Below, piece after piece: positions 1 to 64,000 of a stretch of DNA of 64,000 bases. This DNA comes from Synechococcus sp. WH 8020 (GTDB taxonomy: Bacteria; Cyanobacteriota; Cyanobacteriia; PCC-6307; Cyanobiaceae). How positions within the stretch are numbered: the first letter of the stretch is position 1; every line of letters starts with the position of its first letter. Both the position numbers and the translations under genes were made by a program. The stretch is from NCBI RefSeq assembly GCF_001040845.1, contig NZ_CP011941.1, positions 701,744 through 765,743 on the forward strand. Reading direction: 5' to 3'. Below the pieces are notes generated by a model that did not search any database, was not told where the DNA came from, and saw only the letters and a program-made list of their open reading frames with translations.

Positions 1-109
1 CAACCTTGATGATGAACGTGCTCTGGCGAAGCCCATCCCAGGTCAGCAAGTTCAGTCGACCCTGCTGTTAAAGCAGAGCCCTGACTCGCAGACTCCCCTA
101 ACGCCATGA
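1..109 (+). CDS. C-terminal end of an LptA/OstA-type LPS-transport protein (partial)
   Basis: An open frame enters from the left edge and ends at a TGA at 107-109, giving a 35-residue tail rich in Gln, Pro and Ser. The tail has no recognisable domain. Its stop overlaps the lptB start as ATGA, which implies translational coupling. In cyanobacteria the gene directly before lptB is normally the periplasmic LPS-bridge protein of the OstA/LptA family, so the identity comes from context, not from the visible residues. Confidence 0.6.
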   Translation, partial: NLDDERALAKPIPGQQVQSTLLLKQSPDSQTPLTP

Positions 110-834
110 GTTTGAGTCTCGATCAGGTCACATTGACTCTTGGTGGCCGGACATTGGTTCGCTCTCTTTCACTCACCTTGAAGCCTGGTGAGGTGATTGG
201 CCTGCTTGGGCCTAATGGGGCAGGCAAAACCACCAGCTTCAATTTAGTGATTGGGCTGTTGCGTCCTGATCGTGGTCAAGTTCTGCTGGACGGACATCCC
301 GTTGCGGATCTTTCGATGCCCCAAAGGGCTCGTCTTGGAATTGGCTACTTGCCTCAGGAACCCAGTGTGTTTCGCCAATTGACCGTTCAAGAAAATCTTG
401 AATTGGTGTTGGCTCAAAGCGGACTTTCCAAAGTTGATAGTCATCATCGACTCCAACAATTAATCGAGGATTTTCATCTCGAACCGTTCATCCACCGTTG
501 CGGCTATCAGCTTTCAGGTGGTGAACGAAGGCGCTGCGAAGTGGCCCGTGCCCTCGCTGTTGGTTTGGAGGGTCCTCGCTATTTACTCCTTGATGAACCC
601 TTCGCTGGGGTTGATCCGTTGGCGGTGGCGGATCTTCAGCAAATGATCCATGGATTACGCCAGCGAGGAATGGGCATTCTCATCACTGACCATAACGTCC
701 GCGAAACCCTTGCAATTACTGATCGGGCCTACATTTTGACGGATGGCAGCATCCTCGCTTCAGGTCGTTCCGATGAAGTCGCCCATGACCCACTGGTACG
801 TCGTCACTATCTCGGGGAGGGTTTTCAGCTTTGA
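106..834 (+). CDS. lptB: LPS export ABC transporter ATP-binding protein LptB
   Basis: This cytoplasmic ATPase powers the Lpt machine that moves lipopolysaccharide from the inner to the outer membrane. The 242-residue length is normal. Walker A GPNGAGKT lies at residues 35-42, the ABC signature LSGGE at 136-140, and Walker B with the LLLDEPFAGVDP stretch at about 160-170, followed by the switch His in the ITDHN segment. The GVDPLA context after Walker B is typical of LptB. It overlaps the preceding LptA-like gene by 4 bp and the following permease gene by 4 bp (TTGA), so the three are very likely one operon. Confidence 0.95.
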   Translation: MSLSLDQVTLTLGGRTLVRSLSLTLKPGEVIGLLGPNGAGKTTSFNLVIGLLRPDRGQVLLDGHPVADLSMPQRARLGIGYLPQEPSVFRQLTVQENLELVLAQSGLSKVDSHHRLQQLIEDFHLEPFIHRCGYQLSGGERRRCEVARALAVGLEGPRYLLLDEPFAGVDPLAVADLQQMIHGLRQRGMGILITDHNVRETLAITDRAYILTDGSILASGRSDEVAHDPLVRRHYLGEGFQL

Positions 835-2009
835 ACCATGATCTTTGGATTTCAGCTCAACGTCAGCTCCGCAGGCTTGTTCATCGAATTCCTTTAATTG
901 ATCGTTGGCTCCTTGGAGAATTAATCGGGCCCTTGTTGTTTGCTCTTACAGCATTCACGGTGGTGTCTCTCTCCGTCGGGGTGATGTTTGACCTGGTTCG
1001 CAAGATTGTTGAATCGAACCTCCCTTGGACGATCGCTGTTCAAGTGCTGTTGCTGAAATTGCCAAGCTTTTTGGTGATTTCCTTCCCAATGGCCACGTTG
1101 ATGGCATCCCTGCTTGCTTATAGCCGTCTTTCTGCCAATAGCGAGCTGACTGCTCTTCGAAGCGTTGGTGTAACAGCAAGTCGAATGGTTGCTCCTGCAA
1201 TCGCCTTGGCTCTTTTGATGACAAGCCTGTCATTTCTTTTCAATGATGTGATCGTGCCACGAACAAACCGGTCTGCTGAATTCACATTACAACGAGCCCT
1301 TGGTAAAGCCATTGCTGCTGAGAAGGGTGATAATATTGTTTATTCTCGGTTTGGGCGAGTCGCTAAATCTGATGGTGAATCTAGTAAGGGTTTAACACAA
1401 TTATTCTATGCAAGAGAATTCGAAGACGGAACAATGATTGGTGTTACCGTCTTGGATTTTTCTCGATTTGGTTTCACTCAGATGCTTGTCGCAGATAAGG
1501 CCAACTGGAATGAATCTCAGGCTAAGTGGGAATTTAATGATGGAAAAATTCTTACCCTCACTCCATCAGGAAGCACTACATCAGCTGATTTTGATCGATA
1601 CCTCTACCCACTAAGTCCTGCGCCACTACGGATCGCGAAATTGCCAAAAGACGCTAACAACATGACTGTATCCGAAGCTGTAGAGGCTGAACAACTTCTG
1701 TCTGATGCTGGGGACCGAAAAGAAGCTCGCAGGCTCAGAGTTCGAATCCAAGAGAAATTCACCGTCCCAATGGCTTGTTTGGTATTTGGTTTGATCGGTT
1801 CGAGTCTTGGTGCAAAGCCCAACAGCAGAACGAGTCGGAGTCAAGGTTTTGGGATCAGTGTGGTCCTAATTTTTGTTTACTATGTTTTGAGCTTTAGTTT
1901 TAGTTCACTCGGCGTCAAAGGGACATTGGCTCCCTTTCTGGCCGCTTGGGGGCCAGTATTGATTTCTCTTGCAGCTGGCGGAGTGTTGTTGCGCCAGGCA
2001 AGCCGGTGA
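831..2009 (+). CDS. lptF: LptF/LptG family permease (YjgP/YjgQ)
   Basis: Inner-membrane permease of the LPS exporter, 392 residues. The sequence shows the family layout: two or three N-terminal membrane helices (about residues 30-130, including a [19 protein letters not shown] segment), a central soluble beta-rich domain (about 150-300) and C-terminal helices (about 310-390). The start is a TTG at 831 overlapping the lptB stop. Cyanobacteria usually carry a single LptF/G-type protein, which presumably forms a homodimer with LptB, so whether to call it F or G is arbitrary. The gene ends just before ccsA. Confidence 0.92.
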
Positions 2010-2037
2010 CCAAAACACGTCAGAATCAAGTTGTTTA

Positions 2038-2985
2038 ATGGTGAAGAGATTCATGGAGTTGGCTGGGATGGATCCGGTTCTTGGGCTCGGGTTGCTTGCT
2101 TTTTCCCTTTTGCTGTTGGCCTTGCCACTTGCCTTCTGGAAAGTCAGCTCAGAAAAGACCTCTGGGCTTGTGACGCTGTTGATTGCAACAGCGAACCTCG
2201 CCTTGACGGCTCAACTTGTTCTCCGTTGGTGGCAGTCGGGCCATTTTCCGATCAGCAACCTCTATGAGTCGCTCTGCTTCCTGGCTTGGGCCTGCACCCT
2301 CACCCAATTGTTAGTGGAGAGATCATGGCCAACACCAATTGTCGCGGCAGCAGCAACTCCGATGGGCTTGGGATGTATTGCGTTCGCAAGCTTTGCGCTG
2401 CCTGACCAGTTGCAAGAAGCCTCGCCACTTGTTCCAGCGTTGCGCTCCAGTTGGCTTGTGATGCACGTCAGTGTCATCATGGTGAGTTATGCCGCTCTTT
2501 TGGTTGGATCTCTGTTGTCAGTGGCTGTTCTGGTGACTGATCGCAGTCATGCTTTGGAACTGCGTAGCAGCTCGATTGGCAGTGGAGGCTATCGACGTGC
2601 AACGCTTGCGACCCCAATCGGCAATGTGGGTGAGTCTGAGGTTCACTTGTCTTCTGTGCAGTTCTCTCGCAATGAGCTGTTGGACAGCCTTAGCTATCGC
2701 ACTATTACGGTTGGCTTTTTATTGCTCACAGTTGGGATTATTAGCGGTGCTGTTTGGGCCAATGAGGCCTGGGGCAGCTACTGGAGCTGGGATCCAAAAG
2801 AAACTTGGGCACTGATTTGCTGGTTGGTCTACGCAGCTTATTTGCATACACGGTTGAGCAGAGGATGGCAGGGTCGGCGTCCTGCTTTAGTGGCTAGCGC
2901 AGGATTGGTTGTGATTGGTGTTTGCTACATCGGTGTGAATCTTCTTGGTATTGGCCTACATAGCTATGGCTGGTTCTTTGGATAA
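2038..2985 (+). CDS. ccsA: Cytochrome c biogenesis protein CcsA (system II)
   Basis: Multi-span thylakoid membrane protein that, with CcsB, delivers haem across the membrane for attachment to c-type cytochromes (cytochrome f, c6, c550). The diagnostic tryptophan-rich haem-handling motif [13 protein letters not shown] begins near residue 245, followed by LVYAAYLH with a conserved His. About eight hydrophobic segments are visible. The frame is open upstream to 1969, but the first reasonable methionine is at 2038; another at 2053 is preceded by GAAGAG and is equally possible. About 315 residues is the usual size. Confidence 0.93.
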
Positions 2986-3012
2986 CCATAGTTTTAGTTG
3001 GGTGCCAAATTC

Positions 3013-3031
3013 ATGCTCTTTATAGGAGCAT
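3013..3031 (+). terminator. Hairpin after ccsA, possible terminator
   Basis: ATGCTC pairs with GAGCAT across a 7-nt loop, 27 bp after the ccsA stop. The following sequence is TATAAC rather than a clear T tract, so it may be a weak terminator or an mRNA 3'-end stabiliser. Confidence 0.4.
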
Positions 3032-3114
3032 TATAACAATGGCAGGAATGTATTAAGGGCTAATTTTGACCTGATCTCTTAATGGGTTTCCCTTGAATGA
3101 AGACTAGGTCAATT

Positions 3115-3138
3115 CCAATATGATTGCAATCATATTGG
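3115..3138. repeat. Perfect 24-bp palindrome
   Basis: CCAATATGAT is followed by the self-complementary TGCA and then ATCATATTGG, so the whole 24 bp equals its own reverse complement. There is no T tract on either side, which argues against a simple terminator. It sits 130 bp after ccsA with no gene immediately downstream. It could be a dimeric regulator site or a cruciform-forming element. Confidence 0.85.
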
Positions 3139-3564
3139 CGTTAAGAGCAACAAGAAACATGATTTATTGTCGATGATTGACAAGTAAATGAGAATAGATC
3201 GTTGAACGAGATCAGAATTTGGTAGATTCCATCAGTATTCACCTAGCTGGCATTGGTGGTGATCAAGAACCTCCAGCACAATAACGAACACTCCCCATGA
3301 TTTCTGAGGGATTAATAACTTCCGTTGTTCTTGAGGACGTTTTCGCATGATGAGAAATGCATGTGTTCTGAGACGATGCCTGCTTGGCAATTGGGATGAG
3401 CAAGACAAAGCCTCCAATGATCGCTAAACCGATCAGGCATTTTTCGGGAAGTCCAGCCAAAGCGAATTTAAAAAATTATCTATCAGGCTACACCACAAGC
3501 GATGTCTCTGAGCTAAGAATAATTAAATCTCAGGTGCTCTGAAAATAGGTTATTATTCTTGGTT

Positions 3565-3587
3565 GAAAGCTTACTATTTAAGCTTTC
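3565..3587. repeat. 8-bp inverted repeat with 7-nt spacer
   Basis: GAAAGCTT and AAGCTTTC are perfect complements separated by ACTATTT. No T run follows on either strand. It lies about 40 bp upstream of the candidate 30-codon peptide, so it could be an operator or a 5' hairpin. No function is established. Confidence 0.6.
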
Positions 3588-3626
3588 CTGGTTGGACAAG
3601 TCGTTGACTTGAAGAGCTTTAGATTC

Positions 3627-3719
3627 ATGTCTTTGCCCCTTGGTGGAATTCATTGCCAAGGAGTTTGGGGTGTTTTGTTCGGATTTTTTATTGAATCATT
3701 TTTCGTATTGTCTTGGTAA
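3627..3719 (+). CDS. Candidate 30-residue membrane peptide
   Basis: ATG at 3627 opens a 30-codon frame ending at TAA 3717-3719. Residues about 13-30 are almost entirely hydrophobic or aromatic (VWGVLFGFF, ESFFVLSW), enough for one membrane helix. A GAAGAG element lies about 11 bp upstream of the start. Cyanobacteria have many such single-helix peptides, but I do not recognise this one, and chance cannot be excluded at this length. Confidence 0.2.
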   Translation: MSLPLGGIHCQGVWGVLFGFFIESFFVLSW

Positions 3720-3948
3720 AAAAATTTCTAAATGACACTTTGTATTGTATGTTTCATTTTCACTGTGCAATGTCATGTCTGAAAGGGTTCAGAGAATGAT
3801 GTCAAGCTTATTCGATGAAATACACACAACTGCACTCCCGTTACCCTGCCAATGGTGAGAAGTTATACCAGCAGGCTTGATTGACATATTCATTTAATCA
3901 ATTGGACGGAATGACTTGTTACGATGAATTTGTACCGGTTTACTCATC

Positions 3949-4143
3949 ATGACAGACATCACCGATAAGTACGAACAGTTCAAGGTCCCGTACAGCACCA
4001 ATGAAAAGCACACTGCTGACGAGTTTGACCCTAAGGAGAACGGTGGTCTAGACAATCCAGCCAATCGCCATAAAGACAAAGTGTTGGATGATATCTGTGA
4101 TACTCATCCTGGTTCTCCCATGTGCAAGGTATTTGATTGTTGA
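3949..4143 (+). CDS. Small protein with a CP12-like C-terminal tail
   Basis: This 64-residue acidic protein has no signal peptide or membrane segment. Its end carries Cys50 and Cys59 separated by eight residues with a Pro five positions after the first Cys, followed by basic-hydrophobic-aromatic-Asp (CDTHPGSPMC, then KVFD). CP12 proteins have the same C-terminal pattern, in which a disulfide hairpin inserts into GAPDH to shut down the Calvin cycle in the dark. The rest of CP12, including the N-terminal Cys pair and the central PRK-binding AWD motif, is missing. Short CP12-tail proteins occur in picocyanobacteria and their phages. A GAPDH-binding role is inference only. A terminator follows at 4171. 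Confidence 0.75.
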   Translation: MTDITDKYEQFKVPYSTNEKHTADEFDPKENGGLDNPANRHKDKVLDDICDTHPGSPMCKVFDC

Positions 4144-4597
4144 TATCGGTAAATTAATGAACCGTCGCTAGAGAAGGAGCTGAGAGTGAAGTATTGAAGG
4201 AACCCTTCTTTCTCTCAGTCTTTCTCTTTTTTTCAATCTTTTTTTAGGCTCTTTGAATCACTTCGGATTGTAATTAATCAATCATATTCTTGTTTTGTGG
4301 TAAAAGTAAAAGATTAATAATAAATTTGACGTCTCACTGGTGACTGAAATGAGCTATTGTCTCCTAACCTACCCCTCCTTAGTTTCATCTTCTGAAGTAT
4401 TCCAGCTGTTTTGAGTGTTTTCCTTGACGATTTAGGCGGACATTCCTTTTGTTGGTTTGCGTTCTCGAAAGCTTGCCTTTAGCCGCTCAGCCAGGCCTGA
4501 GAACGGCTGCCTCCTTTAGATTGCTTTTACATTTCGCCATCCAAAGTGGCATTTCTTTTTTTCATGGGTTAGAGCTATGGAAGAAAGGATTGAAGTC
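4144..4597. other. Intergenic region between CP12-like and DUF3104 genes
   Basis: It contains the terminator at 4171-4233 and otherwise AT-rich sequence without a convincing ORF on either strand. The last 150 bp should hold the promoter of the DUF3104 gene, but I cannot identify -35/-10 boxes with confidence. Confidence 0.5.
4171..4233 (+). terminator. Rho-independent terminator after the CP12-like gene
   Basis: An outer stem pairs GAGAAGGAGCTGAGAG (4171-4186) with CTCTCAGTCTTTCTC (4212-4226), with minor mismatches. It encloses an inner GAAGG/CCTTC hairpin (about 4195-4207). A T-rich run starts at 4227. It is 30 bp after the stop codon. Confidence 0.75.
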
Positions 4598-4894
4598 ATG
4601 AGTTATGCAGCTAAGGAGCACACGCCATTTCCCTATGGACAGGTTGCTTATCCAGACTTTCTCAGTCTGAAGCCCGGTGATTACATTATTGTGAAAGGTG
4701 AAAATCAAGTCGAACTGAAGAAGGATCACAGCTGGTGGATGGGACAGGTTATGTCCTGCAATCAAGAAGCCAGAGATCCCAGTGGGCATCACGTGATTCA
4801 GGTCGTTGATGTTGATGATGAAAAGATCAGTTGGATCAACGTCGATGAAATATCACATGTACTCTACGGGCTCGATGGTTTATCAAACGATTGA
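4598..4894 (+). CDS. DUF3104 family protein
   Basis: Small soluble protein of about 98 residues. It carries the hallmarks of the picocyanobacterial DUF3104 family: an SLKPGDYIIVK segment, a WWMGQV segment, an ARDP motif and a C-terminal SWINVDEIS strand. The fold is predicted all-beta. I chose ATG 4598 because AAGGA lies 8 bp upstream; ATG 4577, seven codons earlier, is the alternative. The family's function is unknown. Genomes of marine Synechococcus often carry several copies, typically in accessory regions, which fits this gene-poor neighbourhood. Confidence 0.8.
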   Translation: MSYAAKEHTPFPYGQVAYPDFLSLKPGDYIIVKGENQVELKKDHSWWMGQVMSCNQEARDPSGHHVIQVVDVDDEKISWINVDEISHVLYGLDGLSND

Positions 4895-4970
4895 CTATTG
4901 AATGGCTTAAGTGGTTGTCTTGGCTTCCTATTAACTTTTAAAGATTGATTTTGTCTATCGTCATGGATGC

Positions 4971-5231
4971 TTATACATAGCGTTCCATAAATTCGGATAT
5001 TGAGATGCCTTCTTTCTTTGCAGAATTACAGCAATCTCTGTATAGCTCATCGTCGGTTTCAGTTCTCGCTAGATCCCGAAATTGTTCGGAATTGAGCTGA
5101 TCATTCTCAATGCTGTTGTCGCACATTGAATTCCATTTTGCACATAGTGAATCCACCATCTCTTTCCGTGAATAGGGAAGATTGATTTTTTTCTGCTTTG
5201 CCAAATTGATGCGACTCCAGTTTGTGTCCAA
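4971..5231 (-). CDS. Hypothetical protein, possibly broken
   Basis: An 86-codon frame reads from a TTG at 5231 to a stop at 4971. The product is charged, with four Cys and an acidic helical C-terminus ending AKKEGISISEFMERYV. The same frame is open further upstream to an ATG at 5378, interrupted by only one stop (TAA at about 5235), so this may be the 3' part of a 135-codon gene cut by a nonsense mutation. A shorter start, ATG 5159, has GGAAAGAG directly before it. I recognise no family. A random ORF is also possible. Confidence 0.35.
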   Translation of the reverse strand: MDTNWSRINLAKQKKINLPYSRKEMVDSLCAKWNSMCDNSIENDQLNSEQFRDLARTETDDELYRDCCNSAKKEGISISEFMERYV

Positions 5232-5471
5232 ACTTTAGAGACTCAATGGTTTTTTGACAATCAGAATTCGATAATAGGGTTTTGCCTGTTTGATGATCTG
5301 TCTCGATGATTGCTGTCTCCACTGATGAATAAGTCTCGTACTCTTGTGTCTTGAAATACAAGCGATCGCTTGCTGCATTTCAACTGGTATAGCAATTCAT
5401 GACTGCTGCCTATGAGTGTTCTTTGCGATCTAGATCGACGATTACAGGACCACTCGCGAAAGAATCATTCA

Positions 5472-5675
5472 TTAGCTGGCCAGCGTTTGAGAAGGTTGCG
5501 TGTCACCGTTGACTCGAGATCGCCACCGACGAAGTTCATGGTGATCAAGCATGGCGCGACGTGATCGTTCTGCACTGGCCAAGCGTTTGATCAATGCATG
5601 GGTGTCATGGAATGAAAGCTCACCATCCGAATCCCACTTCATGCAGACAACAGCTTTCTTGGGAGTGCTGTGCAT
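5472..5675 (-). CDS. Small basic hypothetical protein
   Basis: The start ATG 5675 is preceded by AAGGTGG at a 5-bp spacing, a good ribosome-binding site. This gives a 67-residue protein with a strongly basic helical middle (ALIKRLASAERSRR and LRRWRSR segments). The frame is open upstream to an ATG at 5801 (109 residues), but the added part is Gln/Ser-rich and has no comparable ribosome-binding site. It lies downstream of the dnaK terminator, so it is probably transcribed separately. A plus-strand frame over the same DNA looks like a shadow. I recognise no family. Confidence 0.55.
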   Translation of the reverse strand: MHSTPKKAVVCMKWDSDGELSFHDTHALIKRLASAERSRRAMLDHHELRRWRSRVNGDTQPSQTLAS

Positions 5676-5819
5676 TGATTCCACCTTCTTCTGTTTTGTC
5701 ACGGTATGCCCACACAACGCCTTTGCTATAGAGAAAACCTTAAGAAGTCTCGATTGCGACTGCTGCGACTGGGTCGTTTTCTCGGTGTTGGGGCTCTCCA
5801 TCCCCTAGGCCCGGACGAT

Positions 5820-5855
5820 CAAAAGGGGCAAGTTTTAGTGTGCTTGCCCCTCTCA
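5820..5855 (-). terminator. Rho-independent terminator of dnaK
   Basis: A perfect 9-bp stem (AGGGGCAAG at 5824-5832 with CTTGCCCCT at 5843-5851) is followed, reading the minus strand, by TTTT. It lies about 35 bp beyond the dnaK stop. Confidence 0.8.
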
Positions 5856-5887
5856 GTTAGTTGTGTCTCTAACTTGACTGAGGATGT

Positions 5888-7768
5888 TTAGTTGGGAGAA
5901 TCGACGAATTCAGCATCGATGACATCATCGTTCTCATTGCTTTGCTCTGAGCGTTGAGGCCTATCTTCCTCTTGAGAATAAAGCATGGAACCCATTTCCA
6001 TTAATGCCGTTTTCACTCCTTCAAGACGTTCTTTGATTTGTTTTGTGTTATCCGTTTGAAGGCTTTCTTTGAGTTCACAAAGAACTAATTCCACTTTGGT
6101 TCTCGACTCAGGAGTGACCTTGTTGTCTAGTTCCCGTAGTTGCTTCTCAGCCTGATAAATCAGCGATTCCGCTTGGTTTTTGGTGTCGATTGCTTCACGC
6201 TTTTTCTGATCTAAGTCAGCGTTTGCTTCTGCATCCTTCACCATTCGATCCACTTCCGTTGAACTAAGGGTTGAGGCACCAGTGATCGTGATTGATTGTT
6301 CCTTGCCTGATCCTGTGTCCTTAGCTGTGACACTCAGGATTCCATTGGCATCAATATCAAAGGCCACTTCCACTTGAGGGACACCACGGGGTGCAGCAGG
6401 GATCCCATCTAATCGGAAGGTTCCAAGGCTCTTGTTGTCTGAGACCATCTGGCGCTCTCCTTGGAGAACGTGAATTTCTACCGTGGTTTGACCATCCATC
6501 GCTGTGGAATAGATCTCAGTTTTGTGCGTTGGAATGGTTGTGTTTCGCGGAACCATCACATTCACCACGCTGCCCATCGTTTCCACACCTAGTGAGAGAG
6601 GTGTGACGTCCAGTAAAAGAATGTCTTTGACCTCTCCTGAGAGCACACCTCCCTGAACAGCAGCGCCAATGGCCACAACCTCATCAGGATTGACGGTTTG
6701 ATTTGGATCTTGGCCTGTTGCCACTTTCACGACTTCTAAGACTGCGGGAATCCGTGAACTACCCCCAACCATGATCACTTCGTTTAGGTCGCTTTTTGAG
6801 AGTTTGGCGTCTTTCATCGCCTGTTGAATTGGTTTCTTGCAACGGTCAATCAGGTTTGAAGCCAACTCCTCGAATGTCCCTCGGGTGACTGTCATCGTTA
6901 GATGTTTGGGCCCATCAGCTGTTGCTGTGATGAACGGTAGATTGATGTCGCTCTGTGTTGACGATGAGAGTTCAATCTTTGCTTTCTCGGCAGCCTCAGT
7001 GAGACGTTGTAAAGCTTGTGCATCTTTTCTGAGATCAATTCCTTCCTCTTTCTGGAAGGTTTCAGCCATGTGATCCACAAGCACTTTGTCGAAGTTATCT
7101 CCTCCAAGGTGGGCGTCTCCGCAGGTGCTGATCACTTCGAAGACCCCCTCTCCTACTTCCAGGATGGAGACATCAAAAGTTCCACCCCCCAAGTCAAAGA
7201 CGAGGATTTTCTCTGCATCCTTCTTGTCCAACCCGTATGCAAGAGCGGCAGCAGTGGGTTCGTTGATGATTCTTAGAACGTCTAAGCCAGCGATTTTGCC
7301 AGCATCTTTTGTGGCCTGGCGCTGTGAGTCATTGAAGTAAGCGGGAACAGTGACTACCGCCTGAGTCACTGTTTGACCTAGATACTTCGAAGCATCATCA
7401 GCAAGTTTTCTAAGTACACTGGCGCTGATCTCCTCAGGTGAAAATGACTTCTTCATCCATGCAGAGTTGATTTTCACCTTGGTTCCGACAGATTCCACGG
7501 TGTAGGGAACATCTTTGGTTTCCTTTGCTATTTCATCCGTTTGCCTTCCGATAAAGCGTTTGACTGATCCAAAGGTATTCTCTGGATTCATTACAGCTTG
7601 ACGTTTAGCGATCTGGCCGACCAATTGGTCTTTGCTCTTGGTGTAGGCCACCACAGAAGGTGTTGTTCTAAAGCCTTCTGCATTTGCGATCACGGTGGGG
7701 TTTCCACCTTCCATCACAGATACACAACTGTTGGTTGTGCCCAAGTCAATGCCAATTACTTTTGTCAT
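5888..7768 (-). CDS. dnaK: Chaperone DnaK (Hsp70)
   Basis: ATP-driven Hsp70 chaperone, 626 residues. The N-terminal ATPase domain shows [10 protein letters not shown] at 5-14, [15 protein letters not shown], the [11 protein letters not shown] phosphate loop and VGGSSRIP. The substrate-binding domain follows ([11 protein letters not shown], then the beta sandwich) and a helical lid; the protein ends [13 protein letters not shown]. Cyanobacteria have several DnaK paralogues; the N-terminus is closest to the DnaK2 type, but no grpE or dnaJ is adjacent and subtype is uncertain. No CIRCE box is visible; instead a perfect 11-bp inverted repeat lies about 55 bp upstream of the start. Confidence 0.95.
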
Positions 7769-7821
7769 TTGTTTGATTCAAGTTCGCTCATTCTTATGGC
7801 CTGATCTCGTAGTTAAGGAGT

Positions 7822-7853
7822 GGGTAAACCCAACCCTTGAGGTGGGTTTACCC
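7822..7853. repeat. Perfect 11-bp inverted repeat upstream of dnaK
   Basis: GGGTAAACCCA and TGGGTTTACCC flank a 10-nt spacer. Each arm itself contains GGGTAAACCC, which is nearly palindromic. No T tract follows in either direction. It sits between the stop of the gene at 7979 and the dnaK start at 7768, so it could terminate the upstream transcript, act in the dnaK leader, or be an operator. Confidence 0.7.
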
Positions 7854-7978
7854 TCTGATTGAATTCGTTGGTTCGGTTAAAGTTCGGTTTTTACGACTAC
7901 TTTGTTTGCTTTCATCAATGGATTGCTGTTCGCTGAGATCTCCTTTGTCTGTTGAAAAAAGCTGGTTTGGTGTTGATT

Positions 7979-8755
7979 CTATTTCGGCATATCGCCGATC
8001 AGCTGCTCCTCTAGAAGCATATTAAATTCAAACAGTTGTTCGTCGCTGAGCTGTTGTCTTGATGTTGCTCCAAGTTGTTGTTGAAGGAAATGTTTTGCGG
8101 TTTCTTGTTCCCATTGCAGTGTCGTCAGCATTTCATCGCCTTGAGTGATTAAGTCGCTTCTCCGTAGAGGAGTCTGTGCTGACCCGGCTTCAGCTCCTTC
8201 ATCGAAGCTTTTCAGCTTATTGAGGTAAGACACAAGGTCGCTATACCTCGTTAGCTTGTGCCTGCTCCCATGGCCATACGCTCGCTCTAAATATCTGGAC
8301 TCATGTTCACGGGTCCAGCCAATGCGCTTGAGTTGTAGATCGATGGCTGTGAGCTCTTCGCTCCAATCCTCTGGGTCTGTGGGTGCTTCGCTCGGCTCCG
8401 GATTGGATACGGTGGGCTGCTCGTTGGTTTGTATTGGTATTGGTAAGGCTGGCTTCATCGGCTTGGGTTCACTCTCGACAACATCCTTGTTGTCAAATCT
8501 CCTAGTCGGTTTTGGTTGTTGAGCCTCAGGTTCTGGCTGTTTTTCGTTGGTGGTTTGCAAGTGCTGTTTTGGCTCTGTGCTCTGCTTTTGCTTGAGCAGA
8601 CGTTCCTCCAAACGTTCTCTCGCCCGGTCTTCTGCTTCCTCAGCATCGGCAGCTTCTCCTAGCGAGCTCCCAAGGCATCGTTCGCCATCAAAGCCGCTGA
8701 CACGCACCACACATCGGTTGCTATCGATGTGGCAAATCTCCACCTTTGTTTTCAT
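7979..8755 (-). CDS. Conserved cyanobacterial hypothetical protein
   Basis: 258-residue soluble protein in three parts. An N-terminal alpha/beta module (about 1-50) reads like a small nucleic-acid-binding or double-psi fold (VEICHIDSNRCVVRVSGFDG). A long Gln/Pro/Glu-rich linker (about 55-125) follows. A helical C-terminal domain (about 130-258) contains IGWTREHESRYLERAYGH and HKLTRYSDLVSYLNKL. The last block resembles a short motif in some Rad52/recombination-mediator proteins, but I would not assign that function. The gene stands alone on the minus strand upstream of dnaK. Confidence 0.85.
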   Translation of the reverse strand: MKTKVEICHIDSNRCVVRVSGFDGERCLGSSLGEAADAEEAEDRARERLEERLLKQKQSTEPKQHLQTTNEKQPEPEAQQPKPTRRFDNKDVVESEPKPMKPALPIPIQTNEQPTVSNPEPSEAPTDPEDWSEELTAIDLQLKRIGWTREHESRYLERAYGHGSRHKLTRYSDLVSYLNKLKSFDEGAEAGSAQTPLRRSDLITQGDEMLTTLQWEQETAKHFLQQQLGATSRQQLSDEQLFEFNMLLEEQLIGDMPK

Positions 8756-8792
8756 GCCTCTGGAAGGGGGTAACCATTTCTAAGCTGTTGGG

Positions 8793-9515
8793 ATGGATTC
8801 AGCTGCACTACCGTCACTGACGCCTCTTCTTGATGGTGTTGATCAATGGGCTGAACTGCTGCCCCTCCTCCCAGTGCTTGTGGTCTTGGAGCTGCTGCTT
8901 TCCGCTGACAATGCGATTGCTTTAGCGGCTGTAGCTCGAAAGCAAAACGATCCAATCAAGGAAAAAAAAGCACTCGACCTTGGAATTGCGATTGCTTTTT
9001 TTCTCAGGGTTGCTCTGATTTTATTGGCTCAGTGGGTGCTGGCGTTCAAGCCATTGCAATTCCTTGCTGGTGTTTATTTGCTGTGGCTTTTCCTATCCCA
9101 TCTTTGGGTGAAGCCATCAGGCTCCCAGGATCCGTCTGGATCCTCTGGGCATCCACCAGCAACCTCATTCACACGAACGATCGTGGCCTTAGCCCTAACG
9201 GATCTAGCTTTTTCCGTTGATAGTGTTGCGGCTGCTGTGGCGATTAGTGACCAACTTATTCTAGTGATTACAGGTGCTTTTATTGGCGTTGTTGCCTTAC
9301 GTTTTACTTCGGGATTATTTATTCGATGGCTTGAAATTTATACCCACTTGGAATCGGCTGGTTATCTTGCGGTCGCTTTGGTAGGAGTTAAGCTTATTTT
9401 AAGCCTGGTTTTCTCTGGCTTCCAACCACCCGAATGGTGGAGCCTGTTAACAGTTGCTTTGCTCATGATTTGGGGCTTTTCCGACAGGAAAGAACCCTTG
9501 GGACACGAAGTTTGA
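8793..9515 (+). CDS. TerC family integral membrane protein
   Basis: 240 residues with seven or so hydrophobic helices. The family signature LLSADNAIALAAVAR near residue 37-50 and the second half-repeat LALTDLAFSVDSVAAAVAIS carry the paired acidic/Asn residues expected in TerC helices. TerC/Alx proteins export Mn2+ or help insert membrane proteins, and the plant homologue acts in thylakoid biogenesis. Which applies here cannot be told from sequence. It ends 4 bp before the next gene, so co-transcription is likely. Confidence 0.9.
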   Translation: MDSAALPSLTPLLDGVDQWAELLPLLPVLVVLELLLSADNAIALAAVARKQNDPIKEKKALDLGIAIAFFLRVALILLAQWVLAFKPLQFLAGVYLLWLFLSHLWVKPSGSQDPSGSSGHPPATSFTRTIVALALTDLAFSVDSVAAAVAISDQLILVITGAFIGVVALRFTSGLFIRWLEIYTHLESAGYLAVALVGVKLILSLVFSGFQPPEWWSLLTVALLMIWGFSDRKEPLGHEV

Positions 9516-9519
9516 TCCA

Positions 9520-9861
9520 ATGCTTGTTGAAATGCGTCATTCCGTGACTCAGGTTCTGCTCGACCGCTTTGAGTTGACTGATCCTCCTACGCCCGGTCAA
9601 TGGTTTTTTCATCAACAAACCAGTTATCTGGTCATGCAAAGGAAGCATCGCTACAAGTTGCATTCAGGTCACTATGAACTCGCATCGATTGTTTTGCTTC
9701 TAAAGCCCCAAAAACAGCCTGCTGATGCCCAATTTGTTGGTCATGGTTGGGTGATTGGAGATGCTAATTGCCGATTCAATGCGTTGACCCCTTTGCTTCG
9801 TTGTGCCGTTTTGCCTGATGGGCCATGTGATCGTTGTGTTCACCGGGAAGATCGCCTATGA
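9520..9861 (+). CDS. DUF6464-like cyanobacterial protein
   Basis: 113 residues. The C-terminal block GDANCRFNALTPLLRCAVLP followed by GPCDRC with four Cys is characteristic of a cyanobacterial family (I believe DUF6464) and suggests a small zinc- or metal-binding knuckle. The N-terminal half is a predicted beta-rich domain. ATG 9520 is used; ATG 9532 is possible. The stop overlaps the start of the next gene as ATGA, so the two are translationally coupled. Function unknown. Confidence 0.8.
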   Translation: MLVEMRHSVTQVLLDRFELTDPPTPGQWFFHQQTSYLVMQRKHRYKLHSGHYELASIVLLLKPQKQPADAQFVGHGWVIGDANCRFNALTPLLRCAVLPDGPCDRCVHREDRL

Positions 9862-10343
9862 CCAGCCTTCGTTGGCATCCGGGTGTTCTTTTTAAGGGGC
9901 ACGGAGTCGCCTCAGGTCAAGCCTTGAGCTCTGGTGCATCAGGGATCTCTCCCTACCCTAAGGGGACTATTGCGATGCAATCGCCCTTTTTTGCAGCCTT
10001 AGGACTTGATCTGTCTCCTTATTGGCCTGGAACATTAAATCTTTCATTCTCTCCTTCTGAGCTATGTCTGAGGCATCCAGATTATCTATTTCGTGATCTG
10101 GAATGGACCCACTTGCATCCCCCTGAAACCTTTTCGTTTTGGAGGATTCGCTTACGTTCAGTTGGCACATTTCATTTGGACGTTCCAGGTTTGGTTTATT
10201 GGCCACACCCAGAAACGAAGGTGAGGCATTGGCAAAGTCGATCTACCCTTGAAATCTTGGCTCCTTATGTTAACCACGTCTCGTTGGGGCAACCGTTTGA
10301 GCTTGGGGTGAATCCATCATCAATTCAGATTTTAAGTCCTTAA
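9858..10343 (+). CDS. DUF120-like (CTP-dependent riboflavin kinase fold) hypothetical protein
   Basis: 161 residues from ATG 9858, which overlaps the previous stop; the frame is open 24 bp upstream, but that part overlaps the upstream gene. The pattern of VASGQAL, then PYPKGTI, then LGLDLSPYWPGTLNLSF recalls archaeal DUF120 riboflavin kinases, where GxVxSGxGEG and PYPGTLN form the CTP- and riboflavin-binding site. The acidic/Gly spacing of the first motif is not conserved, so kinase activity is doubtful. Bacteria normally use RibF instead. Coupling to the DUF6464-like gene suggests a shared but unknown function. Confidence 0.85.
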   Translation: MTSLRWHPGVLFKGHGVASGQALSSGASGISPYPKGTIAMQSPFFAALGLDLSPYWPGTLNLSFSPSELCLRHPDYLFRDLEWTHLHPPETFSFWRIRLRSVGTFHLDVPGLVYWPHPETKVRHWQSRSTLEILAPYVNHVSLGQPFELGVNPSSIQILSP

Positions 10344-10480
10344 TGAGATTCTGGATTTGTGGTTAACTGTTTACCTTTTTGGGTCCATCATCCGTAGCGG
10401 CTTCCTGCATCGTTGCTTGAGCTTTCTTGCCATGCGCCATACTTTTTTGTCTGCTTCTACTTCTTGTTGGGGTCAACACG

Positions 10481-10693
10481 ATGACTCATGCTGAACGCAT
10501 TAAAACTCGTTCTGTACTTCTTGAATTCCTAAAATTCAGGGTGCTAGCGGCGGGCCAACAGTTTTTTGATGGCACCGGCATCGAGCAGCGGCGTCAGTGG
10601 TTGGCCTCAGTCCACCCCCAGGCGCTTTCCCTTTCAGATGACGACCTAGAGCAGATTTGGAATCAAGCTCGTACGCTTTACATGGAATGTTGA
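10481..10693 (+). CDS. Small conserved hypothetical protein
   Basis: 70 residues from ATG 10481. The frame extends to a TTG at 10427, which would add a hydrophobic stretch, but the ATG is preferred because the downstream part alone is a compact soluble, mostly helical protein (KTRSVLLEFLKFRVLAAGQQFFDG, then a DDDLEQIWNQART helix). The pattern looks like a conserved picocyanobacterial protein, but I know no function. It precedes the RNA helicase gene by 29 bp. Confidence 0.7.
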   Translation: MTHAERIKTRSVLLEFLKFRVLAAGQQFFDGTGIEQRRQWLASVHPQALSLSDDDLEQIWNQARTLYMEC

Positions 10694-10722
10694 AGGTGTG
10701 GATTTAGGCTGAATCTTTCGCA

Positions 10723-12006
10723 TTGTTGGCCATTTCCGCTTCCCCTGCCGCGTCAGAGTCCGCAGCCTCTGGTTTCGATTCCCTTGGTTTGAGTCACCCG
10801 CTGCTGAAGGCTTTGCAGGAGAAGGGATACACCGCTCCGTCGCCGATTCAATTGCAGGCCATACCAGCTGTGATCACTGGGCGGGATGTGATGGCTGCTG
10901 CTCAAACAGGAACAGGTAAAACAGCAGGTTTCACGCTCCCGATGTTGGAACGCCTCAACCATGGAGCACGTCCAGGGCGTTCACAGATACGAGCTTTGGT
11001 CTTGACCCCGACTCGAGAGCTAGCCGCCCAGGTGCTGGCCAGTGTTCTTGAGTACAGCAAGCATCTCCAGCTCACTAGTGACGTTGTGTTTGGTGGTGTG
11101 AAGATCAACCCTCAAATTCAGCGTCTGCAGAAAGGAGTTGATGTGTTGGTTGCGACTCCAGGTCGCTTACTAGATCTGCTTCAGCAGGGCGCTGTGCGCT
11201 TCGATCGGGTTGAGTTTTTGGTACTTGATGAAGCCGATCGAATGTTGGATATGGGCTTTATTCATGACATACGGCGAGTGATTTCACGTCTTCCTGACCG
11301 TCGTCAGACCTTGATGTTTTCGGCCACATTTAGTGCGCCAATTCGGAAATTAGCGACGGGTTTGCTTGACCATCCTGTACAAATTCAGGTCGCACCTGCC
11401 AATCAAACGGTGCGATCTGTTGAGCAGGTTGTTCATCCCTGCGATATGCGTCGCAAAATTGACCTTTTGAGCCATCTTATTCGCAGCGGTGAGTGGCTTC
11501 AGGTTTTGGTGTTCTCTCGGACAAAACACGGTGCGAATCGCGTCGTGGAACGTCTCAGCCAGCAAGGTCTGTTGGCGGCAGCGATCCATGGAAATAAAAG
11601 CCAAGGTGCGCGAACACGGGCTTTGCAAGGATTTAAGGATGGCTCAGTGCGCGTTCTTGTTGCCACAGATATTGCTGCGCGAGGGATTGATATCCAGCAG
11701 CTCCCACATGTGGTGAATCTCGATCTCCCGAATGTTGCCGAAGACTATGTGCATCGCATCGGACGTACTGGTCGTGCAGGAGAAACCGGCCATGCCATCT
11801 CTCTTGTTGCTGCTGAAGAGGCATTGCTTTTGAAGGCGATTGAGCGCCTGACGGGTGAGACCTTGCGTCGGGAGAATGTTCCTGGCTTTGAGCCCACCAT
11901 TCTTAGTGCTCCTCCCCTCGACCTGAGCGGCGGACGAGGTCGCCGCTCGGGAGGCTCCTCGCGCCGCCGCCAAGTCACCCGTAGCACGAGGACGTATCGC
12001 CGGTAA
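10723..12006 (+). CDS. DEAD-box ATP-dependent RNA helicase (RhlE-like)
   Basis: 427 residues with all canonical helicase motifs: Q motif and APSPIQ near 38-44, motif I AQTGTGKT at 60-67, Ia PTRELA, Ib TPGR, II DEAD at 169-172, [28 protein letters not shown] and [13 protein letters not shown] short Arg/Gly/Ser-rich tail ([13 protein letters not shown]) follows, as in RhlE-type enzymes that act on ribosome assembly or cold-stressed mRNA. Two TTG codons at 10723 are the only upstream starts before the conserved region, so the exact start is uncertain. No dimerisation domain of the DeaD/CsdA type is present. Confidence 0.93.
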
Positions 12007-12016
12007 CGCTCAACCG

Positions 12017-13045
12017 TTACGTAAATGTGCCGAATTGCTGATTGGGGGCAGCGTTGATTTGTTGAAGAAGGGAGTCGCCATCGCTCCGCCCTTTCCCCTC
12101 GAGCTGTGCGGCTCGAACGAGGATCGGACAGCCACTAGTGCTCACGACGACCCCGATTCCCTTCACAGACTCCAAGACTGTTCCCGGAGGATGACCTCCT
12201 GTGGGCCAGCGTCCGATCAGGGGATGTACATCGGCGCTGAGTTCCTCTTTCAGTCGATCGATGAGGGGTTCGCAATGGAGGAGTTTGAGGCGTTTGTTGT
12301 TCCAAAGCGTGACGGCATTTGGATAGAGCGCCATCACTTTTCGATGAATGGTGAGTGCCGAGGCGGACCAGTCGATCTGGTGATCTTGTTTGGTGAGCAT
12401 GCGTGCGTAACTCGCGTCTCCTGGGCGATCAGCCTGGTTGATCACCTTGAGGCGAGCCCTGCGTTCGGGCTCGGTTCCCGGTCCTGCTGATTCAATCAAT
12501 GGCATCGCTTCCACCATGAGTTCAGCGGTGAGAGTGCTCATGCGTTTGGCCAGAGTGTGGCCGTTTTCAAGTAACCCAATCGGCAGGTTTCGCTCAATCA
12601 GAACAGGTCCTGTGTCCAGTCCCTCTTCCATGGCCATCACACCCACGCCGGTTTCGGGGTCTCCTTCCAGAATGGACCACTGAATTGGTCCAGCACCTCT
12701 CCATCGGGGAAGTACGGATCCATGGCCGTTCCAACACCCCAGTGGTGGTTGATCCAGCACACGTTTCGGCAAGATTTGACCGAATGCCACCACGACGGAT
12801 AGGTCAGCTTGAAGCTCGGCAAGTTGCCTTTGGCAGCCTTCGTCCTGCTTGATCCGTTCCGGCGTGAACACGGTGATCCCCATCTCAAGGGCCTTGGCTT
12901 TCACCGCTGAGGGGATCAAAGACTTACCACGCCCTCGGCGTCGATCCGGTTGAGTGACCACTCCGACGAGCGTATGGCCAGCTTGATGCAGAGCGACCAG
13001 GGTTGGCACTGCATAGTCGGGAGTTCCCCAAAACAAAATCTTCAT
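12017..13045 (-). CDS. fmt: Methionyl-tRNA formyltransferase
   Basis: Formylates Met-tRNAi using 10-formyl-THF so that translation can initiate. 342 residues from ATG 13045, which begins MKILFWGTPDYAVP; the frame is open further up, but that extension falls in the preceding gene. The formyl-transferase core has the catalytic Asn-x-His in WNGHGSVLPRWRGAGPIQW and the downstream Asp in MEEGLDTGPVL. A C-terminal tRNA-binding barrel follows. It lies 10 bp after tldE and is probably co-transcribed with tldE and tldD. Confidence 0.95.
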   Translation of the reverse strand: MKILFWGTPDYAVPTLVALHQAGHTLVGVVTQPDRRRGRGKSLIPSAVKAKALEMGITVFTPERIKQDEGCQRQLAELQADLSVVVAFGQILPKRVLDQPPLGCWNGHGSVLPRWRGAGPIQWSILEGDPETGVGVMAMEEGLDTGPVLIERNLPIGLLENGHTLAKRMSTLTAELMVEAMPLIESAGPGTEPERRARLKVINQADRPGDASYARMLTKQDHQIDWSASALTIHRKVMALYPNAVTLWNNKRLKLLHCEPLIDRLKEELSADVHPLIGRWPTGGHPPGTVLESVKGIGVVVSTSGCPILVRAAQLEGKGRSDGDSLLQQINAAPNQQFGTFT

Positions 13046-13055
13046 CGAGCGAAGC

Positions 13056-14423
13056 TCAGGCCTCGCCTGTAATTGCCAAACCATCCACCCACACATGGGG
13101 TGACACACCTTGGTGGGTCACCACCTCATTGGGTTCCAAGTGAACGATCCCTTTCAGAACATCTCGGATGTCGCCAGCGATCGTGGCTGCTTCCACAGAG
13201 ATGCGCTCACCATCTTTCACGAGCCAGCCATCAAATGGAAGTGAAAAGGCCCCTTGACTCGCCTTGACGCCTGCATGGAGTGCGCTCAAACTTTCGATTA
13301 ATACGAAAGTATCCCGAGTATTGCGATGGTCGAGATGGGCAGCGGCACTGCTGCCCTCTTCGCTTGTACTCACTTCAAACCAATCTGGACCAACGGACAC
13401 CTTGGCTCCGAGTCCGGCATGACCGGTGGGTTGAACACCAAACTGACGAGCTGTGGCCTCGGAATGGAGCAGATTCTCCAACTTGCCGTTGCCAATCAGA
13501 CAGAGGCGTTTGGTTGGTGTGCCTTCTCCATCAAAGGCAGCTGCTCCCACGTGATTGGGATGCAAACCGTTGTCGTGCAAATTAAAAAATGGCACCGCCA
13601 GTTGTTGGCCGAGCGATTCCTTGCTGCTGAGACTGATCCCATCAAGAATGGAACGGGCATTCATCATGCTGCTGAATGCACCGAGCAGATCCAGGAAAGC
13701 CTCTGGCGTGAAACAGACCAGATAGCGACCGGTATCGATCGGTTGGTAGTTGAGATGGCTGATGGTGCGTTCGGCTGCTTCCTTGATGCAGCCGCTCAGA
13801 TCCAGATCAGCGCTTCCCAGCGCTACGCGCACAGCTCCGCCACTGCGAGGTTTTCTGCCACTTTCTTCGGCACGGGCATACAGGTAAAGGCTGGCCTGAG
13901 TCCGTTGCATGTGGCGAAGCGCCCCTTCGCTGTTGAGGTAAATCCGCTCGCTATTGCCCTCGCTCAAGCCGTTATAGGGAACGGTTTCGATTGCAGGGTG
14001 TTTAGCAAGGAGTTCTCCTTCCACATCTTTCAGGGTGCTGAGCAACGTCTGAATGCTCTGAGAGGGTTTGAGTGGTCGATCAATCTCGGGGATCGGTGCT
14101 GTTGCGAGTGGCGAAAAGCCTGGAATGTCTTCTGCATTTCCAAAAGCACTGGCCTGATAAGCACCATTGAGTGCCTTCTCGAGGCCTCCTGGTGACAGAT
14201 CAGAGGTGCTGGTCACACCAACCAGTCCTTGCTCATTCCAAACGCGCACAGTGATGGAACTGCGTTGAGCAGCCTTCATTTGCTTCGCTTCCCCTCGATC
14301 CACTTGGACCGAAGCATTCATGCCTCTGCTGGCTCCAAGATCCCATTGGCGGATTCCATCCCTGGTCGCTAGGGCGTGGAGCTGATCGCGGAGCTCTTCC
14401 ACATTGAGAGGTGTATGGGTCAT
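13056..14423 (-). CDS. tldE: TldE/PmbA-type metalloprotease subunit
   Basis: 455 residues matching the non-catalytic partner of the TldD/TldE heterodimer, which cleaves unfolded or modified peptides in the cytoplasm. It shows the shared fold but no HExxxH site, as expected: the corresponding region reads AFSSMMNARSILDG. Other typical blocks are DEGTPT-like FDGEGTPTKR and the C-terminal LLVRDGE-like WLVKDGERIS. It lies directly downstream of tldD with a 2-bp gap, so the subunits are made together. Confidence 0.9.
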   Translation of the reverse strand: MTHTPLNVEELRDQLHALATRDGIRQWDLGASRGMNASVQVDRGEAKQMKAAQRSSITVRVWNEQGLVGVTSTSDLSPGGLEKALNGAYQASAFGNAEDIPGFSPLATAPIPEIDRPLKPSQSIQTLLSTLKDVEGELLAKHPAIETVPYNGLSEGNSERIYLNSEGALRHMQRTQASLYLYARAEESGRKPRSGGAVRVALGSADLDLSGCIKEAAERTISHLNYQPIDTGRYLVCFTPEAFLDLLGAFSSMMNARSILDGISLSSKESLGQQLAVPFFNLHDNGLHPNHVGAAAFDGEGTPTKRLCLIGNGKLENLLHSEATARQFGVQPTGHAGLGAKVSVGPDWFEVSTSEEGSSAAAHLDHRNTRDTFVLIESLSALHAGVKASQGAFSLPFDGWLVKDGERISVEAATIAGDIRDVLKGIVHLEPNEVVTHQGVSPHVWVDGLAITGEA

Positions 14424-14425
14424 GG

Positions 14426-15886
14426 TCAGCGGCCTCCCACCGTGATCGAATCAACCTTGATATGGGGTTGCCCCACCGTGACAAAAATGCTGCCGCTCAC
14501 CGATCCGCAGTATCCAGCGGCTAAATCGAGGTCGTTGGCGCACATGGAAATCCTCGGCATGACTTCCTTGGCTTCCCCGATCAAGGTGGCTCCCTTCACC
14601 GGACGCCCCAGTTGTCCATTCTCAATGATGTAGCCCTCTTCCACAGAGAAATTGAATTGACCGGTTGGTCCCACACTTCCACCGCCCATCGATTTGCAAT
14701 ACAGGCCACGATCAACGGATTGGATTAGTTCGTCAGTGCTGTGGGGACCTGCAGCGATGTAGGTGTTACGCATGCGACTTGCAGCAGCAAAACCATGGTT
14801 TTGTCTTCTACCGCTTCCGGTACGCACATGACCGGTCCGTAGTTCACCGGCACGATCACTCAAAAATCCTTTTAAGACGCCTTGCTCGATTAAGACCGTG
14901 CGTTGTGATTCCATCCCCTCATCGTCCATGGATAGGGAACCAAAGGCACCGCTACTCAAACCTTCATCAATCGCGGTGACTGCAGGGTTGGCAATCAGTT
15001 CTCCAACTTGATCTGCAAAGGGGGTCGTTCCCCGTTCAACCTGTGTGGTTTCGAGCAGATGGCCGCAGGCTTCATGGAATATGACCCCTCCAAAACGATT
15101 GGCGAGAACCACTGGCATCTGCCCTCCATCCACGTAATTGGCATGGAGCATGGTTGCTGCACTGGTGCACACTTCGTTGGCCGCTGCATCCACATCCCAG
15201 TCCCGTAGGTCATGAGGGCGATCGCTGGATCCAAACCGGCGAGCGATGTTTGCACGATGCTCGCCATCTGCGGCCAGGACACTCAGGCCGCTGGACTGAT
15301 GCAGACGGATGTCGCGGGCGTAGGTCCCATCACTGGCTGCCACAAGAACCTCTTGCCAATCCCGTGAAAAGCTGCCTCTTCGCACCTCCAGGTGCTCTCC
15401 AAGCTGATCAAGACGAGCTGTTCCTTCCAGCAGTCGCTGCGTGATTTCACTGAGCTCAGGGGACTGAGTGAGCCAGGTGTCTTTGTTGACCCCAAAATCT
15501 CTGAGTGGATGGAGCCCCTGAAAGCCTCGATCATGCTGGAGAGCATTGTGCTCCAATTCGAGCATGGCCAAGGCTTGGTCAAGCGCTTGGGCTAAGCCGG
15601 ATTCACTGAGATCGTTCGTGCTCACGAAACCGTCTCGGTGTCCGAGGAAGACGCGGATTCCTGCGCCCATTCCGAAAGATGGAGACACACTTGTGATGCG
15701 TTCCTGTTCGGCGAGCACACCTAAATGATCCGTGCGTTCTAAGAACACTTCTACAAGATCCGCACCAGCACGGACCCCTGTCTGAAGAAGCGTTTCCAGG
15801 CGATCTTTCCAGGGTGTGTGGCTCGGATCCAGATTGAATGTCTGGTTAAGAGCGGGATGGGTATCGACCAAGCCCCTCATCTGCAT
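14426..15886 (-). CDS. tldD: TldD metalloprotease catalytic subunit
   Basis: 486 residues. The zinc site HEACGH lies at about residues 271-276 within GGVIFHEACGHLLE, and the third ligand Cys is expected in the C-terminal region (the MGGGSVGPTGQFNF and YCGSVSGSIF segments). TldD/TldE process peptides such as microcin B17 and the CcdA antitoxin in E. coli; in cyanobacteria the natural substrate is unknown. Two in-frame ATGs (15886, 15880) are equally possible. It is first of the apparent tldD-tldE-fmt operon. Confidence 0.93.
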   Translation of the reverse strand: MQMRGLVDTHPALNQTFNLDPSHTPWKDRLETLLQTGVRAGADLVEVFLERTDHLGVLAEQERITSVSPSFGMGAGIRVFLGHRDGFVSTNDLSESGLAQALDQALAMLELEHNALQHDRGFQGLHPLRDFGVNKDTWLTQSPELSEITQRLLEGTARLDQLGEHLEVRRGSFSRDWQEVLVAASDGTYARDIRLHQSSGLSVLAADGEHRANIARRFGSSDRPHDLRDWDVDAAANEVCTSAATMLHANYVDGGQMPVVLANRFGGVIFHEACGHLLETTQVERGTTPFADQVGELIANPAVTAIDEGLSSGAFGSLSMDDEGMESQRTVLIEQGVLKGFLSDRAGELRTGHVRTGSGRRQNHGFAAASRMRNTYIAAGPHSTDELIQSVDRGLYCKSMGGGSVGPTGQFNFSVEEGYIIENGQLGRPVKGATLIGEAKEVMPRISMCANDLDLAAGYCGSVSGSIFVTVGQPHIKVDSITVGGR

Positions 15887-15950
15887 CAGCCTTGATTATG
15901 GAGAATCACAGAAGGAAACGCAGACAGAGGGGCTGGTCGATAGGTCCCTC

Positions 15951-17036
15951 TCAACGAACGCCTGGGTGATATTGATCGCTGCGGATCGGTGCCATTAAGA
16001 ACAACGATGCCATTTGAGCTCCGTTGGCCACCCAATGGGGCAGTTTGCGCAGCAATTTGATCGGTGCAGGGGCTTGCGATGCATCCACTGCGCTCAGCGC
16101 TGCGTTGTTGTTCACCAAGCGTTCGAGTCCGTCGAAAAAGCGAGGATTCTTGACATCGAGGACCACTGGAAACACCCGAGCAGTGTTTTCATTGGTCTTG
16201 TCGATCACCAAGCGGTCGTATTCCCGCGCATCCAGCCCCAGAGCTTCGTAAAACTCTTTGCGAGCGACATCTCGCACATACATGGTGGCAAACACCGCAA
16301 GCAGAAAGAAGCGGCACCACAGTCGAGCACGTAGTCCCCTCACAGTGTCTGGTTGCGCTTTCATCAACGCATCAAAGAAATCACCATGGCGATTTTCGTC
16401 CTGACACCAATTTTCGAAGAAGTTGAAGATTGGGAAAATTTTATGATCTGGATTCTGTTCAAGATGGCGGAAAATGGTGATGTAGCGCCAGTAACCAATT
16501 TTTTCAGAAAGATATGTGGCGTAAAAAATAAATTTTGGTTTGAAGAATGTATAGCTTTTATTTGCTGTTAGAAAGCCAAGATCAAGCTGCAGGCCAAAAT
16601 CGCTCATCGACTTGTTGAGGAAGCCGGCATGCCGAGCCTCATCTCGCGCCATATGGGAGAAGCATTCGGCTAGTAGGGGGTTTTTGGTTTTGATCCGACG
16701 ACTGAGCTCTTTGTAAAGCAAAAACCCTGAAAATTCAGACGTGCAACTTTGCTCTAAAAATTCAACGAATACTTTCCGTGTTGCCGGATCGAGCTGATCT
16801 GCAGCTCCATCAAACTCGCCATTGCGTACAAAGTGATGGCGGTTGTAATCCTTTCGAAATTCTTCGCAGATGGCCTCTAGTTCTGCCTCATTCGGACGCA
16901 GATCCATCGCGGCCATTGCCTCGAAATCTGTCGTGTAAAAACGAGGGGTGAGGATCGTGTCCTTCTCCGGGTCTTTCGCCGTTACGTTGGACCCTGGTGC
17001 TGCTGTGGCTTCCGTCACGGCTGTTGGAGGCACCAT
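15951..17036 (-). CDS. acsF: Mg-protoporphyrin IX monomethyl ester oxidative cyclase (AcsF/ChlE)
   Basis: Aerobic di-iron enzyme that forms the fifth ring of chlorophyll. 361 residues. The two metal-binding motifs of the rubrerythrin-like fold are clear: DEARH at 132-136 and DENRH at 213-217, each with an upstream Glu ([10 protein letters not shown] and the FNFFENW helix). Conserved blocks such as [20 protein letters not shown] are intact. It is transcribed alone, upstream of tldD by 64 bp. Only this copy lies in the window; many cyanobacteria also have a low-oxygen paralogue. Confidence 0.95.
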
Positions 17037-17110
17037 CAGTTGCGTCAGTAAGTACCTCTCATCGTAGGTCGCCCTCTGGAAACCCCGCCTCCACTGTTAA
17101 GAGCTCTCAG

Positions 17111-17548
17111 TTAATTCCCACCCAGCCATTTCTGGCCATTCAGGCGCTGCAGCAAACGGGACTGCAGAAGAGCCAGATTGATGCGCTTCTCATCGATCAA
17201 AAACGACTCCAGCAGGCTGGGCTCCGTTCCGGACTCGGCAAGAGCAATGGTTTTACCAGATGTGATCGAATCCGATTCAAAACAAACCCAGAATCGCCGA
17301 TCGCCTGGCAACTCACCCATGACCATCCAGCATTGGCCTCCCACAACAGGACGATCGCCCTGGATTAAATCGATCGAGGCGTTGATCTGATAGTTGCTGC
17401 TAAGCGCTTTGCTGAGGGATGGGATGAGATCGTCCTTAATGAACGCTTGAAAGGGCTTGTCCTCCAGCTTGGGCTTCGGGGCAGGTTTTGCTGCCGGCTT
17501 TGCCGCTGGCTTGGCTGCAGCTTTGGGTGTTTCGGGAGTTTCGCTCAC
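17111..17548 (-). CDS. DUF2996 family protein
   Basis: 145 residues from a GTG start. The first 30 or so residues are an Ala/Lys/Pro-rich low-complexity tail built of AAKPAAKP repeats. The folded part begins KPFQAFIKDDLIPSL and continues through DRPVVGGQCWMVMGELPGDRRFWVCF, the pattern of the cyanobacterial DUF2996 family. No catalytic residues are recognisable. A role near photosystem assembly has been suggested for plant relatives, but this cannot be judged here. Confidence 0.8.
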   Translation of the reverse strand: MSETPETPKAAAKPAAKPAAKPAPKPKLEDKPFQAFIKDDLIPSLSKALSSNYQINASIDLIQGDRPVVGGQCWMVMGELPGDRRFWVCFESDSITSGKTIALAESGTEPSLLESFLIDEKRINLALLQSRLLQRLNGQKWLGGN

Positions 17549-17593
17549 CGGACTTTGATTGCTGGGCGAACTGTAGACAGCCCAGTGCTTTCT

Positions 17594-18100
17594 CTACCAA
17601 TCATCGCCAATCTCTCGATTCCAATCGTCAGGATCAGAGTCTGCTGCTCCTCTTGCAGTAGCAGTAGACGGATTGGTGTCTTGGCTTTGGGTTGGTGTTG
17701 CGTTGGCTTGGTTGCCTCGATGCACCACCCTGAAGGGCACTGAGACGGTTGGGGCTGGATCGCGCACGTCACGTTCAGGCCAGGGTGTGGCTTGAGCTGG
17801 TCTGGCCTCATGTGGTTGCTCACGAGGCAACGGATCTTGAACATGGGGTCCTGTTGCCGGCCGTCGAACCTCTCGACGCAGTACGGGGCTCGAGGTCACC
17901 ATTGCCAATCCACCCACAGCGCTGACGCCCGATCCCAAGATCGTTGCAACAGCGATCCAGGCCCCAATCGGCAAGCTGGGCAATCTCCATGTGAGCACTC
18001 GCAACGATGACGCTTGTCCGAGATTGAGTGAGGCGATCAACAGCATCAATACCACTGGACTCAGACAGGGAATCAGCAGCAAGCGTTGAAGAGCTGTCAT
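17594..18100 (-). CDS. Two-helix membrane protein with disordered tail
   Basis: 168 residues from ATG 18100, which overlaps the ubiX stop as ATGA; an upstream ATG at 18118 is also in frame. Two membrane helices (about residues 3-25 and 42-65) are followed by a Pro/Arg/Gln/Asp-rich cytoplasmic tail that looks disordered. The helix arrangement resembles LapA-like or other small cyanobacterial membrane proteins, but no family is recognised. Coupling to ubiX suggests co-expression. Confidence 0.75.
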   Translation of the reverse strand: MTALQRLLLIPCLSPVVLMLLIASLNLGQASSLRVLTWRLPSLPIGAWIAVATILGSGVSAVGGLAMVTSSPVLRREVRRPATGPHVQDPLPREQPHEARPAQATPWPERDVRDPAPTVSVPFRVVHRGNQANATPTQSQDTNPSTATARGAADSDPDDWNREIGDDW

Positions 18101-18741
18101 GGCTGGCGCCCCTGCCAACGTTTCAGAGGCCCTAAATCCTCACCAAGAGAGTCGAAGAGTCTCACCACCAAGAAATCCACCATCTCGCTGAGATTTTGGG
18201 GCTGGCTGTACCAAGCAGGAATCGGTGGTGCAATTCTTGCTCCCGCTTCAGCCAGAGTTGTGAGGTTGCGGAGATGAATCAGGCTCCATGGCATTTCTCT
18301 TGGTGCCAGCACCAGGGGGCGTCCTTCCTTGAGATGAACATCAGCACAACGTTCGAGCAGATCACTGGCCACTCCTGCCGCAATACGCCCCACGGTTCCC
18401 ATCGAACAAGGCACAATCACCATGCCTCGGGTTGCCACACTTCCACTGGCAATCGTTGCGGCTTGATCTCCCCAGCGATGGCAAATCAATGATCCTGTTT
18501 GAACATTCAGCCGAGATCTCCAAAAGCGTTCCTGAAGCTCAGGATCGACGGGGACCTGGATGGATTGTTCAGCGAGCCAAACCTCATGAGCACCACGACT
18601 CATGATCAGGTGAACGCTGCGTTCCTGCTGAAGCAACAGTTGTAGGGCCCTCTCAGCAAGCGGTTGGGCTGAGGCGCCGCTCACCCCAAGGACATAAGGA
18701 CGATCAGGTTGCTCCAACAGCGACACGTCCTTAATCCTCAC
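18097..18741 (-). CDS. ubiX: Flavin prenyltransferase UbiX (Pad1 family)
   Basis: Makes prenylated FMN, the cofactor of UbiD-type decarboxylases, which in cyanobacteria serve plastoquinone or other quinone synthesis. 214 residues from a GTG start. Visible family motifs are YVLGVSGASAQPLAERAL (FMN phosphate loop), IVPCSMGTVGRIAAGVASDLLERCADV and RPLVLAPREMPWSLIHLRNL. It overlaps the upstream RNase II-like gene by 11 bp and the downstream membrane-protein gene by 4 bp. No ubiD is in the window. Confidence 0.93.
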   Translation of the reverse strand: MRIKDVSLLEQPDRPYVLGVSGASAQPLAERALQLLLQQERSVHLIMSRGAHEVWLAEQSIQVPVDPELQERFWRSRLNVQTGSLICHRWGDQAATIASGSVATRGMVIVPCSMGTVGRIAAGVASDLLERCADVHLKEGRPLVLAPREMPWSLIHLRNLTTLAEAGARIAPPIPAWYSQPQNLSEMVDFLVVRLFDSLGEDLGPLKRWQGRQP

Positions 18742-21112
18742 TCACGGCCACGGGCATCGGGGACTCGTCCTCTGCTTCTTCCTTTGACATCACGATGTCT
18801 AGGTCGATCTGATTGCGCAGGACATCCACCTTGGTTACACGCACTGTGACGGGATCTCCAAGTTTGTAAACGCGACGATTACGACGACCCACAAGCCGAT
18901 TTTGGCGCGAACGGTATTCGTACCAATCGTCGTTCAAGGAGCTGACATGCACCAAACCCTCCACCATGGAGGGGGCAATTTCGACGAAGAACCCATAACT
19001 TTGAACGCCGCTGATCACACCTTGTTGCTCGTGGTCGAGCATCGGTTCGGCGCTTCGTGCTTGCGCCATCGCAATCACATCTCTAGAAAGCTCAGCTTGT
19101 TGGCGACGCCGAGAATTGAGACGTTGAAGTTTGCGTTCTGGAAGGATTTCCTTCAATCGTTGTTGAAGAGATCCACTGAAGAGTGGCCAGGTCATCGTTG
19201 AAGCGGCACCTTTGCTGCCCAAGTTGACCGTTTCTTTTTGGCGAACGCTTGGACGATCTTTGCCGTCGTTGAGCAGCTGACACAACACCTGTTGGTTCAA
19301 TAAATCGGCGTAATGCAGGGTGGGACAGCACCAAGGCGCCAATAACGGAGTCGCCCCATCCTGAGTAGGAGGAGTGATCGCATCAATGTCTGCTGCTTTG
19401 TCGAGCTCTTCATCACCTTGTTCTGTCTCAGTGACCGATCCATTGTTTTCATTGGTAAGAGCGATTTGCTTGGCTTTCGACTGGATGAAGCGGAATTGAG
19501 GATCTGGAAGGGTCTGTCGCAGCTGCAGGTTGAGCACCCGTCTCGATGGACTTGTAATCAAGGCTTGCGCGAGTTCGGACGCCGAGGTGGTCCCTTCTTC
19601 ATCCAGGGAGATCGGCAGCTCTAAGGCAATGGCTGCTTTGGCGACGTCATTCAGCGATCCACTTTCGGGATCATTGGATTGAAGCACCAGGGCTGGAAGA
19701 TTGAAATCCAGGCAATGCTGAGTCCAAGTGGCATTCGCTGCTCGAAGGAAAACAGCCAGGATTGAGAAGGGATCCTCTTCTCTCAAGGGTTCAATCCACT
19801 GACGATTGCCACCATCAGGTTCGGCGGCTCGGAGGTCTCCCAGCGTTTCCAAATCAGGGGTTGGAAGATCTAATTCGATTAGGCCCTGTCTTAACTCTGC
19901 GGCGTGCAGAGCTTTGGCGCAAAAGATCAGTGTCTCGAGTTGTCCGATGTGATCTTTGATTGGTTTCAGTGCTGCTGGAATCGCGCGAGAACGGGGCTTG
20001 CGCCCTGCCAAGGCCGTTAAGGCTTCCGAGGTCACTTCTGCGACAGGCCGAATCTGTGTCAAACAGAATTCCCAGTCTTGAACGCTGCCTTCAGCGTCAA
20101 AATCAATGCGAACACTCACTGCCGCTTGTGATTCTCCAACGTTGAACGCTGCCGCTTTGGAGAGGTTGGGACTCAGTAGTGGAATCCACTTATTGCCCAA
20201 ACAAAGAGCTTCGCTTTGTTCGCACAGCCATTGATCAAGACTGTTTCCGGGGTTCACGCGTTCAGCGACAGCAGGAGCATGAATCCACAGCTGGGTCCCA
20301 CCTTCATGGGGGATGACATGGGCTGCTGGTAGCTGGGGAGCACCATCAATCACCCAATTGTTCAAGAGTAAACAGGGCTGATCGGTGAGGTCTTTGCGTC
20401 GTTTATCGACTGGAGCCTTAATCGTTGTTCTTGGGACAGTTGCCCTGTTATGTAGGTGGGCTTTCGTGAGTAAGAGATCTCGATCAGCATCGACACCACC
20501 GTTGAGTGGCAGCGAACGGGCCACATGACCACGGGCTGGGTGTTGAGCGATCGGGTATCGATCGAGCTGCACTTCAACCACTGATGTGGCTGGTCCCTCG
20601 ACTCGATAGTTGCTATCTCCTTCGGGTAACTCGATGGAGGCGAGAACACGATCATCGAGGGGAACGGCGAGAAGTCGCTCATCCTGTTGTTCCACTTGAG
20701 CCAGAAGACTTGTGGTGGCTCGCTGCAAAATGCATTGCACCCCCCCTTCTGGAGATCGACGGCGGCCTGCATCACGGATGATGCGCACCAACACGCGATC
20801 ACCATTCCAAGCGTGATTCAGCTGATGGTCACGGATGTAGACGTCTTCACCGCCGTCATCACGAATGGCAAAACAGAACCCTTTGCTGCTGCAGCGCAAA
20901 CGGGCTTCAATCAAACCAATGTCGTCTTCTCTGGAGACCGAACTCTCCTCTTCAAGGCTCAGAACACCAAGTCGATCAAGCGCTTTCAGCGCAATGCCGA
21001 GAGATTGTTTATCCGCTCGATTGGTTAATCGGAGAATCTTTTCGAGCTTGCTGACCTCAACGGAACCGTCATGGGGGACCTGATCGAGAAGGTCGGCGAC
21101 CGTGAATTTCAT
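18731..21112 (-). CDS. RNase II/RNase R-like protein with degenerate active site
   Basis: 793 residues from ATG 21112 (MKFTVADLL). Order: N-terminal winged-helix/cold-shock regions (1-200), an RNB-like domain (about 235-620) and an intact C-terminal S1 domain (GVISGVQSYGFFVEI, then EGLVHVSSL). The catalytic motif of the family, D-x5-D-x-D-D, reads V-D-KRRK-D-L-T-D here: the essential third Asp is Thr243 and the first is Val235. The RNA/catalytic motif SPIRRY reads CPTLHY (596-601), losing both Arg. The protein is therefore probably not an exoribonuclease but an RNA-binding relative. A catalytically intact paralogue lies at 44808-46862. It is coupled to ubiX. Confidence 0.85.
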   Translation of the reverse strand: MKFTVADLLDQVPHDGSVEVSKLEKILRLTNRADKQSLGIALKALDRLGVLSLEEESSVSREDDIGLIEARLRCSSKGFCFAIRDDGGEDVYIRDHQLNHAWNGDRVLVRIIRDAGRRRSPEGGVQCILQRATTSLLAQVEQQDERLLAVPLDDRVLASIELPEGDSNYRVEGPATSVVEVQLDRYPIAQHPARGHVARSLPLNGGVDADRDLLLTKAHLHNRATVPRTTIKAPVDKRRKDLTDQPCLLLNNWVIDGAPQLPAAHVIPHEGGTQLWIHAPAVAERVNPGNSLDQWLCEQSEALCLGNKWIPLLSPNLSKAAAFNVGESQAAVSVRIDFDAEGSVQDWEFCLTQIRPVAEVTSEALTALAGRKPRSRAIPAALKPIKDHIGQLETLIFCAKALHAAELRQGLIELDLPTPDLETLGDLRAAEPDGGNRQWIEPLREEDPFSILAVFLRAANATWTQHCLDFNLPALVLQSNDPESGSLNDVAKAAIALELPISLDEEGTTSASELAQALITSPSRRVLNLQLRQTLPDPQFRFIQSKAKQIALTNENNGSVTETEQGDEELDKAADIDAITPPTQDGATPLLAPWCCPTLHYADLLNQQVLCQLLNDGKDRPSVRQKETVNLGSKGAASTMTWPLFSGSLQQRLKEILPERKLQRLNSRRRQQAELSRDVIAMAQARSAEPMLDHEQQGVISGVQSYGFFVEIAPSMVEGLVHVSSLNDDWYEYRSRQNRLVGRRNRRVYKLGDPVTVRVTKVDVLRNQIDLDIVMSKEEAEDESPMPVAVSED

Positions 21113-21238
21113 CGGAGCATGCAAGAAACCGGCCTTCAGGACCGGGAGTTGAATCAAAACCGCAGCACTCGAAGACTTGTAGTGCAAACAGTGAATGACA
21201 GTCCAACTCTAATCGCTCGACTGTGCGCGATTCGTCCC

Positions 21239-21544
21239 TTAGTCCTCGGCCTGGGTGGATCCCAGTCCGGCTTGGAGCATGGGCATGAGCAGGCGGCCCC
21301 CGATCACTAGAAACCCAGTTGAGGCAATTAGTTGCAACCAGTCAGCTGGAATCACAGCCGATAAGGATCCTCCCGCGACAGCGCCAATCAAGCTCGCGAG
21401 TACTAAAGCGCTGGATGATCCGAGAAACACCGCTAAGGGGCGATTGGATGTGCCGCTAATAGCAACTGTTGCTAATTGGGTTTTGTCACCGAGCTCTGCC
21501 AGGAACACGGTGACAAAAGTGGAAATGAGAAGGGTGAAGTCCAT
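21239..21544 (-). CDS. UPF0016 (Gdt1/TMEM165-like) half-size cation transporter, subunit 1
   Basis: 101 residues with three membrane helices and one family signature ELGDKTQLAT (Glu17, Asp20, Lys21). Full-length family members contain two such signatures in inverted repeats and exchange Mn2+ or Ca2+ for protons; the Synechocystis protein Mnx exports Mn2+ into the thylakoid lumen. Here each half is a separate gene, and the partner lies 7 bp upstream, so a heterodimer is expected. Metal specificity is inferred. Confidence 0.88.
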   Translation of the reverse strand: MDFTLLISTFVTVFLAELGDKTQLATVAISGTSNRPLAVFLGSSSALVLASLIGAVAGGSLSAVIPADWLQLIASTGFLVIGGRLLMPMLQAGLGSTQAED

Positions 21545-21551
21545 AACAATT

Positions 21552-21881
21552 TCAGAGTGATTGGGTCTCTAACAGTGACTTCAAGGCCTGAGTTCCCAGC
21601 CACAAACCCAGTCCCACCATCAGCAAACCTGCCATTTGTTCCAGCCGTTCTGGGGGAAGGATGGTGGAGAGCCAACGTCCCACAAGAACTCCTACCAGGC
21701 TTGAACAAATCAATGCCAGCGCGGCCCCGATAAACACCAACCATGGTTCGCCGGATTGGGCCGAAAGAAGGAGAGTGGCTAATTGGGTTTTATCACCCAA
21801 TTCAGCCAAAAAAACGGTGGTGAAGGTGCTCAGCAGAATGGCGTTGAACCCAAGCTTGCTGTCGCTACCTGCTTCAGTCAT
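21552..21881 (-). CDS. UPF0016 (Gdt1/TMEM165-like) half-size cation transporter, subunit 2
   Basis: 109 residues, again three membrane helices and one ELGDKTQLAT signature (Glu27). The rest differs clearly from the neighbour, so this is an old pair and not a recent duplication. Its start overlaps the stop of the cysteine-cluster gene at 21874 by 8 bp and it lies 7 bp before the other half, giving a three-gene unit. Together the two halves probably form one Mn2+/H+ exchanger needed for photosystem II manganese supply. Confidence 0.88.
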   Translation of the reverse strand: MTEAGSDSKLGFNAILLSTFTTVFLAELGDKTQLATLLLSAQSGEPWLVFIGAALALICSSLVGVLVGRWLSTILPPERLEQMAGLLMVGLGLWLGTQALKSLLETQSL

Positions 21882-22248
21882 CGGAATCCTGAGGTGAGCG
21901 AATCAACCGCTCGAACTTACGCAGTTCCAGGCTTCTTCCGCCATGAACCGAGCGAATTTGCTGTCGACAGCAATCAATGGCGAAGGCATTGACCTCCTCG
22001 GCTGGTACTGCAAATAAATCGGATAAACCAGTCACCCGGCAAAAGTCAGGTCGGTTCTCATAAATTCTGCAGCGCCGACCACCCTTGTCGAAATGTCGAC
22101 ACCAACCGTCTTCTCCCACCATTTCTAGGTAGATCGTTTGCTGCTCGTCCGATAGCGCTTCAAGCGCTTCCGGTCGTTCCGCCGGAGCGAGCCTGCAACA
22201 AGCACCGCATTGACTCAGGCAGGACCAGTGAAGGGGAGGGCGGCTCAT
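21874..22248 (-). CDS. YkgJ family cysteine-cluster protein
   Basis: 124 residues. A CLSQCGACC motif near residue 10-18 and later Cys at CRHF, CRIYENRPDFCR and CC form the eight-Cys pattern of the YkgJ/UPF0153 family (Fe-S or zinc cluster binding). The family is widespread and functionally undefined. Its 8-bp overlap with the UPF0016 pair suggests a link with metal handling. Confidence 0.88.
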   Translation of the reverse strand: MSRPPLHWSCLSQCGACCRLAPAERPEALEALSDEQQTIYLEMVGEDGWCRHFDKGGRRCRIYENRPDFCRVTGLSDLFAVPAEEVNAFAIDCCRQQIRSVHGGRSLELRKFERLIRSPQDSDD

Positions 22249-22342
22249 GGTTCAATTTCAATGGTGCTGTGACAAGGCATCACAGTGATACCTCTCTTCA
22301 AAGGCAATGCGGGGGAACGCCCCGTACCCTTTTGGAGGCATC

Positions 22343-22474
22343 ATGCTGATCAACTGCTTTCCTCCCATGGGATTTGATATCCACCTGATTGCAAATTTTG
22401 GGGCCCTCGCTCTGATCACGCTTGCTGGCCCAGCTGTGATCTTCATCCTCTTCTACAGGCGCGGAGCTCTCTGA
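22343..22474 (+). CDS. psb30: Photosystem II protein Psb30 (Ycf12)
   Basis: Single-helix subunit at the periphery of the photosystem II core. The core sequence ([19 protein letters not shown] followed by YRRGAL) matches Psb30/Ycf12. ATG 22343 has GGAGG 4 bp upstream and gives 43 residues; ATG 22367 gives 35 residues, the more usual Psb30 length, but has no ribosome-binding site. The 3' end overlaps the ClC gene by 22 bp on the opposite strand. A CTGTGA/TCACAG hairpin lies in the upstream region shared with the divergent YkgJ gene. Confidence 0.85.
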
Positions 22475-23817
22475 AGCTTTGCGAGAGCGTGATACACCGG
22501 TGTTCTGGAGACCAGCCGTCCGGTGTAAGCGGCAATGATGGCCGTGAGACAAGCTCCTGCAAATAACTGTTGATCGCCCACCAGTCGCCAGGAAAAAATG
22601 AGCGAGACCAGCGGCAGTTGGGTGGCACCAGCTAGTCCTGCCGCTAGTCCAAGACCTACACCCACTTGGGTGCTGAATCCAATCACCGCACAGGTGCTGT
22701 AACCGAGTACGGCACCGAAGGTGAGTGATGGGTCGATCAATCCGCCTGGCACTCCTGGTGCTAGGGCGAGCATGGGGCCAATCACCCGGACCACCGTGAT
22801 CCAAATGCTCACGAGTCCTGAGCGGACATTGCTGTGATCTGACCCCAATTCTGGTAAGCCTCGCTCGAGGAGTTGCTTCACGAGTGCTTCACCGTCCGCA
22901 GTGCTAGTTCCCCAGCTCAACAAGGCGAGCAGACTGAGTGCTGCGCCAAGGAATAGGCCGGTGCGCAGGGGACGTTGTCGCACCATTGGAGCTAAACGCG
23001 ATGTGGACCAAACCAGACCACGGTTAAAGAATCCACCGACAAGTCCAGCGGCGATTCCGATCGGCACGGCCAGCAAGAGTTGTTCACTTTCGGGTGCAAA
23101 CACATTGATAAGACCTAAGCCAAAGATCGGCTCCCCTCCAAGGTTCGAAAAACCAGCCGCGGCGATGCACACCAGCAAAGCTGGCCAGATCGTGACGATT
23201 GAATATTCAGCGGTGAGCTCCTCAAGCATGAAGACAACACCAAGTAGGGGGGTGTTGAAGCCGCCGGCTAGGCCAGCACCTCCGCCGATGGCAACCATCT
23301 GCCGTTCAGTCAGAGCTGGCATCCAATTGGGCCAACGTTTCTGACAGGCGCGTGCCACAGCAGAGCCAAATTGCACCACCGGGCCTTCCCGTCCCAGAGG
23401 AAACATGGCTGCTGTTGCCAGCGACCACAGAATTCCTCTGTGCACTGTGCTGCCTGCTTCCATCGCACTGGGCATCAACGAAGGATCTCCCAGGGCGTTC
23501 ATCGTGGATGGAATTCCTGATCCAGCACCTGCACGCCACGGTCCCCGCTGAAGAATTAACAGGATTGGCATTACCACCACAGGAGTGAACACAATCAGCA
23601 GACCGATCGAGGTCCACGGGTTTTCGCCGGTTGTTGGCAGGAACTGGAAGAGCCACTCCTGAATGCGATCAACAAGATTCAGTGGGAGGCACGCCAGGCC
23701 GATCAAGACGCCAACAACCAGCAAGCCAATGAAGTGGCGCCCAAGTCGACTGATCTCGTTGAAAACCGCCGCTGTGCCCAGGAACCGTGAGCTGGTGGAT
23801 TTGAGTTCAGAAGTCAT
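22453..23817 (-). CDS. ClC family chloride channel/antiporter
   Basis: 454 residues from ATG 23817, coupled to the recJ stop as ATGA. About 11 membrane segments. Selectivity-filter signatures are present: GSGIP near 110, [10 protein letters not shown] near 150 (the GxEGP motif, here GREGP) and the later [11 protein letters not shown]. The gating-glutamate position within GREGP is retained. In cyanobacteria ClC proteins have been linked to acid and ion stress. Exchanger versus channel cannot be decided. Confidence 0.92.
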
Positions 23818-25724
23818 GGAAGGAGGCCGAGGCCAATGCAAGCGTCTTGAATGAGGTCAGCAACGTAAGGGTGGCTTGCCCTTTTGTCTTCACTTTCGAA
23901 AACTCCTTTGCTGTTCACCGATCCAGACAGTCGCTCTCCTGTGGGGTTCTGAATCTCTACGCTAGAAGCGGCGGGGCTTGTGCAGCGATAAACCCCTGGG
24001 CCGCGGAGCAGATCTAAGCAGGCATGATGTTCTCGAAGCGCCTGAATGTCGAGCTGCAGTTTTGCTTCTCCCTGCCAGCGGTTGAGGCTGATCCGAAACG
24101 CAACATCAACCGTGGCTGGCAGGGGCTCGGTTTGTTGCCAGCGCCAGGCGATGGCTTCCCGCTCACAGTCGTCCTGAGCCAGGGTGAGTTTCAGGTGCCC
24201 GCCGCGGAGCAATCGTTGTGATGTCACCTGGCATCCTCTCGACCAAAACAGAGGGGCTGGATGGCCAATGCCAAAGGGTTCAAGAGACAGCAACGCTGAC
24301 CAAAGGTCGTGATTGATCGCTGAGAGCGATAACAGTGCTTCTGGTTCCACCAGAAGTCCTTCTCCACGGGTTTGGATCCAAGACAGAGCCAAGACATTGA
24401 GCGCCTCATGCAGGCGATGCACATGTTCGGCCTTCACGGTGAAGCCCCCTGCGGCGGGGTGGCCGCCATGGCGTTCCAGGAGGTTGCTGCAGTGGTCTAG
24501 TGCCTTGTCGACAGCAAACCCTTCGGGTGCCCGTACCGAAGCCCGCATGAGGCCATCCCCATCAGCAGCCAGCAAGGCGGTTGGGCGTTGAAATCGGTCC
24601 ATCAGCCGTGCAGCAACGATGCCAATCACACCGTGATGCCAGTGGCCTTGCGCGAGAAGCAGAAAGGGTGGTAGTGGATCACGGTCAGACTCCAATAAGG
24701 CCAATGCTTCGGCCTCAATGGCATCGCAGAGCTCCCGCCGCTGTCGGTTGAGACTGTCGCATTGACGACCCAGCTCAATGGCGCTGTCTTGGTCCTCTGC
24801 CGTGAGCAAATCCACCACCAGCTGGGGATCGCCGATGCGTCCCACCGCGTTGATTCTGGGGGCCAGTTGAAAACCGATGTCATCGGCGCGCAGTGGTCGA
24901 TCGCCGAGTCCTGCAAGTTGCTGCAGGGCGCGTACACCCGGACACTTGCTTCGATGGAGATGAAGCAACCCTTCTCTCAGGAGTGTCCTATTCGCGCCTG
25001 TCAGAGGTGCCATGTCGGCCACCGTTCCAATGCAAAACAAATCACGAGCACTGGCGATAGCAGCGGGTTGGCGCATGCGTTCTGCGAGTTCGCGCGCAAG
25101 CACATACGCGAGCCCAACGCCTGCTAATCCCCGATAGGGAGAGTGGTCTGGCGTTGTGGCCGGATGAATCAACGCGAGAGCTTTTGGGCGTGTCTTTGGG
25201 AGCGTGTGGTGATCGGTGAGCACCACCTCCATCTCCAACTCTTCAGCTCTATTCAGGGCCTCGTGAGCAGCCACTCCGTTATCGACAGTGACAATGAGGC
25301 GGACTCCACCGTCGTGGAGTTCATTCACCATCGAACAGTTCAAGCCGTAGCCATCAGCCATACGGCTTGGAATCGCTGCTTGCGGTTCCGCTCCCAAGGT
25401 GCGCAGGGTGCGCAGCAACAACGCTGTGCTTGTCATGCCATCAGCGTCGTAGTCGCCACAAATCGCAACGCGCTCTGCCTTTAAACAGGCCTGATGTAAG
25501 CGATGGACCGCCTTCTTCATGTCAGGGAAGTGACCATCAGGCTTGGGTAAGGGTGAATCGTTTAGCAGTGCATTCACCTGAGCTGGTTCTCTTAGACCTC
25601 GCCGGGACAACAGGGCAAGGAGGGGCAGAGGAAGGGGCACTGCCTGCAGAGCCGTGAGATCAATCCCCCTGGGTAGTTGCCATTGCTGAATCGAGGCGGC
25701 AGACGGCAACGGGCAGGTGCTCAA
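23814..25724 (-). CDS. recJ: Single-stranded-DNA exonuclease RecJ
   Basis: 5'-3' exonuclease for recombination and mismatch repair. 636 residues from a TTG start. DHH motifs are intact: GDYDADGMTSTALLL near 89, VTVDNGV, TDHHTLP, and the DHHA1 signature GGHPAAGGFTV. The OB-like C-terminal part follows. It ends coupled to the ClC gene and runs divergently from the CbbY-like phosphatase, with which it shares a short promoter region. Confidence 0.94.
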   Translation of the reverse strand: MSTCPLPSAASIQQWQLPRGIDLTALQAVPLPLPLLALLSRRGLREPAQVNALLNDSPLPKPDGHFPDMKKAVHRLHQACLKAERVAICGDYDADGMTSTALLLRTLRTLGAEPQAAIPSRMADGYGLNCSMVNELHDGGVRLIVTVDNGVAAHEALNRAEELEMEVVLTDHHTLPKTRPKALALIHPATTPDHSPYRGLAGVGLAYVLARELAERMRQPAAIASARDLFCIGTVADMAPLTGANRTLLREGLLHLHRSKCPGVRALQQLAGLGDRPLRADDIGFQLAPRINAVGRIGDPQLVVDLLTAEDQDSAIELGRQCDSLNRQRRELCDAIEAEALALLESDRDPLPPFLLLAQGHWHHGVIGIVAARLMDRFQRPTALLAADGDGLMRASVRAPEGFAVDKALDHCSNLLERHGGHPAAGGFTVKAEHVHRLHEALNVLALSWIQTRGEGLLVEPEALLSLSAINHDLWSALLSLEPFGIGHPAPLFWSRGCQVTSQRLLRGGHLKLTLAQDDCEREAIAWRWQQTEPLPATVDVAFRISLNRWQGEAKLQLDIQALREHHACLDLLRGPGVYRCTSPAASSVEIQNPTGERLSGSVNSKGVFESEDKRASHPYVADLIQDACIGLGLLP

Positions 25725-25770
25725 GGAGCCTGCATTGTGCTTCGTCCTTCAAGCTGTTGCCATTAATTGC

Positions 25771-26535
25771 ATGGCTGTCATGCCTGTCTTGAAGACCGTG
25801 TTCTGGGATGTGGATGGCACCCTTGCAGACACTGAAATGGATGGGCATCGACCAGCCTTCAATCGAGCTTTCGCTGAACAGGGTTTGAAGTGGACCTGGG
25901 ATCCAGAGACCTACAGGCGTTTGCTCAGCATTCCTGGTGGTGGCCTTCGGATGAAAACCTTTGCGCAGCAGCAGGGTGACGTCTTGAGTGATGCGCAGTT
26001 TGCTCAGCTACGCGTTTCCAAACAGCGTCACTATCTCGATGCAGTGCGTGCCGGAGCTGTGTCGTTTCGCCCAGGGGTCAAAAGACTGCTTCGTGAGCTT
26101 GAGCAACGTGCGATTGCTCAATGGATTGTGACCAGCAGCGGCGGTCCTTCCGTCTCCGCGCTGTTAGGCACTTTGTTTCCTGGCGGCGACCATCCGTTTG
26201 CTGGGGTGATCAGTGCCGATGATGTATCAAGGCACAAACCCGGGCCTGAGCCTTATCTAAAAGCGCTAGAACGCAGCCACACCGATCCGGCTGAGGCTCT
26301 GGCCTTTGAGGATTCAACACCGGGTCTTCTCTCGGCAAGAAGCGCTGGCCTGCGTTGTCTTCTGATGCCTTCCCCATGGGATCAGGAGCTTGATCATTAT
26401 CAAGATCAGGCCGTGGCGGTCCTGGATCATCTTGGAAGTGCCCAGGTTTCATGCAGTGTTTCGAGCGGCCCCCCTTGTGTCGAGGGCTTTGTCACGCTGG
26501 AGTACTTACAGATGCTTCTCGTCTTAACGGATTGA
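25771..26535 (+). CDS. HAD-superfamily phosphatase, CbbY-like
   Basis: 254 residues from ATG 25771 (ATG 25780 also possible; the frame is open to 25717 but that part overlaps recJ). HAD motif I FWDVDGTLADTE, motif II TSSGG, motif III KPGPEPY and motif IV FEDSTPGLLSA are all present with a helical cap in between. CbbY-type enzymes dephosphorylate xylulose-1,5-bisphosphate, a Rubisco inhibitor; the specificity is by similarity only. Its stop overlaps the ycf20 start. Confidence 0.88.
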   Translation: MAVMPVLKTVFWDVDGTLADTEMDGHRPAFNRAFAEQGLKWTWDPETYRRLLSIPGGGLRMKTFAQQQGDVLSDAQFAQLRVSKQRHYLDAVRAGAVSFRPGVKRLLRELEQRAIAQWIVTSSGGPSVSALLGTLFPGGDHPFAGVISADDVSRHKPGPEPYLKALERSHTDPAEALAFEDSTPGLLSARSAGLRCLLMPSPWDQELDHYQDQAVAVLDHLGSAQVSCSVSSGPPCVEGFVTLEYLQMLLVLTD

Positions 26536-26870
26536 TGACGACCCATCTCACCCGCTATGAACAGTTTCAGCGACGGATTGGTGTTCAACTCACACGAGCG
26601 CTAACTGGATCTTGGCGTCGCCGCAGCCTGGGTGTTCTCTCCCTGCTGCTGGGGTTCCTTTTGGGCAGCAACTTCACCATGTATTGGTTTCAAAAGATCG
26701 GCCAACGCCCCGTAGTCGTTTTCTTGATGGTGGTTGTGATTGAGCTGCTGATTCGAGCACGTACCTATGTCAAGCAAGAACCATGGCCCCTGGGGTGGCT
26801 AGCCCTCGACAACATCCGGATTGGTTGCGTGTTTTCAGTCGTCTTTGAGGCCTTCAAGCTTGGCTCCTGA
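26535..26870 (+). CDS. ycf20: Ycf20-like membrane protein (DUF565)
   Basis: 111 residues from ATG 26535, overlapping the previous stop as TGATG. An N-terminal amphipathic part precedes LGVLSLLLGFLLGSNFTMYWFQ, a second helix and a C-terminal helix; the LLGFxLGSN pattern is typical of Ycf20. In algae Ycf20 proteins affect non-photochemical quenching. It ends 10 bp before the glycerate-kinase gene, so the three genes from 25771 are probably co-transcribed. Confidence 0.85.
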   Translation: MTTHLTRYEQFQRRIGVQLTRALTGSWRRRSLGVLSLLLGFLLGSNFTMYWFQKIGQRPVVVFLMVVVIELLIRARTYVKQEPWPLGWLALDNIRIGCVFSVVFEAFKLGS

Positions 26871-26880
26871 TTCGTCGCAA

Positions 26881-27831
26881 ATGGCTCCCAAAGGTCTGTC
26901 ATTGCTCCTTGAAACCTTGGGATGGTCAGATCCAGATCTCTGGTGGAGCCATTGGCAGCAACGCGGTGGCTTCGAGCTTGCCCGTCGTGTCTGGCCTGCA
27001 GAAGTGAAGGATGAATGGTTGCTGGGCGTGGCATTGCCACTGCTTTCGCAGGCAGAGAGCCTCTTAGAGAGCGGTGGTCGTCCTCTGCTCGGATTGAGTG
27101 CACTCCCTGGATGCGGGAAAACCACACTTTGTGATTGGCTTGTTCAAGCGAGTTCCGAGTTGGGGTGGTCGATCGCGTTTCTTTCGATCGATGATTTTTA
27201 TTGGCCTGGTCCGGAGCTTGATCGACGGATGGCAGGAAATCCGTGGGGAGTGCCCAGGGCCATACCTGGCAGTCATGATTTGGAACTGATGGCTACAGCT
27301 CTCGACCGTTGGCGAGAGACAGGAGTGTTGTACGCCCCTCGCTTTGATAAATCCCTACGTCAAGGTCGAGGAGATCGCAGTGAATGGGTTCGCTCCACTC
27401 CAGATTTAGTTGTTTTTGAAGGATGGTTCGTTGGCGTTCACGTTTCCGACGAGGTCTCTTTTGATCAGAATTCCACCACCGAGCCGCCTGTTGCTGAGAC
27501 CATCGATTCCCTGGAACTCACGACGGAAGAGTTGTTGTATCGCGAGCAGTTGATTCGGCTCATCCCTGACTACGTACCGATCTGGAATCGAATCGATAAG
27601 CTCTGGCACCTCAAATCTCAAAGCGGAACATCAAGCCGGCTTTGGAAACGACAGCAGGTGGAGACTCAGGCCAAGACCACTGGTGTTCAAGTGCATCAAA
27701 CAGCTGTTCAAAATTTTGTTCGGATGATTGAAACTGTGTTTCCAGCTCCTTGGTTGCAGGATCTGCATCAATCCGATGTTGTGATTGATCTCACCAACCA
27801 ACGCGCTGTTCGTGAGATCACCTTGAAATGA
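26881..27831 (+). CDS. glyK: D-glycerate 3-kinase
   Basis: Last step of photorespiration, returning glycerate to the Calvin cycle as 3-phosphoglycerate. 316 residues from ATG 26881; an upstream TTG frame overlaps ycf20 and is disfavoured. A P-loop LSALPGCGKTT at 72-82, DDFYWP, and YAPRFDKSLRQGRGDR with VVFEGWFVG match the plant/cyanobacterial glycerate kinase family (P-loop, phosphoribulokinase-like fold). It ends 2 bp before the convergent rpmF gene. Its neighbour, the CbbY-like phosphatase, also concerns Rubisco side products. Confidence 0.93.
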   Translation: MAPKGLSLLLETLGWSDPDLWWSHWQQRGGFELARRVWPAEVKDEWLLGVALPLLSQAESLLESGGRPLLGLSALPGCGKTTLCDWLVQASSELGWSIAFLSIDDFYWPGPELDRRMAGNPWGVPRAIPGSHDLELMATALDRWRETGVLYAPRFDKSLRQGRGDRSEWVRSTPDLVVFEGWFVGVHVSDEVSFDQNSTTEPPVAETIDSLELTTEELLYREQLIRLIPDYVPIWNRIDKLWHLKSQSGTSSRLWKRQQVETQAKTTGVQVHQTAVQNFVRMIETVFPAPWLQDLHQSDVVIDLTNQRAVREITLK

Positions 27832-27833
27832 AT

Positions 27834-28010
27834 TCAGTCCTCGCTGTCATCAGCATCAGCAACCGGATACACAAAACCTTGAGCACGACCACTCAAGACC
27901 GACTTGCCGATTGACATGGCACGTTGTGCAGCAGTGGCAGCTTTTGCTTTCCAAACAGCATGCCGTTGATTGCGCTTGCTCTTTGAGGTTTTCTTCTTCG
28001 GTACAGCCAT
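27834..28010 (-). CDS. rpmF: 50S ribosomal protein L32
   Basis: 58 residues starting [20 protein letters not shown], the unmistakable L32 N-terminus; the Cys pairs of zinc-binding L32 are absent, as is usual in cyanobacteria. The acidic tail is DADDSED. It is shorter than most ORF cut-offs. It is divergent from ftsH (88-bp gap) and convergent with glyK. Confidence 0.95.
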
Positions 28011-28097
28011 TGCAGCCGGAACTCTTGCAAAGGCCCATATTCTCCTTTCGAGAGTCCGCTCGTCAAATCGCTACTCTTAATAGATCGCAGGAACGGT

Positions 28098-29960
28098 GTG
28101 AGTTCAGGTCAGGAAGATCGTGAAATCATTGTCTCCCAGGCATCTGGGGGGGATACCAAGGAAAGGCCCACCAATCCTTTTGCTCGTTTCAAATCGGATC
28201 CACCGCCGAGTTACAGCGAGTTATTGACACAAATTTCAGAGGGAAAAGTCAAAGATCTGCAGTTGGTTCCTGCTCGGCGGGAAGTGATCGTTCAATACGA
28301 CGACGGCCGCAATGCCACTGTTTCCACGCTGGCGAACGATCAGCAAATCCTGCGCACAGCTGAATCTGCTGGTGTTCCCCTAACGGTCAAAGATGTTCGT
28401 CAGGAACAAGCATTGGCTGGTTTGGCGGGAAACTTGGCCCTGATCGCCTTGATTGTGATCGGTCTTTCCTTTCTTCTTCGTCGCTCAGCGCAGGCGGCAA
28501 ACAAGGCCATGGGCTTTGGTCGCAGTCAAGCGCGGATCCGCCCTCAAGATGAAATCACCGTTCGATTTGAGGACGTCGCTGGGATCAGCGAAGCCAAGGA
28601 GGAACTTCAGGAGGTCGTGACCTTTCTGAAGCAACCGGAGAGTTTTATCCGTCTTGGAGCCCGGATCCCCCGGGGTGTTCTGTTGGTGGGACCACCAGGA
28701 ACGGGTAAAACCTTGCTTGCCAAAGCCATCGCTGGCGAGGCTGGCGTTCCATTTTTCTCGATCGCTGCATCTGAGTTTGTTGAGCTCTTTGTGGGCGTTG
28801 GTGCCAGCCGCGTTCGCGATCTGTTTCGCAAGGCCAAGGAAAAATCGCCTTGCATCATTTTTATCGATGAAATTGACGCTGTTGGCCGTCAACGCGGTGC
28901 AGGAATTGGGGGAGGAAATGATGAGCGCGAGCAGACCCTGAATCAGTTGCTGACTGAAATGGATGGTTTTGCGGATAATTCAGGTGTGATCCTGCTAGCG
29001 GCCACCAATAGAGCTGATGTTCTGGATACAGCTTTGATGCGTCCAGGCCGTTTCGATCGTCGTATCCATGTCGACCTGCCTGATCGCAAAGGTCGTGAAG
29101 CGATTCTTTCGGTCCATGCCCGAAGTAGACCCCTCTCAGACGAAGTCTCTTTGGCTGATTGGGCCTTAAGAACACCAGGTTTTTCAGGTGCTGACTTGGC
29201 CAACCTCATCAATGAGGCCGCGATCCTTACGGCACGTCATGAGCGCTCTTTTGTGGGGAGCTCAGAGTTAGAAGTTGCGTTGGAACGCATCACGATGGGC
29301 TTATCCGCGTCTCCACTGCAAGACAGTGCCAAGAAACGCTTGATTGCTTATCACGAAATTGGCCACGCCTTGGTGGCAGCTCATACACCTCACGCTGATC
29401 CCGTGGACAAGGTGACTCTGCTCCCACGTAGTGGCGGTGTGGGCGGATTTACCCGATTTTTCCCTGATGAGGAGGTGATTGATTCCGGCCTGGTGAGCAA
29501 AGCTTATTTGCGGGCGCGTCTTGTGATGGCACTTGGTGGTCGTGCTGCAGAGATGGTGGTGTTTGGACCTGGTGAGATCACTCAGGGAGCGAGCGGAGAC
29601 CTTCAAATGGTGTCTCATCTCGCCAGAGAAATGGTGACTCGCTTTGGATTTTCTTCTTTAGGGCCCGTCGCCCTTGAAGGCGGAGACCAGGAGGTGTTTT
29701 TAGGCAGAGATTTAATTCAGACCCGTCCTTCTTATGCAGAGAGCACTGGTAAAGCGATTGATGCTTGTGTCCGCCAACTTGCAATCCAAGCTCTCAACGA
29801 GGCGATCGCCTTGTTGGAGTCGCGTCGCAAGGTGATGGACCGTCTTGTGGAGGCCTTGATTGCCGAAGAAACCCTATCGAGTTCGCGTTTTTATGATTTG
29901 GCAGGTCTTGATCAACCCCTCAGCCAATCCCCTCTGGCTCACAAGCCAGCCGTGACTTGA
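28098..29960 (+). CDS. ftsH: ATP-dependent zinc metalloprotease FtsH
   Basis: 620 residues from a GTG start. AAA Walker A GPPGTGKT at 198-205, Walker [16 protein letters not shown], second region of homology ATNRADVLD, and the zinc site HEIGH at 419-423 are intact, so it should be an active protease. FtsH hexamers degrade damaged photosystem II D1 in thylakoids. Oddly, only one membrane helix (about 113-131) is seen; the usual first helix is replaced by a polar, Pro-rich N-terminus, and the upstream frame offers no hydrophobic segment. It overlaps the next gene by 4 bp. Confidence 0.93.
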
Positions 29961-32779
29961 TTCGCTCTACTCCAGTGGCAAAGATCATCTGGACGTTAGG
30001 GCGCTTTGGGATCTTGTTGATCCCCTTGATTGTGATTGTCTCCAGGCTCCAGGTGGAGTGGTACTGGTTCGATCAATTCGACTTCGGCTCTGTTTATCGA
30101 AAACGCCTATTACTTCAAATAGCTGGTGCACTGTTTGCATTTCTATTTGTCGGGGGTTGTGCGCTTTGGCGTCAGTCTTGGCTGCGTTTACCTGAATCTT
30201 TAAAAGCTGAGAAAAAACCTGTCCTAACCGGAAATCGCTTTGGCTTCAGCTTGATTGCATGCCTCCTGGTTTTGCTATCTGTCCTTGCAATCGATACACG
30301 GTTGGCCTGGCTGGCTTGGAACGAACCTTTTTCACTGTCCTACTGGTGGAGCCTTCCCTTTTCGACAGGTTGGCCATTGCTGAGCTTGTCGATTCTGTTG
30401 CTGACCCTGATTCTGTTCGGCCTTACGCGCAGCCGTCGTTTAGGTCTGGCCCAGGTTTACGGAAGCGTGTGTCTTTGTTTGATCGTTGCGCGCAGTTGGG
30501 GACTTTGGAGTCTTGCTTTATCGATTCCTGATATGGGACGAGTTGAACCCATGCTCGGTTCGGATGTGAGCTTTGGTTTGGGTCGTTTTTCTGCGATCGC
30601 GCTGGCACTCGAGTTAGTACTTTTGCAGCTTTCACTCACCTTGAGTACAGCTTTATGGAGTCGATTAACACGTTCAACTTGTCTCAGTGATTGGGCTTTT
30701 CCAGGATTAACTGTGCGGCAGCGACATGGATTGAGACCTGGTTTTGCCTTGGTGCTGATGACCTGCTCTGGATTGATGTGGCTCTCAAGGCACCAGTTGC
30801 TTTGGACTCAGGATGGAATTGTTGCAGGCGCCGGTTGGCTTGATGTTCATCTGCTGCTCCCTCTCCGATCTGTGGCCGCTGTTGCGCTATTTGTGTTGGC
30901 GATTGTTGTTTTGCCTTCACCCTTTTCCAGTCTTCGGCGCCAACAAATACGGCTCATCTTGGCCTCAATTGCTGTGGCTTCGTTTGCCTTGGAGATGGTG
31001 TTGTTCCCTTTGATGCACTGGCTTGTGGTGCGTCCCCGAGAATTACAGCTCGAGCGCCCTTATATCAGTCGAGCGATAGAGGCCACCCGTCACGCTTACC
31101 AATTGGATGCAATTGAGACTGAGCCTTTCGATCCTTCGCCTCGATTGAGCCCTGAAGATCTTCAAGACGGTTTGAGTACCTTGCGCAATATTCGGTTGTG
31201 GGATAGCCAACCGCTGCTTGCGACCAATCGGCAGCTTCAGCAGCTCAGGGTTTACTACCGCTTTACCAATGCAGCGGTTGATCGCTATCCGTTGCGTCCT
31301 GATTTACTTGAACGCCAGCAGGTGATCCTTGCTGCTCGTGAACTCGACCAGGCAGCGCTCCCCAAGCGATCACGCACCTGGCAAAACCGTCATTTCGTCT
31401 TTACGCATGGTTTTGGATTCACCTTGAGTCCAGTGAACTCACGTGCAGCAGACGGACTCCCTGATTATTTTATTAGTGATATCGGTCGTTCAGAGCGTAT
31501 TAATGGCAACGAAACTCTTGGTATTAGTCGCGCCGATGTCAAAAAGAATGTACCAATTGGTCGGCCTGCTCTCTATTTTGGAATGCTACCTTCTCCCTAT
31601 GCCGTTGCGCCAACGCAAATTGAGGAGTTCGATCATCCAGAAGGCGATGAAAATACCTACAACCATTATTCAGGGAGAGCGGGCGTTCCTCTTGCATCTT
31701 TAGGACAGCGAATTGCTGCATCGATTTATATCCGGGATCCCAGGTTGCTGAATACGGGTGTATTGAAGACTGATTCACGTTTATTGCTGAGACGTGATGT
31801 TAAACAGCGTGTCAATGCTTTGGCACCATTTTTGCAGTTGAAAGGTGATCCTTATCTTGTTTCTGTTCCCATGGAGTCTGGTCTTGATCAGTATCAGGAG
31901 AATCAACATCAGTATTGGATTGTTGATGGATATACCAGTTCCAATACCTATCCCTATGCATCAACGCTTCCAGACGGACAAGAGATGCGTTATGTGCGCA
32001 ACTCCGTGAAGGCGATTGTTGATGCCTACAACGGAACAGTTCATCTTTATGTGAGTGAGCCTGACGACCCGATGATTCTTGGCTGGCAGAAGGTGTTTCC
32101 CGAGTTGTTCCAACCCTTGGAGGCAATGCCCACGGCTTTGAGTCAGCATCTCATGGTTCCTAGTTCCATGTTTGAACTACAGGTGCAACAATTACTCCGT
32201 TATCACGTTACGGATCCACGCATTTTTTATAGTGGAGATGACGTTTGGCAGGTTCCCAAAGAGCTGTATGGAAAGACGCAGATTCCTGTTGCTCCGTATC
32301 ATATAACGGCTCAATTAAAGCGCAGTTTGGACTCTGAATTCTTGCTTTTGCAGCCGCTTACTCCACTAGCTCGTCCCAACCTTTCCGGTTGGTTGGCAGC
32401 CAGAAGCGATGCAGATCATTACGGAGAACTGATTCTACTGCGTTTCCCAAGTGATGTACCGATTTTTGGGCCTGAACAGATTCAGGCTTTGATTAATCAG
32501 AATCCCGAAATTAGCCAACAGTTTGGTCTCTGGGATCGCGCGGGCTCGCAAGTTGTGCAAGGCAACCTTTTGGTGTTGCCACTTGGGAACGCTCTTCTCT
32601 ATGTCGAACCAATTTATTTAAGAGCACGTCGTGGTGGGTTGCCGACCCTAACGCGCGTAGTTGTCAGCGATGGAAGTCGTGTAGCGATGGCGAATGATTT
32701 AAACACGGGCCTTGAAGCACTTCTTCAGGGCAGTGGATCGAAGGATGTTGTTGTTCAGGAGCTTGATACGGCTTCCTAG
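29957..32779 (+). CDS. UPF0182 family large membrane protein
   Basis: 940 residues from a TTG overlapping the ftsH stop. Seven or so membrane helices occupy the first 340 residues; a large soluble domain follows with motifs such as NIRLWDSQPL, RHFVFTHGFGFTLSPVN, PIGRPALYFG and IVDGYTSSNTYPYA, characteristic of UPF0182. The function is unknown. The overlap with ftsH suggests membrane-protein quality control or co-regulation, but this is inference. Confidence 0.92.
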   Translation: MIRSTPVAKIIWTLGRFGILLIPLIVIVSRLQVEWYWFDQFDFGSVYRKRLLLQIAGALFAFLFVGGCALWRQSWLRLPESLKAEKKPVLTGNRFGFSLIACLLVLLSVLAIDTRLAWLAWNEPFSLSYWWSLPFSTGWPLLSLSILLLTLILFGLTRSRRLGLAQVYGSVCLCLIVARSWGLWSLALSIPDMGRVEPMLGSDVSFGLGRFSAIALALELVLLQLSLTLSTALWSRLTRSTCLSDWAFPGLTVRQRHGLRPGFALVLMTCSGLMWLSRHQLLWTQDGIVAGAGWLDVHLLLPLRSVAAVALFVLAIVVLPSPFSSLRRQQIRLILASIAVASFALEMVLFPLMHWLVVRPRELQLERPYISRAIEATRHAYQLDAIETEPFDPSPRLSPEDLQDGLSTLRNIRLWDSQPLLATNRQLQQLRVYYRFTNAAVDRYPLRPDLLERQQVILAARELDQAALPKRSRTWQNRHFVFTHGFGFTLSPVNSRAADGLPDYFISDIGRSERINGNETLGISRADVKKNVPIGRPALYFGMLPSPYAVAPTQIEEFDHPEGDENTYNHYSGRAGVPLASLGQRIAASIYIRDPRLLNTGVLKTDSRLLLRRDVKQRVNALAPFLQLKGDPYLVSVPMESGLDQYQENQHQYWIVDGYTSSNTYPYASTLPDGQEMRYVRNSVKAIVDAYNGTVHLYVSEPDDPMILGWQKVFPELFQPLEAMPTALSQHLMVPSSMFELQVQQLLRYHVTDPRIFYSGDDVWQVPKELYGKTQIPVAPYHITAQLKRSLDSEFLLLQPLTPLARPNLSGWLAARSDADHYGELILLRFPSDVPIFGPEQIQALINQNPEISQQFGLWDRAGSQVVQGNLLVLPLGNALLYVEPIYLRARRGGLPTLTRVVVSDGSRVAMANDLNTGLEALLQGSGSKDVVVQELDTAS

Positions 32780-33176
32780 GCCTCATGGCTAATATTCAAT
32801 TCTGCTGGAAGACAAAGGCCAGTATTAATGCCAATTGGAACACTTAAGCCTTCCAGTCTCCTCAAACCCATCGAAAACATGAGGTGGATCTTGCCCTAAT
32901 GTCCTGTGTCGGTCATACAGACTGAAGGAATCGACGTTACCTGGCCGTGTGTCGATAGCTGCCCTATGGAGCGTCTTGCTGAGGAACTCCATATCCAGCT
33001 CAGTGATGTGCCGGACCATGTGTTGCTCTGCAGTACAAGTGATCTGCGTCAACAAGGATTAACGAGACATGAAAAAACGGGATAGATCAGTGACCTACCC
33101 CGTGAACTCAATGATTAGCTTCTATGCGCTCAATTCCTTGTAAATCAGAGAATTTACAGGGTCATTGGAGTATTGA
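32780..33176. other. Intergenic region between UPF0182 and peroxiredoxin genes
   Basis: 397 bp. The right part holds the peroxiredoxin terminator (33071-33103) and a second perfect 7-bp hairpin TGTAAAT/ATTTACA (33139-33158). A minus-strand 76-codon frame and a plus-strand 39-codon frame (32966-33085) overlap each other; neither has a ribosome-binding site, and the plus frame runs into the terminator stem, so I do not call them genes. Confidence 0.6.
33071..33103 (-). terminator. Rho-independent terminator of the peroxiredoxin gene
   Basis: Reading the minus strand, ACGGGGTAG pairs with CTATCCCGT (one G-T pair) across a 9-nt loop, followed by TTTTTT. It lies 75-105 bp after the gene's stop. 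Confidence 0.75.
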
Positions 33177-33779
33177 TCAGCCGATTGCAGCAAAAAACTC
33201 TTTACTGCCCTTGGGATCAGGCTTCATGGTCTTCTCGCCTGGTGTCCAGTTGGCTGGACAGACTTCATCTGGGTTGGACTGCACGTACTGGAACGCTTGA
33301 AGTACACGCAGGGTCTCGTCAACATTCCTGCCAACAGGCAAGTTGTTGATCGTGGCGTGCATGATCACACCCTCTGGGTCGATGATGAACAAACCACGCA
33401 GAGCCACGCCTTCAGCGTCATCGAGAACGTTGTAAGCAGTGGAAATTTCTTTCTTCAGGTCTGAAACGAGCGGATAGTTGATATCGCCGATTCCGCCTTG
33501 ATTGCGTGCGGTCTGGATCCAAGCCAGGTGACTGAATTGGCTGTCTACTGAAATACCCAGCACTTCAGTGTTTTTGCTTGAGAAATCAGAGTAGCGATCG
33601 CTGAACGCTGTGATTTCAGTTGGGCAAACAAAGGTGAAGTCCAGAGGGTAGAAAAACAGGACCACATACTTGCCGCGGTACTGAGACAGGCTGATCTCTT
33701 TGAACTCCTGATCCACTACAGCGGTAGCGGTGAAATCAGGGGCCTGTTGGCCCACGCGCAGGCAACCGTTGTCGGTCAT
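33177..33779 (-). CDS. 2-Cys peroxiredoxin
   Basis: Thiol peroxidase that removes H2O2 and alkyl hydroperoxides using thioredoxin electrons. 200 residues. The peroxidatic Cys52 is in FTFVCPTE and the resolving Cys174 in EVCPANW, so it is a typical 2-Cys AhpC/Prx1 enzyme. The GGIG loop and the C-terminal extension of sensitive Prx are present in approximate form. It is transcribed alone, divergent from the gene at 33940. Confidence 0.95.
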
Positions 33780-33939
33780 GATGAAAGCTCGATGGGTACG
33801 TGACGGAAGCGAGGGACCAGACTCAATCCAAAGTCGGTCCGACTTCTAGTTACACGTCTCAATTTATCACGCCCTGCCCTTGAGTGCCGTCGGCTGAAGT
33901 ACGAATAGTTTTCAGCAGGTGGAGTTATAAAATTGTCAG

Positions 33940-34233
33940 ATGATTGATCAACCGATGTCTTGGGATCAGGCCTTATTGCGCAAATTCAGCAGTACTGGTC
34001 ACTTTCGACTCTTAAATCAAGTCCGCAGTGAGCTCAAAAGCCAGCCACTGAATCGTGACCCTCAGACCAGAAAGCTCACCCTTCAGGCAAGGCCTCACCA
34101 CGGACAGTCGGTGCGTCAACAGAGGCGTCCTAATCCTGTTCCCGAAGATCAACCAATATTGACAACTGAAGAAACAACAAAAGACCACCCAACATCATTC
34201 AGAGAGAGACTTAATGCGATCGAAATGCGCTGA
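33940..34233 (+). CDS. Conserved picocyanobacterial hypothetical protein
   Basis: 97 residues (92 if started at the second Met, 33955). The N-terminal 30 residues (MSWDQALLRKFSSTGHFRLL then NQVRSELKSQPL) look like a conserved helical motif; the remainder is basic, Gln/Pro/Arg-rich and probably disordered. I recall similar short proteins in marine Synechococcus and Prochlorococcus but no function. It lies 40 bp before the minus-strand tRNA gene. Confidence 0.8.
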   Translation: MIDQPMSWDQALLRKFSSTGHFRLLNQVRSELKSQPLNRDPQTRKLTLQARPHHGQSVRQQRRPNPVPEDQPILTTEETTKDHPTSFRERLNAIEMR

Positions 34234-34274
34234 GTTTAATTCGCATTAACACGATCTAAGTAAAACAAATTGAG

Positions 34275-34348
34275 TGGCTCGGGGGAGACTTGAACTCCCG
34301 ACCTTGGGGTTATGAATCCCACGCTCTAACCAGCTGAGCTACCGAGCC
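34275..34348 (-). tRNA. trnM: tRNA-Met (CAT)
   Basis: 74-nt cloverleaf on the minus strand: acceptor GGCTCGG/CCGAGCC, D arm GCTC/GAGC, anticodon loop TTCATAA with CAT, T arm GGGAG-TTCAAGT-CTCCC and discriminator A; CCA is not fully encoded. The G1-C72 pair excludes the initiator type, so this is an elongator tRNA-Met; a CAT-anticodon tRNA-Ile is unlikely. The last anticodon-stem pair (next to the loop) is an A-C mismatch. Confidence 0.93.
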
Positions 34349-34383
34349 ATAACCTCTACATTTTAGACGATCGCCTGATCGTG

Positions 34384-35385
34384 TTAGGCCTGGCGGCGTG
34401 CTGGAAGCTTTGCCATTGGATCCAATGCTGAGCCTCCACGTTGGCGAATTTCGAAATGCAGATGAGGCCCAGTGCTTCTCCCAGTACTGCCCATGAGTGA
34501 GATTTTCACTCCCTGGGCAATGATTTGTCCTTTACGTACTAAAAGGCGACTGTTGTGGGCGTAACGGGTGGATGATCCATCGGAGTGTGTTAACTCGACT
34601 AAATAACCGTATCCACTACTCCAACCAGAAAATTTCACAATGCCATCTCTGGCGGCAACGATTGGGGTGCCGACGTTGTTTGCAATGTCAATTCCCTTGT
34701 GCATTCGCCCCCATCTCCATCCATATCCAGATGTAAAGACCCCTTTTGTGGGCCACATGAAGGTTTCATTTCCAGCCCCGCCGTTGTCCATGCCGGGCAA
34801 TGCGGGCAGGGCTGGGAAGCTGGCACCACCTGAAACTGTTGGGCGAATCGCCAATAGAGCCCTTGGGGAAGCTTTGGCTACACGCACTTCACTGCCAATT
34901 GCCAAACGGGCAAGATCAAGCCCTGGATTCAGTGAACGCAATTCACTCAAGCTCAAGCCTTGATCTCGAGAAAACGATGACAACGATTCGTTGGCTTTGA
35001 TGCGCACAACGGATTGTGGAGCTGGAGGCGACTGAAGTGGTGCCTTGCGCAGAACCGTGGTTCCGTCCAGACGGGTAGCGTTAACAAGACTTTCCTCAGC
35101 GTCGGCGGGGATCACAATCCATGCGCCGGCCTTGATTGTCTCAAAGGATGACTGGTCGTTAAGAGCGGTTAAATCAGAAGAGGAAAGGCCGAGATCCCCG
35201 GCTATATCTTTAAGGGAGCTTCTCCTAGCAAGCTTCACCCAAAGCCGTGTTTGGGTTGATGGCGCCGATGCCAGAAGAAGGGGAGCCTGCACATGACCGG
35301 CGTCGGCAAATCCTGGGTGCTGAGACAAAACAGATAGGGACGTTCCTGATGCGATTGCCGTAACGAGAACGAGAAGGGGCTTCAT
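34384..35385 (-). CDS. LysM-like / M23 peptidase envelope protein
   Basis: 333 residues with an N-terminal signal peptide (about 1-28). Two degenerate LysM-like peptidoglycan-binding repeats (about 45-95 and 128-170, e.g. SLKDIAGDLGLSSSDLTALN) precede a C-terminal lysostaphin-type M23 domain. The zinc/catalytic residues are present: HKGIDIA (His and Asp) and HLHFE. Domain is thus likely an active DD-endopeptidase acting on peptidoglycan crosslinks in the periplasm. It stands alone, 35 bp after the tRNA gene. Confidence 0.92.
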   Translation of the reverse strand: MKPLLVLVTAIASGTSLSVLSQHPGFADAGHVQAPLLLASAPSTQTRLWVKLARRSSLKDIAGDLGLSSSDLTALNDQSSFETIKAGAWIVIPADAEESLVNATRLDGTTVLRKAPLQSPPAPQSVVRIKANESLSSFSRDQGLSLSELRSLNPGLDLARLAIGSEVRVAKASPRALLAIRPTVSGGASFPALPALPGMDNGGAGNETFMWPTKGVFTSGYGWRWGRMHKGIDIANNVGTPIVAARDGIVKFSGWSSGYGYLVELTHSDGSSTRYAHNSRLLVRKGQIIAQGVKISLMGSTGRSTGPHLHFEIRQRGGSALDPMAKLPARRQA

Positions 35386-35494
35386 CTGAATCAGCGATTT
35401 TTAACGTTCCTGGAGAAGCCACCACAGCTCAGGAACGGGCTGAAAGTAGCGGGAGTATGAGAGGAGCGCAAGGGCTGGGGTGTCAGCTTGGCGA

Positions 35495-36025
35495 TTACCA
35501 CAGCTGAAGCTGCGATCCTGCTTGGTGGCTGACGATGGCACACGCCACAGAAAGATTGAGGCTCCGCACGCCCCCTTGGCCATCTTCCCCGGCGCTGCAC
35601 GGCATCGAAATCGTTGTGATTTGACTACAGCGGCTGCGTACCGCTTCCGATAGGCCGGTGTCTTCGCGGCCGAACAGCAAAACATCTCCCTGTTGGAACT
35701 GCATCTCCCTTAGGAGAATCCCTCCGCGACGGCTACAGCCAATCACCCTTGAGGGTTGCGTCAATGACTCGAAAAACGCGTCAATATCCTTGTGAATCGT
35801 GAGGTCAACGTGGGGCCAATAATCAAGACCAGCCCTTTTTAAATAACGATCATCAAGACTGAATCCAAGTGGTTCAATTAGATCCAGTGGTAAACCAAAA
35901 GCTGCGCAAGTACGGGCAATATTCCCTGTGTTTGGAGGAATGCGTGGTTCAAAGAGTGCCACCCTTAATGGTCTTCGGATCAGAGACTGCTTATCTGATG
36001 ATTGATTCTTTGAGACTTTGTTCAC
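35495..36025 (-). CDS. trmL: tRNA (cytidine(34)-2'-O)-methyltransferase TrmL
   Basis: 176 residues from GTG 36025, overlapping the cobU stop as GTGA. SPOUT knot motifs: FEPRIPPNTGNIARTCAAFG, LLFGREDTGLS and a C-terminal SLNLSVACAIV with the SAM-binding loop. TrmL methylates the wobble nucleotide of tRNA-Leu isoacceptors. The insertion GEDGQGG before the last motif is typical in cyanobacteria. Confidence 0.92.
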   Translation of the reverse strand: MNKVSKNQSSDKQSLIRRPLRVALFEPRIPPNTGNIARTCAAFGLPLDLIEPLGFSLDDRYLKRAGLDYWPHVDLTIHKDIDAFFESLTQPSRVIGCSRRGGILLREMQFQQGDVLLFGREDTGLSEAVRSRCSQITTISMPCSAGEDGQGGVRSLNLSVACAIVSHQAGSQLQLW

Positions 36026-36588
36026 GGAACGAGTACGCCTAATTGTGAGAGGTTGATAGCTCTTCCTTGGATCACCAGCCAGCTATCGGCTGAATGTTGT
36101 TCTAAGCGTTGTGCGAGCCAGCCTTGGCGGTCCCTAAATAGCCCGCCAATCTTGGTTGCTGGGACGACGCCCCAGCCTGTTTCTTCAACCACGATCACGG
36201 TGGGGCGTGTACGGGAAAGAAGACTTTGAATCAACTCTTCCACCTCTTGCTCCCACTGCAGATCATTGCGATCCAGGTGCAAGGCCGTAAAACCACCAAG
36301 GGCATCGATCAGTAAGGGTTGATTGGCCTCCTCTCTTCGAATGCATTCGGCAAGCTTTGATCCGGGTTCGCGCAGCTGCCAGTGCAAGGGGCGTCTCTCT
36401 CGATGCAGATGAATCCTTTTATCCCAGCTTGGATCGTTCGAACGAGGAGCCGACGTCGCGACGTAGGTCACTGTTTCTTCAGCGCTGAGCAAATGTTCAG
36501 CCCAGCGGCTTTTTCCTCCACGGCTGGGTCCGCTAACAAGAATGATCCCGTTGGGAACCTCTGGTTTGCTGGTGTTCGGATCAGCCAA
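36022..36588 (-). CDS. cobU: Adenosylcobinamide kinase/guanylyltransferase CobU
   Basis: Bifunctional step of the lower-ligand attachment in B12 (pseudo-B12) synthesis. 188 residues from a TTG start 4 bp after the pxcA stop. Walker A GPSRGGKS at 20-27, the HRERRP segment carrying the GMP-accepting His, and a central DALGGFTALHL strand fit the family. It is coupled to trmL. The B12 consumer metH lies at 60-63.7 kb. Confidence 0.9.
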   Translation of the reverse strand: MADPNTSKPEVPNGIILVSGPSRGGKSRWAEHLLSAEETVTYVATSAPRSNDPSWDKRIHLHRERRPLHWQLREPGSKLAECIRREEANQPLLIDALGGFTALHLDRNDLQWEQEVEELIQSLLSRTRPTVIVVEETGWGVVPATKIGGLFRDRQGWLAQRLEQHSADSWLVIQGRAINLSQLGVLVP

Positions 36589-36592
36589 GGCG

Positions 36593-37741
36593 TTATCCGC
36601 CTCCGTTCATACCTCGCAATGTGGCAACCGAGGATGGACTGACACGGTTGAGATAGCGGAAGATCCAATATTTAAAAATGGTCGCTAAAATGACAGGGAA
36701 AGTAGCGATGAAAAGCAGGATAAAGTTTTCGCGGGCGGGGAATCCAAAGTGATTGGCAATCCCATCAAGAAGCACAGTCCAACCCTCTGGACTATGAAAT
36801 CCAACAAAGATATCAGTAAATAATATAATCGCGAAGGCTTTAGCTGAGTCACTTAATCCGTAGACAGCCTCATCAAAAAATCCTCGAAGTACCCTGAGCT
36901 CTTCACGGCTGAACAAGCAGACCATGACAAATGCAAGCGTGGCAGAGATGTCCGCTAAAACATTTTTCACAGCATGGGTACTTTCTGCATCGGCCTCTTC
37001 TTTGAGCTCAGCAGCTTTTTTCCCAAGCTCTTGTTGTAGTTCTTCTTGGCTTGGGATTGTGTCACCGCGAAGAAGTGCATCGAATTCAATTTCTGCCTTA
37101 TACACTCTCAACTTTTCTACAGCTTGTTCTTCGAGTTGTGGCTTTGGGTAACTCAAAAAGGGGAGGTCTGGAGCAAAGCGATCTACGGCAGGACTAATGA
37201 TGTAGGTGCGGCTGACCTGTTGGACTAACAAAGGCACAAGAATCAGCAGCAATAGAACTTTCAATGAGATCAGGGTTGAATCCCTTCGTCTCCGAAAGCC
37301 TGCAACTAAGGTCGCTTCCCCAGCTGGATTGAGCTGCCGGCGCACCTTGTCGAACACCCCTAGCAACGATCGTGGAAGCGGATCTGGCTCGCGAGTCATG
37401 GTCGGCGCAGCCGAGACCCGTTTGGGGCTGTACCGGTTGACGACACTTTCAATGAGCTGAAGTTGACGCAGTTCCTGAGGATCCAGCTGAGAGCGCTGGT
37501 ATTCCAGTTGATCGAGCGATGCTCGACAAACATTGATGGCAACACGAAACTTGCGCAGAACCGTTGCCTGGACTGACTTCGGAACAGAGAGCTCTAGATC
37601 GGGACGGATGGGGCGGTCGCCGTAGTACTCGAGCTCCAAGCTCTGGATCAATAAGGCCGCCTCGTAGCCCCGATCGAGATCAGAGTTGACGTCAAGGGCG
37701 TTGGCCTTACCAAAGGCTCCGATCCAATTGCGAAATGCCAT
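36593..37741 (-). CDS. pxcA: Proton extrusion protein PxcA (CemA-like)
   Basis: 382 residues. A basic N-terminal cytoplasmic part (1-160) precedes four membrane helices (about 168-190, 275-295, 305-325, 345-372). The family core AFAIILFTDIFVGFHSPEGW followed by VLLDGIANHFGFP is clear. PxcA/CemA drives light-dependent proton release that supports CO2 uptake and pH balance. It is first of a pxcA-cobU-trmL minus-strand unit with very tight spacing. Confidence 0.93.
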   Translation of the reverse strand: MAFRNWIGAFGKANALDVNSDLDRGYEAALLIQSLELEYYGDRPIRPDLELSVPKSVQATVLRKFRVAINVCRASLDQLEYQRSQLDPQELRQLQLIESVVNRYSPKRVSAAPTMTREPDPLPRSLLGVFDKVRRQLNPAGEATLVAGFRRRRDSTLISLKVLLLLILVPLLVQQVSRTYIISPAVDRFAPDLPFLSYPKPQLEEQAVEKLRVYKAEIEFDALLRGDTIPSQEELQQELGKKAAELKEEADAESTHAVKNVLADISATLAFVMVCLFSREELRVLRGFFDEAVYGLSDSAKAFAIILFTDIFVGFHSPEGWTVLLDGIANHFGFPARENFILLFIATFPVILATIFKYWIFRYLNRVSPSSVATLRGMNGGG

Positions 37742-37747
37742 AGCTGA

Positions 37748-38428
37748 TCAGCGGGAGAAGACCCACCAAGTGGCCATTGGCACAATGGTTCCGACCACTA
37801 GCAGCACAATCACCCAAGTGAAGGCGTTACTCTCGCGCGTTTCCTCAATCGTTGGAACGTTGGTGGGAATCGAGGTGCGTTCCATTTCAATCGGTGGGCC
37901 GGGATCTTCGCCTCCATTGAGAACCACGGCAATGCGGTCAATTCCATCCATCGATGCCTGACGGAATCTCTCTCCGTTGCGCATTGGCTGACTCATTGTG
38001 GTCCGGCCGGTGCTGCGGAGCAATGCATCTGGAAGCTGATCCCTTAGCTCTGGTGAGACAACAACCGCAGCTTGATTGTTCTGTATTTCTTCAAGAAAAA
38101 GAATGAGAGGACGTTCGCTTCTGTTCTCATTGTTTGACCACCGTTCAACTAATTCTTCTCCGAACCCTGAAAGACTCAGCCCATAGTCAAGTCGCCGCAA
38201 GGTAATTACCCGGGCGTCAACTTTTGAGGATTCCAATTGATTCAGCCGACTTTCAATTTCACTCTTTCCAGCCCGACTGAGTACATCAGCAGAATCAAGA
38301 ACAGCTTCTTCGGGCGGCTGAGCTGGTAAATCTTGGGGAGACAAGCCGAAACCCGCAGGCACTGCCAAAAAGAAGCAGAGGCTGGTGGCAATGAGCAGCT
38401 GCAGAGACTTGAAGAGGCTAGGCATCAT
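37748..38428 (-). CDS. TPM-domain protein, Psb32-like
   Basis: 226 residues: signal peptide (about 1-28), a TPM phosphatase-like domain (about 40-170; VLDSADVLSRAGKSEIESRLNQLE-type start) and a C-terminal membrane helix (about 200-222). Cyanobacterial Psb32 and plant TLP18.3 have this arrangement and aid photosystem II repair on the lumenal side. The assignment rests on architecture. Two adjacent ATGs (38428 and 38425) are possible starts. Confidence 0.85.
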   Translation of the reverse strand: MMPSLFKSLQLLIATSLCFFLAVPAGFGLSPQDLPAQPPEEAVLDSADVLSRAGKSEIESRLNQLESSKVDARVITLRRLDYGLSLSGFGEELVERWSNNENRSERPLILFLEEIQNNQAAVVVSPELRDQLPDALLRSTGRTTMSQPMRNGERFRQASMDGIDRIAVVLNGGEDPGPPIEMERTSIPTNVPTIEETRESNAFTWVIVLLVVGTIVPMATWWVFSR

Positions 38429-38454
38429 GGGACGTTCGATTTGGAGAGTCTGCT

Positions 38455-38862
38455 TCAGCTGGCAAGGCTGTCGTAATTCAAGGCCATGATCGCGTCCATC
38501 ACGGCTTGAGCTTTGCCTTGCGGTAAGTCAACGCTTTGAGCAAGCTCGTTGAGGAACGCTTGTTCCTCTGTGGTCACAGTTCGATCAGCGTGAACCAGCT
38601 GAACGGCTACGGCAAGAGCCGTTTCCTTTTGGGGCTGTTTTAGATGAGGAAGGGCATCTTTGATCAATTGGCTTGATCCATGTTCGCGAAGGCGTTTGAG
38701 CAGCTGGTCAAACAACATTGCCATTTCACGCTCACTTCGATCTTTATAGGGAGTTCGATATTCAAGTTGACGTCTTAAAGCATGCGCTTCATCCTTTCCT
38801 AATATTCCATCGCAAGCCACTGTGGCCAGCGCAATTGCGGCAAAGGCTTCAGATTCAGTCAT
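38455..38862 (-). CDS. TerB-like tellurite-resistance domain protein
   Basis: 135 residues, all-helical, with two TerB-like repeats: the first has ATVACDGILGKDEAHALRR and the second QLVHADRTVTTEEQAFLNEL, each with an acidic D-G/D-R pair that may bind metal. No signal or membrane segment. TerB-like proteins are scaffolding or metal-sensing domains; the role here is unknown. Its 5' end overlaps or abuts the divergent CCB-like gene. Confidence 0.88.
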   Translation of the reverse strand: MTESEAFAAIALATVACDGILGKDEAHALRRQLEYRTPYKDRSEREMAMLFDQLLKRLREHGSSQLIKDALPHLKQPQKETALAVAVQLVHADRTVTTEEQAFLNELAQSVDLPQGKAQAVMDAIMALNYDSLAS

Positions 38863-38875
38863 CAGCGTTGGGGGA

Positions 38876-39595
38876 ATGCTTCTATTTCAGCAAGAGTGCA
38901 TCGATCTGACTGCTCATGAGTTGCAAAATATGTTGAGATCCGCCCAATGGTGTTTGCTCGCAGGCGTGCTTGTTTTGGGGCTTTCGATCCTGAATGCCAG
39001 CACTGCTGAAACCATCACTCCAAGTCTGGAGCGAGCCGATGTTCTTGCCGGGATGGCGGGAGTTGGTTTGATGCTTGTTTCCATACTCTGGACCCGGGCC
39101 TCCCCACGCAGTCCGGATGCGGTTGAACTGGAAGGTGAGCAGGGTTTTGTGCTCTCTTCCAACTTGACCGATGCGGTACGAGCTGAAATGGCGTGGGGTA
39201 GCCATCAATTCCTTACAGCGACCTCCGCCGCCACGATTCTTGTCTTTTGGAAGGGTTCCGTTTTGCTTCGACGTGGCCTTTTAGGAACTGGTGATTTTGA
39301 ACCGGGCCAAATTTGTCGACGCTCCCTCCAAAAGCAAGAACTTGTTTCGCTCGTGAAAACAGCCCTCTATCCGGGTAAAGCTGAGTTTGACCCCGTTTTG
39401 CCCGGCTTGCCTTCCGTGATGGTGCAACCACTTGGAGACAGTGGCTGGGTTGTGATTGGTGGCTGGTCGGAGCGATGTTTCAGTCGATCCGATGAACGGT
39501 GGCTGATGGGTTGGGCTGAAAGGCTTAAAACAACACTGGAGCTTGAGAACGCTCTTCTGATGGATCCTGACGATTCGTCTTTTCCTCAATCGTGA
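38876..39595 (+). CDS. CCB2/CCB4-like cytochrome b6 haem-cn assembly factor
   Basis: 239 residues from ATG 38876 (ATG 38930 is an alternative; the frame is open to 38822). Two membrane helices (about 20-38 and 52-70) with the conserved ITPSLERADVLAGMAG linker are followed by a soluble domain. This is the cofactor-assembly-of-complex-C pattern, in which CCB2/CCB4 paralogues help attach the extra haem to cytochrome b6. Only this paralogue is in the window. Its 3' end overlaps lptC by 71 bp on the opposite strand. Confidence 0.82.
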   Translation: MLLFQQECIDLTAHELQNMLRSAQWCLLAGVLVLGLSILNASTAETITPSLERADVLAGMAGVGLMLVSILWTRASPRSPDAVELEGEQGFVLSSNLTDAVRAEMAWGSHQFLTATSAATILVFWKGSVLLRRGLLGTGDFEPGQICRRSLQKQELVSLVKTALYPGKAEFDPVLPGLPSVMVQPLGDSGWVVIGGWSERCFSRSDERWLMGWAERLKTTLELENALLMDPDDSSFPQS

Positions 39596-40742
39596 GTTCG
39601 GAACGTACCTTGTTGCCTGGAGCTGAGAAAGTCAGTGATCCTTTCTCTCCTACAGATCCTCTGAGCGTTTGTGCCTCTGTAATTTGATTGTTGTCATCCC
39701 GTTCTACCCGAACGTTTCCAGTCGCTAAAACTTCGTCTGTTTGCCAATTCCATCGGCATTTCCGCGCGCGTAACCGTTCGCCTGGTTGTTTGATGCGGCA
39801 GCCCTCAGGGATGATCACAGTATTTTGATCGAGTTCAGCGCTGAAACGTTCACCATTGATCTGGATTTCATTGATCAACCCTTCAAATGAGTCGTTACTT
39901 CTCAGGGTTTGTTGACGGAAATTCCAGCTGGTGTCTTTGGCCAGTAACAGGCCTTTGCTTCTAGGCATGGTGACGGTCACAGGAGATTTCACCGTGATGA
40001 CGCCTTTCTGGGTATTGCCGATCAATTCACGTCCCTCGAGCTGCTCTAAGACAACGCCCTCTTGATCGCGACGTTGACCCAGAACTGGTCCATCCGCTTT
40101 GAGCGCGCCGTTTTCTAGGTTCCACAGCGCCTTTCCTGTTCGGACAGCCGTATCTGGCTTCATCGTGAGTGCGAGCTTGTCTTGCCAGCGATCGAGTTGA
40201 ACAGGACCGTTGAGAGTTAGGTCATTGGTGTCTTGCTGAAGAATGGCAATGGTTGCGGTGATTCTCGAACGAGCATCAAAAGCTCTTGGCTTTTCTTCCA
40301 TCACCAGGCGAGAGAGTTCTGGAATCCAACGCAATCTTTCACCTTTAACTAATAGCTTTTGACCATTGATTTGCTTTAGCTGAACATCGCCTTCGAGAAT
40401 TATCTGTTCACCATCATTGATGACTACCGCAAACTCAGCTCTAATTTTAAAAGATGGTTTGTTCTTGTTGTAGAGAATTCCAATGGGTTGCTTAGCTCTC
40501 ACTAATCTGCGTGACAGTTCATAGCGAGCTTCGGGGCTCGAGAGTTTCCAGTCGATATCTCCATTCGATTTTTTTTGTTCAAGCTCCAACTTGCGAAACA
40601 CAAATGGCAGGGGTGCATCAGTTCCCGCGCGATTGTCTGTGGATGAGGTGCATCCCAGCATGAGGGCACTAAGAATCACTGGAGTCATCAAGGTTGCGCT
40701 TTTCAGCAACCTGTTGATGGTGAATTGCTGAGCCAAGGTCAC
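39525..40742 (-). CDS. lptC: LptC-type LPS export lipoprotein
   Basis: 405 residues from GTG 40742, which overlaps the metG stop as GTGA and yields an N-terminal export signal ending in a lipobox-like MLGC (Cys31). The long beta-rich periplasmic part matches the large cyanobacterial LptC: the early FVFRKLELEQKKSNGDIDW-like block, then repeated beta-jellyroll strands. LptC links the LptBF complex to LptA. Its partners are 40 kb away at the left edge of the window. Confidence 0.85.
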   Translation of the reverse strand: MTLAQQFTINRLLKSATLMTPVILSALMLGCTSSTDNRAGTDAPLPFVFRKLELEQKKSNGDIDWKLSSPEARYELSRRLVRAKQPIGILYNKNKPSFKIRAEFAVVINDGEQIILEGDVQLKQINGQKLLVKGERLRWIPELSRLVMEEKPRAFDARSRITATIAILQQDTNDLTLNGPVQLDRWQDKLALTMKPDTAVRTGKALWNLENGALKADGPVLGQRRDQEGVVLEQLEGRELIGNTQKGVITVKSPVTVTMPRSKGLLLAKDTSWNFRQQTLRSNDSFEGLINEIQINGERFSAELDQNTVIIPEGCRIKQPGERLRARKCRWNWQTDEVLATGNVRVERDDNNQITEAQTLRGSVGEKGSLTFSAPGNKVRSELTIEEKTNRQDPSEERSQAPVLF

Positions 40743-42280
40743 AGTGCTTCTTCGAGTTCCAGTCGTTGCATCACTGGCTGGGGCTGGGGTAGGGGATGGC
40801 CAGATTCGAGACGTCCCCATACCAGTTGTCCGGTCCAGTTAGTTGCTGAAGGTTGGTTGAGCTGGGACAAAATCCTCTCGCTCAAATCAGGAACTAGAGG
40901 TTGGAGTAGCCATCCCACAAGTCGAGCGCTCTCTAGAACTCCGTATAAGTCGACCGCGACCTGAGCTTCTTGACCACCCTTCTTCATTTTGCTCCAAGGT
41001 GCTTGGTCATTAAGGTATCCGTTCGCTTGAATCGCTAGGTGAAGAATGGCCTCAGCCGCTTTCTGAAAGGCCATGGATGGCATGGCCTCGCGCACCGAAG
41101 CAATAGCTGTTTCTGCGGACTGGCGTAACGCATGTTGATCGCTGTCTTTGGACGTAACAGTGGGAGTGGACTCGTTAAACCATTTACGAGACATCGATGA
41201 GGTTCGATTGAGCAAATTGCCAATGGTATTGGCGAGGTCATTGTTGACGAGATCGACAAAACGCTGCTGTTGGAAATCACCATCGTCTCCAAATTGAATA
41301 TCCCGTAAGAGATACCAGCGAACGGCATCTGTGCCGCAGCGATTTAAAAGTAATTCTGGGTCAAGCACGTTGCCAATCGACTTGCCCATTTTTTGACCTT
41401 CTCTGGTTAAAAAACCATGACCAAATACTTTTTTGGGTAAATCTAAACCTGCTGACATCAACATTGCTGGCCAATACACAGCATGGAAACGCAAGATGTC
41501 TTTGCCAATCACGTGTTGATTCGCTGGCCAGCCAACAGCATTTAAGCGATCAAGCTCAATAGTCCCACCATCGTCTAATAGAGCTGTGAGGTAGCCGAGT
41601 AAGGCATCGAACCAGACATAAAAGGTATGGCCTTCATGCCCTGGTACTGGTAATCCCCAATCCACATTGACCCTTGAGATGGAAAAGTCGCGCAATCCAC
41701 CTGCTACAAAATTTTGAATCTCGTTGCGACGACTCGCTGGTGCAATGAAGTCGGACTGCTCGATTAGCTTCTCAATTTTGTCTTGGAAGTGCGACAAACA
41801 AAAGAAAAGGTTTTCCTCATCTCTCCACTCCAATGGTTTCTGGTGGATCGAACACGTTGGGTTAACTGCTTCGGCGGGATCATCCTTGAATTCCTCGCAA
41901 CCAACGCAATACCAACCGGTTTGTCGTCCACTTCTGATATCTCCTGCCTCTTCACAGCGTTGGAAAAACTGTTGGACCAGCGGCAAATGGCGTGGTGAGG
42001 TGGTTCGGACAAATCGATCGTTGCTGATGTCCCATTCCTTCCAAGCTTTTTCGTACCTGGCTGTGATCCGATTGCAGTGATCAATTGGACTAATTCCCTG
42101 ATCAGCAGCTGTGCGTTGGATCTTTTGACCGTGTTCATCAACGCCAGTCACGAACACCACTTCATGGCCTTCCAGCCTTTGAAAGCGGGCCAGTGCATCA
42201 CAAGCAATGGTGGTGTAGGTGCTTCCTAAGTGTGGTTTGTCGTTGACGTAATAAAGCGGGGTTGTAAGGGTATAAATCAT
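40739..42280 (-). CDS. metG: Methionyl-tRNA synthetase
   Basis: Class I synthetase, 513 residues. The HIGH-like signature is PHLGS near 16-20 (YYVNDKPHLGSTYTT), the zinc/CP insertion contains CVGCEEF and C-x-H, and the KMSKS loop reads KMGKS in REGQKMGKSIGN. No C-terminal tRNA-binding EMAP domain is present, as usual for this length. It is upstream of and coupled to lptC. Confidence 0.95.
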   Translation of the reverse strand: MIYTLTTPLYYVNDKPHLGSTYTTIACDALARFQRLEGHEVVFVTGVDEHGQKIQRTAADQGISPIDHCNRITARYEKAWKEWDISNDRFVRTTSPRHLPLVQQFFQRCEEAGDIRSGRQTGWYCVGCEEFKDDPAEAVNPTCSIHQKPLEWRDEENLFFCLSHFQDKIEKLIEQSDFIAPASRRNEIQNFVAGGLRDFSISRVNVDWGLPVPGHEGHTFYVWFDALLGYLTALLDDGGTIELDRLNAVGWPANQHVIGKDILRFHAVYWPAMLMSAGLDLPKKVFGHGFLTREGQKMGKSIGNVLDPELLLNRCGTDAVRWYLLRDIQFGDDGDFQQQRFVDLVNNDLANTIGNLLNRTSSMSRKWFNESTPTVTSKDSDQHALRQSAETAIASVREAMPSMAFQKAAEAILHLAIQANGYLNDQAPWSKMKKGGQEAQVAVDLYGVLESARLVGWLLQPLVPDLSERILSQLNQPSATNWTGQLVWGRLESGHPLPQPQPVMQRLELEEAL

Positions 42281-42340
42281 GGTCGTCTCGGGGTGGTCCC
42301 CTTCCGGCCTTGGATCCTAACGACCCCCCTTCGCTCCGCC

Positions 42341-42991
42341 ATGCCGATTCTCAACGTTGCGTTCGAAGATGAAGCGAGGTCCACTTGGCTTGCGGCGTTG
42401 CACCAGTTGGCCCTAGTTGATGGAGACTTCGATCCTGAGGAACAGCGGCAGCTCGCTGAGCAGCTCAATAACGATTGTCCAGTTCAAGACTTTGATTGGA
42501 ATCATTGGCAGGCCCCTGATCCGGAAGACATCAGACGACTTTTTTCCTTGGACCCCAACAAAGCGGAGCAATTCCTGAGGTCTGCTGTGGTGGTTGCTTT
42601 GGCTGATGGCCATCTCAGCCAAGTGGAACTTGACTTACTTCAGATCTGGGCCGAGGCGCTTGGCCTGAACAGCGAATTAATCAGCAGCTTGGTTCCTTGC
42701 TCCAGTGGGGTGACTCAGCCATGGAAGCCTTTAGATCCCCTGAAGAATTGGCTGGATTATCTGGATCCCTGTGACGAGAGGATTTCCTCCTTCATCGTTC
42801 ACCTGATTCCTTCTCAGTGCACGTTTGAGCGCGACATCATTTTGTTTGGCCGCAAGCTGGTCCACATTCCACCGATGTGCAAAATCAACCCTTTGTATGA
42901 GCAGCTTGTGGCGCTGCGGTTTCGTTGCCTTGGTCATCTTTCAGTGGATGAACAATTGCGGATTAGCTGTCTCGATTCCGCTCAGGCATGA
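42341..42991 (+). CDS. TerB-like plus Mo-nitro_C domain protein
   Basis: 216 residues from ATG 42341. The N-terminal half is a TerB-like helical repeat (LALVDGDFDPEEQRQL and VALADGHLSQVELDLL). The C-terminal block HLIPSQCTFERDIILFGRK followed by IPPMCKINPLYEQLVALRFR is the domain named Mo-dependent nitrogenase C-terminal. Such proteins are common in cyanobacteria that do not fix nitrogen, so the name is misleading here. Two Cys in the C-terminal block could bind a metal or cofactor. It is coupled (ATGA) to the next gene. Confidence 0.85.
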   Translation: MPILNVAFEDEARSTWLAALHQLALVDGDFDPEEQRQLAEQLNNDCPVQDFDWNHWQAPDPEDIRRLFSLDPNKAEQFLRSAVVVALADGHLSQVELDLLQIWAEALGLNSELISSLVPCSSGVTQPWKPLDPLKNWLDYLDPCDERISSFIVHLIPSQCTFERDIILFGRKLVHIPPMCKINPLYEQLVALRFRCLGHLSVDEQLRISCLDSAQA

Positions 42992-44814
42992 CAGCGCAAA
43001 CTTGCCACATCCCAGTATTGGTTTGGGGTGGTGGGACCGGAGGCGTTGCTGCTGCAGTTCAGGCTGCTCGGTCCGGGGCAGACACGCTTCTTCTCACTCC
43101 AGGTCGCTGGCTTGGGGGAATGGTCAGTACGGCGGGTGTGTGTTGCCCTGATGGCAATGAACTTGCCCCCTGGCAGACCGGTTTGTGGGGTGCCTTCCTG
43201 AGGGCTTTGTATCAAGCCGAGCCTGAAGGTCTCGATCAGAACTGGGTGAGCTGCTTTGGTTATCGGCCTACGACGGCTGAGGCGATTCTTCAAAACTGGG
43301 TGCAGGCACTCCCGAATCTTCAGTGGTGGGCGGATTGTCAGTTGCTGGATGTGGAACGCTCTGGATCTTCGGTCCAAGCAGTGCTGATTCAACGCTCCAG
43401 TGATGTTCACCGCATTGTCTGCGATCTGGTGATCGACGGAAGTGATCGTGGAGATTTATTGCCTTTGGCTGAGGCACCCTTTCGTTTTGGGTGGGAGGCT
43501 GAGGAGGTGTGGGGGGAGCCGAGCGCTCCCAGCGAGCAGCGCCTTAAGACAGAAGATTTTTTTCGAGAGCAGCCTGTGCAGTCCCCCACCTGGGTGGTGA
43601 TGGGTCAGCTGCAGAGCGATCGTTTGGAGCCCGATGCTTCCTCCAACATTCTTCTCCCTGATCAGCCGGTGTTACCAGCGCCGTTTGAGCGGGCTTGCGA
43701 GGCCTTCGGCCTGGAACGAACCATCACGTATGGCCGCCTGCCTGGCGGACTGGTGATGCTCAATTGGCCGTTGCACGGCAATGACTGGCACCGGGGGTTG
43801 GAGCCTGCATTTCGTGGAGATTCTCAAAGGGAAGCAGAGCTGTATCGGGAGATGCAAGCCCACAGTCTTCAATTTGTTGAGGCCCTTTCAGAAGCAAGCG
43901 ACGGTTGGTTGGCCTTTGGCCATGGGTTCCCTCAGAAGTCTGGAAGCCTGGCTCCCTGGTTGGCGGCCATGCCCTACTGGCGGGAGGGGCGCCGGATGAT
44001 TGGACTCCGGACAGTGATTGAACAGGAGCTGCTGCCTCAGACGACCGGTCAATCCATCGCTGCACTTCCTTTGAATGACGCCGGTGAGCTGCAATCAATT
44101 GCTGTTGGTAATTACGCCAACGACCATCACTATCCAGGACCTGATTGGCCATTAACCCCAAAAAGCTGTCGCTGGGGTGGTCGTTGGTCAGGGACTCCCT
44201 TCTGCATCCCGTATCAAGCGCTGGTGAGTGCTGATGTCGACAACCTGTTAGTTGCTGACAAGGGTTTTAGTACGAGCCACATGGCCAATGGGGCCACAAG
44301 GCTCCAACCACTGATTTTTAATGTGGGACAGGCTGCTGGAGCTGCTGCGGCTCTGTCGATTCGGCTCCGACATCCCCTCGCATCTCTTCCAGTTCGGCTT
44401 GTTCAAGAGCTCTTAATCGAGGAGCCCACGGCTCCTTCCGGACTTGTTCCGCTTTGGGACACTCCTTGGCATCATCCCCATTGGCAACAAAGGCAGCGCG
44501 CTTGTCTGAACAACCCTGAGCTACTGGGCCCGAATGGTTGTTGGCTAGGTCCAGAGGAGCAGGTTTCGATCTCTCCTCCTCCCCAGCCTCAGCAGGGCGT
44601 TTGGTCAGGAACACTGGTGCCTGATCACCACGGTGGATACGAACTGGAACTGGTGGGTGGTCGACGTTGGCCCTTGATCACCCTGGAGCCTGAGCTGAGC
44701 GATTGGCTTGCGGATCAAGAACGTCCTAAAGCCGTTGAGTTACGCGCCGTCGCCAACCCCTGGGGGCCTTGGTTACGGGGTATCAGCCTGCATGACTCCG
44801 GGGACAGTCAATGA
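42988..44814 (+). CDS. FAD-dependent oxidoreductase
   Basis: 608 residues. An N-terminal Rossmann FAD fold (VLVWGGGTGGVAAAVQAARSG, GxGxxG variant GGGTGG at about 14-19) with TPGRWLGGMVSTAG matches the FAD_oxidored family; a C-terminal FAD-binding part contains LLVADKGFSTSHMANGATR and NVGQAAGAAAALSIR. The substrate is unknown. It overlaps the preceding gene by 4 bp, and its end overlaps the convergent RNase II gene by 7 bp. Confidence 0.9.
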   Translation: MTAQTCHIPVLVWGGGTGGVAAAVQAARSGADTLLLTPGRWLGGMVSTAGVCCPDGNELAPWQTGLWGAFLRALYQAEPEGLDQNWVSCFGYRPTTAEAILQNWVQALPNLQWWADCQLLDVERSGSSVQAVLIQRSSDVHRIVCDLVIDGSDRGDLLPLAEAPFRFGWEAEEVWGEPSAPSEQRLKTEDFFREQPVQSPTWVVMGQLQSDRLEPDASSNILLPDQPVLPAPFERACEAFGLERTITYGRLPGGLVMLNWPLHGNDWHRGLEPAFRGDSQREAELYREMQAHSLQFVEALSEASDGWLAFGHGFPQKSGSLAPWLAAMPYWREGRRMIGLRTVIEQELLPQTTGQSIAALPLNDAGELQSIAVGNYANDHHYPGPDWPLTPKSCRWGGRWSGTPFCIPYQALVSADVDNLLVADKGFSTSHMANGATRLQPLIFNVGQAAGAAAALSIRLRHPLASLPVRLVQELLIEEPTAPSGLVPLWDTPWHHPHWQQRQRACLNNPELLGPNGCWLGPEEQVSISPPPQPQQGVWSGTLVPDHHGGYELELVGGRRWPLITLEPELSDWLADQERPKAVELRAVANPWGPWLRGISLHDSGDSQ

Positions 44815-46862
44815 GCCGTGGCCACAAGTCTGAGTTGATCTCGTGCCGAGTCCACATGGTGCACGTTGATCAGCATGCCTTCGCCCGGTTCTGAATCTCT
44901 TGGACAATCCGCAGCCACATCCATGGCTAGGTCGTCGATTCGCACCAATCCAAGCTGATCTTGAGGTCTCAACCAGCGCAAGAACTGAGCAGCCCATTGC
45001 TCCTTACGGTGGTGTTCAAACCAAACCTGCTGCCAGTGGCGTTGGTCTTCCCGGGAGATCCCAATGCCTTCACGCACCGCTGCATCAAAGTCGGTGATCA
45101 GCAGTTGCATGGCATCGCGATTCAGAGCTTCCTCGCCATTGAGTTGAGCTTGCAATTGCCGCTGCACAACGAGATCGCCATAGCGACGGATGGGCGATGT
45201 GGCCTGGGCATAGGCGGCCAGTCCCAAACTGAAGTGGGCTGCGGGTTGGGTTCCCATCAGTCCACGACTGAGACAGCGCTTGATGGCAGCAAATCGTACG
45301 GCTCCATCGGGGAGAGCCTCCAATTCGGAGCTGGTGGGGAGGTCAGCGGTCAGCTGGCTGCGAAACGGCAAGGCGAGGTCATGAACTTCCGCAAATCTGG
45401 CGACCGCCGCACCCGCCAAGATCATCGCTTCGGCCACCATCTGTCTTGATCTACCAGGTTCACTGACCTCCAGAGAAGGCTGACCATCTCGACACCGAAT
45501 TCGCCCTTCTGGAAGATCCATGAGCAAGGCTCCATCGCGGACTCGGCACTCACGCCTGAGGCTGAGGAGCGCATCCAATTCCGCTAGGTCGGTGTCTTCT
45601 GGGGGTGCCAATTCGATCAACTCATCGGCATCGTCGTAGCTGAGTCGGTAGGTGGGTTGGACCCAGCTCCGTTGGATTCCGTGATCTCCGAGTTCTCCTT
45701 CGGATGTGAGTTCCGCCCAGATGCTCCAGGCAGCCGTTCGCGTTCGTGCTCGCAAACTGAAAGGCCCCGTCGACAGGCATTCTGGAAACATTGGCAGATT
45801 GCCTTTCGCTAAATAAAGGCTGCTCCCGCGACGCCTCGCCTCGAGATCAAGAGCTGAGTCTTGATCGATCAGTCGTCCGGGGTCGGCAATATGGATCCAG
45901 ATTCTTTGGGTACCATCGTCGCGGCGTTCAAGCGCGATCCCGTCATCAATATCCCGGGTCTCTTGATCGTCGATCGTGAAGCAGCGCTGATCACAAAGAT
46001 CGATGCGTTCGGAGTCACCGGGGCGTTCACTCGCGTTGAGCCCCACCAAGCGTTCGGCCTCTTCAAGTAGAGCCGGGCTAAATCCCGATGACCAGGTTGT
46101 TCCGGCCATCGACGCCAGTTGATGAGGATCCCAAAGTCCGAGATCCACCAAGAGAAGTCGAAGCTCAGCCCGGTCTTGATCGAGACGTAGACCCACCAGG
46201 CTCTGCTGAACGGACCGATCCAATTGGGCAAATTCGATGGAACCTGAAACCAGGTCCTTGAGTTGCTCGAACCTTTCGCATAGGGCTTGGGGGAGGCTTG
46301 CGAGATCCAGCTGTTTTCGGGAGCTCAACAGCTGTTTCCAGAGTTGTTCTCTTTGCTGTTCCAGGGCTTTGAGTCGTTGCTGTCGGCGCAACGGTTTCAG
46401 TTCATCTGCTGAGCGAGCCTTGATTTGATCCTGCTTGTAACGGAACCAAAGCTGGGGACCCATTAAGGCCAGCCAACACAGCGCCAACTGGCTTGGACTG
46501 GTTCCTCCGCAGACCAGATCACACAAAAAATCAATCTCAACTGTCTCGTCTGACTCCAGAAGCAAGAGCCATGCCGAGCCCCAACTGCGACGATCGAGAC
46601 ACGCAGTGTTGACTTGTTCGGGTTTCAGATTCCAAGGAGAAGCCCCCAGACCATCCGGAAGTTCAGCTCCGGAGGGCAGGGGGCAAATAAGATCCAATTG
46701 CCGTTGAGGTAGAACAACAGATTTGCGATCGAATCCGAGTTTCAAGCGCGCTTTGCTGCCTTGAAGCGATTCGATGACAGCCAGTTGATTACCTTTCGAC
46801 TCGTGAACGCCGACAAGATCTCCTGGTTGGAGAGAGGACGAAGCCAGTGGATCAGCCTTCAG
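44808..46862 (-). CDS. RNase II family exoribonuclease with intact active site
   Basis: 3'-5' exoribonuclease. The catalytic cluster D-x5-D-x-D-D is intact at about Asp298, Asp304, Asp306, Asp307 ([11 protein letters not shown]), and SPIRRYGDL is present. A coiled-coil region (about 140-200) precedes the RNB domain; the C-terminal part lacks a clear S1. The first ATG/GTG/TTG in frame is TTG 46745 (645 residues), but 39 sensible codons precede it ([20 protein letters not shown], a small SH3/OB-like barrel). The upstream frame offers only CTG codons, the first at 46862, overlapping the end of rpsR. I annotate that CTG (684 residues). Confidence 0.85.
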
Positions 46863-47073
46863 GGTTCACGAAGGGCAGCAATGCAACGATGCGCGCACGC
46901 TTCACCGCATTCGTCAGGTCGCGCTGCTGCTTAGCAGTCAGCCCTGTCAAACGACGAGGAAGAATTTTTCCTCGCTCGGTGATGAATTTCTTCAGTAGAT
47001 CCACATCTTTGTAGTCAATGGGATCTCCAGGTTTGATCGGAGAAAGACGCTTCTTGAAGAAGGAACTAGACAT
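46852..47073 (-). CDS. rpsR: 30S ribosomal protein S18
   Basis: 73 residues. The core [21 protein letters not shown] followed by [20 protein letters not shown] is S18. It lies 38 bp downstream of rpmG, and its stop overlaps the RNase II reading frame, suggesting one operon. Confidence 0.97.
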
Positions 47074-47111
47074 AACTCAGGAAAGCTGTTGAACGAAGAA
47101 CACCTGCAAAA

Positions 47112-47312
47112 TCACTTGATTTCCTTGTGGAGAGTCATCTTGTTGAGCTGGGGGCAGAATTTCATGATCTCCAGCCGCTCAGTGGTGTTCCGTCGGTTCT
47201 TCTCCGTCGTGTATCGAGACACGCCGGGAGAACGCTTTTCAGAGGCGGAGGCGGACCGGCATTCAGTGCACTCGAGAGTGATCACGATCCGGACGCCCTT
47301 GTTTTTAGCCAT
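47112..47312 (-). CDS. rpmG: 50S ribosomal protein L33
   Basis: 66 residues from ATG 47312, starting [20 protein letters not shown]. One Cys pair (CTEC) is retained and the second site reads MKFCPQLNK, with a single Cys. The frame is open 69 bp upstream, but conserved L33 sequence begins at this ATG. It heads the rpmG-rpsR-RNase II unit and is divergent from pheT. Confidence 0.97.
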
Positions 47313-47465
47313 AAAGGACGTTGCGCCGCAAAAGCGAAGCGTAGTAACAAAGAACGACTTTACATCTTCAACTGACACCATTCAAATTTTTGACGATTCC
47401 AATGGTGTTTTGTTTTGACGATTCCACGGTGCTTCGTAGGATCGCGATCCGATTGAATCGTTGAC

Positions 47466-49916
47466 GTGCGGGTCTCCCTTTCCTGGTTGCAGGATCTCGT
47501 CCAGGTAAATGAAGCCGCAGATCAACTCGGCGAACGCCTTTCCATGGCTGGATTTGAGGTGGAGGAGATCGATGATTTGAGCCGAATGGCGCAAGGTGTT
47601 GTGGTGGGCCATGTTCTCGAACGCGACAAACATCCCAATGCCGACAAGCTCAGTGTCTGTGTTGTGGATATTGGAGCAGAGGAGACGGTTCAGATCGTTT
47701 GTGGTGCAAGCAACGTGCGAGCAGGTATTCATGTTCCTGTTGCCACCATTGGCGCCGTTCTTCCTGCGGTGAATCTCACGATCAAGGCTGGTGAGTTACG
47801 TGGGGTCGCGAGCCAGGGAATGATTTGTTCGCTCGCCGAGCTCGGGCAACCCACGGATGTTGACGGCATTGCTGTCTTGGACGATTTGCTTGAAAGCCTT
47901 CCTGCACCTGGAACACCAGTGGCGCCATGCCTTGGTTTGGATGACACCGTTCTGGAATTGGCGATTACTGCGAATCGGCCAGATGGTTTGTCGATGACAG
48001 GAATTGCAAGGGAAGTGGCGGCGCTGACAGGAGCGTCTCTGCACTTGCCTCAGCCGGAGGCTCCAACGTCCGTAGCTGATCTGAACCCTTCAGCAGACCA
48101 TGCATCTGCGATGAAGGAGGGGGGTGTTTACGCCCTGACTGAAGTGGGCGGCCTTGATGGTGGAAAAGATGCTCCTGCGTGGCTCCAACAGAGACTTCTC
48201 CGGGCCGGTGTGAAACCTGTTAACGCCATTGTGGATATCACCAATTTGGTGATGTTGGAACAAGGTCAACCCCTCCATGCGTTCGACCTTGATGCCTTGG
48301 AACGGCTTTGTGGCAGCGACCTCAAGCCCTCTGATTTTGGACTGAGGCAAGGACGCTCCAAGGAACCCTTCACGGGTTTAGATGGCCGCACCATCGAGGT
48401 GGATGAGCGCGTTCAGTTGGTGACTTGTCGTGATCGACCGGTTGCGATTGCGGGGGTGATCGGTAGTGCTGAGTCCGGAGTGACGGCGACGACCAGCAAA
48501 ATTTGGCTGGAATCAGCCCTGTTCACTCCTGCTTCGATCCGTAGCAGCAGTCGTGCAACAGGATTGCGTACGGATGCGAGTTCTCGTTACGAGAAAGGTC
48601 TACCGCGTCAGATCACCTTGCCTGCGGCTGGTCGTGCGCTTGAACTAATGGATCAACTCCTAGGTGGTGTGGCTGGCATCAGCTGGCAGTGCTCTGCCGA
48701 GGAAGATCCTGAACCGGTGGTGACTCTTCGCCGTCACGCCCTTCATCAGCTTCTGGGGCCTTTGGCTGCTGAGGGCCAAGCAGGAACCGATGTGAGTGAT
48801 CAACAAGTGGAAGATTGTTTGTCAGCACTCGGTTGTCAACTCAACTCTTCTGAGGACGGCTGGACTGTGGTGGTCCCCCCCTCCCGTCGAATGGACCTTC
48901 GTCGCGAGGTGGATCTGATCGAGGAGGTGGCGCGTCTTGTGGGATTCGACTGTTTTGGTGCTCACTTGCCTGATCCCCTCGCTCCAGGGGGGCTCACCGA
49001 TAGGCAGCAGGCGGAGCGTCGGTTGCGTCGCCGCCTTTGTAGTGCTGGTCTTCAAGAGATCACCTGCTTATCGCTTACGGGTGCGGATGCCGATGATCCC
49101 AGTCGGATTCCTATCAGCAATCCTCTCTTGGCGGAGACCAGCCATCTCAGAACTGCGCTCTGGCAGGAGCATCTTCAGATCTGCCAACGCAACCTTCAAG
49201 CGTCCCAGCCCGGCTGCTGGGTGTTTGAAATTGGCCATGTGTTTCATCCTCAGGACCGAGAGATTGTCCAGACAGCGCGTCTTGGTGGAGTGATTTGTGG
49301 AGAACGGCGTGTTTCACGCTGGTCCAGCAGCGGCAAGCCACTCATGCCCGATTACTTCATGGCTCGTGGTGTACTCGCCACCGTCTTGAACTCCCTAGGC
49401 CTGGAAACTCAAGATCGCCCTCTCTCTGACGACTCGCGACTTCATCCCGGGCGTGCAGCAGCAGTGGTGGTCGAAGGACGCAGCCTGGGTTGCTTTGGCC
49501 AGCTCCATCCCCTGCTGTGTTCGCAGTACGAGCTCCCCGACGCCACCTATCTGTTTGACCTTGATCTGCCAAGGCTCTTGGAAGCGGCAACGCGGCGCAA
49601 TCGTTGGGTTCCCACTTTTAAAGCGTTCTCAACACTTCCTGCGATGGAAAGGGATCTGGCGATGCTTGTGCCGAAAACATTGCCAGCTGCCGACCTGATG
49701 CAGGCCATTCGCAAAGCGGGGAAGCCGCTTCTCGAAAGTGTGGAATTGATCGATCGGTTTGAAGGAGGTCAACTCCCTGATGATCAATGTAGTCAGGCTT
49801 TCCGCCTTCGTTATCGCGGCAAAGACAGCACGCTGACCGATGAGCAACTACAGCCTGTGCAAGACAAGGTTCGGCAGGCCTTGGTCAAACAATTCAACGT
49901 TGAGCTTCGAAGTTGA
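47466..49916 (+). CDS. pheT: Phenylalanyl-tRNA synthetase beta subunit
   Basis: 816 residues from a GTG start. Order: N-terminal tRNA-binding EMAP-like domain (HPNADKLSVC near 58-67), B3/B4 editing domain (NRPDGLSMTGIAREVAAL), B5 domain and a C-terminal FDX-ACB anticodon-binding domain (TLPAMERDLAMLV near 720). The alpha subunit is not in the window. The last 23 bp overlap rlmD on the other strand. Confidence 0.96.
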   Translation: MRVSLSWLQDLVQVNEAADQLGERLSMAGFEVEEIDDLSRMAQGVVVGHVLERDKHPNADKLSVCVVDIGAEETVQIVCGASNVRAGIHVPVATIGAVLPAVNLTIKAGELRGVASQGMICSLAELGQPTDVDGIAVLDDLLESLPAPGTPVAPCLGLDDTVLELAITANRPDGLSMTGIAREVAALTGASLHLPQPEAPTSVADLNPSADHASAMKEGGVYALTEVGGLDGGKDAPAWLQQRLLRAGVKPVNAIVDITNLVMLEQGQPLHAFDLDALERLCGSDLKPSDFGLRQGRSKEPFTGLDGRTIEVDERVQLVTCRDRPVAIAGVIGSAESGVTATTSKIWLESALFTPASIRSSSRATGLRTDASSRYEKGLPRQITLPAAGRALELMDQLLGGVAGISWQCSAEEDPEPVVTLRRHALHQLLGPLAAEGQAGTDVSDQQVEDCLSALGCQLNSSEDGWTVVVPPSRRMDLRREVDLIEEVARLVGFDCFGAHLPDPLAPGGLTDRQQAERRLRRRLCSAGLQEITCLSLTGADADDPSRIPISNPLLAETSHLRTALWQEHLQICQRNLQASQPGCWVFEIGHVFHPQDREIVQTARLGGVICGERRVSRWSSSGKPLMPDYFMARGVLATVLNSLGLETQDRPLSDDSRLHPGRAAAVVVEGRSLGCFGQLHPLLCSQYELPDATYLFDLDLPRLLEAATRRNRWVPTFKAFSTLPAMERDLAMLVPKTLPAADLMQAIRKAGKPLLESVELIDRFEGGQLPDDQCSQAFRLRYRGKDSTLTDEQLQPVQDKVRQALVKQFNVELRS

Positions 49917-51288
49917 TGCGCTTCATCAGCACCAGGCATTCCAGATGGGTTGTTTGGGGAAAGAAGTCCACCGGTTGAATGCGATCAATGGCGTAGGGAC
50001 CGTTATCTGAGACCAGTCGTTTGATGTCCCGCGCCAAGGTTGCAGAATCACAACTCAGGTAAGCCAGGCTTTTGGGTGGACAATTCAGGATGGCGTTTAG
50101 CACATCTGGCGTTAATCCTTTTCGTGGTGGGTCCACCACAAGAGCATCGTGATCCCGAAGGTAATCTCCCAGTAGTAATGCCACATCGCCGGCTTCAAAG
50201 CTGGCTTCAGTAATTCCATTCAAGGCCGCGTTCTGTCGTGCCTGTTGGACAGAAGCCGGATTGATTTCAAGACCAACGACGCCTATTCCAGCTGCAGCGA
50301 TCGGCAAGCTGATGGTTCCAATGCCGCAATAGGCATCAATTAATCGTTTGCAGTCTCCAAGCTGGAGAAGCCAATCGCGCAAAACAATCACGATCTGCTC
50401 AGCACGATCGGTATTCACTTGAAAGAACGTGGTGGTTCCTAGAAGGAGTTGAAGATCGCAGAAGCGTTCGCTGATGCAATCTCGACCAGCGAGCGTGTGG
50501 GTGATCGCACCGAGAACGGTATTGCTACGGCGTGGTTGCAGGTTCAAGGTCACACCGGCTAGGGCAGGCCACCGGTTCATCCACTCCTCGGCCAGCGTTT
50601 TTACACCGTTGAGTTCGGCTGTTGCACTGACCAATGTGATCAGCAGTTCTCCTGTTCTCACACCCACGCGCAAGCCAAGGTGGCGCAGACCCGGTTCGCC
50701 ATGCAAGTCAGCATCAGCTGGCCAGCCGCTGGCTTCCAGGTCTTGTTTGAGAGGTTTGATCAGGGCATCGATGCGCGGGTCCAAGACTGGACAACGATTG
50801 AGGTTCACGATCCGGTGGCTCCCGCGTCGGTAGTACCCCAGTCGCAGTTGATCTTCTCGCCGAAGCAAGGGAATCAGGGCTCGATTGCGGTAGCCCAAAT
50901 GGTCAAGGTCGTTGTTGATCGGCGCAGGCGACTGGATGTCGATTCCACCGATCCGTCTAAGGGTCTGTTCCAGACGCGTGCGCTTCCATTCCGCCTGGAG
51001 GCTGTCTTCGAGGTGCTGCAGAGAACAGCCTCCACAGTCTTGAGCAAGGATGCAGGGGGATTTTCTTGCGCCTGGGCCTGCAACGAGCGTTTTGAGATGG
51101 CGTGCAAACCATTGCGACTTCTTGCGTTGCAGCAACTGCACTTGGGCTTCTTCCCCTGGAAGCAGCTGGGGAACAATCACCACCCAGCCTTGCCAGCGAG
51201 CCAGTCCAAGGCCCTGGTGATTGAGATCGCTCCCGAGAACGGTGATGATTTGACCGGCGACTGGTGGGTCGCTCAAGGACTGGGCCAT
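49894..51288 (-). CDS. rlmD: 23S rRNA (uracil-5-)-methyltransferase RlmD/RumA-like
   Basis: 464 residues. N-terminal TRAM domain (GLGLARWQGWVVIVPQLLPGE), the four-Cys Fe-S pattern (C near ARKSPCILAQDCGGCSLQHL with a fourth Cys further on), SAM motif DAYCGIGTISLP and the catalytic SCDSATLARDI with VDPPRKGL. It methylates a uridine of 23S rRNA; whether U1939 or U747 is the target cannot be resolved from sequence. Confidence 0.9.
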   Translation of the reverse strand: MAQSLSDPPVAGQIITVLGSDLNHQGLGLARWQGWVVIVPQLLPGEEAQVQLLQRKKSQWFARHLKTLVAGPGARKSPCILAQDCGGCSLQHLEDSLQAEWKRTRLEQTLRRIGGIDIQSPAPINNDLDHLGYRNRALIPLLRREDQLRLGYYRRGSHRIVNLNRCPVLDPRIDALIKPLKQDLEASGWPADADLHGEPGLRHLGLRVGVRTGELLITLVSATAELNGVKTLAEEWMNRWPALAGVTLNLQPRRSNTVLGAITHTLAGRDCISERFCDLQLLLGTTTFFQVNTDRAEQIVIVLRDWLLQLGDCKRLIDAYCGIGTISLPIAAAGIGVVGLEINPASVQQARQNAALNGITEASFEAGDVALLLGDYLRDHDALVVDPPRKGLTPDVLNAILNCPPKSLAYLSCDSATLARDIKRLVSDNGPYAIDRIQPVDFFPQTTHLECLVLMKRINFEAQR

Positions 51289-51368
51289 TGCAAAGGCGTA
51301 ACACCAATCACCGCAATTTCATGCGAAGCGATCGATAGCTCTAGACTCATTCAAGCTTGCCAGCTGAC

Positions 51369-51863
51369 ATGAGCGTTGTACGGGATCTGATTCTCAGAGC
51401 AGATGACGATCTGCGTTACCCCAACAGTGGTGAACTGCGATCCATGGTTGATTTCCTCAGCCAGGGTTCGAATCGTTTATCTGTTGTTCGAAGTCTCACT
51501 GAGAACGAAAAGAAAATCGTCGATGAATCAGCGAAACAGCTGTTCAGTCGAAAACCTGAATACGTTGCTCCTGGAGGCAATGCCTTCGGTCAGAAGCAAC
51601 GAGCCCAGTGCCTTCGTGACTACAGCTGGTATCTACGCCTCGTGACCTATGGAGTTCTTGCAGGCAGTACCGAGCTCATCCAACAGATTGGTCTAGTGGG
51701 TGCGCGTGAGATGTACAACAGCCTTGGTGTTCCGATGCCTGGAATGGTGGAAGCCATGCGCTGCATGAGACAGGCTTCTTTGACACTTCTTTCTGAAGAC
51801 CAGCAAGCACTCGCAGCTCCTTATTTCGATTACCTCATTCAAGGGATGCAGACCTCGACCTAA
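51369..51863 (+). CDS. apcD: Allophycocyanin alpha-B chain (ApcD)
   Basis: 164-residue phycobiliprotein of the phycobilisome core that passes energy to photosystem I/II. The chromophore site Cys81 lies in RAQCLRDYSWYLRLVTYGVLAG and the alpha-type features (LRYPNSGEL, APGGNAFG) point to ApcD and not ApcA or ApcF. ATG 51369 begins MSVVRDLIL; an upstream ATG 12 bp earlier is less likely. It stands alone, divergent from rlmD, with 80 bp between the starts. Phycobilisomes place the organism in Synechococcus and not Prochlorococcus. Confidence 0.93.
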   Translation: MSVVRDLILRADDDLRYPNSGELRSMVDFLSQGSNRLSVVRSLTENEKKIVDESAKQLFSRKPEYVAPGGNAFGQKQRAQCLRDYSWYLRLVTYGVLAGSTELIQQIGLVGAREMYNSLGVPMPGMVEAMRCMRQASLTLLSEDQQALAAPYFDYLIQGMQTST

Positions 51864-51950
51864 GCCATCCTGTCTTAATCCCACAGCCGCCTGACCAGTG
51901 CTGTTTTCTTGCTGACTGCTCTCGAGACTGTGTTCCACACGTCTCGTTCG

Positions 51951-52000
51951 AGACACTTCATGAGTGTCTTTCGGCTTAAGCGATGCCTCTAGGCATTTTG
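51951..52000 (+). terminator. Tandem hairpins after apcD, likely terminator
   Basis: A 7-bp stem AGACACT-TCATG-AGTGTCT followed by TTTC, then 14 bp later ATGCC-TCTA-GGCAT followed by TTTTGGTTT. They lie 90-140 bp after the apcD stop. Either could end the apcD transcript. Confidence 0.5.
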
Positions 52001-52601
52001 GTTTCTCCCCAATGTCACCGGTGAAACCCCACGTTCTGGCAGGAATGGGGCGGTTCGTTTCTGCGCCAAGGCAGGAGAACCTTGATCGCGCACAACCTAA
52101 TCACTTATCTCGCTAGTCTCAGTTGCGTCTTGTTATCAGTCTATTAATAAGACACGAGTGAGCCGCATTTGATTGTTTTCGGTTCCGTGAGCGCCTCCGG
52201 TGTTTAGTCCCAAAAAGGTGGCCCGGGGCATAGGGCTGGCTAGGGCTGAACAGGGAGGCCAGCGTTCTTGCGTCACTGTGTCTACAGCAGGTACGCGAGC
52301 TTCAAGAAGGCTGCAAGCACTTGTGTTTGCATTGGCCATCATTGCCTTGGACATGCAATCGCTGTACGTGGACAGGGATTGCATCGTGGCTTTGCGGTGA
52401 GCGCATCGCAATCAGAGTTCCGTCTCGGACGATCCATTCGTTTTTATCGGCTCAGTCGACAGGGTGCTGAAGGTTCCTGCATTTAAAACGATGGAAAAGA
52501 TGGGTCTTAACAACAAGTTGACCGGGAGTCTCACTTGCGACTCTTTCTTGGACTTGCCTTGAGACCTGTCTGAGACAACTAATTCAAATTAATCCCAATT
52601 G

Positions 52602-52641
52602 AGTCTCTCGGTGAGTCCATTGATGAGCCTCGAGCGAGACT
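52602..52641 (-). terminator. Hairpin after the J-domain gene
   Basis: AGTCTCTCG (52602-52610) pairs with CGAGCGAGACT (52631-52641) apart from a 2-nt bulge. It begins within 10 bp of the minus-strand stop at 52649. There is no T tract. Confidence 0.35.
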
Positions 52642-52648
52642 GCTGAGG

Positions 52649-53707
52649 TTATTTGTCTCTGTAGAGCTCGCGCAACATTTGGTAAGCCTCGTTGAGTCGT
52701 CTCATGCCGTCCGTAGAGCCACCTGCATCGGGATGGGCCTCGATTGCCTTTTTCTTGTAGGCGTCTCGGATGGTGCGCAATGTGAGTGATGCTCCAGCCT
52801 GTGTGGGCAGATCTAACAAACGCAGAGCACCATGAAGGGTCATGGTGGATTCCAAGGTTTCAAATGACGTCACACGCCGGCTCCGTTTGAAGCGGTTCAC
52901 AAAGCGGCGAATCAAGGTTGGAATGCGATCCTCCAAGCTCCCTGCTGCAAATGGATCCTCGAGAACTGCAGCAGCGACAATCACATGTTCGAATTTTGGA
53001 GATTGCACAGACCAATCCGCACAGACGTCTTGCATGGACTGGTTCACCTGACTCCAGGTGAAGGTGCGGCCCTCGCTTCCATCTAATTGGGGCCAAATAT
53101 CTCGAGCCATCCAAAGCATGACCGCTTCAAGAACCGTTGCTCCTGGCATTGATCCATAGAGATTGGTCCAATGATCGATGGCCTTAGCGCAGCAAGCGGT
53201 GAGGTGGTCAAAACTCACCACCGGTACAAAGGGACTGTCGGGCCGCTCTTCTGGTACTTGCGGTTTTTGCAGGCTGGTTCGGATGGCTTGTGTACGGCTG
53301 CGTACAAATCCCGGTAGGTCAATGCCAGGACTTTTCGTTTTTCTTTGGTTCGGCTGACTGGTCTCATCGGTGAGCAGCGACGCTGCGTCTTGCTCCTTAG
53401 GGTCTTGACTTCGGCGCACTAAAACGATGGCTCTGTCTTCGTCGTAGGAAGGTTTTGTGGGTTGCTGGCCTGGGGTAGATCCGATGGCATCAGGCGAGCT
53501 TGATGCCGAAACGTCCTCTGGATCCTCGATGGCTCCGCTCTCGAGCAGATCATCGGCATCTGTCTCGAGATCTGTCTCGTCAATCCAGATTTCTTCGAGC
53601 AATCGCGTTAAGCAATCGCCTCTCGATCTGATGCACCACTCTTTCTTCAGCTCGTCGAGGCGATCGACGAGATGATCAGGAAGTTGAAGTGTGATCCGAC
53701 GCCCCAT
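52649..53707 (-). CDS. RHH-like/J-domain fusion protein
   Basis: 352 residues. The first 45 read as a ribbon-helix-helix DNA-binding module (RRITLQLPDHLVDRLDELK, then a second helix). An acidic, disordered region (50-170) and a helical middle domain follow. The last 60 residues form a J domain with the key HPD tripeptide at about 325-327 (EAHPDAGG) and the helix LNEAYQMLRELY. J domains recruit DnaK. A DNA-binding plus J-domain arrangement is unusual; the order is reversed from classical DnaJ. No zinc fingers are present. Confidence 0.85.
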   Translation of the reverse strand: MGRRITLQLPDHLVDRLDELKKEWCIRSRGDCLTRLLEEIWIDETDLETDADDLLESGAIEDPEDVSASSSPDAIGSTPGQQPTKPSYDEDRAIVLVRRSQDPKEQDAASLLTDETSQPNQRKTKSPGIDLPGFVRSRTQAIRTSLQKPQVPEERPDSPFVPVVSFDHLTACCAKAIDHWTNLYGSMPGATVLEAVMLWMARDIWPQLDGSEGRTFTWSQVNQSMQDVCADWSVQSPKFEHVIVAAAVLEDPFAAGSLEDRIPTLIRRFVNRFKRSRRVTSFETLESTMTLHGALRLLDLPTQAGASLTLRTIRDAYKKKAIEAHPDAGGSTDGMRRLNEAYQMLRELYRDK

Positions 53708-53749
53708 TCAGTCTGCCGCGATGATCCGAGTAAATGAAATGCGCGAAAC

Positions 53750-55396
53750 CTATTGACCTTGTAGTCGACGCAACCAATCCTGTTGGGCCTTGATTGCATC
53801 GCGATAACGTTGCTCCAGCGAGTCATTCACGCGCTGAGGCATGATCATCGCTGACGGCAACTGATTGGTGCCACTTGATGGTGCGGCAAGAGACGGAGGA
53901 GGAATCCTTGGGGCAGGTTTGGGATAGGTCTGCGGTGTGGCTTGAGGTTGAGGAGATCGAATGATCGGCTTTGCCTTGTTGTCTTTGGCCTGACGCGGAT
54001 TCGGCTGTGCATTGATTGCCGGTGGAGGCGTTGTCGGAACAACCTTTCGTTTTTTAGCTGCTGCTTCAGCTTTTCTTGCCGCTTTGAGCATCTCTTCACG
54101 GCGGCGAAGCATGGCGAGCTGGGTCACTGGAACCACGCTTAAGAGGTGACCTGGCGTTGCATCGGCTGGATAAACAAGGCTCACCGTGACCGGATTGACT
54201 GAGTTTGCCTGAGCCTTGATTTGGCCGAGGGGCAGGCTCTGGCCTGACTTCATTCCAACATGAACTTCTCGATAGCCTTCGGCACTTTTAATTCCAATGG
54301 ATCCTCGGAATGCAGTGAAAGGTTTTCGTCCGGACGCGACTGGATGGCTTAAAACTAATTCGTGAGCGCCAACGCCTGAAAGATTCATCTCAACATCAAA
54401 ACGTACGCCATAGGTGCCCACATTATTGAGTGCAGAATCAATCATTCGCGTTGACAATTGATTGACCTGTATGTCTCTTGTTCCAAAATGATGCTTGCGA
54501 GTGCTTGTTAGTGGAATGTGCAGAGCTCCCTGTGAGAGATCATGATTGATTGAGGCCTTGTACTCATCGCCAAGGGCTACACCAGCCACTCTTGAAAAGA
54601 CTTTGCCGGTACGGATCTCATTCAGACGGTTTAAATAAATGCGTCCTGGAGCAAGCTTTTTTCTGTCAAGAACGGCTATGAGTTCTTGCTCTTGGCTTGT
54701 TTCTTCTGCTGCAATAACAGCAAGTTGGAAGGGTCCATCACTGCGGCCTCTGAGCAGTCCATTCATAATTCCCCTGGCAGGAAGAACTGAACTCACAATG
54801 ACCTTACGGCTTCGAGCTGGGATCGTTATTTCAGCTGGGAGTTTGCGATCGAGTTCTCCTCGCAGCATTTGAACCGCTGTAGCGTCACCAGGACCTGTAT
54901 TCCAAGGACGGCGGCCGAGGGGCTTTACCCCCATCAGACGGTTGGGGTGATAAGGAGCCTCAAAACTGTTTTTTACAGACCCTCTTTTAAATCTTAGTGT
55001 GACTGGATTATTGCCTGGGTTGATAGCGATTGCAGCAACCGTTAATAAACCTCTTGCGCGACGTCCACCTAATTTACTGCTGTCTTGTGGATAATATTTA
55101 TGGTGCATATGCAAGCCGAATTCGCCATTAAAAGTAAATTCAGGATTCTTGATTGGTTGATTATTTTCGGCGGCAATCGCAGATCCTGGCGCTGTGGTGA
55201 CGAGGATTCCAGGTCCTTTAACAATTTCGGGTTGATTGGAATGAAGGACTGGAACGTTATTAAAGGTGCCATTAAGAGCTCGAGCCCTTTGACCAGCCAT
55301 CAGTGGCACATAGGCGTGCGCACACTCCATGACACCTAAATTGAGCGTCGCAATCGCGACGCTGCCTAGGACCAGTTTTGATAATCGGTGAGACAC
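53750..55396 (-). CDS. DUF3370 family secreted protein
   Basis: 548 residues from GTG 55396, which gives a classical signal peptide (basic n-region, hydrophobic core to about residue 27, then AHA cleavage). A longer frame from TTG 55474 would bury it. The mature protein starts YVPLMAGQRARALNG and continues NVPVLHSNQPEIVKGPGIL, the DUF3370 pattern; beta-rich domains are followed by a Pro/Gln/Lys-rich linker (about 450-520). Probably periplasmic or surface-exposed. Function unknown. Confidence 0.85.
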   Translation of the reverse strand: MSHRLSKLVLGSVAIATLNLGVMECAHAYVPLMAGQRARALNGTFNNVPVLHSNQPEIVKGPGILVTTAPGSAIAAENNQPIKNPEFTFNGEFGLHMHHKYYPQDSSKLGGRRARGLLTVAAIAINPGNNPVTLRFKRGSVKNSFEAPYHPNRLMGVKPLGRRPWNTGPGDATAVQMLRGELDRKLPAEITIPARSRKVIVSSVLPARGIMNGLLRGRSDGPFQLAVIAAEETSQEQELIAVLDRKKLAPGRIYLNRLNEIRTGKVFSRVAGVALGDEYKASINHDLSQGALHIPLTSTRKHHFGTRDIQVNQLSTRMIDSALNNVGTYGVRFDVEMNLSGVGAHELVLSHPVASGRKPFTAFRGSIGIKSAEGYREVHVGMKSGQSLPLGQIKAQANSVNPVTVSLVYPADATPGHLLSVVPVTQLAMLRRREEMLKAARKAEAAAKKRKVVPTTPPPAINAQPNPRQAKDNKAKPIIRSPQPQATPQTYPKPAPRIPPPSLAAPSSGTNQLPSAMIMPQRVNDSLEQRYRDAIKAQQDWLRRLQGQ

Positions 55397-55612
55397 GCGA
55401 GACTGGTTGTGGGGGCGCTGAGGCCTGAGCTCTCCGCAAGCTCCAAACCTAATCGTCTGGTTCAGAAGCGCCAAGTGTGTGTTGGCAGTCCCGATTTCTG
55501 GAACAATTCGCCAGGATTATGGAAGATCATGTGTTTAATCATGCTGCCTCCCTTTTTCTGTCAGTCCTCATGTGAGTCCAGTCATTGGCGCAGTCATCAC
55601 CAGCAACGCAAG
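55397..55612. other. Short intergenic region
   Basis: 216 bp upstream of DUF3370 (divergent) and before a 38-codon gene. I see no further gene; the region should carry both promoters. Confidence 0.4.
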
Positions 55613-55729
55613 ATGGAGATGCTCCGTTTTTGGCGTGATGGCCTTGAACGCCAACTTGCTGCTGTAACAGCAGCGATGTCCACGCTTGAAGGGCAAATTC
55701 AGCGGGACCACAGCGACGACGAATCCTGA
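55613..55729 (+). CDS. 38-residue conserved peptide
   Basis: ATG 55613 gives an amphipathic helical peptide, MEMLRFWRDGLERQLAAVTA then a short Gln/Asp tail. The frame is open upstream, but that part is not protein-like. It ends 31 bp inside the convergent sigma-factor gene. Similar short ORFs beginning MEMLRFWRDGLER seem to occur in other marine Synechococcus, which I recall without being able to check. Confidence 0.55.
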   Translation: MEMLRFWRDGLERQLAAVTAAMSTLEGQIQRDHSDDES

Positions 55730-56358
55730 TCACCAAGGTCTTGGCGCAACTGGGCTAGGGCGCGCTTCAGTCTGCGCTGCATGGTCATTGCGCTCACACC
55801 CTGCTTTGTTCCGGCTCCACGAAGGCTGGCACCCTCCAGCACCACTTCAATGAGCGCCCTTTTCTCTGAGGGCCCTAATCCGTTGATTGCCGTCCAGATC
55901 CGTTTGGCCCGCTCCTGCATCAGCAGCGGTTGCCATACAGGGTCGTCAGCTGCAACCCTGCCTTCGTCTAGAGGTTCCCATGACTGTCGGCAACGATAGG
56001 CATGCACGTTCAGTTCCAGCTCAGCAGACATCTCCTGTCTTTGTTGTGGCTGTGCAGAGTTGTTTTTAATCGTGTGCTGCGCTTGTTCTTGGAGGCGGCG
56101 GGGGAGTTTGACTAGTCCCACACTGTCTCTGAGGTAATGAAGGATTGCCCCTCTGATATGGGGCCTTGCATACACCTCAAAAGGTTTCTCCTGGCTTTGC
56201 TGATAACCCTCCGCGGCACGTAGCAACCCAAGCCTCCCCACCTGTTTGAGATCTTCTCGATCGAGTCCCGATCGCCTGGCGTAATGGCCAGCAATGGGAT
56301 CAACAAGTTTCAGATGTCGCTCGATTCGTTGATTTCTGATCGCGTGGGTTTTGTTCAT
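55699..56358 (-). CDS. Sigma-70 family RNA polymerase sigma factor (group 3-like)
   Basis: 219 residues from ATG 56358; the frame is open further up, but conserved sequence starts here. Region 2 is recognisable (DREDLKQVGRLGLLRAAEGY and the following FEVYARPHIRGAILHYLRD). Regions 3-4 are short: LGPSEKRALIEVVLEGASL then a helix-turn-helix (VSAMTMQRRLKRALAQLR). The small size and weak -35 recognition region fit alternative (SigF-like) sigma factors. The target regulon cannot be inferred. Confidence 0.88.
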   Translation of the reverse strand: MNKTHAIRNQRIERHLKLVDPIAGHYARRSGLDREDLKQVGRLGLLRAAEGYQQSQEKPFEVYARPHIRGAILHYLRDSVGLVKLPRRLQEQAQHTIKNNSAQPQQRQEMSAELELNVHAYRCRQSWEPLDEGRVAADDPVWQPLLMQERAKRIWTAINGLGPSEKRALIEVVLEGASLRGAGTKQGVSAMTMQRRLKRALAQLRQDLGDQDSSSLWSR

Positions 56359-56414
56359 GGCTGTTGTCGAAGGAAGGGTCGGTGTCGGCCGGATGTCCCT
56401 CCTCAGACAGACAT

Positions 56415-57311
56415 CTAAGGGGTTCTCTTCACAACCGTGTTTCCACGGATTTCGAGAATCACTTCTCGCAATAAAGCCTCGGGTCCATGGGTCTTCAGCC
56501 AGTTCAGATCTGAGTTTGCAGTGGCCAAGAGATATCCAGCAAATCCAAGGGCATTGATACTGAAACCAGCTGCACCTTCTTGGCGACGCCTCACCATCGC
56601 CATCCATTGCGGTGTTAACAACAGGTTGTAAAACGATCTTGGACGATGATCCTGAGAGGGATGGCCTATGCCTAGCTGTTTAGAGAGTGATAAATAGCTG
56701 TCCTGAAGATCTTGTGCCTGTTCGTCAACATCGTTGCTGTGATGGAATCGTGAGATAACGGAACAGCCGTTCAATAAGGGATCGCTAGAGGATTCGTACG
56801 TTCCTTTCGATATCAATCGGTTTAGAAACCAGAGGTCTCTAGGACAACTTGTCTCGTCTTTGCTGCGTGGGAGAAGTTGAAGATGTCGATGGGGCTGACT
56901 CGCTCCCGCAATCGGACCACTGTTGAAGAACCACAGCCCAGATGTGTCTTGGTCAACGCACACTAAAGCTCTCCAGTCAGCCAGAGTGAGCCAACCATCC
57001 TGGGCGGCCCAATCTTTAGTAATCAGGAGCATGTGTCCGCGTTGGACAGGATATTTATTCAGGATGACGGCGTGACCTGGATTCAGAGTTGCCACTTCTA
57101 GCGACGGATCCCATGGTTGAAATGGATTGGGTTTGGGCCCGTCTATTTTTAAATGTTTGGGTAAGCGACTTTCAAGAGTTCGCAACTCGAAATGTGATTC
57201 TGGACTCCTAAAAAGATGTTCTAATGAGGTGCTGAGTGGAACTAGAGCACCAGACATCAATGCCCTCTCGCTTTGCTCGAGCGCTCGAGTCCAGTAGGTT
57301 TTAGTTCCCAT
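56415..57311 (-). CDS. ATP adenylyltransferase (Ap4A phosphorylase)
   Basis: 298 residues from ATG 57311, overlapping the SpoIID gene's stop. The HIT-like catalytic triad is HRHLQ in ASQPHRHLQLLP; the N-terminal region (NPFQPWDPSLEV and HAVILNKYPVQRGHMLLIT) matches the Ap4A phosphorylase family, which degrades the stress dinucleotide Ap4A. The C-terminal region carries FYNLLLTPQWMAMVRR. Confidence 0.92.
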   Translation of the reverse strand: MGTKTYWTRALEQSERALMSGALVPLSTSLEHLFRSPESHFELRTLESRLPKHLKIDGPKPNPFQPWDPSLEVATLNPGHAVILNKYPVQRGHMLLITKDWAAQDGWLTLADWRALVCVDQDTSGLWFFNSGPIAGASQPHRHLQLLPRSKDETSCPRDLWFLNRLISKGTYESSSDPLLNGCSVISRFHHSNDVDEQAQDLQDSYLSLSKQLGIGHPSQDHRPRSFYNLLLTPQWMAMVRRRQEGAAGFSINALGFAGYLLATANSDLNWLKTHGPEALLREVILEIRGNTVVKRTP

Positions 57312-58278
57312 CTGTTTTGAGCCTCGCGAGGGATGCACCCACGTAATATCGACCAAGGATTTCATTGAATTTGAGACCCTCCATTGCTAAGTTTTGGGCA
57401 CCGTGCTGACTCATGCTTGCACCTAAATGGCTATGCGCTTCAGCAGCGATTTCACTTGTCGATGCATATAAAGATTCCACCAGTCCTCCTTTAAAACTAA
57501 GTACAAGACCTTGTGTGGCTTTAGTGGCGTCGGTTGTGGCCACGCTTTGACTCTTCAGGCCTCCATAGGCTTGCCAACGTGTCGTATCACCAAGATTGAA
57601 ATCGGAATCTGCAGGACGCACAAGATGCACTAGGGCGTAGGAGCGTGCGGCTACTGCTTGTGCCTTTAATGCTTCAGGATTCCAGTGACTAGGCATCTCC
57701 GCGCCAACAACAGAGGCAACGTATCGCTCCATAGGCAGCTGGTTAATCACAGTCCAACCATGACCTCTGTTAAGGAAATAAACCGTCTCCGGATACGAGC
57801 GTTCATTCACGACGATGGTGCCAGTTTGACCTGAATGGCAGGTCACCAAATTCGAATGATCACCGGCTAATAGTTGATTAAGGGTTCTTTTTTGTACGAC
57901 TTTACCGTTGCTCAATCTGCATTCGACCTGTCCTGATAAGTCCACAGAGCGGGGTGGCGACTGACTTAACAAAGCAACGCGCACAATTGGATTGCCTGGG
58001 GCTCCTAGCGGCTTAGCACCAGGACTTGCGTGCAGTACCGATTTGGATGCATCGGCTGAGTTGATGGAGTCATCAGCAGAGGCGTGAACAGGTTGATGAT
58101 CGGTGCCGGATTCCTCTAGCAGCGTTTCGAGGAGGTGTTGTTGGGCGCGTTGTTGTTCAAGCTGCCCAATCGCTTGGACACCCCAGGTGACCACCCCGAT
58201 CAGTCCCGCGGTTGCGGACATTCCCAGCAACAGTGGTGTGAGCTGTCTCACTGTCCCTCGGACCACGCTTTCGATCAT
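57301..58278 (-). CDS. SpoIID/LytB-domain envelope protein
   Basis: 325 residues from ATG 58278. An N-terminal membrane anchor (about 15-40) is followed by a SpoIID domain: LPMERYVASVVGAEMPSHWNPEALKAQAVAARSYAL, with the conserved Glu in the GAEM motif. In sporulating bacteria SpoIID is a peptidoglycan lytic transglycosylase; in cyanobacteria a role in septal or envelope peptidoglycan turnover is only inferred. It overlaps the Ap4A phosphorylase start by 11 bp and has its start codon overlapping that of the divergent SDR gene. Confidence 0.88.
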   Translation of the reverse strand: MIESVVRGTVRQLTPLLLGMSATAGLIGVVTWGVQAIGQLEQQRAQQHLLETLLEESGTDHQPVHASADDSINSADASKSVLHASPGAKPLGAPGNPIVRVALLSQSPPRSVDLSGQVECRLSNGKVVQKRTLNQLLAGDHSNLVTCHSGQTGTIVVNERSYPETVYFLNRGHGWTVINQLPMERYVASVVGAEMPSHWNPEALKAQAVAARSYALVHLVRPADSDFNLGDTTRWQAYGGLKSQSVATTDATKATQGLVLSFKGGLVESLYASTSEIAAEAHSHLGASMSQHGAQNLAMEGLKFNEILGRYYVGASLARLKTDGN

Positions 58279-59005
58279 GCCTGAAATCAACAGAGTTGCT
58301 TGGATTGGCCGTGCCTTGATCGTTGGCCGTGGCGGTCTTGGTATGGCACTTGCGGAGGAACTGCAACGTCGTCAGCCCACTCTGAAGGTGACGCTCTGTG
58401 GTCGAACCTTGGGGTCAGACGCTGATTGGTTCGTTGATCTTGAGTCTGCAGAGAGTTTGCAGGCGTTGTCTCAGAGGCTCCTGGAGGATCCCCAGCCCCT
58501 TCGATTGGTCATCAATGCCACAGGGCGACTGCATGGAGCTTCCTTGACCCCTGAGAAGCGTCTGCAGCAGGTTTGTGCCGATCATTTGATGGAATCGTTT
58601 GCCATCAATGCTGCGGGGCCTTTGCTACTCGCCAAAGCGATTGAACCTGTCCTGAAGCGTGATCGTCCTTTTCACTTTGCGAGTCTCAGTGCGCGGGTGG
58701 GGAGTATCGGTGACAACCACAGTGGGGGCTGGTACTCCTATCGCGGATCCAAAGCTGCCCAGAACATGTTTTTGCGTTCGTTGAGTGTGGAGTGGGCGCG
58801 TCGATTTCCACTCGCCACGGTCATGATGCTCCATCCAGGGACCACCGATACGGCTCTTTCCAAACCGTTTCAGAGTTTTGTTCCGCCGGATCGCTTGTTC
58901 AGTCCTCAGAAAGCGGCCGCTCTATTGCTCGATGTTTTGTTGCGGCAGACAGCCGGCGAAAGCGGTCGTTTCCTGGCTTGGGACGGTCAGGAGATTCCCT
59001 GGTGA
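58277..59005 (+). CDS. Short-chain dehydrogenase/reductase
   Basis: 242 residues from ATG 58277. Nucleotide-binding ALIVGRGGLGMALAEEL, the NATG-like VINATGRLHG, catalytic Tyr and Lys in YSYRGSKAAQN and the PGTTDT segment are all present. The substrate is unknown; the layout resembles CsgA-like SDRs. The divergent SpoIID gene starts within the same 3 bp. Confidence 0.9.
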   Translation: MPEINRVAWIGRALIVGRGGLGMALAEELQRRQPTLKVTLCGRTLGSDADWFVDLESAESLQALSQRLLEDPQPLRLVINATGRLHGASLTPEKRLQQVCADHLMESFAINAAGPLLLAKAIEPVLKRDRPFHFASLSARVGSIGDNHSGGWYSYRGSKAAQNMFLRSLSVEWARRFPLATVMMLHPGTTDTALSKPFQSFVPPDRLFSPQKAAALLLDVLLRQTAGESGRFLAWDGQEIPW

Positions 59006-59394
59006 GCGTGCATCTTGAGGACCTCTAACGGGATCACCTCCAGCGCTGTGGATTCGGTTGCTTCGAGTCGCACGGGTGGAGCCATACCGTCGTCGTAGGC
59101 CTGTTTCCAACGTGGGGCGCAGACACACCAGTGATCGCCTGGTTGAAGTCCAGGAAACCCAAAGTTGGGCATCGGAGTGCTCAGGTCATTCCCCTGGGCC
59201 TTGCTGTAATTCAGAAATTGTTCTGACATCACGCAGCAGACGCTGTGTTGTCCTGAATCGCTGGCATCGGTGCGGCAATGTCCATCTCGAAACCAACCTG
59301 TCATCGGTTCACAACTACAGCCTTCAAGCACGCCACCTAAAACGTTCAGATCCCTATTCCCAACTGGCTTTTGCCCTTGTTCGTTTGACGGCAT
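58987..59394 (-). CDS. DUF2237 family protein
   Basis: 135 residues from ATG 59394. Family blocks are clear: NVLGGVLEGCSCEPMTGWFRDG, HSVCCVMSEQFLNYSKAQGNDLS and FGFPGLQPGDHWCVCAPRW with several conserved Cys, perhaps a metal or redox site. Function unknown. Its 3' end overlaps the SDR gene by 19 bp on the opposite strand. Confidence 0.9.
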   Translation of the reverse strand: MPSNEQGQKPVGNRDLNVLGGVLEGCSCEPMTGWFRDGHCRTDASDSGQHSVCCVMSEQFLNYSKAQGNDLSTPMPNFGFPGLQPGDHWCVCAPRWKQAYDDGMAPPVRLEATESTALEVIPLEVLKMHAHQGIS

Positions 59395-59505
59395 TCGCTT
59401 GCTTTGGCTGCCTGGAGTCTGCCGAATGACTGGCACATTCTGAAACGAGATGGTTGACGGATCCCGGGGGTTAGGCGTTAAAGGTCGTTCAGTTATGCCT
59501 CCTCG

Positions 59506-59736
59506 ATGGATTGGGAGTTCACTGAAGACGCCGCGTTTCTCGCCCTCTGCGACGCGTTCCGCGAAAGTGGCGAATCGTCCGCTATTGAGTTCCTCGCCAA
59601 TGGTGAGGGAGCGTTCCACTTTCAGGATCTTGCGCAGAACGCTGCGGGAGAGGGATTTGATTTGAGCGAGTCCAGTGCGCTCGACGATTTTCAGCAGGAA
59701 GTGATCGACACGATGGAAAAGCTCTGCCAGGAATAA
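59506..59736 (+). CDS. Small acidic conserved hypothetical protein
   Basis: 76 residues, acidic, all-helical (EFTEDAAFLALCDAFRESGE, then ALDDFQQEVIDTMEKLC). No signal or membrane segment. It looks like a conserved marine cyanobacterial protein, but I know no function. It is convergent with the DUF4090 gene, 30 bp apart. Confidence 0.8.
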   Translation: MDWEFTEDAAFLALCDAFRESGESSAIEFLANGEGAFHFQDLAQNAAGEGFDLSESSALDDFQQEVIDTMEKLCQE

Positions 59737-59766
59737 TCCTGAACAGAGCTCGGTAAAGGTGGCCGC

Positions 59767-60039
59767 TCAACTGAAGAAAAAAGCGATCTCCTTGGCTTTC
59801 AGCCCATCCCAGCCGGCATCGATCAGCCGCTTGTTCAGTGTGTCTTGATCGAAATGCTTGGCTCCGGTCTTGACGATCCGATTGCGCATTGATTTTTTGA
59901 CGCCACTGCGTGCCCGCTTGCTCTCCAGGTCCATGACCTCGTTGTAGAGCTTCACCATCGGCCCTGGAATCGGTGTTCCATCCAGGTCGAGGCCAGCTGC
60001 GATGGCTTCATCGACACCACCAGGTCCTGCTATTGCCAT
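59767..60039 (-). CDS. DUF4090-like protein
   Basis: 90 residues. A small helical protein with the pattern DEAIAAGLDLDGTPIPGPM, LYNEVMDLESKRARSGV, MRNRIVKTGAKHF and KAKEIAFFF, which I associate with the cyanobacterial DUF4090 family. Function unknown. It lies 33 bp downstream of metH and may be co-transcribed. Confidence 0.82.
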   Translation of the reverse strand: MAIAGPGGVDEAIAAGLDLDGTPIPGPMVKLYNEVMDLESKRARSGVKKSMRNRIVKTGAKHFDQDTLNKRLIDAGWDGLKAKEIAFFFS

Positions 60040-60072
60040 GGGAATTGTTCTGCAGCGGCTCAGGTTGGCATG

Positions 60073-63000
60073 TCAGGCGCTGAAGTATCGAGCTTGGCTG
60101 TGGAGTGCCACCAAAGCGGTTGTGCTCTGCTCAGGCTCTAACTGGTCGCTGTCGTCCATGGAGAGGCCGATGCGTTCTGCATTCAGCCAATCGAGCTGCG
60201 GCCTTGAATCAGCGACATTCGGGCAGGCGGGATAGCCAAAGGAATAGCGGCTGCCGCGGTAGCGCTGGGCCAATACATCGCGTAGGGCCGACGGTTCATC
60301 AGCGCTGAAGCCAAGTTCACGGCGGATCCGGGCGTGGGTCCACTCCGCCAGAGCTTCGGCCATCTGTACGCCCAGGCCGTGAAAATACAGATAATCGCTG
60401 TAGCGATCAGCCTGGAACAGTTCCCTCGCAAAGGCACTGGCCTTCTCTCCCATGGTGACGGCCTGCATGGGAAGAACATCAGTGGGTCGGCCCTCGGGGG
60501 AGAGATCCCGATAGAAATCACCGATGCAGTATTTGTTTCCCGAACGCTGCCTGGGAAGTTCGAAGCGGCCCAGCTCAACGCTGGGATCTGCAGGATCGAA
60601 AACGACGACGGCATTGCCATCCCTGCCGCAGGGAAAGTAGCCATAGGCCACCCGTGGCGTCAGCAACTGCTCAGAGCGGGAGCGTTGCAACCATTCCTGC
60701 AATACGGGCTCGGCCTTCTCCTTGAGCTGTTGCTCATACTCCTCGCGGCTCTGATCCTTGCTTTTGCGGATCTGCCATTGGCCAGCGAAGAGTGCATTGC
60801 GATCGAGATAACTGAAGACCTCCTCCAGATTGATCTCCTCCTCTGAAAGTACGTTGGTTCCCCAGAATGGTGGCTCCAGAGCAGGTTCCTCAGGCACGGC
60901 CTCCGAGCGCTCGCGGCTGACGGGAGCCTTGGGCTTGGCCTCTTCCTGTTTGGCACTCGAATCAGCCTCTTCGGTCTCATGACTGTTGGCATCCCCATTG
61001 AGCCCCAGACCTTCGGGAATGGCGCCCATGAAGCCCTTGTTGTTATCCCATTCACCACCTTTTTTGGCCTCCACCAGAGCGTCCATGAATCTCAGGTCTG
61101 CGAAGGCATCACGCCCATAAATGACCTGACCGTCATAGACCTCACGGCAGTCTTTCTGTACAAAGCGAGGTGTGAGTGCCGCACCGCCGAGAATCACTGG
61201 AACGGAAATACCAGCCTGATTGAAGGCCTGCAAGTTGTCTTTCATGAAAGCGGTTGATTTCACCAAAAGACCACTCATGGCGATGCAATCTGCTTCATGG
61301 GTTTGTTGAGCTTCGATGATTGCATCGACCGATTGTTTGATGCCTAGATTGACTACTTCGTAGCCATTATTGGTGAGAATAATGTCCACAAGATTCTTGC
61401 CAATATCGTGAACATCACCCTTGACTGTTGCAATTAGGAATTTGGCCTTGGCTGAACTTTTCCCCTCGGTTTTTTCCATATGCGGTTCGAGATAGGCCAC
61501 CGCACTTTTCATGGTTTCGGCGCTCTGCAGCACAAAAGGCAGTTGCATTTGACCTGAACCGAAGAGTTCACCCACCACCTTCATGCCATCGAGCAAGAAT
61601 GTGTTCACGATTTCCAAAGGTCTGTACTGAGCCAGACCCTCATCAAGGGCTGGTTCTAGGCCGATGCGCTCGCCATCGATGATGTGCTGCTTCAGTCGCT
61701 CTTCAACGGGAAGGTCAGCCAGAGAGGGACCTGAGGCCCGGGCTTCCTTAGTGCTTACACCTTCGAACAGCGTGGTGAGTTCAGTGAGCGGGTCGTAGGT
61801 GCAGACATCCCCCTCAAATCGACGCTTGTCATTGATCAGATCACGGCAGACCTGCTGATGTTCCTCGCTGATCTTCATCAGCGGAAGGATCTTGGCGGGG
61901 CTGACGATCGCCGCATCCATTCCCGCCTCACAGCAGTCATGCAAGAAGACGGAATTGAGGTTGATCCGTGCCGCTGGCGAGAGTCCGAAGCTGATGTTGC
62001 TGACGCCAAGCACCACATGGACACCGGGCAATTCCGTGGTGATTCGCCTGATGGCTTCGATGGTTTCACAGCCGTTGCGGCGGTCCTCCTCGATGCCCGT
62101 TGAGATTGGCAGCGCCAGAGGGTCGTAGAAGATCTCGTGAGCGGGGATCCCGAATTCGACCGCATCCCTGTAGGCGCGCTGGGCGATGGCGAATTTGCGC
62201 TCCGCTGTCCTGGCCATGCCGTCTTCATCGATGGTGCCGATCACCACCCCCGCGCCATAGGTGCGAGCTAGTTCCAATACCTTGAAGAAGCGTTCGTCGC
62301 CGTCCTCGTAATTAGTGGAATTCAGCAGGCATTTGCCACCGGCCACCTTGAGGCCGGCTTCCATCTTTTGCCACTCGGTGGAATCGAGCATCAATGGCAA
62401 GTTGACGTTGGTGACCAAACGGCTCACCAGGTCATGCATATCCTTTTCGCCATCGCGACCGACGTAGTCGACGTTTACATCAAGCACGTGGGCGTTTTCC
62501 TTCACCTGGCCGCGGGCGACCGCTACGAGGCCATCCCAATCTTCGGAATTAAGGAGGTCCCTGACTTTTTTTGAGCCACTGGCATTGAGCCGTTCACCGA
62601 TGATCAGAAATGAGTTGTCCTGGTGATAGGGCGTTGTTCCGTAGATCGAGGAAACGGAAGCTTCAGCCCCAAGCAGTGGGCGCTCCTTTCTGAGGACTGG
62701 GGTTCGTACCGGGCGGTCAGCCGGACGCATCTCCTGCGACAGCTCTGAGAGAGCGGCAATGTGAGCGGGGGTGGTGCCGCAGCAGCCACCGATCACCTGA
62801 ACGCCTAAATCCTCGATGAAGTGGTGCATCGCCATCTTCATCTCAACAGGAGTCAAGCGGTAGTGAGCCACACCACCGATGTTCTCCGGCAGTCCGGCGT
62901 TTGGTATGCAGCTCACCACGAAGGGAGCATGGTCACTGAGATATTTGACGTGCTCCTTCATCTGCTCGGGACCGGTGGCGCAGTTGAGGCCTAAAACATC

Positions 63001-63693
63001 AATGGGGAAAGGCTCAAGAATCGAAACCACCGCTGCGATATCGGAGCCGACGAGCATCGTGCCGGTGGTTTCCATCGTGACGCTGACCATCAATGGTCGT
63101 CGTTCACCGGCCACCTCAAATGCCTGTTCAATGCCACCCAGAGCCGCCTTGATCTGCAGGGGGTCCTGACAGGTTTCGATGATGAAGAGATCCACATCCC
63201 CTGCCAGCAAGCCTCTGGCCTGCTCGGCAAAGGAATCGCGCATCTCATCGAACCCCACATGGCCGAGGGTCGGCAGCTTTGTGGTGGGGCCCATCGATCC
63301 CGCCACAAATCGGGGTTTCTCAGGGGTGCTGTAGCGATCAGCCATCTCCCTGGCCAACCGCGCAGCCTGAACATTGAGTTCGTAGGTTTGATCCTGAAGC
63401 TCGTATTCCGCTAGTACTAGGGAGGTGGCTCCGAACGTGTCGGTTTCGATCACATCGCAGCCCGCCTCAAGGAACTGGCGATGGACCTCCTGCACGGCAT
63501 CGGGCCTTGTGACCACAAGATTCTCGTTACAACCCTCGAGGTCAACGCCACCGAAATCATCTGGACCGAGATCCATCTGTTGAAGCGACGTACCGGTGGC
63601 ACCGTCGAATACCAAGACGGGACGCGACGGATCATGCAGACGTTGTAGAAAGCGGGAAGCGTTCAGGGTTGAAGTCTTTGTGACGGCCTGCAT
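60073..63693 (-). CDS. metH: B12-dependent methionine synthase MetH
   Basis: Transfers the methyl group of methyl-THF via cobalamin to homocysteine. 1206 residues with all four modules in order: homocysteine-binding domain with zinc motif GGCCGTTP (about 300-310), pterin-binding domain ([19 protein letters not shown], about 365-385), cobalamin-binding domain with DVHDIG (about 760-765; the axial His about 762) and C-terminal activation domain (LPMQAVTMG then [15 protein letters not shown]). The 58-bp leader is too short for a cobalamin riboswitch. cobU, a B12-synthesis gene, is also in this window. Confidence 0.97.
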
Positions 63694-63751
63694 CGCTCAC
63701 TTTCCTTGATCAAGTGATTCTAAGAACGGGACTTGATCGCTAAGCCGATCC

Positions 63752-64000
63752 CTAGGGTTCAAGTTCGATCCTGGTCACCCAGTGGCTGAATTCAGGGTCT
63801 CTTCCCTCCGTAATCGACACCAGGCGTTTTCTTAACGCATCCATCACCGGTCGGTTGGTCGGTAAGAGCGTGGATTCGAGTTGGCGAATCGGCGTGATTT
63901 TCGCCGCAGTTCCTGTCAGGAAAACTTCATCGGCGATACACAGTTCGGTTTTATCAACGGGGCGCTCGACCACCTGCAATCCCATGTGCTTGGCCAGCTC
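63752..64000 (-). CDS. ilvE: C-terminal part of branched-chain amino-acid aminotransferase (partial)
   Basis: The frame runs off the right edge and ends at TAG 63752-63754, leaving 82 residues of the C-terminus. The block ELCIADEVFLTGTAAKITPIRQ is the class-IV aminotransferase signature near the PLP phosphate site. The end lies 58 bp from the metH start, reading in the same direction, so the two could be transcribed together. Confidence 0.9.
   Translation of the reverse strand, partial: ELAKHMGLQVVERPVDKTELCIADEVFLTGTAAKITPIRQLESTLLPTNRPVMDALRKRLVSITEGRDPEFSHWVTRIELEP

Follow-up and report, generated by a model that had tools for sequence, protein, structure and literature searches.

The RNase II-like gene analysed here, which lies within a window of 64,000 nucleotides from the genome of Synechococcus sp. 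WH 8020, is almost certainly zam, and its product thus belongs to a known family (Zam), for which a redox-sensitive regulatory role has been published, and is among the most degenerate versions of it. Since the four aspartate metal ligands and the arginine of the SPIRRY motif have all been lost, the protein is very probably unable to cut RNA by the two-metal mechanism of RNB nucleases, while the gene itself is under purifying selection. The explanation that we somewhat favour as a whole is that this non-cutting Zam descends from an RNase R-type exoribonuclease and acts as a non-catalytic regulator.

Identity and organization of zam

The label Zam, for the window gene and for its orthologues, rests on traits listed by Thomas et al. 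(2022; PMC9145284), the available part of which places Zam in the RNase II/R family as a cyanobacterial clade that has an extremely degenerate active site, stands apart from both Rnb and RNase R and is accompanied by an intact Rnb paralogue. According to the same text, Zam of PCC 6803 (sll1910) and PCC 7002 is like the window protein in its cold-shock/OB, RNB and S1 domains, its degenerate site, its two CSD1 cysteines and the presence of one intact Rnb per genome. The zam frame is open from an ATG at 21112 to a stop at 18731 on the minus strand (Table 1), and this start is supported by the first three residues, M1, K2 and F3, which are each conserved in 90% or more of a 39-sequence alignment (window included). 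Three Pfam domains score above cut-off, OB_RNB (residues 71-126), RNB (239-615) and S1 (693-772), while CSD2 falls under it (24.8 vs 26.2 bits); the best NCBIfam match is the RNase R model, at 196.9 bits for a cut-off of 597.85.

The WH 8020 genome (2.66 Mb, one contig) contains two RNB matches, both inside the window. The second gene, rnb, is of the sll1290 type and has the RNB domain in common with zam. Unlike Zam, it retains an intact motif and carries HTH_RNase_II and wH_RNase_II domains at its N-terminus, and Pfam gives no OB_RNB or S1 match in it up to E = 1. An earlier, sequence-only reading had singled it out as the intact paralogue, which agrees with the presence of both the metal motif and SPIRRY, although the start proposed for it, at 46862, is a CTG codon rather than ATG, GTG or TTG.

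Table 1. Positions in the window of zam, its domains and residues discussed in the text, and of neighbouring or related genes
Feature	Position	Strand	Basis
zam, predicted RNB-family pseudo-nuclease, 793 aa	18731..21112	(-)	frame, Pfam domains, orthologues, published Zam traits
CSD1 / OB domain, residues 67-130, best conserved region of Zam	20723..20914	(-)	
Cys74, counterpart of redox C73 of PCC 7002	20891..20893	(-)	
Cys80, counterpart of redox C79 of PCC 7002	20873..20875	(-)	
Cys127, in CSD1	20732..20734	(-)	
V-DKRRK-D-L-T-D, residues 235-244, motif of the sequence-only reading, not the metal site	20381..20410	(-)	
Degenerate RNB domain, residues 239-615	19268..20398	(-)	
Metal-site loop proper, residues 251-262; Asp columns N251, P259, L261, P262	20327..20362	(-)	
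Cys304, aligned with Tyr253 of E. coli RNase II	20201..20203	(-)	
Acidic insert, residues 546-586, low-confidence, probably disordered	19355..19477	(-)	
CPTLHY, residues 596-601, SPIRRY counterpart; Arg500 column = Leu599	19310..19327	(-)	
S1 domain, residues 693-772	18797..19036	(-)	Pfam
ubiX, flavin prenyltransferase family, directly downstream of zam	18097..18741	(-)	
rnb, RNB paralogue with intact motif, start codon uncertain	44808..46862	(-)	

Loss of the catalytic site

In E. coli RNase II, we take Asp201, Asp207, Asp209 and Asp210 to be the ligands of the metal site, and Tyr253, Tyr313 and Arg500 to be active-site residues; the letters at these positions were confirmed in an alignment with E. 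coli RNase II and RNase R. The title of PDB entry 2ix1 reads 'RNase II D209N mutant', and a literature search for the RNase II point mutants D207N and D209N found none. In the alignment, the TID(x5)D-x-DD stretch of the two E. coli enzymes falls on residues 249-262 of the window Zam (LLNNWVIDGAPQLP), where the columns of the four aspartates are occupied by N251, P259, L261 and P262 (0 of 4 Asp) and the loop, N-NWVIDGAPQ-L-P, has a single Asp within it. The columns of Tyr253, Tyr313 and Arg500 are likewise substituted. The alignment also confirms CPTLHY as the counterpart of SPIRRY, as had been proposed from the letters of the sequence.

The sequence-only reading was thus right that catalytic residues have been lost, but it had placed the metal motif at residues 235-244, with Thr243 as the equivalent of Asp209. 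This stretch lies where the RNB domain begins, upstream of the motif, and its D-L-T-D corresponds to the canonical D-L-R-D ('DLRDLP'). Besides the alignment, the register is ruled out by the predicted model, in which a strand (248-250), a loop (251-262) and a second strand (263-269) match what is expected of VTID...DDAVY, and by the spacing to a downstream tryptophan: in E. coli RNase R, the second Asp of the DD pair lies 15 residues ahead of the tryptophan in LWV, and in the window Zam P262 lies 14 residues ahead of Trp276 and Thr243 lies 33 ahead. Thr243 is therefore not the Asp209 counterpart, and the loss of the catalytic site is more complete than had been supposed. A control profile built from 12 RNB proteins with intact motifs aligns the window Zam only from residue 269, leaving the loop outside the alignment, which lends support to the anchor on the C-terminal side of the loop. 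In a phmmer alignment to RNase R of 8cdu, the loop stretch falls elsewhere, but this part of the alignment is weak and gapped, and no weight was given to it. The Glu390 column, which holds Ala in the window Zam, is uninformative, since just 4 of the 15 non-Zam RNB proteins have Glu there.

Extent of the loss across Zam proteins

When the window Zam was searched against a first set of 60 genomes, a match was found in 57, the three misses being genomes that are 58%, 73% and 97% complete (the last of these, G038, consists of 1150 contigs). In a second, phylum-wide draw of 116 genomes, 56 had RNB genes; the RNB-less genomes that are listed, 20 in number, all lie outside the class, and there are 40 more beyond these. 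From this draw, 43 Zam loci were added from within-class genomes not already in the first set, which gives Zam in 100 of 103 genomes, although the 43, drawn from genomes preselected for an RNB match, cannot show absence. Among genomes outside the class there are five RNB proteins; none has Cys74, four keep the four Asp and one reads DDDQ, so that by these residues they are not Zam.

The tree and the column counts are based on 179 Zam ORFs, the 100 above and 79 further loci seeded by a pattern with RCSSKGFC; one locus (L118), which reads CSTKGFC and has both cysteines, is absent from them as the filter demanded CSSKG. In a FastTree phylogeny of 194 RNB proteins rooted on E. coli RNase II, the 179 form one exclusive clade with a support, 0.705, that is modest. 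The 116 ORFs of the window's family form one clade in the same tree (support 0.934). This family (f1 and the loci clustering with it) appears to be that of the Cyanobiaceae, its named members being mostly Synechococcus, Cyanobium and Prochlorococcus. Six loci are duplicated among the 116 and 179 ORFs and in the ubiX counts given below, and their removal leaves 110 distinct window-family sequences.

All four Asp are found in the aligned columns of none of the 179 Zam ORFs. Within the window's family, Asp is absent from all four columns in 115 of 116 ORFs (window included), the last ORF having a single one; among the 63 Zams outside Cyanobiaceae, 46 are likewise devoid of Asp there, 7 have one, another 7 have two and 3 have three. 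By comparison, 10 of the 15 non-Zam RNB proteins keep four Asp and 5 keep three, with four acidic residues in 14 of the 15. The Arg500 column holds Arg in 37 of the 63 Zams outside Cyanobiaceae and Leu in 97 of the 110 distinct sequences within, while all 16 Zams of a large-genome family (f28), which is probably that of the Nostocaceae, have 0 of 4 Asp and a Glu in the Asp209 column. Decay of the active site in Zam is therefore graded and near total in the window's lineage. The substitutions are common to the relatives examined, and no close relative with an intact motif turned up, two points on which the sequence-only reading had proposed that its own view be judged. Relative to the 63 aligned Zams of other families, the window's family differs in the loss of Tyr253, Arg500 and nearly all acidic residues of the metal columns, in an acidic insert before the SPIRRY counterpart (many members) and in extra cysteines at 127, 304 and 595/596.

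A few Zams have kept more. One of them (L047, genome G044) has a complete D-x5-D-x-D-D that is shifted three residues further on, together with Tyr253, Tyr313 and SPLRRY, and two others (L041 and L055) retain three Asp. Of six matches to a D-x5-D-x-D-D regular expression in the 179 ORFs, that of L047 is the only one at the site; the other five were discarded, four being in C-terminal tails and one upstream of the aligned site. If its shifted Asp still serve, L047 would be an exception to the statement, in the available text of PMC9145284, that the canonical site occurs in no Zam. These three proteins are part of what could be said for Zam still being a nuclease, through another set of residues or a shifted motif. 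The other part comes from the available text of a review, in which Alr1240, an RNase II of Anabaena, is reported to degrade unstructured RNA. We consider a live nuclease very improbable, given the Asp-free columns of the window's family, the Leu in its Arg500 column and the 16 f28 Zams. A migrated motif, which had been suggested for the window protein, finds no replacement Asp cluster in the aligned loop, and 109 of the 110 distinct window-family sequences are Asp-free at the four columns.

Constraint and fold

Selection on zam is purifying, with a dN/dS of about 0.1: in five close-relative pairs it is 0.08-0.14 for the gene, 0-0.03 for S1, 0-0.08 for CSD1 and 0.11-0.17 for RNB. In line with these values, mean column conservation in 57 Zams is 0.84 for CSD1, 0.76 for S1 and 0.47 for RNB. 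The available text of PMC9145284 describes the same pattern, and that of PMC8097288 likewise describes conservation of cold-shock domains in fungal pseudo-nucleases. An AlphaFold2 model obtained with the 39-sequence alignment (pLDDT 85.7, pTM 0.84) predicts that the RNB fold is retained, with a pLDDT below 50 in the acidic insert just before the SPIRRY counterpart. The idea that zam is a degenerate copy of recent origin and in the course of being lost, for which the absent catalytic residues could be invoked, has next to no probability in view of its presence in 100 of 103 genomes, its low dN/dS and its intact predicted fold. The earlier proposals that the S1 domain is well kept, that this is not simple decay and that a pseudo-nuclease is being maintained are all upheld by these data, the loss being common to the relatives examined.

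The top structural matches of the model are RNase R (8cdu, 5xgu and 7dcy, Z 33-35), along with RNase II, Dis3L2, Rrp44 and yeast Ssd1 ('a pseudonuclease'); a shared fold by itself shows no function. RNase R (E. coli rnr; 5xgu, 8cdu), which is the best match in both sequence and structure, has the fold and domain order of Zam, but unlike the window protein it possesses the catalytic Asp and the SPIRRY Arg. RNase R on a 30S degradation intermediate (8cdu, 8cdv) is among the top structural matches of the Zam model, and the N-terminal and S1 parts of Zam are retained, so that Zam could be imagined to occupy the binding place of RNase R, for example on 30S subunits, and to shield RNA from 3'-5' decay. 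This is improbable, as the two RNase II/R products of Synechocystis were found in lighter gradient fractions and the available text reports no ribosome association. A parallel case is provided by Ssd1 (7am1; Z 30.0, rmsd 4.2 over 593 residues), which is, in the available part of PMC8934651, an RNase II-family pseudo-nuclease that regulates by binding RNA. Pseudo-nucleases of the Ssd1 type are characterised by a patch on their outer surface to which RNA binds and by obstruction of the internal path for RNA. Ssd1 has conserved cold-shock domains and derives from Dis3L2 in fungi (PMC8097288, available part), which makes it a parallel and not a Zam orthologue; the abstracts of these two papers mention no redox cysteines, unlike what is described for Zam.

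The CSD1 cysteines and the role of Zam

The available text of PMC9145284 reports that two cysteines in CSD1 of Zam are redox-active, with a redox-dependent disulfide and gel shift in PCC 7002, where C-to-S mutants phenocopy the deletion. The pair, C-x5-C, is present in the window Zam, and Cys74 is found in 99 and Cys80 in 98 of the 100 Zams collected without using that motif; for the 79 loci seeded by pattern (CSSKG / RCSSKGFC) the Cys74 count would be circular, so that the 100 others alone are quoted. The same paper, in its available part, proposes RNase E as the Zam partner and identifies the RNase E partner of Anabaena as Zam, while the review has Alr1240 binding the catalytic region of RNase E 1:1 and enhancing its cleavage. 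If Alr1240 is Zam, its reported degradation of RNA conflicts with a dead enzyme and sits badly with the statement that no Zam has a canonical site; if it resembles the f28 Zams, with 0 of 4 Asp, its nuclease activity would be unexpected.

Together, these observations suggest a model in which Zam has kept an RNase R-type fold without the metal ligands and would work as a non-catalytic regulator, the CSD1 cysteine switch would gate its binding to RNA or RNase E, and the intact paralogue rnb would perform the 3'-5' degradation. That the zam product is such a redox-gated RNA or RNase E regulator is a proposition to which we give nearly even chances. RNA binding by the window Zam is plausible but unproven. 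The CSD1 stretch R-C-S-S-K-G-F-C-F is seen in it, and the residues of CSD1 loop L12 that contact RNA are reportedly retained (PMC9145284, available text). The latter, like the well-kept S1 domain, speaks against a purely proteinaceous scaffold, in which the OB folds would hold together a complex (degradosome or photosynthesis assembly) and RNA would be irrelevant. This scaffold, although it seems rather unlikely, would be in keeping with OB folds being able to bind proteins and with purified PCC 7002 Zam showing neither nuclease nor RNA-binding activity, with a caveat of aggregation (both from the available part of PMC9145284), and also with the 1:1 complex of Alr1240 and RNase E. Regulation of the intact paralogue, another possibility raised from the sequence, found no evidence either here or in the literature available, where the partner proposed is RNase E.

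To our knowledge, Prochlorococcus is a genus that has no phycobilisomes. Zam is retained in three Prochlorococcus loci (L124, L131 and L168), and the pigment phenotype cannot therefore be its whole role. That phenotype, as given in the available text of PMC9145284, links Zam to phycocyanin synthesis, which is slower in mutants, and to the PSI:PSII ratio.

In Cyanobiaceae, additional cysteines are conserved. Cys127 is found in 110 of 110 distinct Cyanobiaceae Zams vs 0 of the 63 others. Cys304 occurs in 99 of these 110; at the two columns of the Thr-Ser pair in TSPIRRY, Cys595 and Cys596 are each present in 85, and 96 of the 110 combine Cys304 with at least one of these two. The dead catalytic pocket might have been turned into a second thiol site (Cys304 with Cys595/Cys596), which could work as another redox switch or bind a metal and would connect the old nuclease core with the CSD1 switch already known. 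We regard this as improbable too, because 14 of the 110 lack Cys304 or lack both Cys595 and Cys596, one locus (L103) having Ser at 595 and 596 and another (L104) no Cys at 304, 595 or 596.

Genomic neighbourhood

The coupling of zam to ubiX, noted earlier from the sequence, is real in that the two genes adjoin on the same strand, the longest ubiX frame overlapping the zam stop by 11 bases, and their adjacency is widespread. On the same strand, the gene directly 3' of zam is ubiX in 109 of the 111 Cyanobiaceae-type loci that could be assessed (out of 116) and in 33 of the 60 assessable loci (out of 63) outside Cyanobiaceae. Beyond ubiX, the window contains a gene without family match, a DUF2996 gene and acsF, and upstream of zam there are two GDT1-type half genes. 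Rfam has no match at gathering score between positions 15000 and 24000. A literature search on zam with ubiX returned no relevant paper, and the words ubiX and operon are absent from the available text of PMC9145284.

Implications

The finding mostly confirms published work in another lineage. What it adds to the published picture is the graded decay, the displaced motif of L047, the widespread adjacency of zam and ubiX and the extra conserved cysteines. Because decay is graded, comparing Zams that have three Asp or a displaced motif with those whose site is wholly dead would be a way to ask what a nuclease-independent role needs. Finally, zam often precedes ubiX, with acsF following in some genomes, and thus neighbours genes for a flavin prenyltransferase (quinone pathway) and for chlorophyll synthesis.

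Variation among Zam proteins

The highest RNB score in the 60-genome search belonged to locus L047 (genome G044), a Zam in which the metal motif D-x5-D-x-D-D is complete yet displaced, and which also carries SPLRRY at the distal SPIRRY position. The redox cysteines of the first cold-shock domain (CSD1) are not invariant: the Zam at L045 (G040) lacks Cys80 only, while that at L059 (G051) has neither Cys74 nor Cys80 and has also lost most of the RNB signature. A further Zam, 50% identical to that of the window, was found at L171 in a record entitled 'MAG: Bifidobacterium breve', and this title is therefore probably wrong.

Other RNB proteins and the rnb paralogue

Some cyanobacteria encode additional RNB proteins besides Zam and Rnb (L105, L106 and L113), which have the four Asp and are devoid of Cys74. 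In the phylum-wide draw, an RNB match was absent from 60 of 116 genomes, and the 20 listed among these 60 all come from outside the class of the window's organism. In the window, the rnb frame has CTG at its stated start, 46862, and contains no ATG, GTG or TTG between there and the TTG at 46745. The translation upstream of this TTG resembles a genuine N-terminus, and a start at a non-standard codon is possible.

Genomic context

RNB genes of the window and the zam neighbourhood
Feature	Position	Strand
Gene order: two GDT1 halves, zam, ubiX, a gene without a family match, DUF2996, acsF	15951-21881	all same strand
zam	18731-21112	-
rnb paralogue	44808-46862	-

Outside the window's family (inferred Cyanobiaceae), zam and ubiX are likewise adjacent at 33 of the 60 assessable loci.
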